Assembly (NCBI RefSeq): GCF_016482825.1
Contig: NZ_JAEMNV010000008.1
Location: forward strand, 186,001 to 250,000
DNA length: 64,000 nt
Source: Antrihabitans stalagmiti
GTDB taxonomy: Bacteria; Actinomycetota; Actinomycetes; Mycobacteriales; Mycobacteriaceae
Direction: 5' to 3'
This document shows positions 1 through 64,000 of this stretch, piece by piece (positions within the stretch are counted from its first letter, which is position 1; every line of letters starts with the position of its first letter). The notes below the pieces were generated by a model. It saw nothing but the letters and a program-made list of their open reading frames with translations. It was not told the DNA's origin and did not search any database. The translations under genes were made by a program, and so were the position numbers.

Positions 1-241
1 CGACCAGCAACCACACCCGTGGCGCTATCCCCCGCAACGTCCCCAACCGGCCGAGGACCGCAAGAACGATCAGCATCACGACGAGCGTCCACAGAATGCG
101 GTGCGCGAGGATCTCGATCGGCCCTGCGAACGCAAGCAAACCGAAGAAAGCGGGGAACAAGCCCCACATGAAGTAGGCACCCGCTCCGAAGGCGAGACCC
201 GACTGCGACGGCTGCTGCTGGCTCGCCGTAGTCGGTTTCAC
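1..241 (-). CDS. rarD: RarD-type EamA-family permease, N-terminal fragment
   Basis: Reverse-strand reading from a GTG at 241 gives 80 residues and then runs off the window edge. After a short polar N-terminus come a hydrophobic helix with [14 protein letters not shown], then [10 protein letters not shown] and a second helix. That WGL-P-(Y/F)F and E-x2-AHR-x2-W pattern is typical of RarD, a ten-helix inner-membrane permease of the drug/metabolite transporter superfamily; its substrate is not settled. It is divergent from the P-type ATPase gene at 318, with 76 bp between them. No in-frame ATG, GTG or TTG precedes the GTG closely. Only the first quarter of the protein is visible. Confidence 0.8.
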
Positions 242-305
242 TCGAACGAGGGTAGCGACCGCATCCGACGTCGGAGTCCTGGCACCAAGGCCGACCGCGA
301 ACGCC

Positions 306-311
306 TACCCT
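306..311 (+). promoter_or_regulatory. Candidate -10 hexamer for a leaderless ctpE transcript
   Basis: TACCCT fits the actinobacterial -10 consensus TANNNT and ends 6 nt before the ATG at 318, the spacing expected when transcription starts at the start codon. There is no Shine-Dalgarno-like sequence before this ATG, which agrees with a leaderless mRNA. No convincing -35 was seen. The call rests on one short motif. Confidence 0.35.
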
Positions 312-317
312 TTTCGC

Positions 318-2726
318 ATGTCGATCGCCACACACGAACCGCTGCGCAGCGGACTCACCTCGGCCGAAGTCGAAGATCGGCGTGCCAAGGGGCTGTCCAA
401 CGACGTACCCGACCGCGCGAGCCGCTCGGTCAAGGACATCATCCGCGCCAACGTGTTCACGCGAATCAATGCAATCCTCGGCGTGCTGTTCATCCTCGTC
501 GTCGCGACCGGTTCGATCATCGACGGCATGTTCGGTCTGCTGATCGTGGCGAACAGCAGCATCGGCATCATCCAGGAGACCCGCGCCAAACGGACTCTCG
601 ACAAGCTGGCGATCGTCAGTCAGGCCAAACCCGTCGTGCGCCGAGACGGCAAGGCGCACGCGGTATCGCCGAAAGAGGTCGTTCTCGACGACATCATCGA
701 ACTCGGACCTGGCGATCAGATCGTCGTCGACGGCTCGGTGCTCGAATCCTCCAGCCTCGAGATCGACGAGTCGCTGCTCACCGGCGAGGCCGATCCCGTG
801 CACAAGGTCATCGACGCGGAAGTGCTCTCCGGCAGTTACGTCGTCGCGGGCAGCGGCGCGTATCGCGCGACCAAAGTCGGCCGCGACGCCTACGCCGCGA
901 AGCTGGCGGACGAGGCGAGCAAGTTCACGCTCGTGCATTCGGAGTTGCAGTCCGGCATCAACAAGATCCTCAAATTCATTACCTACCTGATGATTCCAGC
1001 CGGCGCGCTGATCATCTACAACCAGTTGTTCTCGAGCGGTCAGTCGTGGCGGCCCGCCGTCAACGGCATGGTCGCCGCCCTCGTGCCCATGGTCCCGGAG
1101 GGTCTTGTGCTGATGACGTCGATCGCGTTCGCGGTCGGTGTCGTTCGCCTCGGCCAGCGCCAGTGCCTCGTCCAGGAGTTGCCTGCGATCGAAGGCCTCG
1201 CCCGCGTCGACGTCGTCTGTGCCGACAAGACCGGAACGTTGACCGAGAACGGCATGCGGCTCTCGGAACTGCAGCGCGCCGAGGGAGCCGAATCCGAAGA
1301 GACACTGCAGAAGGCACTCGCGTCGATGGCCGCCGACGATCCGCGTCCCAATGCGAGCGTTCAGGCTCTGGCCGAGGCCTTTCCGGACAAGCCCGGCTGG
1401 GTCGAGAGCGGCGTGGCGCCGTTCTCGTCGGCGAAGAAGTGGAGCGGACTTTCCTACGGCGACAACGGCCATTGGCTGCTCGGCGCACCGGACATCCTGC
1501 TCGATCCCGACAGCGACATGGCCCGCAACGCCGAACACATCGGCTCTGCCGGCCTGCGCGTCCTGCTCCTCGGCAGCAGCGACCGACCCGTCGACGCACC
1601 CGACGCACCAGGTGTCGTCACCCCGCAGGCACTGGTCGTGCTCGAGCAGCGGGTCCGCCCTGACGCTAGGGACACGCTGGATTACTTTGCCAGCCAGAAT
1701 GTTTCGGTGAAGGTGATCTCCGGCGACAACGCGGTGTCGGTCGGTGCCGTCGCGGGGTCGCTCGGGCTTCCCGGCGGCGACCGACCGATCGACGCTCGCC
1801 AATTGCCTTCCGAACGTGAGCAACTCGCCGCGACACTCGAAGAATCGACGACCTTCGGCAGAGTTCGGCCCGACCAGAAACGCGAAATGGTTGCGGCACT
1901 GCAGTCACGCGGCCACACGGTCGCGATGACGGGCGACGGCGTCAACGACGTTCTTGCTCTCAAAGATGCCGACATCGGCGTCTCGATGGGATCGGGTAGC
2001 CCGGCGACAAGGGCGGTCGCGCAGATCGTGTTGTTGGACAACAAGTTCGCGACGCTCCCCTACGTCGTCGCCGAAGGTCGCCGGGTGATCGGCAACATCG
2101 AGCGCGTCTCGAATCTGTTCCTCACCAAAACCGTGTATTCCGTACTGCTCGCGTTCCTCATCGGCCTGACCGGCGTGGTGTCGCAGATCTTCGGTTTCGA
2201 TCCTGTGCCATACCCGTTCCTGCCGAGGCACGTCACGATCGCCGCATGGTTCACGATCGGCATCCCCGCGTTCATTCTCTCGCTCGCCCCGAACAACGAA
2301 CGCGCTCGCACCGGATTCGTTCCGCGGGTCATGCGGTTGGCGATCCCGTCCGGCATCGTCATCGGAGTCGCGACCTTCGTCTCGTACCTGATCGCGTACG
2401 CGGGGCCCGATGCGACCGACGAGCAGGTGGTCCAGGCAGGCACGGCCGCACTGATCACGCTGATCATGATCGCCGTCTGGGTACTCGCCATCGTCGCGCG
2501 GCCGTACAACTGGTGGAAGATCGTGCTGATCGCGGGTTCGGTGGTCGGGTACCTGATCCTGTTCGCGCTGCCGTTCACCCGAACGTTCTTCAAGCTCGAT
2601 CCGACCAACGTCGACGTGACCGTTGCCGCGCTGATCATCGGCGCGATCGGCATGGTGCTCGTCGAGATCGCGTCCCGGATCGGAGTTCGGATGGCGAGCG
2701 CCAACGACGCCGACACAGCCGACTAG
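318..2726 (+). CDS. ctpE: Cation-translocating P-type ATPase, CtpE family
   Basis: The 802-residue protein is a P-type ATPase. It has the TGE actuator motif near 156, the phosphorylation motif DKTGT with Asp303, and the hinge TGDGVND at 538-544. Long stretches ([54 protein letters not shown]) match what I recall of M. tuberculosis CtpE, which is about the same length and has been linked to calcium uptake. Hydrophobic segments near 50-95, 210-260 and 590-790 form the membrane domain. Its TAG stop overlaps the stop of the convergent gene at 2723 through the shared palindrome CTAG. Substrate assignment is by family only. Confidence 0.92.
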
Positions 2727-3397
2727 GCGGGCGGAATCTCGCCGTCGTCGGGGCCAGGACCGACGACATCGGTCTGTTCGGGCAGTAGCGGAGCGACCGC
2801 GAAACGGCCGAACACGGCGTCCGCGGGCAACGCTTCGACAGCGCGAACACCGGCGCGCTGCGCCAATTCGGTGAGTTGCTGCGTCGTACCGCGGACCGTG
2901 AGTCCGACAACGCAGGCGCAGCCCTGCGCAAGCCGCGCACCCGACACCCTATCGACGCGGGTGCCGCGGTCGTCGCGTGCCGACGTCGACAGGAGTTGCG
3001 AGGCAGCCGATTTCGCCGATTCGAGTACTGCCGCGCTGCTGTCGGGCACATCGATGACGACCAGTCGAGTCTGGACCCGCGCGATCGGAACTCGATGCAG
3101 CACCTGCGAGATCCGCACGTTGCCCGCCACCTCCACCGCCGCTTCAGGTGTCAGTTCCGTAGCGAAGGAAACGAGGGCATACCGCGGCTCCCCCGTCTCG
3201 CCGAGTGTCGCGCGCGCCCGCTCCAGATAGGCGTCGACCTGCTCACCCTGATCCGGACCGAGACGGTCCGTCGCAATCGAGGCGTCGTTCGGCTTGCTCG
3301 CAATGCCGGCAACCAGAACGACGACGACCAACGCGACCACAGCGCCCGCTACGAGCGCCAACGATCGGAACCGGTCACGCACCACGAAGAACGGCAA
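2723..3397 (-). CDS. Membrane-anchored extracytoplasmic protein of unknown function
   Basis: The 224-residue protein has a short basic N-terminus ([12 protein letters not shown]), one hydrophobic segment at about 12-34 and a mostly soluble remainder. It is probably an anchored extracytoplasmic domain or has an uncleaved signal. I recognise no catalytic motif. The C-terminus is rich in Gly, Pro and Asp. The start ATG at 3397 lies inside the 3' end of the pseudouridine synthase gene (23-bp overlap), so it is probably the last gene of an lspA-rluD-this gene transcription unit. It ends tail to tail with ctpE. Confidence 0.7.
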
Positions 3398-4301
3398 GCG
3401 CAGCCGCTAGATCCGCCGGATATTCGCTGGTGATCTCTACCCAACGACCGTCGCTCGGGTGCGCGAAACCGAGCGATTTCGCATGCAGCCACTGCCGTTC
3501 GAGGCCGAGACGCTGCGCAAGTTTCGGATCGGCACCGTAGGTGATGTCGCCGCAGCAAGGATGCCGGATCGCCGAGAAATGCACTCTGATCTGATGGGTG
3601 CGACCGGTCTCGAGATGGATGTCGAGCAGGCTGGCAGCCTGGAACGCCTCGATCGTGTCGTAGTGCGTGACACTGGGTTTGCCGTCTGCGGTCACCGCGA
3701 ACTTCCAGTCGTTGCTCCGTGATCGACCGATCGGAGCGTCGATGGTGCCACTGCTCGGATCCGGATGACCCTGCACGAGAGCGTGATACCGCTTCTCGAT
3801 CGTTCGCTCCTTGAAGGCGCGCTTGAGCACCGTGTACGCCCGCTCGGACTGTGCGACGACCATGACACCCGACGTACCGACGTCCAACCGCTGCACGATG
3901 CCCTGGCGCTCGTGCGCGCCCGACGTCGAGATGCGGAAGCCAGCGGCGACAAGTCCACCGATGACCGTCGGACCCGTCCACCCGACGCCGGTGTGTGCCG
4001 CAACGCCGACCGGCTTGTCGACGGCGACGATGTCGTCGTCCGCGTACAGAATCGTCAAGCCCTCGACGGGTTCGGCGTCGATCGTCAATTCGCGCTTGGG
4101 TTCCGGCAAGGCGACTTCGAGCCAACTGCCACCGCCGAGGCGATCGGACTTCGCAACCGGCACGCCGTCGACGAGGACCGCACCCTCTTCCGCCATCGTC
4201 GCGACCGCTGTTCGTGACAGACCGAGCAGGCGCGCAAGGCCGGCGTCCACCCGCATGCCGTCCAGTCCGTCAGGAACCGGCATGGACCTACTTTCGCCCA
4301 T
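3375..4301 (-). CDS. rluD: RluD-family 23S rRNA pseudouridine synthase
   Basis: The 308-residue protein isomerises uridine to pseudouridine in rRNA. It has an N-terminal S4-like RNA-binding stretch (about 16-65) and the catalytic signature [16 protein letters not shown], with nucleophile Asp140. [12 protein letters not shown] near 230 is another family motif. The start ATG at 4301 directly abuts the TAG stop of lspA; a second in-frame ATG six codons later (4283) is possible. The lspA-rluD pairing is conserved in actinobacteria (M. tuberculosis Rv1539-Rv1540). The exact uridine target cannot be read from sequence. Confidence 0.9.
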
Positions 4302-4928
4302 CTAGCTGTCCTCGTTACGGGCGTTCGACGTCGCGCGGGTGCCGTCCGGTTCGAACCCGAACAGCGTCAGCCCGACGAGCAGGATCGCACCGCACACGAT
4401 CGCCGAATCGGCGACGTTGAAAACGGGCCACCACCCGACGGACACGAAGTCGACGACATGGCCGCGCAACGGTCCAGGCGAACGGAAGAATCTGTCGATG
4501 AGATTGCCGAGTGCACCGCCGAGCACCATGCCCAACCCGATCGCCCACCACAGCGACCGCATCTTTCGACCGATCCGCACCACACCGATGACGACCGCGA
4601 CCGCTACGAGGGTCAGCACCCAGGTCCACGCCGTCGCCATCGAAAACGCCGCGCCCGGGTTGCGGACCAACGTCAACGTCACGACGTCGCCGATGATCCG
4701 GACCGGTTTCTGCGGGTCGATATTCGCAACCGCGAGGACCTTGGTGAGGAGGTCGAGAGCCAGCAACACACCAGCGATCGTGAGCAGTAGCGGCAGCCGC
4801 AGCTTGCCCTTCGGTGCGGCCGTAGGTGTCGATTCGGGCGACTCGGACACCGAGCCAGCCGGTTCGGCTGGAGTGTCTCGAGCGGGCACAGCCGGGACGT
4901 CTTCGCCGGCTCGTCGATCTTGTGTCAC
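4302..4928 (-). CDS. lspA: Prolipoprotein signal peptidase (signal peptidase II)
   Basis: Lsp is an aspartyl membrane protease that cleaves the signal peptide of lipid-modified prolipoproteins. From the GTG at 4928 the product is 208 residues. A cytoplasmic, Pro/Glu-rich extension of about 43 residues precedes four predicted helices. The family motifs NPGAAFS, GNLIDR (catalytic Asp145) and FNVADS (catalytic Asp174) are present. The frame stays open upstream to about 5252, but that would run through the divergent lipoprotein gene, so the GTG at 4928 is preferred. Several predicted lipoproteins encoded nearby are likely substrates. Confidence 0.92.
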
Positions 4929-4950
4929 CTGACCATCATCCCTCACCGCG

Positions 4951-4956
4951 TAACCT
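4951..4956 (+). promoter_or_regulatory. Candidate -10 hexamer for a leaderless lipoprotein mRNA
   Basis: TAACCT matches TANNNT and ends 6 nt before the GTG at 4963. No Shine-Dalgarno sequence lies in the short spacer. Only 34 bp separate this GTG from the divergent lspA start, so both promoters must overlap. This is an inference from spacing. Confidence 0.35.
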
Positions 4957-4962
4957 GGTCGA

Positions 4963-5892
4963 GTGACGGTGTTGTCGTACCCGGTCCGGTCCAGCATCTT
5001 TGCGCTGGCCGCGACGCTCAGCCTCAGTTCTTTCGTCTCTGGATGCAGCGAGAGCGCAGACTCGCCCGCGCCCGAAGCAGAATCCACACAAGCGGTCAAA
5101 AACGAAGTGACTGTGCCTATTTCGGCGGTCACAGTGGCCTTGGTCGACCCGGGCGAGGGTCCGCACGAAGTTCTCGCGCCACACCCGGCAATGGGTGCAA
5201 CGCAGCAGGTGACGTTGCGTACGACCAACCGAATTCGCCAGCAGATCAACAATCAGGCCGACCAGGAACTCTCCTCACCCGCGCTGACCATTCCGCTCAC
5301 GGCGGCGGCTGACGAGCACGGCGCGCGGCTGACGATCGGCAAAGTCACGACACCCGACGCCAAGCTGTCAGGCGGACTCGGACCGGCCGAGGGCTCGCAC
5401 GCCGGTTTCACCGTCAACCCACGCGGAGCCATCACGTCGCTACGCCTGAGCCCACCCGCCGACGCCACCGATGCCGTTCGCTCGGCAATCGAGCAGGCGT
5501 TCTATCAGGCCGTCTACAGCGCGGTTGTGTTCCCCGACGAACCCATCGGCGTCGGCGCTGTATGGACGATGCAGCAGCAGGTGTCCGGCGGCGTGACGCT
5601 CGACCAGATCACGACAGCGCGACTCGCAGAACGCGACGGTAATCGCGTCGTCGTGACTGTCGACGTCATGCAGAAGCCGAAGTCCGAGATCTGGAACCTG
5701 CCCAACGACGCCGGAATGCTGACCGTCGAGGACTTCGTCATGAAAGGCAGCGGAACCGTGACGATGGACCTCGGCCTGCCGTTGCCGATCGACGGGTTGA
5801 TCAGCCTCGGGGGTGACCAGACCTACGCCGACCCGGAGACGTTGACGCGGCTCAAACAGTCCACGGGCAGCACCGTCCAGTGGGGCGGTTAG
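4963..5892 (+). CDS. Predicted lipoprotein of unknown function
   Basis: The 309-residue protein has a type II signal peptide with lipobox V-S-G-C (Cys28), followed by a Ser/Pro/Glu-rich linker and a folded extracytoplasmic domain. No catalytic motif is recognised. The sequence alternates short strands and polar loops, suggesting a beta-rich fold. It starts with GTG at 4963, divergent from lspA, and is followed two bases after its stop by another lipoprotein gene, so the two probably form an operon. Function unknown. Confidence 0.8.
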
Positions 5893-5894
5893 CC

Positions 5895-6626
5895 GTGCGC
5901 GTTGCACACTCCGTGGCCGTGTGCGCTGCCGTATCGGTTGTTCTCGTCGGCTGCTCCGACGACAAAGCGACGCCGTTGCAGACGGTCGACTCGCTCGGTG
6001 AAGTTGTTGCGGCTCCGACTGCCATCACGGCACCGCCGATCACCGATGCGGCGGCGCTGCGGGCGCTGCTGCTGACGCGCGCCGACCTGCCACCGGGCTT
6101 CTCGCCGCTCGCCGATCCCACGATCGATCTCGGCCTACCTCCGGCACCCGATGGACCGGACAAGGCTCGCACCGACCCTGCACAGTGCTCGGCGGTACTC
6201 GAGCCACTTGCCGTGCAGCGGACGGGCGCAACCACCGACGGCGCCGCCAGGTTCGCAGGTCCGGACTTCACCAGCATCGACGTCGATGCCGCGAGCTATT
6301 CGACCGACGCTGCCGCCGATGCCTTCACCCGAGTGCAGCAGACGCTGCGCGAGTGCGCGAGCTACAGCGGTACCGATGCCGACGGCGTTGCTGTCGACTA
6401 CCGGATCGGTGCCCTCGATCAGCCGACGAGCGGCGACGCGTCGACGGCGTTTCGCATCCTCACCGAAAGCGACGGCATCACGCTGACCACCGATGCTGTG
6501 CTCACCATCGTCGGCTCGACGGTCGTCCAGTTGACCGCCTCGGGCCAGGAGCCCATCGATCCGACGGTCCTCACCGGTCTCGTTGCGCGGCAGGTCGATC
6601 GATTGCGGACCCCGCCCCAGACGTGA
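5895..6626 (+). CDS. Predicted lipoprotein, possible extracellular sensor-type domain
   Basis: From the GTG at 5895 the product has 243 residues with a lipobox L-V-G-C (Cys20). The body starts with AALRALLLTRADLPPGFSP, a layout that recalls actinobacterial PknH-like or DUF5642-like extracellular domains; this likeness is from memory and weak. A G-rich sequence (GGGGCGG, 5881-5888 region) is spaced suitably before 5895. An in-frame GTG at 5880, overlapping the upstream stop, is the alternative. It probably shares an operon with the preceding lipoprotein gene. Specific role unknown. Confidence 0.7.
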   Translation: MRVAHSVAVCAAVSVVLVGCSDDKATPLQTVDSLGEVVAAPTAITAPPITDAAALRALLLTRADLPPGFSPLADPTIDLGLPPAPDGPDKARTDPAQCSAVLEPLAVQRTGATTDGAARFAGPDFTSIDVDAASYSTDAAADAFTRVQQTLRECASYSGTDADGVAVDYRIGALDQPTSGDASTAFRILTESDGITLTTDAVLTIVGSTVVQLTASGQEPIDPTVLTGLVARQVDRLRTPPQT

Positions 6627-6629
6627 CAC

Positions 6630-6682
6630 GGCGTGAGGGGTGACCTCACACCGTCGGACGGCGTCAGAGGGCCCTTCACTGC
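6630..6682. repeat. Intergenic palindromic repeat B, copy 1
   Basis: This repeat sits between the convergent genes ending at 6626 and 6694. It begins GGCGTGAGGGGT, continues with CTCAC-CCGTCGG and ends near GGGCCCTTCAC. A clearly related copy lies at 35014-35069 in the same order of blocks. The outer arms are roughly inverted, so the transcript could fold, and the element may double as a bidirectional terminator. Confidence 0.55.
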
Positions 6683-6693
6683 GCTGTTCGAGC

Positions 6694-7185
6694 TCAGGCG
6701 CAGGCCGGCGATTGTTGCCCTAGATTTCCGAGCACAGCGCACACCCAGTCCTTCTTCAGCTTCCATCGGCCGTCCTCGGGAACGAAGTCGACGGTGATGA
6801 CGTTCGGCTGACCGCTGATGGTGAGCGTGCCGGTTGCTTGCAATTCGTTGGTGCCGAACGGCTCGACGCTCTCGATCGATGCTGTGACGTTCGCGGCGCG
6901 CGCAGCCTCGACGAACTGGTTCACAAGTGCCGGATCAGCTTCGGCGCCCTGAACTTGCCCGACCTTCTCTTCGACCGGAACTGCGGGATCGAGCGCACGC
7001 TGGAACTGAGCGTTCAACTCCTCCGGCGTCGGTTGCGGGGGCAGGTCCGCAGCCCGCGTCGATTCCGGAATCGTCACACCCGTCGGCGCTGGATTCTCGG
7101 TGGGATCGGAACCACAGGCCGTCATGGTGAGTGCGCCGACGATCGCAACTGTGGCAATCAGTACACGGGAGGTGCTGCGCTGCAT
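6694..7185 (-). CDS. Mtb12-like lipoprotein antigen, copy 1
   Basis: The 163-residue protein starts at the ATG at 7185. It has a hydrophobic signal, lipobox L-T-M-T-A-C (Cys24), a short Pro-rich linker and a compact domain beginning PPQPTPEELNAQFQRALDP. Domain and layout resemble the secreted low-molecular-weight antigen Mtb12 (CFP-2) family. Two Cys near the C-terminus (VCAVL and SPACA) could form a disulfide. Its paralogue lies directly upstream at 7278-7820, with long identical stretches, so this is a tandem duplication. The frame is open for 14 codons further upstream, but that stretch lacks signal character. Confidence 0.8.
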   Translation of the reverse strand: MQRSTSRVLIATVAIVGALTMTACGSDPTENPAPTGVTIPESTRAADLPPQPTPEELNAQFQRALDPAVPVEEKVGQVQGAEADPALVNQFVEAARAANVTASIESVEPFGTNELQATGTLTISGQPNVITVDFVPEDGRWKLKKDWVCAVLGNLGQQSPACA

Positions 7186-7226
7186 CAACTCAGGGTCCTT
7201 ACCTTCGGGTAGTCGTCGGCAACACA

Positions 7227-7257
7227 AATGGCCGGCACCTCAGCGGTACCGGCCATT
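7227..7257 (-). terminator. Hairpin between the two Mtb12-like genes
   Basis: AATGGCCGGCACC and GGTACCGGCCATT form a 13-bp stem with a single mismatch and a 5-nt loop. On the minus strand it follows the copy 2 gene by 20 bp and precedes copy 1. The sequence after it on that strand reads TTGTGTTG, only moderately U-rich. It could end or attenuate transcription of the upstream copy. Confidence 0.55.
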
Positions 7258-7277
7258 CGAGCAAGACTGTCTAGCGA

Positions 7278-7820
7278 TCAGGCGCAGGCGGGTGAAGGCT
7301 GCTGCAGGTTGGTCAGCAGAGTGCAGACCCATTCCTTCTTGAGCTTCCACTTGCCGTCTTCGGCAACGAAGTCGACGGTGATGTCGCCAGGCTGACCGTT
7401 GATCGAGAACGTACCCGCCGCCTGCAGCTCGTTGGTGCCGAGCGGCTCGACCTTGGTGATGGTCACCGTGGCGCCGGCATTACGCGCTGCTTCGACGAAC
7501 TGACCGACCAGAGCCGGATCAGCCTCGGCGCCCTGGACCTGGTCGACCTTCTCCTCGACCGGGACGGCAGGATCGAGTGCACGCTGGAACTGTGCGTTCA
7601 ACTCTTCCGGTGTCGGCTGGGCGGGCAGGTTCGCGTCACGCGAGCCGGCGCTTGCCGAGGTCGTCGCCGCTGCCGCCGATGTGGTGGTGGGTGAGTCGGC
7701 ACTCTTGTCGTCGGAGCCACACGCGGTCATCGTGATCGCGCCGACGATCGCCATTCCGGCGATCAGTGCGCGGCTGGTGCTGCGAAGCTTCAACTGCTCG
7801 TCCTTACGTTTCGAGGTCAT
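7278..7820 (-). CDS. Mtb12-like lipoprotein antigen, copy 2
   Basis: The 180-residue protein starts at the ATG at 7820. Its lipobox is I-T-M-T-A-C (Cys34), followed by a Ser/Thr/Ala-rich linker of about 35 residues that is longer than in copy 1. The domain is nearly the same: QPTPEELNAQFQRALDPAVP, then EADPALV-QFVEAAR, and KWKLKKEWVC. The two C-terminal Cys are conserved. The family is secreted or surface-attached in mycobacteria, without a settled function. The gene is separated from dinB by 68 bp. Confidence 0.82.
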   Translation of the reverse strand: MTSKRKDEQLKLRSTSRALIAGMAIVGAITMTACGSDDKSADSPTTTSAAAATTSASAGSRDANLPAQPTPEELNAQFQRALDPAVPVEEKVDQVQGAEADPALVGQFVEAARNAGATVTITKVEPLGTNELQAAGTFSINGQPGDITVDFVAEDGKWKLKKEWVCTLLTNLQQPSPACA

Positions 7821-7888
7821 CTGGTTCTGTCCCACTATTGCAGCTACGGCCGAGTAGGCCCGTGCTGCCGGAAGCACCCAGGCTACCT

Positions 7889-9262
7889 TCACCGGAGGCT
7901 GTCCAGGGGATCCGCCCTGGCCAGCAGCGCGTCGCCGCCAGGAAACGTCCTGGTCGGGCCGGGTCCGGTCGACCGGGTCTCGAACCGCACCGTTACTACT
8001 CCGTGACCGGCTCCCTGCACCCAGCCGTGCCCGAACTCCGGATGAGAGACATCGATACCCGGGTGCCATACGGGCGTCCGCGGGCCGTCGTTCGACGATT
8101 CCGACGACGCGGATGGCTCGGACGACTCTTCGTGCTGCTCCTCGGCTGCGATCACACCGTCGACACCCGACGTTTCCAGTTCGGGGAACAGTGAACCCTG
8201 CCGAAATGTCGACAACCCGCCGAAGCCGACACCGACGAGCCGGACCGGACCGAGCTCGAGCGGATCGATCACCGAACGCTGTGCCGCACCGATCAGGGGT
8301 GGCTTTTCCGTTGTTGCGTACGGCAACGTGATCGACCTCGTGATGATGGTCATGTCGGATCGCTTGAGTTTGAGCACGACCGTTCGGGCAGCTCGGCCGT
8401 CTTCGAGCAGTCGATCGTGTGCGTGCGAGGCGATGCTGTCGACCGCAGAGCGAAGGTCGGCAAGCGTAACGATGTCGGTGGCAAAGGTGGTCTCGGCGCT
8501 GATCTGCTTCGCCTCGGCACGCTCGGACACCGTCCGATCGTCGACTCCGTTCGCGAGGCGATGCAACGCGGTCCCCACTGCGTTGCCGAGAATCGACGCG
8601 GCCTCCGATTCGGGCATTGCTGCGAAACCACCGATCGTCTCGACGCCGAGCTTGCGCAGCTTCGCCTCGGCGACAGGACCTATCCCCCACAGCTTTCGGA
8701 CGGGAAGGGCTGCAAGCAGTTGGTCCTGTTCGGCGGGCGAGACCACTCGCACCCCGTCCGGTTTCGCAAGGCCGGACGCAATTTTCGCGACCTGCTTGCC
8801 AGTCCCTGCACCGATCGACGCGACGAGTCCGGTCTCGGTGCGAACGAGCGACCGCAGCTGTTCGCAGAACTGCCACACCTCGGCAGCGGTAGCACCGGCC
8901 AACTCGACGGGCTCGCCGAAGGCCTCGTCCATAGACAGCTGTTCCAGTACCGGCATCCGCTTGCGCAGGGCATCGAACACCTGCTTGCTGACCGCGGAAT
9001 AGACGCTGTGCCGAGGCGGCAGCACAACCGCCGCTGCACCGACCATCCGCCGCGCCTGATGCATCGGCATCGCCGACCGTGCGCCGAACACCCGTGCCTC
9101 GTAACTCGCACCCGCGACCACGCCGCGGCCGCCGGCACCACCGACGAGCACGGGTCGGCCACGCAAGGTGGGTCGCGTCAGCTGCTCGACGGAGGCGAAG
9201 AACGCGTCCATGTCGAGATGCAACACCCAGCGGCGGCTACGGGTCGGATCGAGTTCGGTCAC
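7889..9262 (-). CDS. dinB: Y-family DNA polymerase IV (DinB1/DinX type)
   Basis: The 457-residue product is a translesion polymerase. Catalytic carboxylates lie in [12 protein letters not shown] (Asp17) and LSMDEAF (Asp112, Glu113). The helix-hairpin-helix region ([20 protein letters not shown]) and little-finger region follow. Beyond about residue 355 is a long acidic linker and a C-terminal module with [19 protein letters not shown]. Length and layout fit mycobacterial DinX (Rv1537), which also sits between lspA and ileS. The GTG start at 9262 overlaps the stop of the upstream TfoX-N gene as GTGA, indicating translational coupling. Confidence 0.92.
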
Positions 9263-9618
9263 CTTGTCGTCGGCGGCTTCTTCGTTACGGGCTTCTTCTT
9301 CGCGGTCTTGGGCTTGGGTGCAGGCAGGACATCGGCGGTACGTTGCACAAATTCGTGCAACCATTCGGTGTCGGCCAGTTTGTCGTCCGGCACCGCGTAG
9401 TAGTCCTTGGATCCCGGGTAGGCGGGCGCGAGATAGGTTGCGTCGGAATACTCTTCGGCGATGTCGGTCGGTTTGACGAACAGCGTGTCGTCGCAGACGA
9501 ACGCAACGATCTTGTCGTCGCAGTACAGCCCGTACTCGCCGAACATCGCCCTGGTGCGTACGTCGAGCGGCTCCAACTGTTCGAGGAGATACGCGATCGT
9601 CTCCTTGCTCGTACTCAT
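9259..9618 (-). CDS. TfoX N-terminal domain protein
   Basis: The 119-residue protein carries the TfoX N-domain signature [19 protein letters not shown] followed by DDTLFVK, and ends in a Lys-rich, basic tail. Proteins with this domain alone are widespread in actinobacteria, with no firm role; the link to competence regulation comes only from the proteobacterial TfoX name. The ATG at 9618 is preferred over longer readings, which would cross palindromic repeat A. The stop overlaps the dinB start by 4 bp, so the two are co-expressed. Confidence 0.82.
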
Positions 9619-9664
9619 GAGAGTGCAACCTACGCGCAGACCCCGACAATCGATGGAAACCACC

Positions 9665-9717
9665 GGAGCGAATGTGCCAGCGGTACCGCTATGCGGGCCG
9701 GATGCGACATTCGCTCC
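9665..9717. repeat. Intergenic palindromic repeat A, copy 1
   Basis: A 53-bp element bounded by GGAGCGAATGT and its exact reverse complement ACATTCGCTCC, with GGTACC near the middle. A second 53-bp copy at 34941-34993 matches at about 41 positions by hand alignment. It lies between divergent genes (9618 and 9751), so it would be in a promoter region or 5' leader. It has no coding potential. Confidence 0.65.
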
Positions 9718-9750
9718 GACTCGCACGGACCTCTGCAGCATCATGTAGGC

Positions 9751-10647
9751 GTGGACATCGGATTCGCGCTACCCGTCTCGGGATCCTGGGCTACGCCCGA
9801 CAACGTCGTCGAGATCGCCGAGACCGCCGAAAGACTCGGCTATACGACGTTGTGGACATATCAGCGCCTGCTCTATCCGGAGGGTACGAAGCTGTCGTCG
9901 GTGTACGAGAGTGTGCTCGATCCCGTCACGGTCCTCGGTTTCGCAGCCGCCGTGACGACGAGAATCCGGCTCGGCACCGCGATCGTCAATCTGCCGTTCC
10001 AGTCGCCCGCGGTGCTCGGTAAGCAGTTCGCAACACTCGACGTGTTGTCCAAGGGCCGGCTGGAGGCAGGTCTCGGACTCGGTTGGGCGCAGGAGGAATT
10101 CACGGCGGCAGATGCCGAGTACACGCGAAGGGGCGCACGTGGTGACGAGTTCATCGCAGCGATCCGCGCCGTCTGGGGTCCCGATCCCGTCGAATTCGAC
10201 GGGGATTTCTACACGATTCCGCGCTCGAAGATCCTGCCGAAACCGGTCCAGCGGCCGCATCCGCCGATCTTCATCGGCGGCATCGCCAAGCCGGCGCTCG
10301 ATCGGACCGGCCGTCTTGCCGACGGCTGGATCAGCAGCAGCGGGGCCGACCTCTCGACGCTCGCCGACCCCATCGAGCGGGTCAAGAGCGCGGCACGTGC
10401 CGCGGGCCGCGACCCGGACGCATTGCGCTTCGTCTGCCGCGGCATCATCCGCGACACCAACCGCAACGGTCCGCTCACCGGGACCCCCGAGCAGATCCGA
10501 GCGGACCTGCCCGACCTTGCCGCACAGGGGATGACCGAAACCTTCCTCGATCTCAACTTCGACCCGACGATCGGCAACCCTCGCGCGGACCCGGCCCAAT
10601 CGATGCGCCGGGCCCGCGAAATTCTCGAGGGACTCGCGCCCGCTTAG
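9751..10647 (+). CDS. LLM-class (F420-type) flavin-dependent oxidoreductase
   Basis: The 298-residue product has a TIM-barrel luciferase-like (LLM) fold. It opens with VDIGFALPVSGSWATPDNVVEIAETAERLGY. Family features are RIRLGTAIVNLPFQSP, GRLEAGLGLGW and RPHPPIFIGG. Such proteins often use coenzyme F420, which rhodococci make, but FMN users have the same fold and the cofactor cannot be decided here. The substrate is unknown. The GTG at 9751 fits the N-terminus of the family; the frame stays open upstream, but that part overlaps the TfoX-N and dinB genes on the other strand. Confidence 0.82.
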   Translation: MDIGFALPVSGSWATPDNVVEIAETAERLGYTTLWTYQRLLYPEGTKLSSVYESVLDPVTVLGFAAAVTTRIRLGTAIVNLPFQSPAVLGKQFATLDVLSKGRLEAGLGLGWAQEEFTAADAEYTRRGARGDEFIAAIRAVWGPDPVEFDGDFYTIPRSKILPKPVQRPHPPIFIGGIAKPALDRTGRLADGWISSSGADLSTLADPIERVKSAARAAGRDPDALRFVCRGIIRDTNRNGPLTGTPEQIRADLPDLAAQGMTETFLDLNFDPTIGNPRADPAQSMRRAREILEGLAPA

Positions 10648-10650
10648 GGC

Positions 10651-10690
10651 GTGCCTCTCACACCTATCACCGAAAGGGTGTGGGAGACAC
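10651..10690. terminator. Bidirectional hairpin between convergent genes
   Basis: CTCTCACACC (10655-10664) pairs with GGTGTGGGAG (10677-10686) with one mismatch, and outer GTG/CAC bases extend the stem. It lies in the 47-bp gap between the oxidoreductase gene and the end of ileS, so it could terminate both. Neither side has a strong T-tract. Confidence 0.6.
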
Positions 10691-10694
10691 GACC

Positions 10695-13600
10695 TTAACC
10701 CTTGTCCACCACGATCCGGACCCGTGTGCCCGACGCGAGGTCGAGTACCGACTCGCCGGGTTCGACCGCGGCGAAGTCGAGTTGCGTCGCAAGCACTTCG
10801 CCCGCGATCAGTTCGCGGTGCGTCTGTGCCCAATGCGCGAACTCCGCAGGCACAACGAGGGTGACGAGAATGCGATCGGACACGTCGAGGTCGAGTGTCT
10901 TGCGCGCCTCCTGCAGTTCGCGGATCAGATCTCGCGCCCAGCCCTCGGCTTCGAGTTCTTCGGTCACGACCGAGTTCAACACGACGAGGCCCGCGTTACC
11001 CGGCAGTGCCGCCGTCGATTCGGGCTCAGCGGCAACAAGGCGCTGCGTGTACTCCTCGGGAAGCAACTCGATACCGGCGGCACGAACGACGCCGTCGGAA
11101 TCTTCCGCCCAATCCCCCGCCTTGACGGCCTTGATCACCGACTGCACGTCTTTGCCGAGCCGAGGCCCGGCAGCGCGCGCGTTGACGACGAGTTCGAACC
11201 GACCGTGTGAATCGACGTCGGTGGTGAGGTCGACCTTCTTGACGTTGACTTCGTCGGCGATGATCTCGACGAACGGCGCCAATCGTTCGGCGTCGGCTGC
11301 CGCGACCGTAACTTCCGACAGCGGGAGACGAACACGAAGATTCTGCGCCTTCCGCAGACTCGACACCGTCGAGCACACCAGCCGGACCTCGTCCATCGCG
11401 TCGACGAGCTCCTGATCAGCCGGAAGCTCTTCCGCCGCAGGCCAATCGGCAAGATGCACCGAACGGCCTCCGGTCAGGCCCCGCCAGACGACCTCCGAGA
11501 TCAGCGGCAAAAGCGGTGCAGCCAATCTCGTGACGACCTCCAGCACGGTGTGCAGCGTGTCGATCGCATCGCGATCTTCACTCCAGAACCGCGAACGCGA
11601 CCGCCGCACATACCAATTGGTCAGCGCATCACAGAACCAGCGCAGCTCGTCGCAGGCCCCGGCGATATCGTAGGTCTCGAGTGCATTCGTCATCGCGTCC
11701 CGGGTCGCCGCCAACTTGGCGAGGATGTAGCGATCGAGCATGTGCGGCGAATCAGTGCGCGACACACCGGGTTTCGATGCGTACAGCTGCAAGAAGGTCC
11801 ACGCGTTCCAGAGCGGCCGCAACGCCTGTCCCGCACCCTCGCGGATACCGCGCTCGGTCACCACGAGGTTGCCACCACGAAGGATCGGCGACGCCATCAG
11901 GAACCAACGCATCGCGTCGGAACCGTCGCGGTCGAAGACCTCGTTGACGTTGGGGTAGTTGCCCTTCGACTTGCTCATCTTCAAGCCGTCGTCACCGAGC
12001 ACGATGCCGTGCGCCGCAACGGTTTTGAATGCAGGTCGATCGAAAAGAGCGGTCGCGAGCACATGCAGCGTGTAGAACCAGCCACGCGTCTGCCCGTTGT
12101 ATTCGACGATGAAGTCGCCCGGGTAGTGCGTCTCGAACCAGTCGGTGTTCTCGAACGGATAGTGCACCTGCGCGTACGGCATCGAACCCGACTCGAACCA
12201 GCAGTCGAGCACCTCGGGGACACGACGCATCGTCGATCGACCGGTCGGATCGTCCGGGTTCGGACGCGTCAGGTCGTCGATCATCGGGCGATGCAGGTCG
12301 TCGGGACGGACGCCGAAGTCACGTTCCAATTCGTCGAGCGAGCCGTAGACATCGAGCCGCGGGTATGCCGGATCGTCGGACGTCCACACCGGGATTGGAC
12401 TGCCCCAGTAGCGATTTCGGCTGATGTTCCAATCCCGCGCGCCTTCGAGCCACTTGCCGAACTGACCGTCCCTGATGTGCTCGGGCACCCAGGTGATCTG
12501 CTGGTTCAGCTCGACCATCCGGTCGCGGAACTTGGTGACAGCGACGAACCACGAGGGCACCGCCATGTAGATCAGCGGCTCACCCGAACGCCAGCTGTGC
12601 GGGTAGGAGTGCTCGATCGTCTCGTGCCGCAGCATCTTTCCCGCAGCCTTGAGGTCCTTGATGATGTTCGGATTCGCATCGAAGACCATCTGGCCTTCGT
12701 ACGGCGGCACCAACGCGGTGAACTTTCCGCCGGCATCCAACGGTTGGACGATCTCGATGCCGTTGGCCGTCGCGACATCCATGTCCTCTTCACCGAAAGC
12801 CGGTGCGAGGTGGACGATGCCGGTACCAGAATCGGTGGTGACGTAGTCGGCGGCGAGCACACGGTGTGCGTTTTCGTGGCCCTTGCCCGGACCGTAGAAG
12901 AAGTCGAACGGCGGCGTGTACGTCAGGCCGACCAGTTCGGTGCCCTTGTGCTCGGACACAACCTCCGGTGCTTCGCCCAACTCACGCGCGTAGTGCGCAA
13001 CACGCTCTTTGGCAAGCACGTACCGCTTACCGTCGGCAGCGGTCACCTGGACGTAGTCCGTATCAGGGTGGACCGCGATGGCGAGGTTGGAGGGCAATGT
13101 CCACGGCGTCGTCGTCCAGATGACGGCATTCGCGCCGTCCAGGACTGACCCCGGTGCGTTCAGCGGCATCTCGACCGTCACGGCCGGGTCTTGGCGCATC
13201 TTGTACGCGTCGTCGAGCCTGGTCTCCTGATTCGAGAGTGGCGTCTGCTCGTACCAGCTGTAGGGCAGCACGCGGAAGCCCTGATAGATCAGGCCTTTGT
13301 CCCACAACGCCTTGAACGCCCACATGACCGATTCCATAAAATCGACGTCGAGCGTCTTGTAGTCGTTGTCGAAGTCGACCCACCGCGCTTGACGCGTCAC
13401 GTAGTCGCGCCACTCGCCGGTGTACTTGAGGACCGAGGCCTTGCACGCAGCATTGAACTCCGCGAGACCCATCTCGTCGATCTGCGACTTGTCGGTGATG
13501 CCGAGCTGCTTCTCGGCCTCGATTTCGGCAGGAAGTCCGTGACAATCCCACCCGAAACGCCGCTCGACCTTGTTTCCACGCATCGTCTGGAAGCGCGGAA

Positions 13601-13877
13601 CGAGGTCTTTGACGTAGCCGGTCAGCAGGTGACCGTAGTGTGGCAAACCATTGGCGAACGGGGGTCCGTCGTAGAAAACGAACTCCGGACTGCCGTCTCG
13701 TTGCTCGACACTGGCCCGAAAAGTACCGTCCGCTTCCCACGCGGCGAGCACCTGACGCTCGAGATCGGAAAACGCGACGCTGCCTGCAGCCGTACCACCG
13801 GACAGGTCGACGCGGGGATATGAGGTGTTCTGATCGTCCGAAGACTTATTGTCCGAAGACTGGCTGTCCGAAGACAC
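10695..13877 (-). CDS. ileS: Isoleucyl-tRNA synthetase
   Basis: The 1060-residue class I synthetase charges tRNA-Ile. The HIGH-type motif is PHYGH at 79-83, the KMSKS loop is at 633-637, and an editing domain and anticodon-binding region follow the expected order. The long form with an extended C-terminus fits the actinobacterial type. The first 16 residues contain a five-residue repeat ([15 protein letters not shown]) encoded by a 15-bp tandem repeat. The GTG start at 13877 is preceded by AGGGAG at a good distance. Expression is probably controlled by the T-box leader at 13884-14105. Confidence 0.96.
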
Positions 13878-13880
13878 TGC
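13836..13880 (-). repeat. 15-bp tandem repeat in the 5' end of ileS
   Basis: GTCCGAAGAC occurs at 13836-13845, 13851-13860 and 13866-13875 with an exact 15-bp period, giving three pentapeptide units that start with SSD. As the unit is a multiple of three, copy-number change would keep the frame. Confidence 0.8.
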
Positions 13881-13883
13881 GGG

Positions 13884-14105
13884 CTCCCTACGTGCCGTGT
13901 TCTGGCACGGGGACGATGTCGGCGCAGTATGCGCCGGTACCGCGGTACCACCCCGCTTGCCTCGACGAGCTGAGTCGAGGCCTCTCTCGTGAGCTGTGTC
14001 GGGCTCACCCGTTCGGTTCTACTGAGCCGGAATCGGCCGTTCTTCCGAAGGCTCCCCGGTGATGGCCGGATCGACGCCTACAACAAGTGCGTGTTGAATC
14101 GATAC
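13884..14105 (-). promoter_or_regulatory. T-box leader of ileS (tRNA-Ile sensing)
   Basis: On the minus strand the T-box motif AAGCGGGGTGGTACCGCGG spans 13958-13940; its TGGT can pair with the NCCA end of uncharged tRNA. Upstream is GGGGAGCCTTCGGAAGAAC, typical of the actinobacterial stem I region. An ATC triplet at 14063-14061 directly before it is the likely isoleucine specifier codon. The Shine-Dalgarno AGGGAG (13889-13884) lies shortly downstream of the T-box, and there is no terminator-like T-run. This fits the translational T-box type known for actinobacterial ileS. The 5' limit is approximate. Confidence 0.92.
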
Positions 14106-14362
14106 TAACCGAGCGGCGGTCGTGAATGCCTGCCCTTTTTCCGGCGGTCGGGCGCGGGCTTGGTCAGATCGACCGCCCCCGTCCCGCTCGACACGGTCGC
14201 GTCGGGGCCGCCCCGCGTGGTGAGGGCACTCGCCAGGAGCAGCAGGGCCCCGACTACGCAGGCAGCGATGCATCCCCACGCCCACACGACGGATCCGGTC
14301 ATCAACGAAATGATCAACAACCCGAATCCGACGGCAGCGAGAACAAGCGTCAGAACCAGCAC
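14105..14362 (-). CDS. Small two-helix membrane protein
   Basis: The 85-residue product has two hydrophobic segments (about 1-22 and 27-46) followed by a polar basic tail with DRRKKGRHSRPP. No known domain is recognised. It lies between wag31 and the ileS T-box leader and reads the same way as both; its stop at 14105 coincides with the approximate upstream limit of that leader, so its 3' end may share transcript with it. The start is a GTG at 14362. Small proteins of this kind recur next to ileS in related genomes, as far as I recall. Function unknown. Confidence 0.65.
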   Translation of the reverse strand: MLVLTLVLAAVGFGLLIISLMTGSVVWAWGCIAACVVGALLLLASALTTRGGPDATVSSGTGAVDLTKPAPDRRKKGRHSRPPLG

Positions 14363-14408
14363 GCCACACCCCGTGCAGAGCTAGCGGCAGCAGCGACCAC
14401 CGACGTGG

Positions 14409-15251
14409 TTACTTGCTCCCCTTGGCGAAGGACGCCTGGCTGTGGTTGCTCGACGTGCCGTCCTGGCCGAACGCCTCGCCACCGTCGACCGGAATGGCCG
14501 ACCCACGATTGTCGAGCTCTTCGAGCTGTGATTCGAGGTAGGACTTCAGGCGGACCCGGTATTCACGTTCGAACGTCTTCAACTGCTCGATTCGGCCTTC
14601 GAGGACCGTGCGCTGCTGGTTGATCGTCGCCATGATCTCGGTGTGCTTGCGCTCGGCGTCGGCCTGCAGTGCGTCGGCCTTCTCCTTGGCCTGACGAAGC
14701 TGGGTCTCGGACCGGGTCTGCGCGTCGGCGAGGAGGGCTTCCGACTTCTGACGTGCGTCGGAAATCATTGCCTCCGAACGCGACCGTGCGTCGGTGACGA
14801 GGCGCTCGGAGTTGGTCCGGGCATTACCCAGCAACTGCTCCGACTCGGTCTTCGCGTCGTTGGTGAGGCGGTCGGCCATTTCCTGCGCGAGGCCGAGCAC
14901 CTTTGCGGCCTGCATGCTTGCATCGCCGGTGGCCGGGGCTGCCGGCGCGGCGGATGCAATCGGTGCAGGTACCGGTGCGGGTGCCGGAGCTGGGGCTTTC
15001 GCCGTCTCGACGACCCGTGCTGCGGGTGCAGGCGGTGCGGACTTGTTGCCGCGGCCCTTCTTGGAATCGGAAAGCTCTGCATCGAGTTCGCCGACCCGCT
15101 GGCGCAGGTCTGCGTTCTCCTCGATGAGACGGGACAGCTCCTGCTCTACCAGGTCGAGGAAGGCATCGACTTCGTCTTCGTTGTATCCGCGCTTACCGAT
15201 GGGCGGCTTGCTGAACGCAACGTTGTGCACATCAGCTGGTGTCAGCGGCAT
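14409..15251 (-). CDS. wag31: Polar growth protein Wag31 (DivIVA)
   Basis: The 280-residue coiled-coil scaffold localises to growing poles and directs cell-wall synthesis in mycolate actinobacteria. The N-terminal DivIVA domain reads [20 protein letters not shown] and [18 protein letters not shown] linker rich in Ala and Pro follows (about 75-115), then long heptad-type repeats to about 250. The Thr in the PLTPADV region corresponds to the phosphorylation area known in mycobacterial Wag31, though the exact site is not checked. The ATG at 15251 is preceded by AAGGGATC, and a strong promoter lies just upstream. Confidence 0.95.
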
Positions 15252-15296
15252 GGAAGGATCCCTTCACGCGTCATTTGTCGGTCTAGCAAGCATTCA

Positions 15297-15324
15297 GTTA
15301 TAGCGCACTTCGCTTTGATATCAA
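15297..15324 (-). promoter_or_regulatory. SigA-type promoter of wag31
   Basis: On the minus strand TTGATA (15324-15319) and TATAAC (15302-15297) are separated by 16 bp, close to the vegetative consensus and the best promoter seen in the window. Transcription would start near 15290, giving a leader of about 40 nt before the wag31 ATG. It would allow wag31 to be expressed independently of the upstream dcw genes. Confidence 0.7.
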
Positions 15325-15418
15325 CCATCACACTGTAACTGGCGTCCATTCTGTCACACCTGACCCGCGGGTTGCGTCTGTCTCGACACAATCGACATCA
15401 GACCGAGTTCACTCGACA

Positions 15419-15700
15419 TCAGACCGACCTTTCGACGATGGACATGAGGATGAAGACGACGAACAGCAAGACCATTATCGAGAGGTCGAGCCGGATCCCG
15501 CCGAGGTTGATCGGTGGGATCAGTCGCCGAAGAAGTTTTACGGGCGGATCGGTGACCGTGAAGATTGCTTCGAGAAGCACAACCACGATCCCGGTCGGGT
15601 GCCAATCACGGGCGAAAGATCGAATGAATTCGACGATGATGCGACCGATCAGCAGCAACCAGAAGATGAAGAGCGCGAAGTAGATCACACTGAGGGCCAC
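15419..15700 (-). CDS. YggT family membrane protein
   Basis: The 93-residue protein has two hydrophobic segments (1-23 and 67-88) around a conserved middle with FTVTDPPVKLLRRLIPP, a YggT hallmark. YggT proteins lie next to sepF and divIVA in many Gram-positive genomes, and a division-linked role is suspected. The GTG at 15700 gives the usual family length. The order sepF, yggT, wag31 matches Rv2147c-Rv2146c-Rv2145c. Confidence 0.9.
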   Translation of the reverse strand: MALSVIYFALFIFWLLLIGRIIVEFIRSFARDWHPTGIVVVLLEAIFTVTDPPVKLLRRLIPPINLGGIRLDLSIMVLLFVVFILMSIVERSV

Positions 15701-15814
15701 GACAACACTCTGCCTGAGTTTCCCTCATCGATCAAAATGGCCGAAACTTCCACAGCACTCCCCCGACACGTTTCCACCACGATCCCCCCCGATCGACCCC
15801 CGGTTCAACCAGCC

Positions 15815-16453
15815 CTAGGACTGGTTGTAAAAGCCTGTTTCGGCGATACGCTTGCGCTCTTCTGCCGAGACATCGATGTCGGCGGGTGAGAGCAGGAACA
15901 CTTTGGTTGCCACTTTGTCGAATGAGCCACGCAGAGCGAACGCGAGGCCGGCAGCGAAGTCGACGAGACGCTTCGCATCGGCATTGCTCATCTCGACGAG
16001 GTCCATGATGACCGGCGTTCCATCGCGGAATCGTTCACCGATCGTGCGTGCCTCGCCGTAGTCACGCGGCCGAAGCGTCGTGATCTTCGACAGCGGTCCA
16101 CCGTCGTCGAACAACGGCGTGCGGCGCGGTTCGACGCGGGCTTCCATCTGGGTGTCGATTGCGAGAGCACCGCGGGTTGCGCCACGAGAGATAGGAGCGG
16201 GGCCCCGAGCGGAAAGCGGCTCGAGCCGTGGGCTGCGCCGAGCGGGCTCGTAGGCGGCGGGTACATCGTCGTAGTCGTCTCGGCGTGCTGGTGCGTAGCC
16301 GGCGCGCGGCGCCGGGTCGGCGTAGTCGACGTCGTAGGACTCCCGAACCCGAGCGGGTCGGCGCGCCGGACCCGGCTCGTCGAGATAGTCGTCTTCATAG
16401 TCCTCGAGCGGAACCATGCCGAAGTAAGCCTTGAACTTGTGCAGGGTGCTCAT
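15815..16453 (-). CDS. sepF: Cell division protein SepF
   Basis: The 212-residue protein begins [20 protein letters not shown], an amphipathic N-terminus that fits a membrane anchor. A disordered, Arg/Tyr/Asp/Pro-rich linker runs from about 20 to 110. The SepF core follows, with [18 protein letters not shown], then [20 protein letters not shown] and [10 protein letters not shown]. In actinobacteria, which lack FtsA, SepF tethers FtsZ to the membrane. It is separated from the yggS gene by 89 bp. Confidence 0.95.
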
Positions 16454-16542
16454 TGATCGACCTTCCTTGGCACGGCTGGCCTTGGGGTATTTCAGGTGAT
16501 ACGCATGGGATCGAACTGTGTTTCAGGTGTTACTGATGGGGT

Positions 16543-17262
16543 TCAATTTATCGGCCGGGTACCTAACAACGCGGTACCGACACGCACGCAGGTCGATCCG
16601 TGTTCGATCGCAATTTCCAAATCACCCGACATGCCCGCAGATAGCTGCGTCGCGCCGGGATGGCTTTGCAGCACACGAGATTGCAACTCCTGCAGAGTCG
16701 CGAACGAACGGGCCGGCTCCGCGCCGACCGGAGGTATCGCCATCAGACCGGTCAGCTGCAGGTGTTCGGCGTTCGCCACCTGATCGGCTAGCTCCATCAG
16801 TTCCGCCGCGCTCACACCGCCGCGATCGGGATCGTCGTCGAGACTGACCTGCAACAGCACTCCTGGCGCGACGGCACGCTCACCGGCAGCGAGTGCTGCA
16901 CCGGATGCCTTGTCCAACGCGCGGACCAGTTTGGCGTTGTCGACCGAATGGATCGCGTAGGCCCAGCCTGCGACTGCCCGCGCCTTGTTGCGCTGCAACC
17001 GCCCGATCATGTGCCAACGAACTGTGTGATCGTCCGTGGCACTCGCAAGCGCCGCAACTTTTGCCGTCGCTTCCTGCTCGCGCGACTCACCGAATTCCCT
17101 TGCACCGAGTCGATACAGGACCTCGACATCCGAGACGGGGAAAAATTTGGTGACCGGAAGGAGCACGACCTCGTCTCTGCGCCGACCCGCACTGCTGCAG
17201 GCGGCGGCGACACGGCTCTCGAGCCGCTCGAATGCCGAAGCGAGTTCGGTTTCGCGGCTCAT
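16543..17262 (-). CDS. YggS family PLP-binding protein
   Basis: The 239-residue protein is a PLP homeostasis factor with an alanine-racemase-like barrel. The PLP lysine is in VLLPVTKFFP (Lys39). GESREQEATAK, WHMIGRLQRNKAR, LTGLMAIPPVG and LSAGMSGDLEIAIEHG are family signatures. The ATG at 17262 overlaps the stop of the upstream yfiH gene as ATGA. The frame is open further upstream into that gene, but family length supports 17262. Same place as Rv2148c. Confidence 0.93.
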   Translation of the reverse strand: MSRETELASAFERLESRVAAACSSAGRRRDEVVLLPVTKFFPVSDVEVLYRLGAREFGESREQEATAKVAALASATDDHTVRWHMIGRLQRNKARAVAGWAYAIHSVDNAKLVRALDKASGAALAAGERAVAPGVLLQVSLDDDPDRGGVSAAELMELADQVANAEHLQLTGLMAIPPVGAEPARSFATLQELQSRVLQSHPGATQLSAGMSGDLEIAIEHGSTCVRVGTALLGTRPIN

Positions 17263-18002
17263 CTGCTGGTTTGCATCCAAATCACGCCTGCGATTCTCCC
17301 GGTGGGTGCTTCGCGCCGATGACTGAACAAAGCGCGGTCCTCGATCGTGCAACGAGGATCCTCCGCGACGCCGGAGATACCAGCGTCGAGCAACTGCCGT
17401 CGGATTCCGGCGCGCAGGTCGAGACCGGGTGTGCCTCGTACGGTCTTCGTCCGGCTGCCCGGAAGATGGCGTTCGACATCGGCGGCCATGGCCGCGGGTA
17501 CTTCGTATTGCCGACCGCTCGCGGCGGGACCGAAGAATGCACCGATTCTGCTCAGCTGTGCGCCTTGGGCGACCATGACGTCGAGAACCCGAGGGACGAT
17601 ACCGATCCGGGCTCCGACCCGACCGGCGTGCACAGCCGCGATGACGCCTGCCTCGTCGTCGGAGAGCAGGATCGGCACACAATCCGCTGTCAGAACGACC
17701 AATCCGAGATCGGTCGCGGTGGTCACGAGTGCATCCGTCGCCGGAATCGGCTCGGCGGAGGGGCCGTCGACGACAGTGATGTTGCGACTGTGGATCTGTT
17801 CCATCCAGACGAGCCGATCCGGCCCGAGCCCGATCTCCGTAGCCAGCCGCTCTCGGTTCCTGGCTACTGCTGTGGGGTCGTCACCGACATGGTCCCCCAA
17901 ATTGAACGAGTCGTACGGTGGGGCCGAAACCCCACCCGTACGACTCGTGACGACCCTGCGTGTGCGCCGAACGACTTGTGTCACACCGTAACTCTGTGTC
18001 AC
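17259..18002 (-). CDS. YfiH/PgeF family protein (multicopper oxidoreductase-like)
   Basis: The product is about 247 residues, with motifs WMEQIHSRNITVV, LTADCVPILL and AAVHAGRVGA that contain the Cys and His residues of the YfiH (DUF152) active site. Family members act on purine nucleosides or as peptidoglycan-editing hydrolases (PgeF); the role here is not known. The start is uncertain: GTG at 18002 is used, but a TTG at 18020 and a GTG at 17984 are in frame. It follows ftsZ closely, as in Rv2149c. Confidence 0.85.
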   Translation of the reverse strand: MTQSYGVTQVVRRTRRVVTSRTGGVSAPPYDSFNLGDHVGDDPTAVARNRERLATEIGLGPDRLVWMEQIHSRNITVVDGPSAEPIPATDALVTTATDLGLVVLTADCVPILLSDDEAGVIAAVHAGRVGARIGIVPRVLDVMVAQGAQLSRIGAFFGPAASGRQYEVPAAMAADVERHLPGSRTKTVRGTPGLDLRAGIRRQLLDAGISGVAEDPRCTIEDRALFSHRREAPTGRIAGVIWMQTSR

Positions 18003-18062
18003 CGCGTGTCCGCCCGTCAAACTGCGTCCGTGTGCCGGACTTTATCTCCCGGACACTTTCGA

Positions 18063-19235
18063 TCAGCGGCGCATGAAGTCCGGTACGTCGACATCGTCTT
18101 CGACGTCGACGGCAGCAGCGGAACGTTGCGCAGAATGCGCGGGTGCTCCGTTGCTTACCGACCGTGCCGGCTCGCGGTCCCGGTAGTGCGCACCGTTGCC
18201 GTTCGATTGACCGATCTCGCCGGCGCGAGCAGACCCGATCGGCTGCGTCCGAGCAGCGGGTGCAGCTTCGACCGGACGTCTTGCCGGTGCTCCCGACTCG
18301 AATCCGGCAGCGATGACGGTGACCCGCACCTCGTCGCCGAGCGAATCGTCGATCACCGTTCCGAAGATGATGTTGGCTTCGATATGCGCGGCTTCCTGCA
18401 CGAGGGATGCAGCCTCGTTGATCTCGAACAGACCGAGATCGGACCCACCGGCAATGGAGAGCAACACACCTTGCGCGCCTTCCATGGACGCTTCGAGCAG
18501 CGGGGAGTTGATCGCCGATTCGGCGGCCTTCACCGCGCGGCCGTCACCACGTGCCGAACCGATACCCATCAAGGCACTGCCTGCACCCGACATCACGCTC
18601 TTGACGTCGGCGAAGTCGACGTTGATCAAGCCTGGTGTCGTGATCAGGTCGGTGATGCCCTGCACGCCGTTGAGCAGCACTTCGTCTGCCGAACGGAACG
18701 CATCCATCAGACTGACGGCCGCGTCACCGAGCTGCAGGAGCCGGTCGTTCGGAATGACGATCAGGGTGTCGCACGACTCGCGCAGCGATGCGATGCCGTG
18801 TTCGGCCTGCCCGCCGCGACGTTTGCCCTCGAAAGAGAACGGGCGGGTGACGACGCCGATGGTGAGTGCGCCGAGCTTACGTGCGATGCTCGCGACGACA
18901 GGAGCGCCACCGGTTCCGGTGCCACCACCCTCGCCTGCGGTGACGAAGACCATGTCGGCGCCCTTGAGCACCTCTTCGATCTCGTCCTTGTGGTCCTCGG
19001 CGGCCTTACGGCCGACGTCGGGATCGGCGCCAGCGCCGAGACCTCGAGTCAGTTCACGGCCGACGTCCAATTTGACGTCGGCGTCGCTCATCAGCAGAGC
19101 TTGCGCGTCAGTGTTGACGGCAATGAACTCAACTCCCTTGAGTCCCTGCTCGATCATGCGGTTGACGGCGTTGACGCCGCCGCCGCCGATGCCTACGACT
19201 TTGATTACGGCGAGGTAGTTATGCGGGGGCGTCAT
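18063..19235 (-). CDS. ftsZ: Cell division GTPase FtsZ
   Basis: The 390-residue tubulin homologue forms the Z ring. The GTP-binding signature GGGTGTGG is at 103-110, and the catalytic T7 loop is the NVDFADV region. A variable linker from about 320 is followed by the conserved C-terminal peptide [11 protein letters not shown], which binds SepF and FtsW. The ATG at 19235 is preceded by GAAGGAAGG. A 276-bp gap separates it from ftsQ, the longest within the cluster, so ftsZ probably has its own promoters. Confidence 0.98.
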
Positions 19236-19511
19236 GGGCTCTCGCCTTCCTTCGATCGCAAAGATTGTGTTCGCCTGTCGGCGTGGCCTACTTCAACCGA
19301 GTTGCCCGTAAACCCTAAACCTCAACCACAGGTTCAACGTTATGTCAAGTACTCGACTAGGGGCAAACGCTATGCACCGGCACACCGATCCGCACGCAGG
19401 CGCGCCGTGTCGGGCGCGGATTCTTTTACTTCTGCCACCTGTGCCACCGCCCGTCGGGTACGACAGGGCCGTGCGCCCGAGCGAAACAGGCTTACTGCAA
19501 CGTGTTTCGCG
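19236..19511 (-). promoter_or_regulatory. ftsZ upstream region
   Basis: The gap holds no gene. On the minus strand it contains TTGACA (19348-19343) and TTGAACC, followed by GGTTTAGGGTTTACG, whose TAGGGT and TTTACG are possible -10 elements. AACCTGTGGTT within it is an inverted repeat. A -35/-10 pairing cannot be fixed because spacings are not ideal. Multiple ftsZ promoters in this position are usual in related bacteria. Confidence 0.4.
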
Positions 19512-20285
19512 TCACCGGACGGTCGGCAGGTCCGGACTCGACACGTCGTAGATCCGGCCCGGCTGCGTGAGCAGCGGCAGCGCGATGTCGGCTTTGCGCT
19601 GCGAATTGTCTCGACTCCCCCACACGATCACCCGCCCGTCGAGCAGGTTGAGCGTGATGTCCGAGATCGACGTTGCCACCACTTCCCCGACCTGCAGTCG
19701 CAACGGCGGCGGCGTAGCAGCGAGAACGGCGAGGACCGCCTGGGTCGTCGGGTCGCCTGCGCCCGGATTGTCGACCTTCAACCTCGGCACACCGGGCGGT
19801 GGCGGCTCGATCGCATAGTCGACACCGGTCGCGTCCAGCAGGTGCGTCCCCTGCGGGGAATCGAAGAACACGGCCGGCGCACGCTCGGTCACCGTCACCC
19901 GGACGGTCGACGGGTACACCCGCTGTACGCGGACCGACGCCACCTTCGGCAACTGCGCGACACGTCGGGCCGCGGCATTGGTATCCACCCGTAGCAAGGG
20001 TCTGCCGTCCTCGATCGCGAGCGCTGCCAGCACCTCTTCCTCAGGTATCGAGACGAGCCCGACCACCGCGGTCTCGCGCACCGACATGACCGGCGTGAAC
20101 CATCCGCCCACGACGACGGCAACCGCGACGACAACGATGCCGACGATCGTCCACAGCGCCGGCTTGCCGATCCGCCGCGTCGACCTCGGTTCCGCTGCCT
20201 CGTCGCGTCGACGACCGGTCCGTCGATTCGAACTGCGAGTCGAATTCCGCGCCGAGTTCCGAGACGATGTGGGCGAAGAACTCAA
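19512..20285 (-). CDS. ftsQ: Cell division protein FtsQ
   Basis: The 257-residue bitopic protein has a Ser/Arg-rich cytoplasmic tail, a transmembrane helix at about 44-62, and a POTRA domain from about 67 ([20 protein letters not shown]). The FtsQ domain follows with [19 protein letters not shown]. It links FtsB/FtsL-type proteins to the divisome. The start is a TTG at 20285 that overlaps the murC stop as TTGA; no ATG or GTG fits before the helix. Confidence 0.92.
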
Positions 20286-21799
20286 CGTCGCTGCCGCCCG
20301 TTTTGCGGACGGGACCGGAGACCATCGAGGATCTGCGTGCCGAGCATCGTCACGTCGCCCGCACCCATCGTGATGATGACGTCACCTGGCTGGCTCAGCC
20401 CGGCAACCTGACGACCGACGCGAGACATATCCGGCTGATAGTGCACCGGCTTCGTCACCGAGCGAGCGACGAGCGCGCCGTTGACGCCGGGCAGCGGCTC
20501 TTCGCGCGCACCGTAGACATCGAGCACGACGACCTCGTCGGCCAGGTCGAGCGCCGCAGCAAAGTCTTCGGCGAAAGTCGCTGTGCGACTGTACAAATGA
20601 GGCTGAAAGACAACGATGACGTTGCCACGTCGAGAGCGTGCGCCGTCCTTCGCCTCCTGCGCAACCAGTTCCGCTGCCGCACCGAGCACCGCGCGGACCT
20701 CGGTCGGATGGTGGGCGTAATCGTCGAACACGCGCACACCACCTTCGCGACCCGTGAACTGGAAGCGTCGGTGCACACCGGCGAATCCGGCCAGTCCTTC
20801 GAGGATCTCGCCGATATCGGCGCCTGCCTCGTGTGCCGCGAGCAACGAAGCAAGCGCGTTGAGCGCCATGTGTTTACCCGGCACGGCAAGTCGCAGCGTG
20901 CGCGGGCTCGTTTCGCCTGCAAGCAGGAACTGCGCAACTCCGCCGACATCACGGGGCTCCCAGCCGTGCAACTCGACCGCGACCTCGACGCCGTCGATCT
21001 GCGGTGCGCCGACCGATCCGTAGCCGATCACCCGGACACCAGGCAGGTTGCGTGCGGCGACCCGCCCCGCCAGGGCAGCGGAACCCGGATCGTCGAGACA
21101 GGCGACGAGGACTCCCCCGTCACCGAGTCGTGCCGCGAAATCGTCGAAAACCTGGACGTAGGCCTCGGTGGAACCGAAATGATCGAGATGATCGGACTCG
21201 ACGTTGGTGACGACGATGACGTTGGGGTCGTACTGCAGCAGCGAACCATCGCTCTCGTCCGCCTCGGCGACGAAGATGTCACCCGTCCCGTGATGAGCGT
21301 TCGTTCCCGCTTCGTTGAGTTCGCCGCCGACCGCGAACGACGGATCGAAACCGCAGTGCTGCAACGCAACCACGAGCATCGAGGTCGTCGACGTCTTGCC
21401 GTGTGTCCCCGACACCAGCAGCGTCCGGTGACCCTGCATCAATGCGGCGAGCACCTTCGGGCGCAGCACGACGGGGATGCCGCGCTCCCGAGCTTCGACG
21501 AGTTCCGGATTGTCCTTCGGGATCGCGGCATGGGTGGTGACCACAACGGTCGGGCCGCCGGGTAGCAGATCCAGCGCACTCCCGTCGTGACCGATCCGGA
21601 CAACAGCGCCACGCGCACGCAACGCGAGCACGCCACGGCTTTCCTTCGCATCGGAACCCGATACGAGTCCGCCGCGAGCGAGGAGAATGCGGGCGATACC
21701 GGACATGCCTGCGCCGCCGATTCCAACCATGTGCACACGCTGGAGTTCCTCGGGCAGTACCGAGGGGTCCTGTGTCGTCGGGTCGTGAGAATCCGTCAT
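20282..21799 (-). CDS. murC: UDP-N-acetylmuramate--L-alanine ligase
   Basis: The 505-residue enzyme adds L-Ala to UDP-MurNAc. An N-terminal Rossmann part has [14 protein letters not shown]. The ATP loop GTHGKTS is at 131-137, and later signatures include [15 protein letters not shown] and [11 protein letters not shown]. The ATG at 21799 overlaps the murG stop as ATGA. Confidence 0.97.
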
Positions 21800-22956
21800 C
21801 GTCTTGCTTCCTCCAAAACGATTCGCGCGACTTCGATTGCGGCATCGCGGTGCCCGGCGTCGGCTGCGGCCCTGCCCATCTGCAGCAGTCGCTCACGGTC
21901 ACGCAACATCGGGATCACCTGATTCACCACATAGTCGGGATCGAAATCCGCGTCGGCGACAATCCTTCCACCACCCTGGGCGACGACGGGCTTCGCGTTG
22001 AGTTCTTGCTCGCCGTTGCCGTGCGGAAGCGGCACGTACACGGCCGGGAGCCCCACGGCGGACACCTCCGCGACGGTCATCGCGCCTGACCTGCAGATCG
22101 CCGCGTCGGCCGCCGCATAGGCGAGATCCATCCGCGTCAGGTACGGAACAGCGATGTAGAGCGCGTCCGAGCCGGAGTTCGGGTCGGGTTCGGGCAATTC
22201 GATGGTGTTCTTCGGGCCGTGCGCGTGCAGTACCGACACACCCGCGGCGACGAGCGCTTTCGCGGCGCCGGACACACCTTCGTTCAGCGAACGTGCACCC
22301 TGGGAACCGCCGAACACCAAGAGGACGGGCCCCTCGGCGGGGAGCCCGAAGTGGGCCCGCGCACCGGCTCGAAAGGCTTCACGATCGAGTCCGGTTATCG
22401 ACGATCGAACCGGGATACCCACCAATTCCGCTTCGCTACGACCGCGGGCGTGGATGCCCGAATCCGGCACTGCTGCGAGGACACGTGCAGCACGCCTGGC
22501 ACCGATCTTGTTGGCGATGCCCGCCTTCGCATTCGCCTCGTGCACGACGATCGGCACAGCTCGGCGGCGTCGACCGACACCTTTGCCTGCCGCGAGATAG
22601 GCGGGCAAAGCCACGTAGCCGCCGAAGCCGACGATGACGTCGGCGTCGAGCCTGTCGATGATCTCGCGGGTCGCTTTGACCGAAGCACGCACGCGCGCAG
22701 GCAGTTTGGCAAGGTCGGGCGTCGGTTTACGTGGCAGCGGCACCGGCGGAATCAGCTCGAGCGGATAGCCGCGCTCAGGCACGAGGGTTGTTTCCAGCCC
22801 ACGCGACGTGCCGAGCGCTGTGACCCTGATCGACGGATCGAGCCGATGCAGTGCGTCCGCGACGGCGAGCGCAGGCTCGATGTGCCCAGCCGTACCCCCG
22901 CCCGCGACGATCACCGAAATGGCAGTTCCGTCCGGTCTGTCTGGGTCCGAGCTCAC
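21796..22956 (-). CDS. murG: Lipid II synthase MurG (GlcNAc transferase)
   Basis: The 386-residue GT28 enzyme transfers GlcNAc to lipid I. GGGTAGH lies at 19-25, and [11 protein letters not shown] and [17 protein letters not shown] are the UDP-GlcNAc-binding signatures. The GTG start at 22956 overlaps the ftsW stop as GTGA. Confidence 0.97.
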
Positions 22957-24413
22957 CTGTCGAATCCTCGCTCTCCATTGCGCTGCCTCGGCTGCCGCCG
23001 AGGATCTCGCGCCTCCACCGGGCGACCTCGCCGCGGCATATCGTTTCGCATCTCCCGCTTACGTGCGGCTTTGACCGCAGCCCGACGGGCGGCCTCGGCA
23101 CGCGCAGCCTCTGCCTTGCTCGGCGAATACGCCTCGGGCTTGGGTAAACGTACCAACCGTGCGAATCGCCCTTCCTGTCCCGCATGCAGTGCAGCGATGG
23201 CCTCGGGTTCGTGCCGAGCCGCATTCGCGATGATGCCGAACATCAGCAGCGTAATCGCCAGCGACGATCCACCCGCCGACACCAGCGGCAACTGCAGCCC
23301 GGTCACCGGTAGCAATCCGACGACGTAGCCGATGTTGATCACTGCCTGGGCGGTGATCCACGACGTGGCAGCCGCGGTCAGCAGACGAAGGAACGGATCA
23401 GCGGACCGCATCGCGATGCGCAGGCCCGTGTAGACGAAGAGGGCGAAGAGTCCCATCACCAGGGAGCATCCGATGAAGCCGAGTTCTTCGCCGATGATCG
23501 CGAAGATGAAGTCGTTGTGCGAGTTCGGTAGATAGCTCCACTTGGCACGGCTCTGACCGAGGCCGCGACCGAGGATGCCGCCGTCGGCGAGTGAATACAG
23601 TGCCTGCCGCGCCTGATAGCCGGTGCCCTGCGGATCGTTGTCCGTGCCGAGCCAACCGGTGACACGCGCGGAGCGGTAGCCTGCCGACAACGCGAGGACG
23701 ACTGCCGCGACCGCACCCGACGCCATGATCGCGGCGAAGACCTTGACCGGTAGCCCACCGAACCAGAGCAGGGCGGCGAGCACGATGCCGAGCGCGATCG
23801 TCGTGGACAGGTTCGGTTGCAGCACGACCAGCCCACAGACGATCAAACCCGCAGGCACGAGCGGAATGACGATGTCCTTGAGGCTTGCGTTCTCCGACCG
23901 ACGCGACGCGAGCAGATGGGCGCCCCACAGCGCGAAGGTGACCTTGGCGATCTCGGAGGGCTGCACCGAAATACTGCCGATCATGAACCAGCGGCGCGCG
24001 CCCTGCACTTCGACACCGATACCCGGAATCAGGACGAGCACCAGCATGACCACCGAGATCACGAACGCCGGGAACGACAGCTTCCGCAGCGTCCTGATCG
24101 GCATTCGCAGCGCGATGTAGAAGAGAGCCACGCCGAGCACCGCATACATGGCCTGCTGGTTGAACAGTGCGTAGGCCGATCCGCCACCGGCGTACGACTC
24201 GACACTCGACGCCGAAAGGACCATCACCAGACCGAGCACCGTCAGCAACGTCGCGATCGTCACGACCAGGTGGAACGACGCAAGCGGCCGCTGCAACCAC
24301 GTGCCGAAGCGGGTCCGCGGTTGGGGCTGCCGCTCCGCGCGGGCGGCACTCGTCTTGTCGGGCTTTCGACCAGCGGTCGGCGAACTCGGGCGAGCCGATT
24401 CGCGGATGCTCAT
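22953..24413 (-). CDS. ftsW: SEDS glycosyltransferase FtsW
   Basis: The 486-residue polytopic protein polymerises septal peptidoglycan with its partner FtsI. About ten helices are visible from residue 45. SEDS signatures include [28 protein letters not shown] and [14 protein letters not shown]. Both tails are cytoplasmic and basic; the C-terminal tail is about 85 residues and Arg/Ala-rich. The ATG at 24413 overlaps the murD stop as ATGA. Confidence 0.96.
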
Positions 24414-25891
24414 CGGGGCAACCGCGAGATGTCGTCGGACTGCAGCGTTCGAACCGCCGCGGCGAAGCTGTCGCCACGTTGTCCGTAGTTGTCGAACATG
24501 TCGAGGGACGCCGCGGCCGGTGCGAGCAGAACGGTGTCGCCGGGCCGCGCCAAACGTGCTGCCTGCCGGACCGCTTCGGCCATGACGGTGTCGGAATCGA
24601 CGGTCGAATCCACGGTTTTGGTCACATCAGCCACATCGGTCACTACTGCATCGTCTCGCGCACGCACCCCGACCACGGGCACATCGGGCGCGTGTCGCGC
24701 CAAAGCCTCTGCGATCTGCGCCGCATCCCGCCCGATCAGCACCGCGCCGACGAGCCGATCCGCGACCTCGCGCACAAGGTCGTCGACCTGGGCGCCCTTC
24801 AACAAACCGCCGGCGACCCAGACGACGCTCGGGTGGGCCAGAATCGACGAACGAGCCGCATGTGGGTTGGTTGCCTTCGAATCGTCGACGAACGAGACGT
24901 CGGAAAGCTCACGCACACGTGCTGCGCGATGTGGTCCGACGGTGAACGAGCGCAGCCCGCGGCGGACCGCTCCCGGCTCGATGCCGATCGACCGCGCAAG
25001 CGCTGCAGCCGCGAGCGCGTCCATCACACCGGCCGGTCCAGCCGGCGTGATCTCGGCGATCGGCGCAAGCACCTCGTCGTCACCGAACGCACGGTCGAGC
25101 AGGTGCCCGCCCCAGACGCCGAGTTCGTTCTGCTCCGGCTCACCGAGCCGAAATCCGATGGTGCGGTCCGCAGGCGAACCGGCCGCCAGCCCCGCGGCGA
25201 CTGCGTCGTCGAGGCCGAGCACACCGACCTTGCCGGTCAGCGCCTGGCGTTTCGCGTCGACATAACCGGCCATGCCGCCGTGCCAGTCGAGGTGGTCTTC
25301 GGCGATGTTGAGGACAACCCCGGCGTCGGGATGCACCGACGGCGCCCAGTACAGCTGAAACGACGAAAGCTCGACGGCAAGGACTTCCGGACGCGGCTCG
25401 CTGCGCAACGCCGCCAACACGGGGAGTCCGATGTTTCCGCACGCTGCGTTCGGTATCCCCGCCGCGGTGAGAATCGATTCGAGCATCGACGTCGTCGTCG
25501 TCTTCCCGTTCGTCCCCGTCACGACGAGCCACCGCGTCGTCGGTCCGTAGAGCTGCGCCTGATCGACCCGCCAGGCGAATTCGACGTCACCCCAGATCGG
25601 AATGTCACGCGCGGCGGCGGCCGAGAGAACCGGCGAATCAGGTCGCCAACCGGGACTGGTCACCACGAGCTCCACGCCGTCGAGACCACCGTCCGCCGTC
25701 AGCTCGTCGGCCGTTGCGAACGAGACGTGCCGCGCCTGCGCCTCGACTGCAGCACTCGGACTGCCATCGCTCACCGTGATGTGAGCACCGAGTTCACGCA
25801 GCGGCTCGATGAGCGCGCGTCCGGTGACACCCCACCCGGTGACGAGAACCCGCTTGCCCTGCAGAGAGTCGAGCGGGACCACCTCAGTCAC
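24410..25891 (-). CDS. murD: UDP-MurNAc-L-alanine--D-glutamate ligase
   Basis: The 493-residue ligase adds D-Glu. GTNGKTTTT is at 126-134, and [26 protein letters not shown] and [19 protein letters not shown] are MurD hallmarks. The start GTG at 25891 overlaps the end of mraY by 8 bp. Confidence 0.97.
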
Positions 25892-26963
25892 CGACCGCCG
25901 ACAGGTACTGGCTGTAGAAGAGGAACAGCCCGATCGCCGACGCTATCGCCGCGAGCAGCCAGAACCGGATGATCACCGTGGTCTCTGCCCAGCCTGCGAG
26001 TTCGAAGTGATGATGGAACGGGGCCATTCGGAAGACCCGTCTGCGCGACGACCTGAACACCGCGACCTGGATGACGACCGACGCCGCCTCGGCGACGAAG
26101 AGCGCGCCGATCACAACCATCAGCAGTTCGGTGCGCGAGGTGATCGACAGGCCTGCGAGCATGCCGCCGAGGGCGAGCGAGCCGGTGTCCCCCATGAAAA
26201 TCTTTGCGGGCGCGGCATTCCACCAGAGGAAGCCGACGCAGGCACCGGCACCGGCGCCGCAGATCAGGGCGAGGTCGAGCGGATCGCGGACGTTGTAGCA
26301 GCCTTGATCCGGGGATGTCTCACACGCGTTGCGGTATTGCCAGAACGTGATGATCACGTACGCGCCGAGCACGAGACCCATCGAACCGGCTGCGAGACCG
26401 TCGAGGCCGTCTGTGAGGTTGACTGCATTCGACCAAGCGCTGATCATCGCGTAGCACCACAGGATGAACACCATCGCGCCCATCGAGACCGTCGTGATGT
26501 CGCGGACGTAGGACAGGTGTGTGCTGCCCGGTGTGAGACCGCTCGCACCACGGAACTGCAGTGCAAGGATGCCGAACGTGATCGCTGCGATGAACTGACC
26601 GACAAGTTTCGCCGTCTTGTTCAAACCGAGGTTGCGCTGCTTGCGGATCTTGATCAGATCGTCGAGAAAGCCGACGCCACCGAGCGCCGTCGCAAGTCCG
26701 AGAACGAGCAGACCCGACGCCGACGGACCGTCCGCGTTGTAGCCGATACCGATCAGATGTGCGCCCAGGTAGCCCGCCCACAGAGCGGCAAGGATGGCGA
26801 CGCCACCCATCGTCGGCGTCCCGCGCTTGCTCTGGTGACTCGCAGGTCCCTCGACCCGGATCTCCTGCCCGAAGCCCTGTTTCGAGAATGCCTTGATGAG
26901 CACAGGCGTCAGGAGAATCGAGACCGCGAGCGCGATCCCTGACGCGAAAAGGATCTGCCTCAA
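25884..26963 (-). CDS. mraY: Phospho-MurNAc-pentapeptide translocase (lipid I synthase)
   Basis: The 359-residue membrane enzyme, named MurX in mycobacteria, attaches phospho-MurNAc-pentapeptide to undecaprenyl phosphate. Ten helices are expected. Signatures are [19 protein letters not shown] (catalytic Asp pair), [22 protein letters not shown] and [11 protein letters not shown]. The start is a TTG at 26963 directly after the murF TAA; a Shine-Dalgarno sequence (GGAGGCG) lies in the last murF codons. Confidence 0.97.
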
Positions 26964-28457
26964 TTAAGTCGCCTCCATGCTCGGTCGCAGCGTGGACAAT
27001 AGCCGGTCTGCGATCACCCACAACCCGATCGACTGAGATGCTTTGACGAGCACCAGGTCACCTGCTTCGACTTCGGCTTCGAGAAGTTCGATCGCGGCGG
27101 CGATATCGGGCACCAGAATCGACTCGTTGCCCCATGACCCTTCCATCACGGCACCTTGATGCATGCCGTGGGACGGACGTCCCGTTCCGATCACGACGAG
27201 CCTGTGCACATCGAGGCGGACGGCGAGTCGGCCGATCGCGTCGTGCTCGATGACCGTGTCGGGTCCGAGTTCGGCCATCTCACCGAGCACGGCCCAACTT
27301 CGCCGCGGCTTGGCGGGATCCGCACGGGCCATCGACACCAGCGCCTTGAGCGCGGCCCGCATCGAATCGGGGTTCGCGTTGTAGGAGTCGTTGATGACGG
27401 TGAGCCCGTCTGGCCTCGTCTGCACATCCATTCGGCGAGCCGACGCGGCATGAGCCCCGGCGAGTGCCGTCGCGACCGTCGGGAGGTCGGCACCGCATTC
27501 GAGCGCAACCGCGGCCGCGGACAGTGCGTTGCCGACCTGATGCTCGCCGTGCACGGCCAGTGTCACCGGGATACGTCCCGCCGGCGTGACGAGATCGAAC
27601 GATGCTCGTGCCTCGTCGTCGAGCACGATGTTCTCGGCGCGAACGGTCGCTCGCGCGTCCCTGCCGACCAGCACCACACGTGCGGACGTGCGGTCTGCCA
27701 TCGCCGCTACCAGCTGATCGTCCGCATTGAGAATCGCGACGCCGGTCGACGGAAGCGCTTCTGCCAGTTCGCCTTTGGTCGCCGCGATCGCGTCGCGCGA
27801 ACCGAACTCGCCAAGGTGGGCGGTACCGACGTTCAGCACGACCCCGATCCGCGGCGGCGCAGTCGCAGCCAGGGTCGCGATGTGACCGACGCCGCGCGCC
27901 GAGAGTTCGAGCACGAGAAAGCGGGTGGATTCGTCGGCGCGCAATGCCGTCCACGGGTGTCCGAGCTCGTTGTTGAACGACCCTGGTGGCGCGACGACAG
28001 GCCCGAGTGGAGCAAGCACCGCCGCCAAGAGGTCCTTCGTCGACGTCTTCCCCGACGATCCGGTCACCCCGACGACCGTCAGGCCGCCGTCGCTCAGCCG
28101 ATCGACAACGGCACGGGCAAGTTTCGCGAGCGCAACCAGGACGGCCGCACCCGATCCGTCGGTGTCGTGCTCGAGCGCCATCGCGTTCGTCTCGGTCTTC
28201 GCTTCCGGAGCGACGACGATCGCAGGCACGCCGACGGGGCGGGCCGCAAGCACGGCGACCGCTCCAGCGGCAACCGCTGCGGCAGCATGGTCGTGTCCGT
28301 CGACGCGAGCGCCGGGCAACGCAAGGAACAGGCTGCCCTCGCCGATCTTCCTGGAATCGAATTCGACTGTTCCTGTGATGCGTGCGGTCGGATCCGGCAC
28401 GTCGTGCAGTGTGCCGCCGACGATCTCTGCGATCTCGGCCAACGTCAGCGCGATCAC
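26964..28457 (-). CDS. murF: UDP-MurNAc-tripeptide--D-alanyl-D-alanine ligase
   Basis: The 497-residue ligase adds D-Ala-D-Ala. The ATP loop GSSGKTST is at 133-140, and [13 protein letters not shown] and LGEMAELG are MurF hallmarks. The ATG at 28457 overlaps the murE stop by 4 bp. Confidence 0.97.
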
Positions 28458-30040
28458 CGTCGGGTCCGATCGTCGATTGCCGCCGCGAGAATCTCGCGGT
28501 CGTCGAACGGATACTTCACGCCCTGTATCTCCTGACCTGTTTCATGACCTTTTCCCGCGATCAGCACGACATCGCCTGGTTGTGCCCACTCGACCGCAGC
28601 GGCAATCGCCGCCGCACGATCGGCGACGACGCGGACCTCACCACGCTGCGTCTCCGGCACGGCGAGCGCACCCTCCTCGACGGCCGTTCGGATGGCAGCG
28701 GGATCCTCGCCACGGGGATTGTCGTCGGTGATCACAAGCAGGTCGGACCACCGGGCACCGACGGCGCCCATCAGCGGCCGTTTGCCCGCATCTCGGTTAC
28801 CGCCTGCACCGACAACGACGGCGATGCGGCCGTTGGTGTGCGCCCGCAACGTCGAGATGACGACCTCCAGCGCAGCCGGCTTGTGCGCGTAGTCGACGAC
28901 CGCGAGAAATTCCTGGCCACGATCGACGCGTTCGACGCGACCCGGGACATCGACCGTACTCAAGGCGTGGGCAACCAGTTCGGGGTTCGCGCCCGCAGCG
29001 GCACAGGTCGCAACGGCAAGGAGCGCATTCGCGATGTTGTAGCGACCGGGCAACCGTAATTCGGTCAGGATCGTCGCCGAGACACCGTCCACAGCGGGTG
29101 TGACGATCTCGAAATGCTGACCCCCACCGACCGAGGTGGCCTCGTTGCGCGCCGACCAATCGGCCTCGGCGGATTTGCTTGCCACCGTCACGACGTCGGG
29201 ACCGGCGACCTGCGCCATTCGCGCACCCCATTCGTCGTCGACACACACAACCGCGTGGCGCGCACGGACAGCGGAGCCTTCGGCGAACAGCCGGGCCTTC
29301 GCGGCGAAGTAGTCCTCGAAATCCTTGTGGAAATCCAGGTGGTCCTGCGACAGGTTGGTGAAGGACCCGATGTCGAACCGAGTGCCGTCGACGCGGCCGA
29401 GCGAGAGGGCATGGCTCGACACCTCCATCACGACGCTGTCGATGCCCTGCTCGACCATCGCGGCGAACATCGCATGCAGTTGCGGTGCCTCCGGGGTCGT
29501 CAGCGCGCTCGGAACCCGATGACCGTCGATACGTGTCTCGATCGTTCCGATCAGCCCAGGCCGGTGCCCGACCGCACGCAGACCTGCTTCGACGAGGTAT
29601 GCGGTCGTCGTCTTGCCGGACGTTCCCGTGATCCCGATGACCGTCATCCGCTCCGACGGCCTTCCGTAGATCGTCGACGACAACTCGCCGAGGACGCCAC
29701 GCGGTCGGTCTGCGACAACTATCGGAACATCCCGCGGAATGTCGGCGTTCGCCCGCAGCAACTCGGCACCTGCGTCGTCGGTCAACACCGCGACAGCACC
29801 CGCGGCGAGCGCGGCGGCAGCAAACTCGGCACCGTGTGTGTGCGCTCCGGGAAGAGCGGCGAAAAGGTCGCCCGCAACGATCGCCTGGGCGCGAAGCTCG
29901 ACGCCGGTCACCGCTACGCTCGCGTCCATTGCCGGGTCGAGCAAAGTGACCGACGGTACCGCGCTGATCAGCTGCGCGATCGGCGTCGACGGCGGGTCGA
30001 CAGGGCGGAGCGGAGGTTGCGAGCGTGATTGCGCGGGCAC
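28454..30040 (-). CDS. murE: UDP-MurNAc-tripeptide synthetase, meso-DAP type
   Basis: The 528-residue ligase adds the third stem residue. GTSGKTTT is at 139-146. The DNPR motif at 440-443 ([10 protein letters not shown]) is the mark of enzymes that add meso-diaminopimelate rather than lysine, as expected for a mycolate actinobacterium. The start GTG lies at 30040. Unlike M. tuberculosis, which has Rv2159c and other genes between pbpB and murE, only 154 bp separate it from ftsI; I see no gene in that gap. Confidence 0.97.
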
Positions 30041-30194
30041 CGTGCTCCTCTCGAAGTGTGCCGGGCACGCCCGACTGGTCGACTGGTCAGGTTACCGGCG
30101 GTGACGTTCCCGCGTGAATTCCTGGCCGTATTGAGACTGTTGTCGTCGTCACGTCCTGCGGTCGCGACTGGTCGATCGGAGGCGTCGACACAGC

Positions 30195-32141
30195 TCAGCT
30201 GGCTTGCAGCACGAGCGGCTGGCCTGGATCCGGAGACAACGGCACGCTGTCACGTTGCAGCAGCCACGACGCAATGTTGTGGAACAGCGGCGCAGCGGAC
30301 TGGCCACCGCCACCGTCGACACCACGTACCGGGGCGTCGAGCATGATCCCGACCACATAACGGGGATTGTCGGCTGGTGCAACACCCGCGAAGGTGATCC
30401 AGTACTCGGACTGGGAGTAACACTTGCACTTCGGATCGACCTTCTGCGCGGTCCCGGTCTTACCCGCGACCTGGTAGCCCTCGATCCCCGCGGATGCGCC
30501 TGTCCCCTGCTGGACCCCCATCGGGTCGCGCTGGGTGACCGCTCGGAACATGTTGCGCAGCGTGGCAGCCGTCTGCTCGCTGACCACCCGAATTCCCTCG
30601 GGTGCTTGCTCTTCGGTGCGGTCGCCGTCGGAGTCGACCTTCGCGCGCACGATGCGCGGCGGGACTCGCACACCGTCGTTCGCGACCGCCTGGAACATCG
30701 CGGTCATCTGCAGCAACGTCATCGAAAGACCCTGCCCGATAGGCAAGTTCGCGAAGGTCGAACCGGACCACTGTTCGCGGCTCGGCACGTAACCCGCACT
30801 CTCGCCAGGCAAGCCGACATCGGTGCGCTGGCCGAGCCCGAACTTCGTCAGCATGTCCGCAAACCGAGTCTCACCGACACGTTGCGCAAGCATCAGCGTT
30901 CCGACGTTGGACGACTTACCGAAAATTCCGGTCGTCGTATACGGCTCGACGCCGTGCCCCCACGCGTCGCTCACAGTTGTGCCCGACATCCTGATGCTGC
31001 CCGGAACCTGAAGCACCTCATCAGGATTGGTGACGCCGTACTCGATTGCCGCTGCAGCGGTGACGATCTTGTTGACCGAGCCGGGCTCGAACGGTGACGT
31101 CACCGACAGGTTGCCCATCTCGGCGTTCTTGTTGTTGCCGACACCTTTGGACGGATCGAAGGTCGCGTCGTTCGACATCGCAAGCACTTCACCGGTAACG
31201 GAGTCGAGAACGACCGCCGACGCGTTCTGCGCACCGGACAGATCCTTCGCCTGCTGGACCTGCTGTTGCACGTAGTACTGCAGGTCGGCGTCGATCGTGA
31301 GTTCGACACCCGAGCCGTTGACCGCTGGTTGTTTGTCCCGCCAACTGCCTGGAATCACAGCGCCGTCGGAGCCACGGTCATAGGTTTCGGAACCGTTGGT
31401 GCCTGCGAGCGAGGAGTCGAGCGAGGATTCCAAACCGAGCAGACCGTGCCCGTCCCACCCTGTCGCGCCGACGATGTTCGCGGCGAGCGAGCCGCCCGGG
31501 TACTCACGAATGTCTTGACGCTCCAAGCCGACCTCGGGAAACTTCTCCGAAATCTCCGTTGCCACAGCGGGATCGACGCCACGTGCCAGGTACACGAACG
31601 AGTCGGAACTCTTCAGACTCGCAAGCACGTCCTTTTCGACCAAACCGAGCTTGTCGTGCACCAACTTTGCGATCGCCTTCAGTCGATCGTCGACCTGCGG
31701 CGCGGTCGGATCCTTCTCGTGTGCCTTGGTCAGCTCGTCACGGACCCGAGTCGGCTGGAACGTCAACGCTTTTGCCTGCATCGTGAATGCGATCGGCTTG
31801 CCGTTGCGGTCGGTGATCGCTCCGCGCGTCGCCGGATCGACGAGGGTGGTGGTCCGCTGGTCGGCGGCCTGAGCGGACAATTCCGCCGCAGAGAAGCCCT
31901 GCACCCACAACAGTTGCACAGCCGCAATTCCCAAGGCCAAGAACATAACTGTGCGACCGACACCGAATCGATAGCGCATGGCCGACTGCTTCTTGGACCG
32001 GTTGTTCGCTTGTCTGTTGGTGGACACCGGGCGCGCTGCGGTCACTCTGCCGAGGTTGGCACGACGGTCCGCGGTTCGACGGGGATCGGTCGCCCTGCGG
32101 TCGCCGGCCGAGCGTGGCGAGCGATGCGGCGGGCGACTCAC
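30195..32141 (-). CDS. ftsI: Septal transpeptidase FtsI (PbpB, class B PBP)
   Basis: The 648-residue transpeptidase cross-links septal peptidoglycan with FtsW. A basic cytoplasmic tail of about 60 residues and one helix (64-82) precede the PBP dimerisation domain. The transpeptidase motifs are SVNK with Ser355, SSN at 410-412 and KTG at 561-563. CKC at 572-574 is a close Cys pair near the active site. The start at 32141 overlaps the ftsL-like stop by 4 bp. Confidence 0.96.
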   Translation of the reverse strand: MSRPPHRSPRSAGDRRATDPRRTADRRANLGRVTAARPVSTNRQANNRSKKQSAMRYRFGVGRTVMFLALGIAAVQLLWVQGFSAAELSAQAADQRTTTLVDPATRGAITDRNGKPIAFTMQAKALTFQPTRVRDELTKAHEKDPTAPQVDDRLKAIAKLVHDKLGLVEKDVLASLKSSDSFVYLARGVDPAVATEISEKFPEVGLERQDIREYPGGSLAANIVGATGWDGHGLLGLESSLDSSLAGTNGSETYDRGSDGAVIPGSWRDKQPAVNGSGVELTIDADLQYYVQQQVQQAKDLSGAQNASAVVLDSVTGEVLAMSNDATFDPSKGVGNNKNAEMGNLSVTSPFEPGSVNKIVTAAAAIEYGVTNPDEVLQVPGSIRMSGTTVSDAWGHGVEPYTTTGIFGKSSNVGTLMLAQRVGETRFADMLTKFGLGQRTDVGLPGESAGYVPSREQWSGSTFANLPIGQGLSMTLLQMTAMFQAVANDGVRVPPRIVRAKVDSDGDRTEEQAPEGIRVVSEQTAATLRNMFRAVTQRDPMGVQQGTGASAGIEGYQVAGKTGTAQKVDPKCKCYSQSEYWITFAGVAPADNPRYVVGIMLDAPVRGVDGGGGQSAAPLFHNIASWLLQRDSVPLSPDPGQPLVLQAS

Positions 32142-32983
32142 CGCGGCCCCGCATCGGCGGGCTGCGGACTGATCGTCATGGGTACCAATTGTTCACCCTG
32201 GGCTTGTACCTGAGGACTATTCGGAGTCTGCGGCGTGGCGCGTACGGGGGGTGCCGTGCCAGGTGGAGTTGCTGCGGGTGGTGTCGCTGCCGGAGGTGCC
32301 GTCGCGACAGGCGTGCGGTTGGGCACGGTCGGTACGCCGGGACGCACCTGTGTCGCACCCGGCGCCGGGGCGTTGAGCAGCGGAGCCGGCGCACCCTGGG
32401 CGGGTGCGGGCGTTCCGACGACAAGGACGCCGCCGTCCGGTGCGACAACAAGTTTCGCCGGATCCTTCGCGGGAATCATGCCGAGGTCGCGCGCCTTCGC
32501 GGCGAGCTCGGGTGGCGAATCGTTGCTCTGCACTTCCTTCTGCAACGCGTCACGCTCCTGCGCGAGCTTCTGGTTGGCTTCACGTGCCGCACTGAGCTGA
32601 TAGCTGTCCTCGGCCGCCCGTGTCGTCAGCAGGAGCGTCATCATCAGACCGACGGACAGCATTCCGATGATGGTCGCCACGAACGGAATTCGCGCCGCGA
32701 ACGCGCTCGATCGCTTCGGGAGCACACCGGTTGCCACATCGTCACCGAGTACGGCTACGGCACGCTGCTGGCGGCGTTCGTACGCGCGGGAGGCAGCACT
32801 CGACCGACCGGCCGACGCGTCGGCCTTCTTGCCGCCGCTGCGCTTCGCCAGCACGCCGGAGCCCGACTTGTCCTGCTTCGCAAGACCTTTGCGATCCACG
32901 CCTGTTGCCTCGCCCCGCGACTTCGTGCCGCGAGACTTGGCTTTTCGAGAATCGGTGCTTCTAGCTGCAGTTCCAACACTCAT
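32138..32983 (-). CDS. ftsL: FtsL-like divisome protein with long Pro-rich tail
   Basis: The 281-residue protein has a Lys/Arg/Ser-rich cytoplasmic part (1-98), one helix (about 99-120) and a short coiled coil (124-152). A Pro/Ala/Thr-rich extracellular tail reaches the C-terminus. FtsL proteins are usually about 100 residues; long forms such as Rv2164c are typical of mycolate actinobacteria. Its position between rsmH and ftsI supports the call. It overlaps both neighbours by 4 bp. Confidence 0.88.
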
Positions 32984-34041
32984 GCCGCCGACCTCCTGGC
33001 AATCCGTTCCGCAGCACGCATGCGCACCGGAGCCGATCTCGGGTTTTCGTCTATTTCTTGTTCGGTTGCCCGTTCCGCGCCGCGGGTCAGCAGTGCGAAT
33101 TCGGGCCCCATACCTGGTAGCTCGACCGGTAGACCGGCGGGTGTTCGTGACACGACCCGTGGTGCAAGGGCTTGTTTGACCACGCGGTCCTCCAGTGATT
33201 GGTAGGACATGAAGACAATTCGACCGCCGACCCTCAGCGAATCGAGCGCTGCGGGTATCGCTGCCTGCAACGAATCGAGTTCGCCGTTCACCTCGACGCG
33301 TAGCGCCTGGAAAGTCCGCTTGGCAGGGTGACCACCCGTGCGACGGGTCGCGGCTGGAATCGCGTCGTAGAGCAGTTCGACGAGCGCCGCACTCGTGGTG
33401 AACGGCTTCTCCTTGCGGCGGCGCAGCACCTCCGAGGCGATGCGGCCTGCAAAACGTTCCTCGCCGTAGGTCTTGAGTACCCGCGCGAGGTCGCCGTGAC
33501 CGTAGGTGTTGAGGATGTCGGCGGCGGTTTGTCCGGTGGTCGGGTCCATCCGCATGTCGAGCGGAGCGTCTATCGAGTACGCGAAGCCACGGTCGGCCTC
33601 GTCGAGTTGCATCGACGAGACACCGAGATCGAAGAGGATCGCACTTACCGACTCGGTCGGCGGGAGACCCGCCTGGTCCAGAGCGTCGACGATACCGTCA
33701 TAGGTGCTGTGCACCAACGTGATTCGATCCCGAAATGGAGCCAGTCGAGCGGCAGCCAACTCGAGCGCTGCTGGATCGCGATCGAGTCCGACGAGGCGCA
33801 GTTCGGGATAGCTACGGAGAAAATGCTCCGAATGTCCGCCGAGGCCGAGGGTGGCGTCGATCAGAACGGCTCCGTCGACGTCTATACCGTCGACGCGCAA
33901 CGCCGGTCCGAGAAGGTCGTCCGCGCGGTGCAGGAGTACCGGGATGTGCCGCGTGTTGCCGGCTGTGTCGGATCCGGTCGGGCTGCCCGCATTCTCGTCC
34001 CCCTCCACGTCGCGGTCCACCTTGTCCTCCGGGTCGTGCAC
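32980..34041 (-). CDS. rsmH: 16S rRNA (cytosine-1402-N4)-methyltransferase
   Basis: The 353-residue SAM-dependent enzyme (MraW) methylates C1402 in the decoding centre. Signatures are [46 protein letters not shown] and [10 protein letters not shown]. An acidic N-terminal extension of about 30 residues comes before the core. The start is the GTG at 34041; 135 bp separate it from mraZ, with no other gene seen. Confidence 0.96.
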
Positions 34042-34176
34042 GCTGACTGTCGGCCGCTACGTGGGTGCGAATGCTTCGGGGTCCCTGTCCGATTGGGGAA
34101 CCTGGCGCTGGGGAAGTGCGTCAGGGTCCCGGTCGGGCAGAGGCCTCGCGGCACTCGCCTTCGGGTCGTAGGCGGG

Positions 34177-34608
34177 CTACAGGATCCCGCCGAGCGACTC
34201 GTGGATTCCTTGCGAGTAGTTCTCTTCGCTGCGCGCGGTGTATTCCTCCCACGCTGCTTTGTCCCAGATCTCGAGGAAGTCGAACGAACCCGAGACAACA
34301 CAGTCCTTTGTCAGGCCTGCGTAGGTCCGGTGAGCAGACGACAACGTGATCCGACCTTGCGCGTCGGGATGCTGCTCATCTGTTCCCGATGCCAGGTTGC
34401 GAACGAATGCGCGAGCATCCGGATCGCTACGAGGTGCTGCCGAGGCTCGCTTCGCAAGCTCCATGAACTTGTCGCGGGGGTAGACGGCGAGGCTGTGATC
34501 TTGCCCTTTTGTCACCATCAACCCTCCTGCCAACTCGTCACGGAACTTAGCGGGCAACGTAAGCCGCCCCTTGTCGTCGAGCTTTGGCGTGTAGGTACCG
34601 AGAAACAC
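34177..34608 (-). CDS. mraZ: Transcriptional regulator MraZ
   Basis: The 143-residue protein has two AbrB/SpoVT-like repeats, [20 protein letters not shown] and [18 protein letters not shown]. MraZ binds repeated TGGGN elements before its own gene and regulates the dcw cluster. The GTG at 34608 has the strong Shine-Dalgarno GGGAGGT just upstream, and the operator array at 34644-34673 lies 36-65 bp before the start codon. Confidence 0.96.
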
Positions 34609-34643
34609 TCGACACCTCCCACTGGATCACCACGGCTCTCCGC

Positions 34644-34673
34644 TGAGCACCACATTACCCCACTTTCCCCCAC
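34644..34673 (-). promoter_or_regulatory. MraZ operator (three 10-bp repeats)
   Basis: On the minus strand three units follow with exact 10-bp period: GTGGGGGAAA, GTGGGGTAAT and GTGGTGCTCA. This is TGGGN spaced by 5 nt, with the last unit diverged, as described for MraZ binding sites. The site sits 36-65 bp upstream of the mraZ start codon, fitting autoregulation. Confidence 0.85.
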
Positions 34674-34867
34674 ATTCAATGACCACTAGAGAGTTTCTTC
34701 TCGGGCGCGGCGACAAACCTGCAGTTCAGTTGGCATAACCCCAGGAAACATCGCAATTCGACAGCTGGTGTCAGCGCGTCCCATGCGGCCCCGGGACGGT
34801 CGATTATCGGGCTCGAGGCGGCCCAAAACAGCGTTCGGGTGGGATTTGTGGTGCTCGATGCGCCCAG

Positions 34868-34904
34868 TGGGGCGAAGTGGAGAGGCGGGTGGGGCAAAGT
34901 GGGG
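34868..34904 (+). promoter_or_regulatory. Second MraZ-box-like array
   Basis: On the plus strand TGGGG (34868), TGGAG (34878), TGGGG (34890) and TGGGG (34900) form two pairs, each with 10-bp spacing. This matches the period of the operator before mraZ but is in the opposite orientation and about 195 bp further upstream. It may be an auxiliary site or a chance G-rich run. Confidence 0.4.
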
Positions 34905-34940
34905 GCGGCCCTGAAATCAGTACCGGCACCCCACCCACCC

Positions 34941-34993
34941 GGAGCAAATGTCACATTGGTACCCGCATGCGGGACCGATGCCACATCCGCTCC
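34941..34993. repeat. Intergenic palindromic repeat A, copy 2
   Basis: This copy has the same 53-bp length as the one at 9665-9717. Ends are GGAGCAAATGT and ACATCCGCTCC, and the centre shares GGTACC and ATGCGGG. It lies between mraZ and the DUF3040 gene, directly before repeat B copy 2. Confidence 0.65.
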
Positions 34994-35013
34994 GCAATTT
35001 CCGCCGACCTCGG

Positions 35014-35069
35014 GGCGTGAGGGGTCCTCTCACGCCGTCGGCCGGGGACAAAGGACCCCTGACACCACC
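35014..35069. repeat. Intergenic palindromic repeat B, copy 2
   Basis: Starts GGCGTGAGGGGTCC and ends AGGACCCCTGACAC, giving inverted outer arms. The middle CTCAC-CCGTCGG block is shared with the copy at 6630-6682. Confidence 0.6.
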
Positions 35070-35170
35070 GCCCAGCGGACGTGGACCGGACGCACAAAAG
35101 GCGCCGCACCTTTCGGTACGACGCCGTTATGCGTTGCTATGGCAGAGAGGTGGACCCGAAGGTCCGATTC

Positions 35171-35608
35171 CTACTCTTGTTCGAATCTGCGGCGGAAACG
35201 GTCTTCCATCCGGGACGCGAAGCCACCGGATTTGCGGGGACCACGCGACTTACCTGGACCGGAGGGTTTGGATCCGCCTCCCCCGGTGCCGGTAGACGTA
35301 TCGGATCCGCCGTTCGGTTGAGCCTTGCCCGATCCACCGAGCAGGAGCAACACTCCTGCTCCGAACATCACCAGGAAACCAACCAGGCTGATGATCGGGA
35401 AGTTGCCCGGCCGCAAAATCGGCAGAGCTACGCCAGTCACGAGTAGTACGAGCCCTAGGGCGAACAGAGCGATTGCTTGCAGACGACGGCGACTTGTCGC
35501 CGCTCGCATCCGACCAGCTTTCACGGTCGACGCAAACTTGGGATCCTCAGCATAGAGCGCGCTCTCGATCTGATCGAGCATGCGCTGCTCGTGCTCGGAG
35601 AGTGGCAC
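35171..35608 (-). CDS. DUF3040 small membrane protein
   Basis: The 145-residue protein begins MPLSEHEQRMLDQIESALYA, the typical N-terminus of DUF3040 proteins. Two helices follow (about 43-62 and 70-90), then a Gly/Ser/Pro/Lys-rich cytoplasmic tail. It matches Rv2169c in type and position, upstream of mraZ on the same strand. Function unknown; the position suggests an envelope or division link. Confidence 0.88.
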   Translation of the reverse strand: MPLSEHEQRMLDQIESALYAEDPKFASTVKAGRMRAATSRRRLQAIALFALGLVLLVTGVALPILRPGNFPIISLVGFLVMFGAGVLLLLGGSGKAQPNGGSDTSTGTGGGGSKPSGPGKSRGPRKSGGFASRMEDRFRRRFEQE

Positions 35609-35661
35609 GGTACCTCCCCCGGCACTAGAAACTGTCGACGTCTGTGTGCAAAGACGACGAA

Positions 35662-35680
35662 TAGCCGACTTTCGCGGCTA
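35662..35680 (-). terminator. Short hairpin after the HEPN gene
   Basis: TAGCCG and CGGCTA form a 6-bp stem with a 7-nt loop in the 263-bp gap between the HEPN gene end (35872) and the DUF3040 start (35608). On the minus strand it is followed by TTCGTCG. A second inverted repeat, TTCACC and GGTGAA with a 9-nt spacer, lies at 35685-35705. No gene is seen in this gap. Confidence 0.35.
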
Positions 35681-35871
35681 CCTATTCACCATGATACGAG
35701 GTGAATCTACGTGGGACCACCTACTCGGCAAACGACATGTCAAGAATTGACGCACCAGACCGGCAGGTATCCAATTCGGACACCCGCATCGAAGCCGTCG
35801 CAAACCCGTTATCAGCACGTCGAGCGGCCTTCATCGGCTCGTCACGACCTCGAAACATCCCAAGAATCTGC

Positions 35872-36330
35872 TCAGGCAGAAACTTCGGTGTCCCAGTCCG
35901 GTGCCGGGCGTAGCCGTCCCCCGTCGCCCACCGCGTCCTCGACGTCGTGCAAAAACGCACCGACGCGGGTGTAGAAGTCGTCCGCCTCGGCAACTGTGAC
36001 ATCACGTGAGAGACCAGCTTCCAACGCAGCCCTCGTTGCGGAGTGATCGGCGAAGTAGTCGGCCCACATCACGAACTCCGGGGCCGCGCGGGCCATCAGG
36101 ACCCAGGCGCTGCGCGACCGCTCGCGGGTCGGCTTGGCCGGTGCGCTGCCGGCGAGAAGCGCGGCAGCGCCGCGGAGCGCAGCGAGATAGGCAACCTGGA
36201 AGCGCTCTCTCGGATCGTCTTCGCCGACTGCATCCATCAACAGGCGATCAGCACGCTCCAGCAGGACCCGCGGACCTCGCGTGTTCCCGGGACCGTGGGT
36301 TAGCTTGGTCCGAGCAATCTGACCAGCCAT
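35872..36330 (-). CDS. HEPN-domain protein, SAV_6107-like
   Basis: The 152-residue, all-helical protein resembles the actinobacterial SAV_6107-type HEPN group. YTRVGAFLHDVEDAV near the C-terminus contains an R-x5-H pattern close to the HEPN RNase motif, and ERFQVAYLAALRGAAALLAG is a typical helix. Free-standing HEPN proteins can be nucleases or structural partners; no antitoxin-like gene is adjacent, so I do not call it a toxin. It is divergent from the GNAT gene. Confidence 0.75.
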   Translation of the reverse strand: MAGQIARTKLTHGPGNTRGPRVLLERADRLLMDAVGEDDPRERFQVAYLAALRGAAALLAGSAPAKPTRERSRSAWVLMARAAPEFVMWADYFADHSATRAALEAGLSRDVTVAEADDFYTRVGAFLHDVEDAVGDGGRLRPAPDWDTEVSA

Positions 36331-36523
36331 GTCAATGACCTCCTCGCTATCGGCCGGACAATCAAGAACCGAGAACCGTTCGCCCGACGACCCGGCGAAA
36401 CCCGCTTCCCACGGGCATTCGCCGGATCAACGGCGTCGAACATTCATTCGACGGTTTGAATATAGATCGACCCACCGACAAGTTCGCCAATCGACAAGTC
36501 GCCGACAGAAAAGGGTGAAGGCA

Positions 36524-37192
36524 GTGGAGATCGACCCCGCCATCAACCCAGCGGACGCTCCCGTCGTCGTCGATCTGTCCGCAGCCGACGTGCGAGCGAG
36601 ACTGCGCGAAGCCTTGGCGATCTATGTCGCAGCCATGGAGTACCCGCGCGGAACCGAACACCATCGCGCACCCATGTGGGCCGAACATATTTCGCGGCCG
36701 GGGTGGCGTGCTGTCGGCGCGGTACTCGCCGACCCGAACTCGCACGCGAATCGAGACTCACCACTGGTCGCCGTTGCCTACGGCTACCGCGGCGCACCGC
36801 ATCAGTGGTGGCATCAGCAGGTCCACGACGGCATGCGCCGATTCGGTTGGACGGAGGAAGCCACGCTCGCGATGCTGTCGAGTTATTTCGAACTCACCGA
36901 ACTGCACGTCCACCCCGCCGCGCAGGGACACGGTCTCGGCGAGGCCATGTTGCGACGACTCCTCGACGTCCGCACCGAACGAACGGCACTGCTCTCCACT
37001 CCCGAGGTCGACGGCGAGAGCAACCGCGCCTGGCGGCTGTACCGCAGACTCGGCTTCACCGACGTCGTCAGGCAGTTCACCTTCACCGGCGACAGCAGGC
37101 CGTTCGCTGTGCTCGGCAGGCCACTGCCGTTGCACCTGGCTGCGCACACGCTGCGGACGCCGCTGACGACCGATCCGGCCCCGCCACTGTGA
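36524..37192 (+). CDS. GNAT-family N-acetyltransferase
   Basis: The 222-residue protein has the acetyl-CoA-binding pattern LTELHVHPAAQGHGLGEAML, in which AQGHGLG stands for the Q/R-x2-G-x-G/A loop, and RLYRRLGF near the C-terminus. It corresponds to Rv2170 in gene order. The start is the GTG at 36524 with AAGGG suitably upstream; a GTG at 36515 is the alternative. Its TGA overlaps the GTG of crtO, so it leads a coupled chain of genes. Confidence 0.82.
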   Translation: MEIDPAINPADAPVVVDLSAADVRARLREALAIYVAAMEYPRGTEHHRAPMWAEHISRPGWRAVGAVLADPNSHANRDSPLVAVAYGYRGAPHQWWHQQVHDGMRRFGWTEEATLAMLSSYFELTELHVHPAAQGHGLGEAMLRRLLDVRTERTALLSTPEVDGESNRAWRLYRRLGFTDVVRQFTFTGDSRPFAVLGRPLPLHLAAHTLRTPLTTDPAPPL

Positions 37193-38751
37193 TCGACGTC
37201 GTCATTGTCGGCTCGGGACACAACGCTCTCGTCGCCGCGTGTTATCTGGCCGAAGCGGGCTGGTCCGTCGAGGTTCTCGAACGCGACACCGTCTTCGGCG
37301 GTGCCGTATCGACGGTGGAACGCTTTCCTGGACACCGCGTCGATCGTGGCTCGTCGGCGCACATCATGATCCGGCACACCGGCATCCTCGACGAGCTCGA
37401 CCTGGACGCACACGGCCTGCGTTATGTCGACTGCGATCCATGGGCCTTCGCGCCTGCCGGTGCCGACGGCGCTCCCCCGATCGTCTTCCACCGAGACCTC
37501 GACCGCACCTGCGAATCGATCCGCGCCGCCTGCGGAACGAGCGATGCCGAGAACTACCGCAGCTTCACCGCCGACTGGGCACCACGAAGCGCTCGGGTGA
37601 TGCGCGCATTCGGCGGACCGCCGACCGGCCCGAAACTACTGCGCTCGTTCTGGGGACTCGACGTCGGACCGAGCCCGAGCGAACTCTCCCGCCAGTTCCT
37701 CACCTCGGGAAATGCGTTGCTGGACGCCACTTTTCGCAGCGAGCGACTCAAGGCCGCACTCGCCTGGTTCGGCGCCCAGTCCGGACCGCCGATGTCGGAG
37801 CCGGGTACGGCACCCATGGTCGGGTTCGCCGCTCTTATGCACACACTGCCGCCGGGCAGGGCGGTCGGCGGCAGCGGCGCACTGACCGAGGCACTTGCGT
37901 CGAAGCTGCAGGCGGACGGCGGCACCATCGTCGGCGGTGACGCCGTCGTCGCACTGCGCCACGCTCGCGACGGTTGGCACGCCGAGACCGCGAACGGACG
38001 TTCCGTCCACGCCCGCCGCGTCGTCGCGGGATGTCACATCTCGACGACCCTCGACCTGCTCGAACGCGGCGGCCACGACCCGACGGTTCTCGACAGTTGG
38101 CGCAGACGTATCCGGGTCGGGCCGGGAATCGGTATGGTCGTTCGACTGGCGACAAATGCGCTCCCTCGCTACTCCGGAGCCGACTCCGTCGCGGAATCGA
38201 CGTCGGGCCTGCAGCTCCTCGTCGCCGACCGAAGTCAGTTGCACCTCGCACACGGCGCCACCCTGGCAGGGGAATTGCCGCATCGCCCAGCTGTTCTGGC
38301 GATGAGCTTCAGCGGCATCGACCCGTCCGTCTGTCCCCCGGGCCAGCACCAGGTGTCACTGTGGTCGCAGTGGCATCCGTACGCGCCGAGCGGTGGCCGG
38401 AACTGGGACGACCTCGCTGAGGGCGAAGCCGACCGGATCGTTGCCGAGGTCGACGCTGTCGCACCGGGCTTCGCAGCATCGGTGCTCGACCGGCACGTGC
38501 AGACACCGAAGGACCTGGAACGCGAGATGGGCTTGCTCGGGGGCAACATCATGCATCTCGACATGTCGCTCGATCAGATGATGATGTGGCGACCGATCCC
38601 CGAACTCTCCGGACATCGCGTTCCCGGCTCGAAGGGCCTCTACCTGACGGGCGCGTCCACACACCCCGGCGGTGGGGTGAGCGGGGCAAGCGGTCGAACA
38701 GCAGCACGACTCGCGTTGTCCGACGCACGACTACCGTGGCGGCGGAGATGA
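37189..38751 (+). CDS. crtO: CrtO-type beta-carotene ketolase
   Basis: The 520-residue flavoprotein has an N-terminal FAD motif (VIVGSGHNALVAACYLAEAG) and a C-terminal FAD signature (GLYLTGASTHPGGGVSGASG). It closely resembles CrtO of Rhodococcus erythropolis as I remember it, including RFPGHRVDRGSSAHIMIRHT and PPMSEPGTAPMVGFAALMH. CrtO adds a 4-keto group to beta-ionone rings and is related to CrtI desaturases, so a desaturase role is the alternative. The GTG start at 37189 overlaps the GNAT stop as GTGA, and its own stop overlaps the next start as ATGA. Confidence 0.87.
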   Translation: MIDVVIVGSGHNALVAACYLAEAGWSVEVLERDTVFGGAVSTVERFPGHRVDRGSSAHIMIRHTGILDELDLDAHGLRYVDCDPWAFAPAGADGAPPIVFHRDLDRTCESIRAACGTSDAENYRSFTADWAPRSARVMRAFGGPPTGPKLLRSFWGLDVGPSPSELSRQFLTSGNALLDATFRSERLKAALAWFGAQSGPPMSEPGTAPMVGFAALMHTLPPGRAVGGSGALTEALASKLQADGGTIVGGDAVVALRHARDGWHAETANGRSVHARRVVAGCHISTTLDLLERGGHDPTVLDSWRRRIRVGPGIGMVVRLATNALPRYSGADSVAESTSGLQLLVADRSQLHLAHGATLAGELPHRPAVLAMSFSGIDPSVCPPGQHQVSLWSQWHPYAPSGGRNWDDLAEGEADRIVAEVDAVAPGFAASVLDRHVQTPKDLEREMGLLGGNIMHLDMSLDQMMMWRPIPELSGHRVPGSKGLYLTGASTHPGGGVSGASGRTAARLALSDARLPWRRR

Positions 38752-39575
38752 CACTCACACAGCGAATTCCGGCCGGTCTCGCGGTGGCGACCATCGCCGC
38801 GCAGATCGCGTACCCGCTGACCAACGGCGACGTGCGAGATCAGGTGACGATGACAGTCGTCGCACTGTTCGCCTCGACGTGCCTCGGGCACGCCGTGCTC
38901 GTGCGTGGCACCGCGTGGACCCTCGGCTTCCTGGCATGCACGGGCGGACTCGGGCTTGCGGTCGAAATGCTCGGCACAGCAACGGGTTTCCCGTTCGGCC
39001 CGTACGACTACGCGGTCGGCAGGCTCGGCAACACGGTCGGCGGGGTCCCCCTCGCGGTCGCGTTGGCCTGGACGGCAGGGATTTACACGGTGTGGACCGT
39101 CGCGACGATATTGTTCCGCCGCAACGGATTACAAATTCTCGCGACCGGCTTCGGCGCGGTCGGTTGGGACCTCTATCTCGACCCGCAGATGGTTGCCGAC
39201 GGCCAGTGGACCTGGCACTCCGAGATAGCTGGCCTACCGGGACTCGGACACATACCCGTCACCAACTATCTGGGCTGGTTCGCTGTCGCCGTCACGATGG
39301 CATTTGCGATCTCACGGCTCCCCCGCTCCGACGTCCCGGACGTCCCCGACCGAATGCTTGCGGTGCCAATCGCACTGTTCGTGTGGACCTGGCTCGGCTC
39401 CGCGCTCGCTCACGCGGTGTTTCTGTCCGCACCGGAACTGCGCTTCTCCGCGATCTACGGTCTTGTCGTCATGGGTGTGCTCGGCGTCCCGCTGCTGGCA
39501 CGTATCGCGCCCGAGGTCGCAGCTCGAGTGACCAGCTATGCCGAACTACGAGTCCACGCACCCAAGAATCGCTGA
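38748..39575 (+). CDS. cruF: CruF-like carotenoid biosynthesis membrane protein
   Basis: The 275-residue protein has about seven hydrophobic helices. FPFGPYDYAVGRLG, PLAVALAWTAGIY, GWDLYLDPQMV and GHIPVTNYLGWF are signatures of the CruF family (DUF422), integral membrane 1',2'-hydratases that hydrate the open psi-end of gamma-carotene-type pigments. The ATG at 38748 overlaps the crtO stop as ATGA. Some members are only named carotenoid biosynthesis protein, so the reaction is inferred. Confidence 0.83.
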   Translation: MTLTQRIPAGLAVATIAAQIAYPLTNGDVRDQVTMTVVALFASTCLGHAVLVRGTAWTLGFLACTGGLGLAVEMLGTATGFPFGPYDYAVGRLGNTVGGVPLAVALAWTAGIYTVWTVATILFRRNGLQILATGFGAVGWDLYLDPQMVADGQWTWHSEIAGLPGLGHIPVTNYLGWFAVAVTMAFAISRLPRSDVPDVPDRMLAVPIALFVWTWLGSALAHAVFLSAPELRFSAIYGLVVMGVLGVPLLARIAPEVAARVTSYAELRVHAPKNR

Positions 39576-39639
39576 TCGCCGCCGGTCGGAGCAGTTCGGG
39601 CGAATGTCGATGACGCGACGACGGCGCTCGGATGGCAGG

Positions 39640-40425
39640 ATGACCTCTGTGCCGCTGACTTCGAGGGACTCCACACGCGGCCGCGTACGTCGCGTCGCCG
39701 CTCTGACCATGCTCGCGCTGCTCGTTCCGCTGCTTGCGGGCTGCCTGCGCGTCCAGGTCTCGATGGGCGTTTCCGCCGACGATCGCGTGTCCGGCCAGAT
39801 CGTCGCCGCGACGGTGCCGAAAGACGAAGCCGACAAGGGTCCGCAGCTGGAACCGCCGGAGTCACTCGAATCGAAAGTCCGTGTGCAGGAGTACAAGCAG
39901 GACGGCTACGTCGGCAGCCAGGCCTTCTTCCAGGGACTGTCGTTCGGCGACGTGCAGCAGCTCGGTCTGATGTCGGATCAGAGCGCGGGTGCGTTCCAGT
40001 TGCAGCTGCAGCGCAGTGGCGACCTCGTGACATTGACCGGCAAGGTCGACCTGAAGTCCGTTCCAGCACAGGGCACCGACGTGCAGTTCACCATCGCCTT
40101 TCCCGCCCGCGTCGCAACGACGAACGGCACGAGGGAAAACGACTCGATCGTCTCGTGGAAGCTGCCACCCGGTGAGGTGACGACGATCCGCGCAGAGGTC
40201 AGATACTCGGATCCGAACACCCGCAGCTTCGCAGGCTGGGCGGGAATCGTCGGCGGCGCGACACTCGGCGTTGCCGCGATCATCGCCGCGCTCGCCTACG
40301 TCACCCGCGATCCGAGGCCTAGGCCGGGCGGCGGCGGTGCCGCCGCGGGCGGCCTCTCGTTGCCGGGCAAGCTCTCGGGCAAGCTGGGCGGCCGCAAGAA
40401 GGAAGAGCAGACCGAAGACGCGTGA
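39640..40425 (+). CDS. lppM: Lipoprotein LppM
   Basis: From the ATG at 39640 the product is 261 residues. The lipobox is L-L-A-G-C (Cys35), followed by LRVQVSMGVSADDRVSGQI. SDPNTRSFAGWAG precedes a C-terminal helix (about 205-225) and a basic, Gly-rich tail. It resembles M. tuberculosis LppM (Rv2171), which affects phagosome maturation. Other in-frame starts are ATG 39604, ATG 39610 and GTG 39649; AGGA suits the last. Its stop overlaps the next start as GTGA. Confidence 0.85.
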   Translation: MTSVPLTSRDSTRGRVRRVAALTMLALLVPLLAGCLRVQVSMGVSADDRVSGQIVAATVPKDEADKGPQLEPPESLESKVRVQEYKQDGYVGSQAFFQGLSFGDVQQLGLMSDQSAGAFQLQLQRSGDLVTLTGKVDLKSVPAQGTDVQFTIAFPARVATTNGTRENDSIVSWKLPPGEVTTIRAEVRYSDPNTRSFAGWAGIVGGATLGVAAIIAALAYVTRDPRPRPGGGGAAAGGLSLPGKLSGKLGGRKKEEQTEDA

Positions 40426-41570
40426 GGGTAGCGCGGCTCGGCACAGTTCTCGCCGTCGCCGGAGCGACGGTCGCCGTGTACAACCGGTGCACCGTCGGGC
40501 AACTGTGTTCCGGGCGAACGACGTCGGAGCCTGTGACGGTGTGCGTGCCCGCCCGCAACGAAGCACAGCGCCTGCCGGAACTGATCGGTGATCTGCGCGC
40601 ACAGACCGGTGTCGCTGCGTTGCGCGTGCTGATTCTCGACGACAACTCCACCGACGACACCTACGCCGCCGCTGTTGCCGCGATCGACGGCGACACCCGA
40701 TTCGCACTGCATCACAGCGAAGCAGACCCCGCACCTGGCTGGACGGGCAAGTCTGCAGCATGTTCGACACTCGCCGATCTCGCTGAGAGTTCACAAGGTG
40801 CCGATGCAGGCACCATCGTGTTTCTCGACGCCGACGTCCGGCTCGAACCTGGCGCGCTCGCGGCAGCCGTCGACGAATCGAAACGGTCCGGCGTTGCGCT
40901 GCTGACCGCGTGGCCTCGACAGGACGCGCTCACCCCGACCGAACGTCTGATTCAGCCGCTGCTGTGCTGGTCGTGGGCTTCGACGCTGCCGATCGTGCCG
41001 TCGCAGCGGTCCCTGCGTCCGTCGATGGCTGTCGCCTGTGGGCAGTTTCTCGTGTTCGATGCCGCGTCCTATCGCGCGGTCGGCGGCCACAGCGCGGTTG
41101 CCGCAAGCGTCACCGAGGATCTCGATCTGGCCCGCGCCATCCGCCGCGCAGGCATGCGAACCTCTGTCGTCGGGGCCGGTTCGCTTGCCCGCTGTCGGAT
41201 GTATCGAACCTCCGACGATCTGGAGCAGGGCTACGAGCGCTGGCTGTGGACCGCATACGGTTCGGTCGCAGGCAGTGCCGGGGTCGGCGTCTACGCGGTG
41301 CTGGCCTATCTGATTCCGCCGCTCGCAGCGGTTGTCGGCAGCGAGCGCCGGTGGGGACTGATCGGGTACGCCGCCGCCGTCGCAGGCAGGGTGGCTGCCC
41401 GATCGACCGAAAGCGGCGGGACGCCGACGACGACCTTGCCGGACGCCCTGCTGCACCCGGTGTCGGTGCTGCTGTATCTACGGTTGACCTGGCGTTCGCA
41501 CCGGTCGCGGCGACGCGGCACGCTCGCCTGGAAGGGCAGGGCGCTAAACGTGGGTGACAGCGAGACCTAG
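40422..41570 (+). CDS. Family 2 glycosyltransferase, CruC/CruG-like
   Basis: The 382-residue protein has a GT-A fold: VCVPARNEAQRLPELI, ILDDNSTDDT, GWTGKSAAC, the DXD-like FLDADVRLEPGAL, and VTEDLDLARAIRRAG near 235. Hydrophobic helices follow from about 275. Together with cruF and crtO it may glycosylate the 1'-hydroxy carotenoid, as CruC or CruG do elsewhere; transfer to another lipid is possible. The GTG start overlaps lppM by 4 bp. The last 27 bp overlap the convergent metF-like gene. Confidence 0.78.
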   Translation: MRVARLGTVLAVAGATVAVYNRCTVGQLCSGRTTSEPVTVCVPARNEAQRLPELIGDLRAQTGVAALRVLILDDNSTDDTYAAAVAAIDGDTRFALHHSEADPAPGWTGKSAACSTLADLAESSQGADAGTIVFLDADVRLEPGALAAAVDESKRSGVALLTAWPRQDALTPTERLIQPLLCWSWASTLPIVPSQRSLRPSMAVACGQFLVFDAASYRAVGGHSAVAASVTEDLDLARAIRRAGMRTSVVGAGSLARCRMYRTSDDLEQGYERWLWTAYGSVAGSAGVGVYAVLAYLIPPLAAVVGSERRWGLIGYAAAVAGRVAARSTESGGTPTTTLPDALLHPVSVLLYLRLTWRSHRSRRRGTLAWKGRALNVGDSET

Positions 41571-42512
41571 GTTGGCCAACACTTCGCTCGTCGCACGAGC
41601 AAAGTTCAACGTGATGAAGTGCAGCGCCGGTGCGCCCTCGGCGATCAGACGCTCGCCCATCTTGGTGGCGACGTCGATGCCGACCTCACGTACGGCGGCC
41701 CGATTTTCCTCCGGCCCGTCGCCCGCGGCGGCAGCGAGGCGTGCCTCCAACGCCGGCGGAAGCACAGATCCGGACAACTCGACCATCTTGCGGACCGAGC
41801 GCAGCGACGTGATCGGCATCAGCTCGGGGATGATCGGCTTGGCGGCCTGCTCGGCGTCGAGCAGTGCGACCCGATCACGCAACCGCAGGTAGTGCTCGAC
41901 GTCGAAGAACATCTGGGTTATCGAATACTCCGCGCCCGCACGCAGTTTCGAGACCAGGAACTTGGTGTCGTGCGCGAGATCGGGCGAACGATGGTGACCC
42001 TCGGGGAACGACGCGACGCCGACGTGGAAGTCACCGAGATCACGCACCAGCCGAACCAGTTCGTCGGCATATTCGACGCCGTCGGGATGCTTGCACCACT
42101 CGCCCATCGGATCGCCGGGCGGGTCGCCGCGTAGCACGAGGATGTTGCGAATGCCGCGGTCCGCGTATGCGCCGACCATCGATCGCAGCTCGTCGACACT
42201 GTGCGATACCGCGGTCAGGTGTGCGACCGGCAGCAGCGTCGTCTCCTCGGCAAGCTGGCCGGTGACGCGAACAGTGCGGTCGCGCGTCGATCCGCCCGCG
42301 CCGTAGGTCATCGATACGAACGCCGGTTGCAGCCGCTCGAATTCGCGCACAGCTCGCCAGAGCCGCGCCTCTGCGGCAGCGTCTCGCGGTGGGGAGAATT
42401 CGACGGAGAACGGCACTCGGCCGCCCTCGTCGGTCCGCAATCGGTCCACGATCGAAGGCGTTCGGGATACCCAGCCCGCGCTGTCGCGGCCCCGGACGGA
42501 ATCGAATGTCAC
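41544..42512 (-). CDS. metF: Methylenetetrahydrofolate reductase-like protein
   Basis: The 322-residue TIM-barrel protein has VPFSVEFSPPRD, FVSMTYGAGGSTRDRT, RNILVLRGDPPGDP and YSITQMFFDVEHY, all MetF signatures. MetF makes 5-methyltetrahydrofolate for methionine synthesis. It corresponds to Rv2172c, a divergent MetF homologue. The GTG at 42512 is the start; the gene runs against its neighbours and is divergent from the prenyl synthase. Confidence 0.85.
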   Translation of the reverse strand: MTFDSVRGRDSAGWVSRTPSIVDRLRTDEGGRVPFSVEFSPPRDAAAEARLWRAVREFERLQPAFVSMTYGAGGSTRDRTVRVTGQLAEETTLLPVAHLTAVSHSVDELRSMVGAYADRGIRNILVLRGDPPGDPMGEWCKHPDGVEYADELVRLVRDLGDFHVGVASFPEGHHRSPDLAHDTKFLVSKLRAGAEYSITQMFFDVEHYLRLRDRVALLDAEQAAKPIIPELMPITSLRSVRKMVELSGSVLPPALEARLAAAAGDGPEENRAAVREVGIDVATKMGERLIAEGAPALHFITLNFARATSEVLANLGLAVTHV

Positions 42513-42631
42513 CGGGCAAGCATAGGTGAGCCGGCTCGGAGTGCAGGTGTGGCCGGGCTCGTCGGCTCACCCCACTATGGTTGGGATGCACCCGCACCCG
42601 AGATCGTTCTCGGCCGATCTGGGAGGTAGCA

Positions 42632-43738
42632 CTGTCCACCGGAGTTGTCCCGATCTCGACCGAACCCGCAGAACTTTCCGCCGCATTCGAGTCGGCTCTG
42701 CGCGCATTCTTCGCGTCGCGGCGGGAGTTGATCGATCCGGTCGGCGGCGATTTCGCAGCCGCGGTGCGCCACCTCGAAGAGTTCGTCCTGCGGGGCGGCA
42801 AACGTATTCGGCCGGCCTTCGCCTGGACCGGTTGGCTGGGTGCCGGTGGCGATCCGGCAGTCGACCCGGTCAGCGCCTCCGGTGTCCTACAGGTCTGCGC
42901 GGCACTCGAACTCGTGCAGGCCTGCGCGCTGATTCACGACGACATCATCGATTCCTCGCACACCAGGCGCGGCTTCCCGACCGTTCACGTGACCTTCGCC
43001 GATCGGCACACCTCGCACGGTTGGTCGGGTGAAGCGGCACAGTTCGGTTCCGCTGCCGCGATTCTGCTCGGCGATCTAGCGCTGGCCTGGGCGGACGACA
43101 TGGTGCGTGAAGCGCAACTCGACCCGGCTGCGGTCGCTCGGTTGGCTCCGGTCTGGTCGGCGATGCGCACCGAGGTCCTCGGCGGTCAGTTCCTCGACAT
43201 CGCCGGTGAGGCGAGTGGCGACGAAAGCGTCGAGGCCGCGCTCCGCATCAATCGCTACAAGACCGCGGCCTACACCATCGAACGGCCACTGCACATCGGA
43301 GCGTTGCTCGCCGGTGCCGACGCATCGCTCATCGAGGCATACCGGACGTTCGGTACCGATATAGGCATCGCGTTTCAGCTGCGTGACGACCTGCTCGGCG
43401 TCTTCGGCGACCCCTCGATCACCGGTAAACCGTCCGGCGACGACCTGCGGGAAGGCAAACGCACGGTGCTCTACGCCGTCGCCCTGCAGTGCGCCGACGC
43501 GAGTGCGCCCGGTGCGGCGCAACGGCTGCGCGACGGGATCGGCACCGACCTTTCCGATACCGAGGTCGACGACATCCGCAGGACACTGATCGATCTCGGC
43601 GCTGTCGACGACGTCGAGCATCGGATCGGCACGCTCACCGCTCGAGCACTCACCGCGTTGGACAGCAGCAGCGCGACGCCACCGGTCAAAGACCGCTTGC
43701 GGGCGATGGCGTTGGCGGCGACGTCGCGCAATTCCTGA
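42632..43738 (+). CDS. Geranylgeranyl-type polyprenyl diphosphate synthase (IdsA2-like)
   Basis: The 368-residue trans-prenyltransferase makes C15-C20 diphosphates from IPP. The first Asp-rich motif DDIID is at 103-107 and the second is DDLLG at 252-256; FVLRGGKRIRPAF is the IPP-binding part. No ATG, GTG or TTG suits the start. A CTG at 42632 has GGGAGG 5 nt upstream and is taken here; a TTG at 42581 lacks a ribosome site. Matches Rv2173 in position. It could supply GGPP to the crtB product encoded just downstream. Confidence 0.85.
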   Translation: MSTGVVPISTEPAELSAAFESALRAFFASRRELIDPVGGDFAAAVRHLEEFVLRGGKRIRPAFAWTGWLGAGGDPAVDPVSASGVLQVCAALELVQACALIHDDIIDSSHTRRGFPTVHVTFADRHTSHGWSGEAAQFGSAAAILLGDLALAWADDMVREAQLDPAAVARLAPVWSAMRTEVLGGQFLDIAGEASGDESVEAALRINRYKTAAYTIERPLHIGALLAGADASLIEAYRTFGTDIGIAFQLRDDLLGVFGDPSITGKPSGDDLREGKRTVLYAVALQCADASAPGAAQRLRDGIGTDLSDTEVDDIRRTLIDLGAVDDVEHRIGTLTARALTALDSSSATPPVKDRLRAMALAATSRNS

Positions 43739-43863
43739 CCCGGCGCCCGGCCATCGCGAGGCAGAAGCGTGGTTTTCGCCCGCTAGCTACTAAACTCGGT
43801 ACCCGACCGGACACTTCCACGGCCAATGCGGCCTGCGCACCTTCAGGGGAGGAAACACAGCAG

Positions 43864-45513
43864 ATGTCGCTCCTCACCTCGCGAACCAGATTCTCCGCCG
43901 CGTCCCGCACCATGTCGCACTTCGTCCGCAGCCCCGAGGGGCATGCCGCGGTACTCGGTTTCGTCGGCTCGGTCATGATCATGTTCGGTGGCTTCGGCGC
44001 AGGCAGTGTTCGCCGCCAGGATCCGCTGCTCGAATCGGCACATCTGTCGTGGTTGCGCTACGGACACGGCCTCGCCCTGTCGACCGCATTCGTATGGATC
44101 GGCGTCGTATTGATGATCACCGCGTGGGTTCGGCTCGGGCGAGCGACCATCGCGGGTGGCGTCACCCTCAACGAACTGCGCGCCATCGTCCCGATGTGGA
44201 TCGGACCACTGCTGCTCGCGGTCCCGATGTTCAGCCGCGATGCCTACTCCTACCTCGCTCAAGGCGCCCTGCTGCGTGACGGCTTCGACCCCTACGCCGT
44301 CGGTCCCGTTGCCAATCCCGGTGTGCTGTTGGACAACGTCAGCAACGTATGGACGACGACGACTGCGCCGTACGGCCCGATTTTTCTGCTGCTCGGCAAG
44401 GCGATCACAACGATCACCGGCGAGAACGTCGTCGCGGGCACCATGCTGTTGCGGCTGACGATGCTGCCCGGTCTTGCGCTGATGATGTGGGCGGTCCCCC
44501 ACATCGCCCGCCACCTCGGCGGTAAGCCCGCTGTTGCACTGTGGCTCGCCGTCCTCAATCCCCTTGTGCTGATTCACCTCATCGGCGGCGTGCACAACGA
44601 GATGCTGATGGTCGGCCTGATGGCCGCAGGCATCGCGCTCGTCCTCGAACATCACCACGTCGCAGGCATCGTCGTAGTCGCAGTCGGCGTCGCCATCAAG
44701 GCGACCGCTGGTATCGCACTGCCGTTCCTGGTGTGGATCTGGATGGTGCACGAACGCGAGCGCCGCGCCGAACTCGCTGCACGCAACGGTACGACCGAGC
44801 CCGAACGGCACAGCGAGATCGGGTTGTTCCTGCGAACGGCCAGTGCGGGGGTCGGCGTCTTCGCAGCCGTCTTCGTGGCAGCGTCGGCGATCGCGGGCGT
44901 CGGGATCGGCTGGCTCACAGCGTTGTCCGGCTCCGCCAAGATCATCAACTGGTTGTCGCTGCCGACGATCATGGCGCACCTGGTGACGGTCGGAACGTCG
45001 TGGTTCGCCGATGTGCGGCTCGCACCCGTTCTCGAGGTGACGCGGTTGATGTGCGCGATCGCGCTGCTGGTGATTCTCGTGTGGACCTGGTGGCGCTTCC
45101 GGCGCAGCGAACGCGAAGCGGTCATGGGCATCTTGATCGCGTTCGTCGCGATCGTCATCCTCTCCCCCGCCGCGCTGCCGTGGTACTACTCGTGGCCACT
45201 TGCGCTCGCGGCCGGATTCGCGCTCTCGACAACGACATTGATGATCCTGGTCGGGCTCTCGACCTGGCTCATGCTGGTGTTCCAGCCGGACGGTTCGATC
45301 GGGCTCTACACGTTCCCGCACGTCGCCGCCGCAACCTTCGCAGCCATCGTCGCCGCGTTGTCGTTGCGTACGGTCGATCCCCTACGGCTGCGCGCAACAC
45401 CCGACGAGGTTGTCGGTCCCGCGTCGAAACCGGTTGTCCGAACCGACGACGTGCCACAGCAGCCCGCACCTGCGGACCGAGTACAACCATCGACGGATCG
45501 AGCCGGCAGATGA
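43864..45513 (+). CDS. mptA: Alpha-(1->6)-mannopyranosyltransferase MptA
   Basis: The 549-residue GT-C membrane enzyme extends the mannan backbone of lipomannan from polyprenyl-phosphate mannose. About twelve helices start at residue 26. SRDAYSY at 124-130 carries the GT-C acidic residue (Asp126), and LNPLVLIHLIGGVHNEMLM is typical of the MptA/MptB group. The ATG at 43864 is preceded by GGGGAGGAA. Position matches Rv2174. The TGA overlaps the crtB start as ATGA. Confidence 0.9.
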   Translation: MSLLTSRTRFSAASRTMSHFVRSPEGHAAVLGFVGSVMIMFGGFGAGSVRRQDPLLESAHLSWLRYGHGLALSTAFVWIGVVLMITAWVRLGRATIAGGVTLNELRAIVPMWIGPLLLAVPMFSRDAYSYLAQGALLRDGFDPYAVGPVANPGVLLDNVSNVWTTTTAPYGPIFLLLGKAITTITGENVVAGTMLLRLTMLPGLALMMWAVPHIARHLGGKPAVALWLAVLNPLVLIHLIGGVHNEMLMVGLMAAGIALVLEHHHVAGIVVVAVGVAIKATAGIALPFLVWIWMVHERERRAELAARNGTTEPERHSEIGLFLRTASAGVGVFAAVFVAASAIAGVGIGWLTALSGSAKIINWLSLPTIMAHLVTVGTSWFADVRLAPVLEVTRLMCAIALLVILVWTWWRFRRSEREAVMGILIAFVAIVILSPAALPWYYSWPLALAAGFALSTTTLMILVGLSTWLMLVFQPDGSIGLYTFPHVAAATFAAIVAALSLRTVDPLRLRATPDEVVGPASKPVVRTDDVPQQPAPADRVQPSTDRAGR

Positions 45514-46472
45514 CCACCCCAACTCCGCAGCTCAGCGTCGAACTGGAAGCCGCCTACGACCTGTGCCGGGAAGTAGCGGTCGGCCACGGCCGCACGTACT
45601 ACCTTGCGACGCGGCTGCTACCTGCCGACCGTCGGCCCGGATTTCATTCGCTCTACGCGTTTGCACGCACGATCGACGATCTGGTCGACGTCGAGGCGGG
45701 TTCGAGCCGTACCTGGGAGGAATGCGCCCGAGAGCTCGACCGGATCGAGGCACAGCTGCACGAGCTGATCACCGCGGACGATCAGCGCACGGTCGAGCTC
45801 GATCCCAACTGGCGACCGACTCTGCTCGCGTTTGCCGACACCATGGCTCGCTACGAGGTCGATCCCGACCACGTCTGGGCGTTTCTCGGCGCGATGCGAA
45901 TGGATCTGCCTGGCACGGAACGCTTCCGAACGAGATACACGACGATGGCCGAGCTTCGCGAATACATGGAAGCGTCCGCCGCGACGATCGGTATGCAACT
46001 GCTCGCGGTGCTCGGCGCCGTCGTGCCGCTCGAGGTGGCGCGACCCTGTGCTGCTGCACTCGGCCAGGCATTCCAGCTCACCAACTTCATCCGCGATGTC
46101 GGTGAAGATCTGCAGCGCGGGCGACTGTACCTGCCCGCGGACGAACTCGCGGTGTTCGGCGTCGACCACGACCTGTTGCTGCACTGCCAGCGAACCGCGA
46201 CCACCGATCGTCGTGTTCGCAATGCGCTTGCGCACTTCGCCGCCGTCAACCGATCGATCTACCGCACTGCCCGGCCCGGTATCGACATGCTGGACCCGCA
46301 GGTCAGGCCTGCGATGCGCGCCGCATACACCCTCTACGCCGACATCCTCGACGAGATCGAGAAGGCCGACTTCCGCGTGCTCGACCGCAGAGCCGTCGTT
46401 CCGAGATCTCGCCGGTTCGCTGTCGCCGCGCCGGAGTTCGCGCGTGCGCTTGCTGCGCGACGCCTCGGCTGA
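45510..46472 (+). CDS. crtB: Phytoene synthase
   Basis: The 320-residue head-to-head synthase condenses two GGPP molecules to phytoene, the first carotenoid step. Asp-rich motifs are DDLVD at 56-60 and DVGED at 196-200, with FIRDVGEDLQRGRLYLP being highly typical. The ATG at 45510 lies within the end of mptA, so translation is coupled to a lipomannan enzyme. M. tuberculosis has no gene here. It converges on the Rv2175c-like gene with a 30-bp gap. Confidence 0.93.
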   Translation: MTTPTPQLSVELEAAYDLCREVAVGHGRTYYLATRLLPADRRPGFHSLYAFARTIDDLVDVEAGSSRTWEECARELDRIEAQLHELITADDQRTVELDPNWRPTLLAFADTMARYEVDPDHVWAFLGAMRMDLPGTERFRTRYTTMAELREYMEASAATIGMQLLAVLGAVVPLEVARPCAAALGQAFQLTNFIRDVGEDLQRGRLYLPADELAVFGVDHDLLLHCQRTATTDRRVRNALAHFAAVNRSIYRTARPGIDMLDPQVRPAMRAAYTLYADILDEIEKADFRVLDRRAVVPRSRRFAVAAPEFARALAARRLG

Positions 46473-46502
46473 GCCATATCACAGCGCTCGAAACCCGTTG
46501 CG

Positions 46503-46871
46503 CTAGAACGCCATCGCTTGCGCTCGGCGGATGATTTCGCGCGCTTGGTGCCCACGAAGAGCCTGCGCGGGTGTCCCGGACAGGCTGTCGTCCTCGGTGA
46601 ACAGCCAGCGCAGCGTCTCAGCCTCGGAGTAGCCGCCGTCGCGAAGTACGGCGAGCAGACCGGGCAGGAACTTGACGATGGTGCCGTCGTCGTTGAAGAA
46701 CGCATCGGGCACGCCGATGTAGCCGTCGCGCTTCACCGCGAGCAGTTGCCTGTCCCGGAGTAGCTGGTGGACCCGCGTCACCACGACGCCGAGATGTTTT
46801 GCCACGTCAGGAAGTTGCAGCAGCGAAACCGAGGCTGGCAGCACGTCGTCGCTGTATGGAATTGCACTCAC
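46503..46871 (-). CDS. Rv2175c-like winged-helix DNA-binding protein
   Basis: The 122-residue protein has a helix-turn-helix region LLQLPDVAKHLGVVVTRVHQLLRDRQLLAVKRDG and a C-terminal helical part. It resembles Rv2175c, a DNA-binding protein phosphorylated by PknL in M. tuberculosis. There it neighbours pknL; here the fusion gene and its regulator lie between them. The start is the GTG at 46871. Its DNA targets are unknown. Confidence 0.88.
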   Translation of the reverse strand: MSAIPYSDDVLPASVSLLQLPDVAKHLGVVVTRVHQLLRDRQLLAVKRDGYIGVPDAFFNDDGTIVKFLPGLLAVLRDGGYSEAETLRWLFTEDDSLSGTPAQALRGHQAREIIRRAQAMAF

Positions 46872-46931
46872 GACGCATACGTTATCTGTTCACCCACCGT
46901 TCGTGGGAGTCCGATCCGCGGCAGGTCTTCC

Positions 46932-49886
46932 TCAGCGCCCCCGCCACACCGGATTGCGCTTCTCTGCGAATGCGCGCACCCCTTCGGTAGCGTCGTCGGA
47001 AAACAGTGCGGTGGCGGCGATCTCGGTTTGTTTGTCGAAGCCCTCGTCGTGGGTCCAGTCGGCTGACTCGTCGACGATCCGCTTGCTCGCGGCGAGGCTC
47101 AGCGGCGCGTTGACAGCAATCTGTTCGGCGAGTTCGAGCGCGACGTCGAGTGCCTTGCCTGGTTCGGCGAGCCGGTTGACCAACCCGAGATCGGCGAGCC
47201 TGGTTGCCTGCATCGGATCGCCGGTCAGAGCCAGTTCCATCGCGATGTTGCGCGGCAGTCGTTCTCGCAGCCGCATGACGCCGCCGCCCGCGGCTACGAG
47301 GCCGCGTTTCGGCTCGGGGATGCCGAACTGCGAGTTGTTCGCAGCCACGATCAGGTCGGCGGACAGAGCGAGTTCGCAACCGCCGGCGAGAGCAGGTCCC
47401 TCGACGGCGGCGATGAGGGGTTTGCTCGGCGGCTTGGCCGAGATACCGAGCGGCCCACGCTTCTCGGTGAGTGGATATTCCCCGCGCGCAGCGGCTTTGA
47501 GGTCCATACCCGAGCAGAACGACCCTCCCGTGCCGGTGAGGATCGCGACACGCGCGTCGGAATCGGCCTCGAACGCATCGATCGCGCGTTCCAACGCCGT
47601 CGCTGTCGCGAGGTCGACGGCATTGCGAACATGCGGCCTGTTCAGCGTTATCACGGTGACGGCACCGCGACGTTCGACCAGCACGGGTGCGGGCGGTGGC
47701 TCAGGCAGATCGGTCGCGACCTTGGAATCGATCGTCAGTTCGTCCGAGGCAAGAACGGTCACGGGCAGACCGAGTGCATCACCGTCGACGAGTTCGGCAA
47801 CGATCTCGGACTGCGTCGTGCGTACGAGCACACGTTCGCCGCCGGGGGTGAGCACGCTGAGGACGCCGGCTTCGGGTCCGCCGTCCCTGTCGAACGGGAC
47901 CGTGTACGCCTCGACGACCGCCGGACCCCGATAATCGGACCGCGCGGGGCGAGACGGTGGGTTGTCCACGATCGGCTGCAGATACCGATAGTCCTCAGCA
48001 GGCGGAGTCGCGGAGTAGATGCCGATCGCGTGTTTGGTGACGTACCAGCCGAGCGAGGTCGACAACCCGAACGACGACGGATCGTCACGTAGGCGCCCGA
48101 CGAGCGTTGCAACGGCATGCGAACCGTAGTTGTTTCCAGGACCGCCGCCGAAGGTGAGGCCGCCGGTCACCGTCAGCGGGCGCGTCGGATCGTCGGCGTC
48201 GAGGCCGAGTTCGCGTGCTGCGATCTGCACGGCCGACGGGAAGCACGCGTAGAGGTCGACGTGCTTGACGTCGTCGATGCCGATTCCGCTGTGCCGCAAC
48301 GCCGAAGCACCGATCGCGTTGATGGCCGGTGACGCAGCGAGCTCCGCGCGTTCGGAGACGAACCACTCGTCGTACGCCGATGCTCCCGCGTGCAGGAAGA
48401 CCCATTTGTCCTGCGGCACACCGGCTGCCTCCGCGGCCGCGACGCTGCACAGGATGATGCCGCTTGCCATGTCGACCTGGAGGTTCGCGCACAGCAGCTT
48501 GGTGTACGGGGCAGAGATCAACCGATTCGACTCGGCAGGGTTCGCGATGGCATCAGCATCGAATTCTTCCGGCTGCCAAGCATTTTCGTTTGCCGCAGCC
48601 ACACTCGAGTACCGCGACCACAATTCGGAGATTGCCTCGGTGTGTTCCTTCGGCGCCCGGCCGAGTACCCGCCTGTTCGCAGATTCGAGCAGGGCGTACA
48701 TGTAGATCGGGGCGCCGAGCCCGACCCGGGCCTCGGACTCGTTGTTGGCCGCCCTGTCCGTTCCGATGGTCGGCGCGGGAGTGACGTCGACTCCCTGTTC
48801 GGGCCAATGCAACTCGACGCCGGTCTTCGCTGCCGCAGCGAGCGTTGCGCCTGCTTCCGCTCCGGCGAGCAGAACGACGTCGAGTTGACCGTCCATCACT
48901 GCCTGCGCCGCACTGTTGATCATCACCTGTGCACCGTCACCGCCGAACGGACTCGACTGCACAGAGGTGGCGCGGCGCGCGTCGAGTGCATCGGCAACCA
49001 GCGCACCCATGTCGCGGTACTGCCACGACGCGCTCGCGACGGAGTAGACCGCATCGGCCGACCGTAGTAGTGACTCCCCCGCGCCACTGTCCTTTCCTGC
49101 TCGTCGGAGCGCTTGAACAGCAAGGGCGGCAGGATCTTTCGAGAATGCGGGAGCACGCTGGGTAACTTGGCCGACGCCGACGATCACCGGAGTGTTCGGC
49201 GGGAGCGTTCGACCCGATGCGTGATGGAACACCGGTGCGCGACGTGCCCCTGGCGCCGAGATCGGACCTGCGGCAGCGATCGCAGCAGGTAGTTTGCCGA
49301 GCGACTCGGCCATCGCCTCGCCGAGGCTACGAACGACCGACGCACCCATCGGCCCCTCGATCGGCTGCCCGGACAGTCCGGCGTCGAAGTAGACGGTCGT
49401 CGTGGCTCCTGCGGAACGAGTCGTGAGCCAGAACCCGACCGTCAGACCCATCGGCCCGACTCCCTGTAGTTCGACGACCGAGCCGTCGTTGCCTGCAACG
49501 GTCCACCGAATGTCGGCGGGCATGCCCATGAACTTGCCCTGCTGGACGAACGTCGCACCTGGGTCGAGGGCGGTCGGCGGGTCGCCACGCCACCCGACGT
49601 GAGTCGTGAGCCATTCGCCGAACCGGTTGGGGTCGGCGAGATAGGCAGCGACCGAGTCGGCCGCAGCTGGGACTTCGACGCTAGCGTGCGTCTGCCGGAC
49701 GAAGTCGGCGACACCTGCGGGCGGCACGTAGTCACCGAGGTCGGCTGCGGGCGTCTCGCCCGTGCCGAACACACCGCCGACCAGGTCGGCGAGGATTCGT
49801 GGATCTTTTCGAACCGTCGCCGCAAGCTGCCCGACGGCACGCACGCTCGCCCGAAGCTGCCGAACCGACCTGTCGATCCCACTCAT
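46932..49886 (-). CDS. SRPBCC - thiolase-like - crotonase fusion protein
   Basis: The 984-residue protein joins three parts. An SRPBCC-like domain (about 65-205) has HASVEVPAAADSVAAYLADP. A thiolase-fold domain (about 230-680) has TPVIVGVGQVTQRAP and TFGGGPGNNYGSHA, with a small domain to about 730. A crotonase domain (about 733-984) has FCSGMDL, GGCELA and FGIPEPK, keeping both hydratase glutamates. Where thiolases have the nucleophile Cys, this one reads SSPFGGDGAQ without Cys. Substrate unknown, perhaps a fatty or steroid-type acyl-CoA. ATG 49886 is used; GTG 49895 is possible. Divergent from the TetR gene. Confidence 0.82.
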   Translation of the reverse strand: MSGIDRSVRQLRASVRAVGQLAATVRKDPRILADLVGGVFGTGETPAADLGDYVPPAGVADFVRQTHASVEVPAAADSVAAYLADPNRFGEWLTTHVGWRGDPPTALDPGATFVQQGKFMGMPADIRWTVAGNDGSVVELQGVGPMGLTVGFWLTTRSAGATTTVYFDAGLSGQPIEGPMGASVVRSLGEAMAESLGKLPAAIAAAGPISAPGARRAPVFHHASGRTLPPNTPVIVGVGQVTQRAPAFSKDPAALAVQALRRAGKDSGAGESLLRSADAVYSVASASWQYRDMGALVADALDARRATSVQSSPFGGDGAQVMINSAAQAVMDGQLDVVLLAGAEAGATLAAAAKTGVELHWPEQGVDVTPAPTIGTDRAANNESEARVGLGAPIYMYALLESANRRVLGRAPKEHTEAISELWSRYSSVAAANENAWQPEEFDADAIANPAESNRLISAPYTKLLCANLQVDMASGIILCSVAAAEAAGVPQDKWVFLHAGASAYDEWFVSERAELAASPAINAIGASALRHSGIGIDDVKHVDLYACFPSAVQIAARELGLDADDPTRPLTVTGGLTFGGGPGNNYGSHAVATLVGRLRDDPSSFGLSTSLGWYVTKHAIGIYSATPPAEDYRYLQPIVDNPPSRPARSDYRGPAVVEAYTVPFDRDGGPEAGVLSVLTPGGERVLVRTTQSEIVAELVDGDALGLPVTVLASDELTIDSKVATDLPEPPPAPVLVERRGAVTVITLNRPHVRNAVDLATATALERAIDAFEADSDARVAILTGTGGSFCSGMDLKAAARGEYPLTEKRGPLGISAKPPSKPLIAAVEGPALAGGCELALSADLIVAANNSQFGIPEPKRGLVAAGGGVMRLRERLPRNIAMELALTGDPMQATRLADLGLVNRLAEPGKALDVALELAEQIAVNAPLSLAASKRIVDESADWTHDEGFDKQTEIAATALFSDDATEGVRAFAEKRNPVWRGR

Positions 49887-49937
49887 ACGTCTCACCCATC
49901 TTTTGTCGTCGCCCCGTCATCGAACCAACGATTCTGC

Positions 49938-49959
49938 GACTATTAGACGGATATTAGTC
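49938..49959. promoter_or_regulatory. Candidate TetR operator between divergent genes
   Basis: GACTATTAG and ATATTAGTC form an imperfect 22-bp palindrome (7 of 9 paired positions) in the 93-bp gap. Hexamers of the TANNNT type overlap it on both strands (TAGTCT on plus, TAATAT on minus), so a bound repressor could block both promoters. Confidence 0.55.
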
Positions 49960-49979
49960 TCACGTGTCAAAATCATCGA

Positions 49980-50636
49980 GTGACACGACCCGGCGCGCCG
50001 CTCCCCAGCCTGATGGGACGTGCCGTTGCGAGGGCACTCCTGACCGGCCCCCAGGCAACAGAGGCCGACGCGCGAATCTTCGAAGCCACCATCGCCGTCC
50101 TGGCACGACGCGGCACCCGCGAAGCGACGATGGACGATGTGGCGGCCGAATCGGGAGTGAGCCGGGCGACACTGTTCCGCCGCTTCTCCGGAAAGGACGA
50201 ACTGTTCGAGCGTGCGTTGACGAGAGAGATCGGGTTGCTGCTCGCCGGGCTCGCGCAACGCTTCGAGGTGATCACCGACCCGACCGAGCAGGTGATCGAA
50301 GGTTTTCTCGACTGCATGCGCCTCAACGACCACATCCTGTTCAAGACAACCGATCCCGAGCGACGCACCGACCTCGTAGACGCCCTCTGCCAAGGCGATC
50401 CGTCCCCGATTGCCCTGGTGCACTACGCCGTTCGAAGCAATATCGCCAAGAATCAAGCCGCGGGAAAAATTCCGCCCGGACTTCCCGACCTCCAGGCCGA
50501 TGCCTTGATCCACATCTGCATCGGCTACCTGGCCGCACCGTCGGTCGCGATCGATCTGACCGACCCGGACGCCGTTCGAACTCTCGCGAGAGTCGCCATC
50601 GCGCCGATCCTCACCGGGGCGACCGTCGCGCAGTGA
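49980..50636 (+). CDS. TetR-family transcriptional regulator
   Basis: The 218-residue protein has an N-terminal TetR HTH at about 30-75: IAVLARRGTREATMDDVAAE, then SGVSRATLFRRFSGKDELFE. The C-terminal ligand domain is helical, and its ligand cannot be inferred. It is divergent from the fusion gene and probably represses it, with an acyl-CoA as a plausible inducer. The start is the GTG at 49980. Neither gene is present at this place in M. tuberculosis. Confidence 0.9.
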   Translation: MTRPGAPLPSLMGRAVARALLTGPQATEADARIFEATIAVLARRGTREATMDDVAAESGVSRATLFRRFSGKDELFERALTREIGLLLAGLAQRFEVITDPTEQVIEGFLDCMRLNDHILFKTTDPERRTDLVDALCQGDPSPIALVHYAVRSNIAKNQAAGKIPPGLPDLQADALIHICIGYLAAPSVAIDLTDPDAVRTLARVAIAPILTGATVAQ

Positions 50637-50793
50637 CCGCGGGCCGACCGACAGTGTGGCCGACATCCTCTCGACCTCACCTGCCACGATGGCGGAGTCG
50701 AAGTAGATTCTCGCTACCATCGAGTACTGAGCCTGCGCCGACGGAGTGCAGCGAAAGCCTCCAGTGCAGGCTTGTCGAGATCGGAGGTGGGGC

Positions 50794-52923
50794 ATGAGGA
50801 TCGACGGTCACTTGGTCGGCACGATGCTCGATCGCCGCTACCGCATCGATGCCCAGATCGCCCGCGGTGGCATGTCCACAGTGTTCCGTGGGCTCGATAC
50901 TCGGCTCGATCGTCCGGTCGCGATCAAGGTGATGGATCCGAAGTTCGCCGCCGATCCCAAGTTTCTCAGCCGGTTCGAGTTCGAAGCCCGGGCTGTCGCG
51001 CGACTGAAGCACGTCGGCCTCGTCGCGGTGTACGACCAGGGCCTCGACGGCGAGCTCGCCTTCCTCGTCATGGAACTAGTCGAAGGCGGCACCCTGCGTG
51101 AACTGCTACGCGAACGCGGGCCGATGCCGCCGCATGCCGTCCGCGCGGTCGCCGAGCCGGTCCTCGACGCATTGGGCGTCGCACACGCGGCCGGACTCGT
51201 CCATCGCGACATCAAGCCGGAGAACGTACTCATCTCCGACACCGGCGAGGTCAAGCTCGCCGACTTCGGACTGGTCCGTGCCATCGCCGCCTCCAGCACG
51301 ACGTCGAGCAGCGTGATTCTCGGCACCGCCGCCTACCTGTCCCCCGAGCAGGTCGCGACCGGTGTTGCCGATGCGCGCAGCGACGTCTACTCGATGGGTG
51401 TGCTCGTCTTCGAGATGCTCACGGGCGATACGCCGTTCACCGGCGACACCTCGCTGTCGATCGCCTATCAACGACTCCAGAACGACGTACCGAGCCCGAG
51501 CGATTTCATCGAAGGCGTCCCCGACGAGTTCGTCGACCTCGTTCTCGACGCGACGGCTCGCGAACCGGGCCATCGCTACGACAACGCCGCGGCGATGGCC
51601 TTCGCCCTGCGGGGCATCGCCAGGACCCTGCAACTTCCCGACTACCGCGTGCCTGCGCCGCGGCGCTCGGCCGAGCATGCGAGCGCAGGGTTCGCTTTGC
51701 CACGGTCGGTGCACGAGCCGACGAAGCATCACGGTGACGCGCGATCGGCTCCCCCTCAGGTTGCTCCGCCCGCGCCACCCCCGTCCGCGGCACCGCCGGT
51801 CCGCCAGCATGCGCCGACAACGGCGATGGTCGATCCACTACGCGGCGCCACGACGGACCACGCGTTCCATCAATCGCACGGCACAACCGCGCAACCACAC
51901 GTTCACCACACGAAAGTGGTCACGGCGGCCACACAGCGGCCACTCGAATTCCGACCACCCGAAAGCGGCTCGGCCAGTGGGGTCCCCGCACCTGCGGGTG
52001 GTTCCGGGTACCGCTTCCCCGAGCACGTCGACAATCGGCGGCGATCGCGCCGCACGATGATCGTGTGGCTGCTGATCGTGCTGTTCCTTGCACTTGCGGT
52101 CGGGTTCGGCGGCTGGTGGATGGGATCGGGCAAGTACACGGCCGTTCCAACCATCGACGGCCTCGATCGCGATGCCGCAACGACGGCATTGTCGGAAGCC
52201 GGGCTCGATCCGGTGATCCGAAATCAACATTCGGACACCGTGCCTCCTGACGCGATCATCGGCACAGACCCAGCCGCAGGCTCGCGGATCGCGCGCAATT
52301 CGACTGTTGCTCTTGTCGTTTCGGCCGGAAAGCCGGTCGTGCCACCGTTGTCGGCCACCGGGGAATCCGTCGAGGCCGTGCAGACGAAGATCCGCGAGGC
52401 GTCACTGACACCGATCGACGGCGGCGAGGCGTTCAGCAAAACAGCACCGATCGGCACGGTCGCGGCGCTCGATCCCGCTCCGGGAACGGTCGTCGCCGTC
52501 GACTCGCGGGTGAAGATCGTTCGCAGCAAAGGCGCACCGCCGGTGGAACTGCCCGATGTGCGAGGCCAGACTGCCGACGAGGCGCGCCGAAGCCTCGAAG
52601 CAGAAGGCATCCTGGTACGCGATACCCAGACGAAATTCGACAACGGCACCGACGGTGGCGACGTGATCGCCACCGAGCCGAAAGCGGGTACCACCGTTCC
52701 GGTCGGTACCGAGGTCACCCTGATCGTCTCCGACGCGGTCAAGGTGCCGTCGCTGTCCGGCAAGTCGGTCAGCTCGGCGCGCGACGAACTGACCGGACTC
52801 GGACTGGAAATTCAAGTTCGCCAGGTAGCCCCGACCGACCGTTCCGTCGTCCTCACGCAGTTCCCCTCGGGCGGAACCCGAGTACAGCGCGGCAGCAGCG
52901 TCACAGTCGTTTCGTTGCCCTGA
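50794..52923 (+). CDS. pknL: Ser/Thr protein kinase PknL with four PASTA domains
   Basis: The 709-residue membrane kinase has a Hanks-type domain (14-280) with Lys45, HRD at 137-139 (Asp139 catalytic) and DFG at 157-159. A Pro/His-rich linker follows, then a helix at about 424-446. Four PASTA repeats fill the extracellular part (about 449-709), which can bind muropeptides or lipid II. M. tuberculosis PknL lacks PASTA domains and is much shorter; corynebacterial PknL has them. The ATG at 50794 follows GGAGGTGGGG. Confidence 0.94.
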   Translation: MRIDGHLVGTMLDRRYRIDAQIARGGMSTVFRGLDTRLDRPVAIKVMDPKFAADPKFLSRFEFEARAVARLKHVGLVAVYDQGLDGELAFLVMELVEGGTLRELLRERGPMPPHAVRAVAEPVLDALGVAHAAGLVHRDIKPENVLISDTGEVKLADFGLVRAIAASSTTSSSVILGTAAYLSPEQVATGVADARSDVYSMGVLVFEMLTGDTPFTGDTSLSIAYQRLQNDVPSPSDFIEGVPDEFVDLVLDATAREPGHRYDNAAAMAFALRGIARTLQLPDYRVPAPRRSAEHASAGFALPRSVHEPTKHHGDARSAPPQVAPPAPPPSAAPPVRQHAPTTAMVDPLRGATTDHAFHQSHGTTAQPHVHHTKVVTAATQRPLEFRPPESGSASGVPAPAGGSGYRFPEHVDNRRRSRRTMIVWLLIVLFLALAVGFGGWWMGSGKYTAVPTIDGLDRDAATTALSEAGLDPVIRNQHSDTVPPDAIIGTDPAAGSRIARNSTVALVVSAGKPVVPPLSATGESVEAVQTKIREASLTPIDGGEAFSKTAPIGTVAALDPAPGTVVAVDSRVKIVRSKGAPPVELPDVRGQTADEARRSLEAEGILVRDTQTKFDNGTDGGDVIATEPKAGTTVPVGTEVTLIVSDAVKVPSLSGKSVSSARDELTGLGLEIQVRQVAPTDRSVVLTQFPSGGTRVQRGSSVTVVSLP

Positions 52924-52945
52924 GGCCGCACGCGGGTCGTGAGTC

Positions 52946-52972
52946 CTTTCGGAGGGCGGGCCCGCCGAAAAG
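52946..52972. terminator. Hairpin between pknL and aroG
   Basis: TTTCGG and CCGAAA enclose a G/C palindrome in the 70-bp gap between two convergent genes. The flanking A and T runs on either strand are short. It may act for both genes. Confidence 0.6.
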
Positions 52973-52993
52973 ACGCACGAGCGGCGGAGCCGC

Positions 52994-54403
<1,410 letters not shown>

Positions 54404-54478
54404 TTACGAGGCGCCGAAGGTGTTGGGTTGTCACACCTTGGGTTCAGCCCCTGGTTCGCTACCGCGACGAACGCACAT

Positions 54479-54970
54479 TCACCGCAACGAACGAGCCCGC
54501 TCGATGGCCTCGAATTTCGCCATATTGTGCCGCGCATCGGCGAGCGCATCGTGCGCGTCTGCCGGTACGGGTGGAATCGTGGGGCTGCCGTTCTGCTCCC
54601 AGTACTGCTTCAACTCGCGGGTGTAGCGCGGTAGCGAGCGTGGCAACGCCGTCATCGGGCCCCACAGCTGACACAACGCGACGTGATCGTAGGCAGCCAC
54701 CCATGCCCACAGTTCGGGTTCGATACCCGCGCGTGGCAGAAGAAACGACAGCAGGTCGTCACGGATGCGATCTCGACTGCGCCACGCGGGATGTGCAGGG
54801 GGCGGCAGCTTCGGAAGAACGTTCTGGCGGACCCACTTGCCTGCCCGCTTCGGATCGAAATCGGTGGACACTGCGTAGAACTCGCGTCCGTCCTCGCATA
54901 CGACACCGATCGAGATCAGCTCGATGGTTCGGCCGTCTTCGATGAACTCACTGTCGTAGAAATAGCGCAC
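54479..54970 (-). CDS. 3'-5' exoribonuclease, Rv2179c family
   Basis: The 163-residue protein is a compact RNase T/DEDD-type nuclease. FYDSEFIEDG gives Asp6 and Glu8, AYDHVALCQLWG gives the third acidic residue and HDALADARHN the catalytic His/Asp pair. Rv2179c has been shown to degrade RNA 3' to 5'. It is 93 bp upstream of aroG on the same strand. A GTG is the start codon at 54970. Confidence 0.88.
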   Translation of the reverse strand: MRYFYDSEFIEDGRTIELISIGVVCEDGREFYAVSTDFDPKRAGKWVRQNVLPKLPPPAHPAWRSRDRIRDDLLSFLLPRAGIEPELWAWVAAYDHVALCQLWGPMTALPRSLPRYTRELKQYWEQNGSPTIPPVPADAHDALADARHNMAKFEAIERARSLR

Positions 54971-55015
54971 GGTCGGCCACCCTATGCGACAGCCAGCGCT
55001 TACGCGTCGTGTGGG

Positions 55016-55747
55016 TCAGCCGGCCTGGGTGTCCGGGTACCGATCGGCACGCGGCGCAACCGCGTCCGCGGACTGCTTCTGCTTTTTCAGCGATGCACCG
55101 TAGATGTCGACGTACTCCTGGCCGGACAACTGCATCAGCTCGTACATCACTTCGTCGATCACGGCGCGCTCGATGAAGCGGTTGCCGCCCATACCTTCGA
55201 ACCTCGAGAAGTCGATCGGTGGACCGATCTTGACGGTGACCCGAGCGGGCCGGAACTTGGTGGTCCCCGGTGGCGTCACGAGGTTGGTGCCGATCATCGC
55301 GCACGGAATCACCGGCACACCGGTTTCGAGCGCCAGTCTCGCCAACCCCGTCTTGCCCTTGTACAGCCGACCGTCGGGCGAGCGGGTGCCTTCCGGATAC
55401 AGACCGACGAGCTTGCCCTTGTCGAGGTAGATTCGCGCGGTGTTCATCGCCGATTCGGCGGCGTCGCCACCACTGCGATCGATCGGCACCTGGCCGGTCG
55501 CCGTGAAGAAGATTTTCTGCAACCTGCCTTTGATACCGGGAGTCGTGAAGTACTCGCTCTTGGCAAGGAAGGTGATCCGACGAGTCGACATCAGCGGCAG
55601 GAACAGCCAGTCGGTGATCGAAAGATGGTTGCTTGCAAGGATCGCGGGACCGTCCGCCGGAATGTGCTCGAGTCCCTCGATGCGAGGGCGATTGACCAGT
55701 CGCAGTATCGGGCCCACCAACACGAACTTCAGCAGCCAATACAACAT
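55016..55747 (-). CDS. 1-acylglycerol-3-phosphate O-acyltransferase (PlsC-like)
   Basis: The 243-residue membrane-associated enzyme has the H-x4-D motif (NHLSITD, His41 and Asp46), FLAKSEYF, YPEGTRSPDG (119-122 EGTR) and VIPCAMIGTN. It transfers acyl chains to lysophosphatidic acid or a related lipid. Position matches Rv2182c. A basic tail with KKQKQS follows the domain. The gap of 45 bp to the exoribonuclease allows an operon. The start codon is an ATG at 55747. Confidence 0.92.
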   Translation of the reverse strand: MLYWLLKFVLVGPILRLVNRPRIEGLEHIPADGPAILASNHLSITDWLFLPLMSTRRITFLAKSEYFTTPGIKGRLQKIFFTATGQVPIDRSGGDAAESAMNTARIYLDKGKLVGLYPEGTRSPDGRLYKGKTGLARLALETGVPVIPCAMIGTNLVTPPGTTKFRPARVTVKIGPPIDFSRFEGMGGNRFIERAVIDEVMYELMQLSGQEYVDIYGASLKKQKQSADAVAPRADRYPDTQAG

Positions 55748-55856
55748 GGGACCCTTCCCGACGGACGTGACAAGACGCTCGACGCGTACTTTACCGAGGT
55801 TTCATTTACCGAGCTACCAGACGAGTGACCATGACGTGGCACGTCACGAGCAGCGT

Positions 55857-56849
55857 TCACGAGTTGCTGTCGGCGACAACCGCTCGCGCAAGTTCCGCAG
55901 CGCCGATCATGGCCGCAGCCTCACCGAGCTGGGTCGTCCGAATTCTGGCAAGCGGCCGATGCCCCGCCCCCGTCACCAGGGCCGCGTAGTGCTCGCGCGC
56001 CTCGTCGAGGAACAGCGGTGCCGAACTGCTCACCCCACCGGCGATCACGACGAGATCGGGATCGTAGATGTCGCTGACGAACGCGAACCCGATTCCGAGC
56101 CAGCGTGCAAAGTCGGCGACGGCCGCTATCGCAATCCGGTCGCCGTCCTGCGCGGCACCGGCGACGCGACGTCCCGTCAGCGAACCCGGATCGCGAGCGA
56201 CCTCACGGGCCAGAATCGCCGAGTCGCCAGGATTGGCGGCGAGCAGTTCGATCGCCGTGTCCGCCAACGCCGTTCCGCTGCAATACCGTTCCCAGCAGCC
56301 ACGCTTACCGCACGCACAGGCACGCCCGTCGGGGACGACCTGTACGTGGCCGAGTTCGGGTGCGACACCGTGACTGCCGCGATACAGCTCGCCGTCGATC
56401 AGCAGTGCCGCGCCGATGCCAGTGCCGATCGCGACCATGACGACATTGCGCCCACCCGCTGCCGACCCGAACTTGTGCTCCGCCCACACCGCGGCGTTCG
56501 CGTCGTGCTCCAGGATGACCGGCAAGCCGAGCCGCTCACCGAGTTGCTTGCCGACCGGTGCGTCGACCCACGGTAGATGCGGCGCGAACCGGACCGTTGT
56601 GCGATCACTGGTAATGAAGCCCGCGACCGCCAAACCGACGGCGGCGATCTTGTGCCTGCTCGCGAGTTCGCGGACCGCCCGGTCGAGCCCGTTCTCCAGC
56701 GCTTTACGCGACTGCGGAGTCGGTGCCTGGGTCGTGTCCAGTACCTGTCCCTCTGCGTCGACGACCGACGCCCGAATACTCGTACCGCCGACGTCGATTC
56801 CGACGGTCAGCGCCTTGCCGCGTTTGCGACTCACACCACCGGTGCCCAT
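55857..56849 (-). CDS. glk: ROK-family glucokinase
   Basis: The 330-residue kinase starts with the ATP loop VGIDVGGTSIRA. Catalytic Asp116 is in LEHDANAA, and the zinc motif GHVQ-x-CACGKRGCWE uses His168, Cys178, Cys180 and Cys185. These features fit ROK glucokinases rather than a ROK repressor, as no HTH is present. M. tuberculosis has no ROK gene here, so this is an insertion. Its start overlaps the end of the next gene by 19 bp. Confidence 0.88.
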   Translation of the reverse strand: MGTGGVSRKRGKALTVGIDVGGTSIRASVVDAEGQVLDTTQAPTPQSRKALENGLDRAVRELASRHKIAAVGLAVAGFITSDRTTVRFAPHLPWVDAPVGKQLGERLGLPVILEHDANAAVWAEHKFGSAAGGRNVVMVAIGTGIGAALLIDGELYRGSHGVAPELGHVQVVPDGRACACGKRGCWERYCSGTALADTAIELLAANPGDSAILAREVARDPGSLTGRRVAGAAQDGDRIAIAAVADFARWLGIGFAFVSDIYDPDLVVIAGGVSSSAPLFLDEAREHYAALVTGAGHRPLARIRTTQLGEAAAMIGAAELARAVVADSNS

Positions 56850-57349
56850 GAGGACGAATTGTGCCCACTCGAACGGTCTGCCGTTGCATTCGCGGGTTTT
56901 ATGGTCACCGGAATGTTCACGAGCTTGTTCGGATCGGCCGTCGAAGCGGCTGCGGGGGCCCGCTGTTTACCGTCCGAGTCCGCTGCAGCACCGTTGGCGG
57001 CGTCCGCGAATTCCGGCGGCAGCTTCGGCTCGACCGGGATACCGGCCAAGGCCTCGCGCAGGACTATCACCACAGCCGTGCCGTGATCAGCGAGTGTGCC
57101 GAGCAGGTCGTGGTGCTCCCCGCGCACCAGCGCACTCACCGCGCACACGGGACACCAGTCGCAGCTCGACCACTCTTGCTGGTTCGCCCCGACCGCTGCA
57201 CGACGAAGCGCAGGCTCGACTTTCTCGAGCAAGGCCTCGGCGAGCAGGCGCAGTTCGTCGCCGAAGTTCGCGTGGTCGTCCTTCGAGTGGTCACGGTTGG
57301 AGTGGTCGGCTTTCGCCTTCGAGGACTTTTCCGAACTCATTTCGGCCAT
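56831..57349 (-). CDS. Conserved protein with Cys-x2-Cys pair (Rv2183c-like)
   Basis: The 172-residue protein has a charged N-terminus rich in Lys, Asp and His. A conserved middle is WSSCDWCPVCAVSALVRGEHH, with three Cys and two His that could bind metal, and is followed by a Pro/Ala-rich C-terminus that looks disordered. No enzyme motif is seen. It lies after the ArsA-like gene with a 13-bp overlap, in the position of Rv2183c. Function unknown. Confidence 0.75.
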   Translation of the reverse strand: MAEMSSEKSSKAKADHSNRDHSKDDHANFGDELRLLAEALLEKVEPALRRAAVGANQQEWSSCDWCPVCAVSALVRGEHHDLLGTLADHGTAVVIVLREALAGIPVEPKLPPEFADAANGAAADSDGKQRAPAAASTADPNKLVNIPVTIKPANATADRSSGHNSSSWAPVV

Positions 57350-58620
57350 ACCTTCTGATCAGGGCGAAACCGCACGACAAGACTCGTGCCATCGAGTTCC
57401 GCCGACTCGACAGCACACCGGCGCAATACCGACGCAAGACGCATTCGACGCCGGATTCCGTCAGCTCCCACTATCAAATCGTCCTCCGCTCGCGCTAGTT
57501 GCAGGCTCTTCGGTTCGACGACAGGAAGGTGCATGCGCATCGCGTACACCGAGTCGACTCCCGAACCCGATTCCAACCAGACCGTCACAGTCTGCGCGTC
57601 CCCGCCTCGTGCGGGCGGCGCGTCGGCCAGTTCAGCGTTCACCGCGTAGGCGAGCGCACCGAGAGAGGACAATCCTACCGGCTCCGGTCCGGTGTGCTGT
57701 GCCGTAAGGATCCGCACATCGGTCATCGATTCTTCGAACGCTGCGACGACGTCGAGCTGCTCCCCGCGCCGGTTCCGGTACCACCGCACGGCCGGCGCAA
57801 CGTCGTCGGAACCGATCTCGTCGGTGGCGCCAGGCTCGTCGAGCGAGGGCAACACCTTGTTCACGACGACCGCATCGAGGCGCAGCCCGAGCAACGCCAA
57901 TGCCGATCGGGTGCGCGCTGCTTCGGCGAGGGCCAACCGCTCCGCGACGGTGATCAGCCGGACGCTGGTCCGATTCTGATCGGCGATCACGTCACGCACA
58001 CCACCGAGTGCGACAGCGATCTTCTCGATGGTCGCCACGACAACGGCCATCCGCAAGTCGGTGCCGATCGCGGCCGCAATTCGCTTGTGCTTCGGCCAGA
58101 TTCGTTCCAGATAGCCGAGAAACGCGTCCGGTGCCGCGAGCGTGCGCAAGGCGTCGGCAGTGGGTCCGCAGTCGACGACGACGGTGTCCCATTGATCGTC
58201 CGAGGCGAACTCGACGATCTCGATGAGACCCAGAATCTCTTGCGCGCCAGGCAAACCGGTCAGCTCGCCGGCGTCCAGCGCGGTCAGTTCGGCACCGTGA
58301 TCGTGACCGGATCCGACGCTCAACATCTTCGACGTCTCGCGGTAGCGCTCCTCGAGCAGCGCGAGGGTATCGATCTCGATAGCCTCCAGCCCGTCCATCA
58401 CGGAGTGAATCGCCGCCGTCGTGCCCGGATCGTGGGAGATAGATCTGCCCAGTGCGTCGCCGAGCGACTGCGCTTGATCGATCGACGCGAGCAGGACACG
58501 CTCGCCGGAACGGGCACGCGAGATAGCCGTCGCACACGCCAGCGTGGTCTTACCGACACCGCCCTTGCCGACGAAGAACTCGATTTTCGCCTGCTGCGCG
58601 GCGCGCCTACCGGTGCTCAG
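57337..58620 (-). CDS. ArsA/GET3-like P-loop ATPase with CTG start
   Basis: The 427-residue ATPase has the deviant Walker A GKGGVGKTT at 18-26, then SIDQAQSLGDALG and the switch motif VVVDCGPTADALRTL. ATG or GTG starts (58401 and later) would remove the P-loop. The frame reaches a CTG at 58620 that overlaps the TGA of the upstream SRPBCC gene as CTGA, so that CTG is proposed as start. Position matches Rv2184c. ArsA-like proteins handle metalloids or tail-anchored proteins; the role here is open. Confidence 0.85.
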   Translation of the reverse strand: MSTGRRAAQQAKIEFFVGKGGVGKTTLACATAISRARSGERVLLASIDQAQSLGDALGRSISHDPGTTAAIHSVMDGLEAIEIDTLALLEERYRETSKMLSVGSGHDHGAELTALDAGELTGLPGAQEILGLIEIVEFASDDQWDTVVVDCGPTADALRTLAAPDAFLGYLERIWPKHKRIAAAIGTDLRMAVVVATIEKIAVALGGVRDVIADQNRTSVRLITVAERLALAEAARTRSALALLGLRLDAVVVNKVLPSLDEPGATDEIGSDDVAPAVRWYRNRRGEQLDVVAAFEESMTDVRILTAQHTGPEPVGLSSLGALAYAVNAELADAPPARGGDAQTVTVWLESGSGVDSVYAMRMHLPVVEPKSLQLARAEDDLIVGADGIRRRMRLASVLRRCAVESAELDGTSLVVRFRPDQKVWPK

Positions 58621-59054
58621 CCTTCGACTCGCTTCTTGAGTTCCTTCAGCGCAGTGTCGGTGATGACCTTTTCGGCCTTCCGCTTGAACATGCCGATCAT
58701 CGGGATGTTCAGATCGACGGTGAGTTCGTAGGTCACCTCGGTGGTGCCGTCGGGTCGCGGTTCGAGCGAATAAGTCCCGTACTGCGCCTTCTGCAGCTCA
58801 CCACGCACGAGTTCCCAGCTGACCGATCTACCGTCGGCAGACCAGTCGTAGACCAGGTCGTAGCTGTCGGTGACGATGCCGGCATCGAGTACGAACCGAA
58901 CCTTGTGTGCGCGCTTGTCGGGACCCTGCTCGAGCACCTCGACCGTCTTCGCGGCCGCTACCCACGCCGGGTATCGATCGAAATCGGCGATGACGTCCAT
59001 CACCTTGTCTGCGGGGGCCGCAATGAGGATCGACCTGTACGTCTTGTCGGCCAT
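58617..59054 (-). CDS. SRPBCC-family protein (TB16.3-like)
   Basis: The 145-residue protein has the polyketide-cyclase/dehydrase type fold with ILIAAPADKVMDVIADFDRYPAWVAAAK and a C-terminal helix. Length and sequence fit TB16.3 (Rv2185c). Such domains bind hydrophobic ligands. The ATG at 59054 is chosen over an upstream in-frame start at 59090 because of family length. Translation is probably coupled to the ArsA-like gene. Confidence 0.88.
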   Translation of the reverse strand: MADKTYRSILIAAPADKVMDVIADFDRYPAWVAAAKTVEVLEQGPDKRAHKVRFVLDAGIVTDSYDLVYDWSADGRSVSWELVRGELQKAQYGTYSLEPRPDGTTEVTYELTVDLNIPMIGMFKRKAEKVITDTALKELKKRVEG

Positions 59055-59168
59055 CGGGGCTACCGATTCCTTTCGCCTTGCAAACGTCATCGAGACCGGA
59101 CTGCGCTGGCCGGAGAAGACGCCTGACTATCACACACGAAGCGCCGGTTACGGACAATCCCACCAGCG

Positions 59169-59543
59169 TCAGGCCGGCGGCTCCCCCGCGGCTCTACCCG
59201 CCTCCAGAAGCGCTTTGACCTCGAAAGACATTCGCTTACCCGCGACTCGGCGGGCACGATTGGAAGGACCGAGATCACTCGGATCGAGTGCACCGACCGG
59301 CTCGGCATGCAGGAAGTAGTGCAGGATCACCCCGTCGAGTGCGGGTTCGAGCCACACTTCCATCGTTCCGACGATGGCGCCCTTGACCGTCCAGCGAAAG
59401 CCCTGCGGGCCGCGATTCTCGCGAACTTCGACGGTGAGGTCCGGCCACCATTGCCGCCATTTGGACGGCGACGAGATCGCGTCCGCAACCCGCTCTGCGG
59501 GTGCCGCGACGAACGTCTGATCGGCGACCTGGATGCTACTCAC
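59169..59543 (-). CDS. SRPBCC-family protein (Rv2186c-like)
   Basis: The 124-residue protein shows the N-terminal SRPBCC pattern QTFVAAPAERVADAISSPSKWRQWWPDL and a C-terminal helix with KRMSFEVKALLEAG. It is a second, divergent member next to the TB16.3-like gene and lies in the position of Rv2186c. The start is the GTG at 59543. Ligand unknown. Confidence 0.82.
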   Translation of the reverse strand: MSSIQVADQTFVAAPAERVADAISSPSKWRQWWPDLTVEVRENRGPQGFRWTVKGAIVGTMEVWLEPALDGVILHYFLHAEPVGALDPSDLGPSNRARRVAGKRMSFEVKALLEAGRAAGEPPA

Positions 59544-59552
59544 GCGAGGAGC

Positions 59553-60701
59553 CTAATCGACCCGATCGGACGCTCCGGCAAGCAACCCGGCCAGCTTGGC
59601 CGCGATCACGTCCCAGCGCCAATCGGCGGCGACCCACTCGCGCCCTGCCGCTCCCATCGCCGCCGCGCGGTCACGATCGGAAAGCACGCCGATGACGGCC
59701 GCGCTGACCTGCGCAACCGATCGTCCGTCGACGACGTGACCCGTTTCGCCCTCGCGGACCGTTTCGGGCGCGCCGCCCGACCGGCCTGCGATGACGGGAA
59801 CACCGGTTGCCGAGGCTTCGAGGAACACGATCCCGAGGCCCTCGACGTCCAAGCCCGCACCTCGGGTCCGGCAGGGCATCGCGAAGACGTCGGCGATCGT
59901 GTGGTGTGCCGCCAGTTCGGCGGACGGGACACCTCCGGTGAACACGATGTGATCGGCGACGCCGCTCTCGCGCGCCAGCTTGCGCAACGTGTCCTCGTAG
60001 GGTCCACCGCCGACGACGACAAGTGTTGCGCCGTCGATCTTTTCGCGAATCGACGGCAGTGCCTTGATCAGGATGTCCTGGCCTTTGCGTGGCACAAGAC
60101 GCGACAGACACAGAATCGTCGGCTTGTCTCCGAGCGCATATCTTTTCCGCAGTTCGGCCCGCGCTGCGGGGTCCGGCCGGAATTTGTCGCTCTGCACCCC
60201 GGGTGGGAGGTGTTCCAGTGCTGCCCGCGCACCGAAGGCCGATGCGAATCTGCCGCGGGTGTAATCGCTGACGTAGGTGACGACGTCGGTGTGGTCGCCG
60301 ATGACACGCAACGTCTGGCGCGCGGCGGGCAACATCGACCAGCCGACCTCGTGCCCATGGGTGCTCGCAACGATTCGCTGTGCGCCTGCCCGCCGCAGTA
60401 CGGGAGACAACACCGCGAGAGGCGCCGCCGCACCGAACCACACGCTGTCGCAGCCCCTCGACGCGATCAGCTTCGCCGCGCGCCGGGCAACCAACGGCGT
60501 CGGCACCATCAGGGTCGTCGGGTGCCGGACGACCTCGAAAGGCTGGTCGGCGTCGAATCGGGTGTGCGAATCACCACGCCAGCGCGGGGCATAGACGACG
60601 AGGTCGTCGGCGGGAAGCCGCGTTGCAAGAGCATGCAGGTACGACTGGATGCCGCCGGGGCGGGGCGGGAAGTCGTTGGTGACCAGCAGGGTACGAGCCA
60701 T
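59553..60701 (-). CDS. pimB: GDP-mannose-dependent mannosyltransferase PimB'
   Basis: The 382-residue GT-B (GT4) enzyme adds the second mannose to phosphatidylinositol mannoside. LLVTNDFPPRPGGIQSYLHAL, STHGHEVGW, CLSRLVPRKGQD and the E-x7-E motif EGLGIVFLEASATGVPV are diagnostic. Position matches Rv2188c; the fadD15 gene (Rv2187) is absent. The ATG at 60701 gives the usual family length. Confidence 0.93.
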   Translation of the reverse strand: MARTLLVTNDFPPRPGGIQSYLHALATRLPADDLVVYAPRWRGDSHTRFDADQPFEVVRHPTTLMVPTPLVARRAAKLIASRGCDSVWFGAAAPLAVLSPVLRRAGAQRIVASTHGHEVGWSMLPAARQTLRVIGDHTDVVTYVSDYTRGRFASAFGARAALEHLPPGVQSDKFRPDPAARAELRKRYALGDKPTILCLSRLVPRKGQDILIKALPSIREKIDGATLVVVGGGPYEDTLRKLARESGVADHIVFTGGVPSAELAAHHTIADVFAMPCRTRGAGLDVEGLGIVFLEASATGVPVIAGRSGGAPETVREGETGHVVDGRSVAQVSAAVIGVLSDRDRAAAMGAAGREWVAADWRWDVIAAKLAGLLAGASDRVD

Positions 60702-60779
60702 GCGGGAGACCTTACGGTGACGCGCGATCGGCGGGCGGCGGTGCTGTGAGATCTGCGAGATCTCGAGCGGCACCGGCTG

Positions 60780-62048
60780 TCAGGTCTGCGGTCGCAGCCA
60801 CTCCGCCCAGCCGCGTACGAGGTCTGCCGTTCCGATGCCGAGTACCTCTTGCAGGACCCGATCGACACCGGGCTCGTCGATCGGTCCACGTGCGAGCGCT
60901 CTGTACAGCGCAACGAGCGCGGGCTCACCGAATTCCGCTGCGATGTAGGCACATACGGCCCACCCCTGCTCGTAGGCAAGCCGAGCGGTAGCGCTCGCCG
61001 CGAAGTCCGCATCCGAAGGAAGCGCGACGGGGAGGCCGAACGCGTCCACCTCCGCGACGAGTGTCGGTGCGATCCGGCCGAGCGACAGACCGGTCCCCCG
61101 ATAGCCGGAATAGTCGGCGAAACCTTCGAGCAGCCACATCGGTGAACCGTCGACTGTCACAGCTCTCGTCGCGATATGCGTGAGTTCGTGGCGCAGCACC
61201 GCCCTGCGGGTCACGTCGTCGAGACGTTGCGCCGCAGTGGGACTGAAGACGACACGCTGCCCTGTCACGGGCGGCGTCCGAACGACGTCGGACACGCTGA
61301 CCGCCGCGATCTCACTCCCGCTGTAGCTGCTGCCGACGAGCTCGACGAACTCGTCGCGGCTCGACGTCGCGATCACGAGTGCGGACCTGGCCCAGTCGGT
61401 CCCCCAGAGTTCGGTGACGGCAGGAACGGCCGTGCTCACTTCGGCGGCAAGTGCATTCACGTTGTCGGCGTCGTCGAGGTGACCGAGCACCACCGACGTG
61501 CGACCGTTTCCGGAGGGGACGGACTTCGCCAGCAGAGGTCCGAAATCCCAAGGGCCACGCCAGGTTACGCGATCTCCAACAGGTGCGTCCGATAACAGCA
61601 ACCAGGTCTCGCCGCGCCGTGCGAGGGTGAGGGCAACAGGCTTTCGCGTCGGCGCTGCGTCGGGTCCGGTGACGGCGTAGCGAAGGTAGACCGGAGGCAT
61701 CCAGACATCCGAGGCCTGCAGCGCGTCGACGGTCTCGCGAGGAACCGGCGTTTCCGGTTCGGTGCCGATGTCGAAACCGAAGTCAGCGAGCGGAACGTTG
61801 CGCAGATTCTGCGCTCTGCGAACTTCTCGGTCGAGAAACCCCGGGGCGGCGTCACGGTCGAACAGGGCGGCCAGTGCTGCCGTGTCACCGCTGCGTAGCG
61901 CGCGGGCCCAACTGTCGAGCAGCGCCTGCACATCGGCTTGTCGAGCGGTCGCGTACGGATCGGGTGGTGCCTCCGCGACGGCGGACTGCTCGGCGGTGTT
62001 TTCTCGCGACTCGAAGGCGAACACTGCGCCGACGATCACCAGTGCCAC
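60780..62048 (-). CDS. Membrane-anchored protein with HELTH metallopeptidase-like motif
   Basis: From the GTG at 62048 the protein has 422 residues with a short hydrophobic N-terminus. RRAVLRHELTHIATRAV near 265-280 is an H-E-x2-H zinc motif, and LLEGFADYSGYRG supplies a likely third ligand (Glu), as in gluzincin-type peptidases. The N-terminal 30-150 part looks like a separate alpha/beta domain. The frame is open back to the ripC stop, and an ATT at 62120 preceded by AGGA would give a complete transmembrane helix. Substrate unknown. Confidence 0.75.
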   Translation of the reverse strand: MALVIVGAVFAFESRENTAEQSAVAEAPPDPYATARQADVQALLDSWARALRSGDTAALAALFDRDAAPGFLDREVRRAQNLRNVPLADFGFDIGTEPETPVPRETVDALQASDVWMPPVYLRYAVTGPDAAPTRKPVALTLARRGETWLLLSDAPVGDRVTWRGPWDFGPLLAKSVPSGNGRTSVVLGHLDDADNVNALAAEVSTAVPAVTELWGTDWARSALVIATSSRDEFVELVGSSYSGSEIAAVSVSDVVRTPPVTGQRVVFSPTAAQRLDDVTRRAVLRHELTHIATRAVTVDGSPMWLLEGFADYSGYRGTGLSLGRIAPTLVAEVDAFGLPVALPSDADFAASATARLAYEQGWAVCAYIAAEFGEPALVALYRALARGPIDEPGVDRVLQEVLGIGTADLVRGWAEWLRPQT

Positions 62049-62135
62049 CGCGAGACCGAGGAGCGCGAAAAGCTCCCAGCGTGGTGTCCGCCGACCTAGG
62101 TCGGCGTCGAGGGGTGAAATCCGCTGTCCTGCGAA

Positions 62136-63197
62136 TCAGTACCGGCGGGCGCCGTAGTAGGGGTAGGAACCCATGGGCGAGATCGCGACCGGAACACCGA
62201 AGGTCGAAGCGTGCAGCACGTTGCCGTTGCCCGCATAGATGCCGACGTGCGAGGCGTCCGAGTAGAACCCGACGACATCGCCTGGCTGCAGGTCGTTCTT
62301 GTCGACAGGCGTTCCCGCCGACATCTGGGCCTGGCTGGACCGCGGCAGCGTTTTACCAACCTGCTTGTAGGCCCACACGACGAGTCCGGAGCAGTCGAAC
62401 GAGTTCGGTCCAGCGGCTCCCCACACGTAGGGGCTACCGATCCGTGTGATCGCAGCCTGCAGTGCGCCCGTTCCCGATCCGGGAATCAGGCCTTGGAGCA
62501 GCACACTTGGATCGAAGCCAGGCGGAAACGCGCTCCCGACGAGCATTGCCTGCTCAGCGCCGGACAACGCACCCCACGCCTGGGTGACCCCCGCGATCGC
62601 GACCTGGAGTTCGCTCTGCTTCTTCTGCAGATCGGCGCTGACGGCCTTGGCCTGCTCAGATGCGGCCTTTGCCGCCTCGACCGAGAGCTTCGAAGCCTGC
62701 TCGGCGGCGGCCGCTGCTGTGATCGCCTTCTGGAATTCGGCGACATCGGATGCAGCTTCGGTCCCGAGGACGTCGAGCGCGGACATCTGGTCGAGCATTT
62801 GCTGAGGCGAATCGCTGGTCAGCACGGCGAACAGGCGATTGGGACGCGCGCCCTGATAGGTCGCGACAGCGATGCGGTCGATGACGGGCTGGTACTCGGC
62901 GATCTTCGCCTGCTCGACCTTGACGAGGTCCTGATCTGCCGCCAGCTTGGCATCGGCGGCCTTTTGCGCCTCGACCTTCTTGTCGAGGTCTATCTGCGCG
63001 TTGTGCAGCGACTCGTTGATCTGTTCGGATTCGCGAGCAAGGGTGGTGAGCTGCTGCATGGCATCGCTCGCGTTACCGGGCGGCAGCGCGACGGGATCGG
63101 CGACAGCCGGTCCTGTCGGTGCCGCAGCCAATGCGACGCTGAGCAGACCTACTGCGACTGCGCTGCCTATCGAGCGCTTCACGCGGTGTGACGCCAC
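62136..63197 (-). CDS. NlpC/P60 peptidoglycan endopeptidase, RipC-like
   Basis: The 353-residue secreted protein has a signal peptide (1-33, cleavage near AVADP) and a long coiled coil (about 45-205). A C-terminal NlpC/P60 domain follows, with Cys269 in FDCSGLVVWAY, and HVGIYAG and HAST as His regions. It should cut the stem peptide between D-Glu and meso-DAP, with the coiled coil acting as an activation switch. Position matches Rv2190c. The GTG at 63197 is the start. Confidence 0.93.
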   Translation of the reverse strand: MASHRVKRSIGSAVAVGLLSVALAAAPTGPAVADPVALPPGNASDAMQQLTTLARESEQINESLHNAQIDLDKKVEAQKAADAKLAADQDLVKVEQAKIAEYQPVIDRIAVATYQGARPNRLFAVLTSDSPQQMLDQMSALDVLGTEAASDVAEFQKAITAAAAAEQASKLSVEAAKAASEQAKAVSADLQKKQSELQVAIAGVTQAWGALSGAEQAMLVGSAFPPGFDPSVLLQGLIPGSGTGALQAAITRIGSPYVWGAAGPNSFDCSGLVVWAYKQVGKTLPRSSQAQMSAGTPVDKNDLQPGDVVGFYSDASHVGIYAGNGNVLHASTFGVPVAISPMGSYPYYGARRY

Positions 63198-63557
63198 GGA
63201 ACAGTTCTCCGTTCATCCGTCTTTCGCCGGACCGAGGTGGTCCGGCGCTTGCTCGGCTGCGACGGACAGCCTTGGAATCAGCCTTTGACCTCGCCGGTTG
63301 CACGAAAGTCTCGGTTAGGTTACGGAATGGCATACGGTGCTGTCCAGCCGAGTTCTGGTCTCGCCATCTCGAGGTGGTAATGCGCCGCGGCCGCGTCGTT
63401 GCGGTCCGAGCCAGGTGTCGAGCCTGAGGTCGGCCGAAGGATCCGTAACTCCCGACCGACTCTTGGACCGTACACGGCGAAGAGCGGGCTGGATTCCCAG
63501 CCCGCTCTTCTTGTCGCGAATGTCCGAATGCCTCGTCGGCGTCGGATCAGGGGTCGA
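63198..63557 (-). other. Leader region of the RipC-like gene
   Basis: This 360-bp gap holds no gene. A perfect 9-bp stem (CGCCGGACC at 63225-63233, GGTCCGGCG at 63239-63247, 5-nt loop) lies about 30 nt before the start codon. GTAAC motifs occur at 63316-63322 (reverse) and 63445-63449. No promoter hexamers were convincing. The terminator of the next gene is at 63480-63509. Confidence 0.6.
63480..63509 (-). terminator. Strong terminator after the second NlpC/P60 gene
   Basis: A perfect 13-bp stem (AAGAGCGGGCTGG and CCAGCCCGCTCTT) with a 4-nt loop follows the stop of the gene at 63558 by about 50 bp on the minus strand. It separates that gene from the RipC-like gene. Confidence 0.8.
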
Positions 63558-64000
63558 TCAGACGCGGCGTGCCGCGTAGACCGCCATCGAGTTCAGGGGC
63601 GCGTAGTGGACCGGCGTGCCCGACGTGGAGGCATGGATGATGTTTCCGTCGCCTGCGTAGATCGCTGCGTGACCGCCACCGTTGTAGATGATGACATCGC
63701 CGACCTGCAGGTCCGACAGCGAAACGGGGACGCCGACGCCAGCCTGTGCGCCACTGGTACGCGGGAGGCCGATACCGGCCTGCGCGAATGCCCACTGGAC
63801 GAGACCGGAGCAGTCGAATGCGTTCGGGCCGGCTGCGCCGTAGACGTACGGTGCGCCGAGCTTGGACTGCGCTGCCTCGACTGCACGCTGGCCGGCACTG
63901 AAGACCGGTGCGGGCGGTGCGAAAGGCGCGCCGGGGGTACCTGGGAACTGCGGGATCGGAAGGTTCGGAACCGCAGGGACGTCGAAGGTTCCGACGCCCG
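63558..64000 (-). CDS. NlpC/P60 peptidoglycan hydrolase, C-terminal fragment
   Basis: Reading in from the window edge gives about 147 residues. First comes a Pro-rich linker (VPNLPIPQFPGTPGAPFAPP), then an NlpC/P60 domain with SKLGAPYVYGAAGPNAFDCS, GLVQWAFAQAG, GGHAAIYAG and HAST. Catalytic Cys and His are intact. It resembles the RipC-like domain but has a different linker. The 5' end lies outside the window. The stop is at 63558-63560. Confidence 0.9.
   Translation of the reverse strand, partial: GVGTFDVPAVPNLPIPQFPGTPGAPFAPPAPVFSAGQRAVEAAQSKLGAPYVYGAAGPNAFDCSGLVQWAFAQAGIGLPRTSGAQAGVGVPVSLSDLQVGDVIIYNGGGHAAIYAGDGNIIHASTSGTPVHYAPLNSMAVYAARRV

What the first reader, a model, noticed from the sequence alone, without database searches (positions are those of the whole stretch)
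37189..46472. Carotenoid genes interleaved one by one with lipomannan and envelope genes
crtO, a cruF-like gene, a GT2 gene and crtB are inserted at three places into the order seen in M. tuberculosis as Rv2170, lppM, Rv2172c, idsA2, mptA and Rv2175c. Each joins its neighbour by a 4-bp overlap (GNAT-crtO, crtO-cruF, lppM-GT2, mptA-crtB). This predicts a glycosylated, keto and 1'-hydroxy carotenoid made in step with envelope lipids. It also suggests that idsA2 in mycobacteria is a remnant of this pathway, and that LppM may handle such lipids. The functional link is inference.
Basis: partly seen in the sequence, partly recalled or inferred. Interest (0 to 1): 0.8.

Follow-up and report, generated by a model that had tools for sequence, protein, structure and literature searches.

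The report
Interleaved carotenoid and lipomannan gene cluster
A soil bacterium keeps pigment-making genes threaded between cell-envelope sugar-lipid genes, and comparison with its relatives suggests that the matching stretch in mycobacteria is what remained after the pigment genes were lost.

Summary
In detail: ten genes, their order and four 4-bp overlaps are in the sequence. The history is the reverse of 'inserted'. Among fetched loci with GNAT, cruF and mptA (69; sample enriched for cruF), 68 share one order and 66 carry crtI between idsA2 and mptA. The window is one of three that lack crtI; its spacer still matches the crtI-mptA spacer of two relatives. None of 33 Mycobacterium loci has a crt gene there, so the mycobacterial order reads best as a deletion remnant. 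'idsA2 is a remnant' is supported: mycobacterial IdsA2 nests among carotenoid-locus IdsA2, and the residue linked to product length is small in 104 of 104 crtB+ loci and bulky only in 5 of 37 loci without crt genes. 'LppM may handle such lipids' is not supported: branch rates pair LppM with MptA (rank 1 of 55) and least with the GT2 (55 of 55), while CrtO, CruF, GT2, CrtI and CrtB covary. 'Rv2172c' is positional only; the window gene is canonical MetF. The predicted pigment type is known from Rhodococcus. No function was assayed; depth of ancestry beyond the family is uncertain.

The parts
36524..37192 (+). GNAT acetyltransferase (Rv2170 position); the open frame begins at 36329
   Evidence: PF13508 34.5 bits; start chosen by eye and the ~200-aa length of relatives
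37189..38751 (+). CrtO-like FAD enzyme, probable 4-ketolase
   Evidence: NF045689 264 bits, below its cut-off of 1000
38748..39575 (+). CruF-like carotenoid 1',2'-hydratase
   Evidence: PF04240 109 bits, cut-off 25; the only PF04240 match in the genome
39538..40425 (+). LppM lipoprotein (lipobox LLAGC; likely start 39604-39649)
   Evidence: PF21946 201 bits; PDB 2nc8 E 2e-43
40422..41570 (+). membrane GT2 glycosyltransferase, HpnB/CruG-like
   Evidence: PF00535; TIGR03469 91 and NF045692 73.5 bits, both below cut-off; model pLDDT 89.4 with GT-A domain and terminal helices
41544..42512 (-). canonical MetF-type methylenetetrahydrofolate reductase
   Evidence: PF02219 270 bits, no PF19345 hit
42581..43738 (+). 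IdsA2, probable geranylgeranyl diphosphate synthase; Cys at -5 of the first Asp motif
   Evidence: best PDB match 3lk5, C. glutamicum GGPP synthase
43739..43863 (.). spacer left where crtI is missing
   Evidence: aligns to the crtI-mptA spacer of L005 and L006, scores 34 and 35 against best of 200 shuffles 17 and 15; L007 weak (18 v 15), L048 none (13 v 16)
43864..45513 (+). MptA alpha-1,6-mannosyltransferase
   Evidence: TIGR03459 (short name crt_membr) 676 bits, cut-off 439
45510..46472 (+). CrtB-like phytoene synthase
   Evidence: PF00494 211 bits; NCBIfam equivalogs below cut-off
46503..46871 (-). Rv2175c-type DNA-binding protein
   Evidence: PF21531 and PF18367

Best explanation
Two functional modules share one chromosomal cluster. 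The carotenoid module is IdsA2 (C20 diphosphate), CrtB (phytoene), CrtI (lycopene), a lycopene cyclase encoded elsewhere, CrtO (4-keto), CruF (1'-hydroxy) and GT2 (glucoside). The mannan module is MptA with LppM, which I propose to be MptA's partner on the outer face of the membrane, binding the phosphatidylinositol mannosides or lipomannan that MptA extends. The fuller cluster was present in the ancestor of this family and has been eroded repeatedly. The window genome lost crtI from it and now has its only crtI in a second crt cluster; Mycobacterium lost all carotenoid genes, leaving idsA2, mptA and lppM. Shown: gene content, order, recurrent absence, spacer match, residue pattern, rate covariation. 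Inferred: direction of change (loss), reactions, LppM-MptA partnership, co-transcription.
For: Order kept in 68 of 69 loci with GNAT, cruF and mptA, crtI in place in 66. No crt gene in 33 of 33 Mycobacterium loci (one, L066, is cut by its contig), not even weak hits. Intermediate states: two g6 loci, sister to Mycobacterium in the MptA tree (support 85), and L082 keep crtO alone. Parts of idsA-crtI-mptA-crtB occur in 4 of 11 fetched f12 loci and in L101. Each of 4 genomes of the genus has one CrtI over cut-off, in the mptA locus in three and in the second cluster in the window genome; two relatives' second clusters lack crtI. Mycobacterial IdsA2 nests inside carotenoid-locus IdsA2. Rates: LppM-MptA 0.64, rank 1 of 55, first in 264 of 300 bootstraps; mean within the five Crt/GT genes 0.34, all 10 pairs positive; mean of these with LppM/MptA -0.11. 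Second set without cruF: LppM-MptA first of 10 pairs in three variants. LppM binds phosphatidylinositol mannoside (passage of PMC6151718).
Against: Change counts on the tree cannot tell gain from loss and the root rests on one long outgroup row. The f12 CrtI rows do not fall outside the family's CrtI but beside L023/L024 (97*), and f12 CrtB L095 groups with the second-cluster CrtB (89), so transfer between families is possible and ancestry beyond the family is weak. 4 of 10 non-MptA-linked CruF loci in Mycobacterium and 3 in g5 show that CruF-GT2 also lives apart from this locus. CruF-GT2 co-occurrence on the tree rests on 5 independent pairs, median p 0.0625. LppM-MptA falls to rank 2-3 in some variants and CrtO-CruF to 23 on log rates. 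IdsA2 leans only weakly to the carotenoid module (0.13-0.20 v 0.02-0.09). Two proteins outside the cytoplasm may share rates for other reasons.
Confidence: 0.68

Rival explanations
1. One reading: carotenoid genes were inserted into an older envelope gene order, and LppM carries carotenoid glycolipids.
For: lppM sits between cruF and GT2 and overlaps GT2 by 4 bp in 36 of 82 loci. In 13 Nocardia loci where the upstream block is inverted or not within reach of mptA, the two that show it (L142, L152) keep lppM between cruF and GT2. CrtO, CruF and GT2 are absent from the 11 f12 loci, so these three may indeed be additions at the family's base.
Against: LppM occurs without cruF/GT2 in 46 loci; LppM-GT2 is the lowest of 55 rate correlations, CruF-LppM rank 43; the separate CruF-GT2 pairs of L058-L064 have no LppM.
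Confidence: 0.12
2. Plain adjacency: two unrelated essential-type and pigment clusters that drift together without functional meaning.
For: Passages of PMC5550956 call a saccharide-terpene (carotene) hybrid family found in all their strains probably unrelated neighbours; I cannot show that it is this locus. Rates show two modules, not one. Metabolically unrelated metF sits in the middle.
Against: mptA lies between crtI and crtB, with a 4-bp mptA-crtB overlap in 72 of 103 loci, and the order is kept in 68 of 69 loci under many genus labels.
Confidence: 0.2
3. Mutual dependence: carotenoid and mannan synthesis are coupled through a shared isoprenoid pool and translational coupling, so IdsA2 serves both the pigment and polyprenyl carrier lipids.
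For: Overlap counts; a passage of PMC12035560 reports a proposed role of Rv2173 in glycosyl carrier lipids, hinted at by mptA next door.
Against: IdsA2-MptA rate correlation is 0.02; no expression data.
Confidence: 0.25

Closest known systems
Rhodococcus keto and glucosyl monocyclic carotenoid pathway (Tao and Cheng 2004; Osawa 2011; Takaichi 1990/1997, all as cited in PMC7502451 and PMC4365757, passages seen)
   Same: gamma-carotene route with CrtO ketolase, 1'-hydroxy group and glucoside
   Different: Osawa's scheme, as cited, names CrtC, CruC and CruD; this locus offers CruF-like and CruG/HpnB-like proteins and no evident acyltransferase
CruF/CruG of cyanobacteria and CruF of Deinococcus (passage of PMC6013536)
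   Same: PF04240 hydratase with a GT2 beside or near it
   Different: all NCBIfam CruF and CruG equivalog cut-offs missed; lppM lies between the two genes
Mycobacterial Rv2170-lppM-Rv2172c-idsA2-mptA-Rv2175c
   Same: GNAT, LppM, IdsA2, MptA and Rv2175c in one order
   Different: no carotenoid genes in 33 of 33 loci; metF replaced by or absent in favour of the PF19345 family where checked
C. glutamicum IdsA, the major GGPP synthase of carotenogenesis (Heider 2014, cited in PMC5401885, passage seen)
   Same: window IdsA2's best PDB match is 3lk5 from this species
   Different: that 3lk5 is the idsA product is my reading, not checked
LmcA, a mycobacterial lipid-binding protein needed for mannan polymerisation (recalled, from no call)
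   Same: kind of role proposed here for LppM
   Different: unrelated gene; recalled only

Membership tests
MptA | TIGR03459 over its curated cut-off | tested here: met
   676 bits v 439
LppM | PF21946 over cut-off and match to the solved LppM | tested here: met
   201 bits v 27; 2nc8 E 2e-43
CrtO beta-carotene ketolase | NF045689 over cut-off | tested here: not met
   264 v 1000 bits; 0 of 23 genomes searched reach it, best 284, so filed as CrtO-like only
CrtO beta-carotene ketolase | ketolase activity | not testable with these tools
   needs assay
PF04240 Caroten_synth | over Pfam cut-off | tested here: met
   109 v 25 bits
CruF equivalogs (TIGR03460, NF045693) | over curated cut-offs | tested here: not met
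   80 v 154.7; 56 v 400 bits
CruG (NF045692) | over curated cut-off | tested here: not met
   73.5 v 600 bits
Phytoene synthase CrtB | SQS_PSY fold family PF00494 | tested here: met
   211 v 26 bits
Phytoene synthase CrtB | NCBIfam phytoene synthase equivalogs over cut-off | tested here: not met
   best 154.7 v 550; HpnD 158.7 v 278.6
IdsA2 / NF042416 mycobacterial FPP/GPP synthase | over curated cut-off | tested here: not met
   432 v 600 bits
C20 product type | small residue five before the first Asp motif (rule from passages of PMC12035560) | tested here: met
   Cys in the window; product itself untested
Rv2172c family PF19345 | profile match | tested here: not met
   no hit at E<=1, PF02219 instead; profile comparison of the two sets probability 1.2%, with small alignments

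The most novel reading that the evidence does not exclude
The locus is an ancient combined carotenoid-glycoside and lipomannan cluster of the family, with LppM as a periplasmic partner of MptA and with pigment and mannan assembly coupled by shared isoprenoid supply and translational coupling. Mycobacterial idsA2, mptA and lppM are its remains, and the disputed short product length of IdsA2 in part of Mycobacterium is a change that followed loss of the carotenoid genes.
Probability: 0.3. Interest if true: 0.82.

Novelty: new variant of a known kind. Interest (0 to 1): 0.62.

Why it matters
It gives a history for a much-studied mycobacterial gene neighbourhood. It offers an explanation for the argument over what chain length mycobacterial IdsA2 makes. 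It predicts that LppM, a lipoprotein linked to phagosome maturation (passages of PMC2936551), works with the mannosyltransferase MptA, which can be tested in harmless relatives. It also supplies gene candidates for the hydratase and glucosyltransferase of Rhodococcus carotenoid glucosides. I found no paper that describes this cluster or the remnant reading in ten searches of an open-access library; subscription papers were not searched. The short name of TIGR03459, crt_membr, suggests that curators had seen the link with carotene genes (my inference; I did not see its description text).

Tried and rejected
Rejected: LppM as carotenoid carrier. Rejected: the Rv2172c name for the window gene. 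Rejected: relocation of the ancestral crtI into the second cluster. The second-cluster CrtI stands apart from the Antrihabitans cluster CrtI, nearest by path to L010 and L014, though its place is unresolved.

Looked for and not found: a linked carotenoid acyltransferase in the extra DNA between GT2 and metF of L031, L034 and L033 by eye from ORF lists (no profile search); a QxxRW motif in GT2 (1 of 93); promoter or terminator signals above shuffles; a solved relative of GT2 by sequence (none at E<=0.001). Fold search of the GT2 model never ran: the machine was busy.

Weak or mixed: independent-pair tests for gene co-occurrence did not reach 0.05. A distance-based mirror test also put LppM-MptA first (0.66) but gave small positive values for CruF-LppM (0.19) and CruF-MptA (0.26).

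Rows dropped: rate tests used 41 loci thinned from 61 with all eleven genes; L006/L105 (one genome) were left out because its CrtB lies beyond Rv2175c and is divergent; the second set used 42 of 45. The MptA tree used 68 of 161 MptA loci, picked by hand for spread. Sampling: 60 of the 100 first loci were centred on CruF, so frequencies of cruF at the locus are inflated; the 80 named loci are the best matches to an MptA alignment, mostly Nocardia, Rhodococcus and Mycobacterium.
Full report
What is there. The window lies in a 6.39-Mb genome of the genus coded g1. One g1 genome (G249) has a contig of the same length, 725679 bases, as the Antrihabitans stalactiti contig behind L105, and both give the same gene map, so g1 is most likely Antrihabitans. 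Between 36329 and 46871 the profiles confirm GNAT, CrtO-like, CruF-like, LppM, GT2, MetF on the other strand, a polyprenyl synthase, MptA, CrtB-like and Rv2175c. The four 4-bp overlaps are exact. A second crt cluster on contig C1 (L004) holds crtE, crtB, crtI, crtYc, crtYd, a methyltransferase and crtU-like genes. Two lycopene-cyclase (PF05834) genes lie elsewhere.

How widespread. CruF (PF04240) is in 181 of 301 genomes and 22 of 30 genera sampled from the family. I fetched 60 CruF-centred and 40 MptA-centred loci and 80 named loci found by an MptA alignment, 171 after removal of duplicates, 161 with MptA. Of the 60 CruF-centred loci, 50 show MptA as well; of the ten others, one (L009) is cut before mptA, one (L037) has the block split, one (L051) is a second copy, and seven (L058-L064) are separate clusters in codes g5 and g2. 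Among the 69 loci with GNAT, cruF and mptA, 68 keep one order (L152 is inverted), and 66 carry crtI between idsA2 and mptA; the window, L022 and L043 do not. 62 loci hold all eleven genes. These shares are inflated by the CruF-centred sampling.

crtI in the window. Each of the four genomes of the genus has exactly one CrtI over cut-off: in the mptA cluster in three, in the second cluster in the window genome. The second clusters of two relatives lack crtI. The 125-bp spacer between idsA2 and mptA aligns to the DNA around or after the crtI stop in L005 and L006 far above shuffles, weakly in L007, not in L048. So crtI was removed in place, and a different CrtI, of unresolved origin, remains.

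Direction of change. In the MptA tree the Mycobacterium rows form one clade, sister to two g6 loci that keep only crtO (support 85), inside a family whose other branches mostly carry the cluster. Of 33 Mycobacterium loci none has a crt gene, and no weak hits occur. Other families: 4 of 11 f12 loci have crtI and/or crtB beside idsA2 and mptA, five of the 11 are MptA paralogues with no neighbours of interest, and L101 (f7) has crtB; L102-L104 have none. I read this as loss. Cautions: counts of change do not give direction; the f12 CrtI and CrtB rows do not form clean outgroups; and crtO, cruF and GT2 may be true additions at the base of the family.

IdsA2. The window protein's best PDB match is C. 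glutamicum GGPP synthase 3lk5, then M. tuberculosis Rv2173. Passages of PMC12035560 say that the fifth residue before the first Asp motif sets product length and that Rv2173 has Trp there, fitting C10-C15. In my loci this residue is Cys, Ala, Gly or Ser in 104 of 104 crtB+ loci and 9 of 9 with only crtI or crtO; in loci with none of these it is small in 32 and Trp or Phe in 5 of 37, all five Mycobacterium. L067 (Trp) and L089 (Phe) form one supported clade inside the IdsA2 tree. Most mycobacterial loci here therefore keep the small residue. This supports a remnant whose product shortened later in one part of the genus.

LppM. Passages describe an original fold and binding of phosphatidylinositol mannoside (PMC6151718) and a phagosome phenotype of a mutant (PMC2936551). 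In my set LppM is present in 46 loci with GNAT and mptA but no cruF. On 41 loci and 79 branches the LppM-MptA rate correlation is the highest of 55 (0.64; permutation 95% of maxima 0.34, largest of 1000 0.52), LppM-GT2 the lowest (-0.39) and CruF-LppM rank 43; CrtO-GT2, CruF-GT2, CrtO-CruF and CrtI-CrtB rank 2, 3, 5 and 7. With Spearman, log rates or the longest 5, 10 or 20% of branches dropped, LppM-MptA stays at rank 1-3 and LppM-GT2 at 54-55. A second set without cruF again puts LppM-MptA first of ten pairs in three variants, 0.38-0.43. I conclude that LppM belongs with MptA.

Pathway. With CrtI from C1 and a cyclase from elsewhere, the genome can be expected to make a 4-keto-1'-hydroxy-gamma-carotene glucoside. 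Such compounds, including fatty acid and mycolic acid esters, are known from Rhodococcus (passages of PMC7502451 and PMC4365757). GT2 has a confident model with a GT-A domain and membrane helices and a DAD motif in 92 of 93. The separate CruF-GT2 pair of L058 and L063 lies beside a CrtD-like desaturase, which supports a carotenoid role for this GT2 kind. NCBIfam cut-offs for CrtO, CruF, CruG and CrtB equivalogs are all missed, so substrates are inferred.

MTHFR. The gene between GT2 and idsA2 is PF02219 in the window and in L176, a deep Mycobacterium row, but PF19345 in L067 and L088 at the same position and strand. PF19345 is the family of Rv2172c, shown to be an FAD-independent reductase (passages of PMC8765232; that Rv2172c is in PF19345 is inferred from the family's name). 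Two small alignments show no significant profile similarity. This looks like replacement in place.

Noticed in passing
window 41544-42512; L067:7675-8571, L088:7735-8655, L176:7783-8763: At one position and strand, canonical MetF (PF02219) in the window and in a deep Mycobacterium row, but the mycobacterial MTHFR_2 family (PF19345) in two other Mycobacterium loci: apparent in-place replacement of one enzyme by another for the same reaction.
   Followed up: partly
L004:3465-11165 (G000:C1) and L191, L192: Second crt cluster with crtE, crtB, crtYc, crtYd and crtU; it includes crtI in the window genome and lacks it in two relatives.
   Followed up: partly
L058-L064: Separate CruF-GT2 pairs without LppM, beside CrtD-like, CrtI, CrtE or CrtU-like genes, in codes g5 and g2 (Mycobacterium).
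   Followed up: partly
window 46932-49895 (-): One 987-aa open frame matching an acetyl-CoA acetyltransferase (residues 230-719) and a crotonase (738-987): a fused or very tightly joined pair.
   Followed up: no
L076 and L080, between idsA2 and mptA: About 4-5 kb of extra DNA separates idsA2 from mptA in both g6 loci.
   Followed up: no
L006/L105 (A. stalactiti): CrtB lies beyond Rv2175c and is very divergent (end branch 1.89) instead of directly after mptA.
   Followed up: no
Nocardia and g3 loci: Of 46 with MptA, the GNAT-crtO-cruF-lppM-GT2 block is upstream in 27, inverted or not within about 9.8 kb in 13, and not decidable on short contigs in 6.
   Followed up: partly
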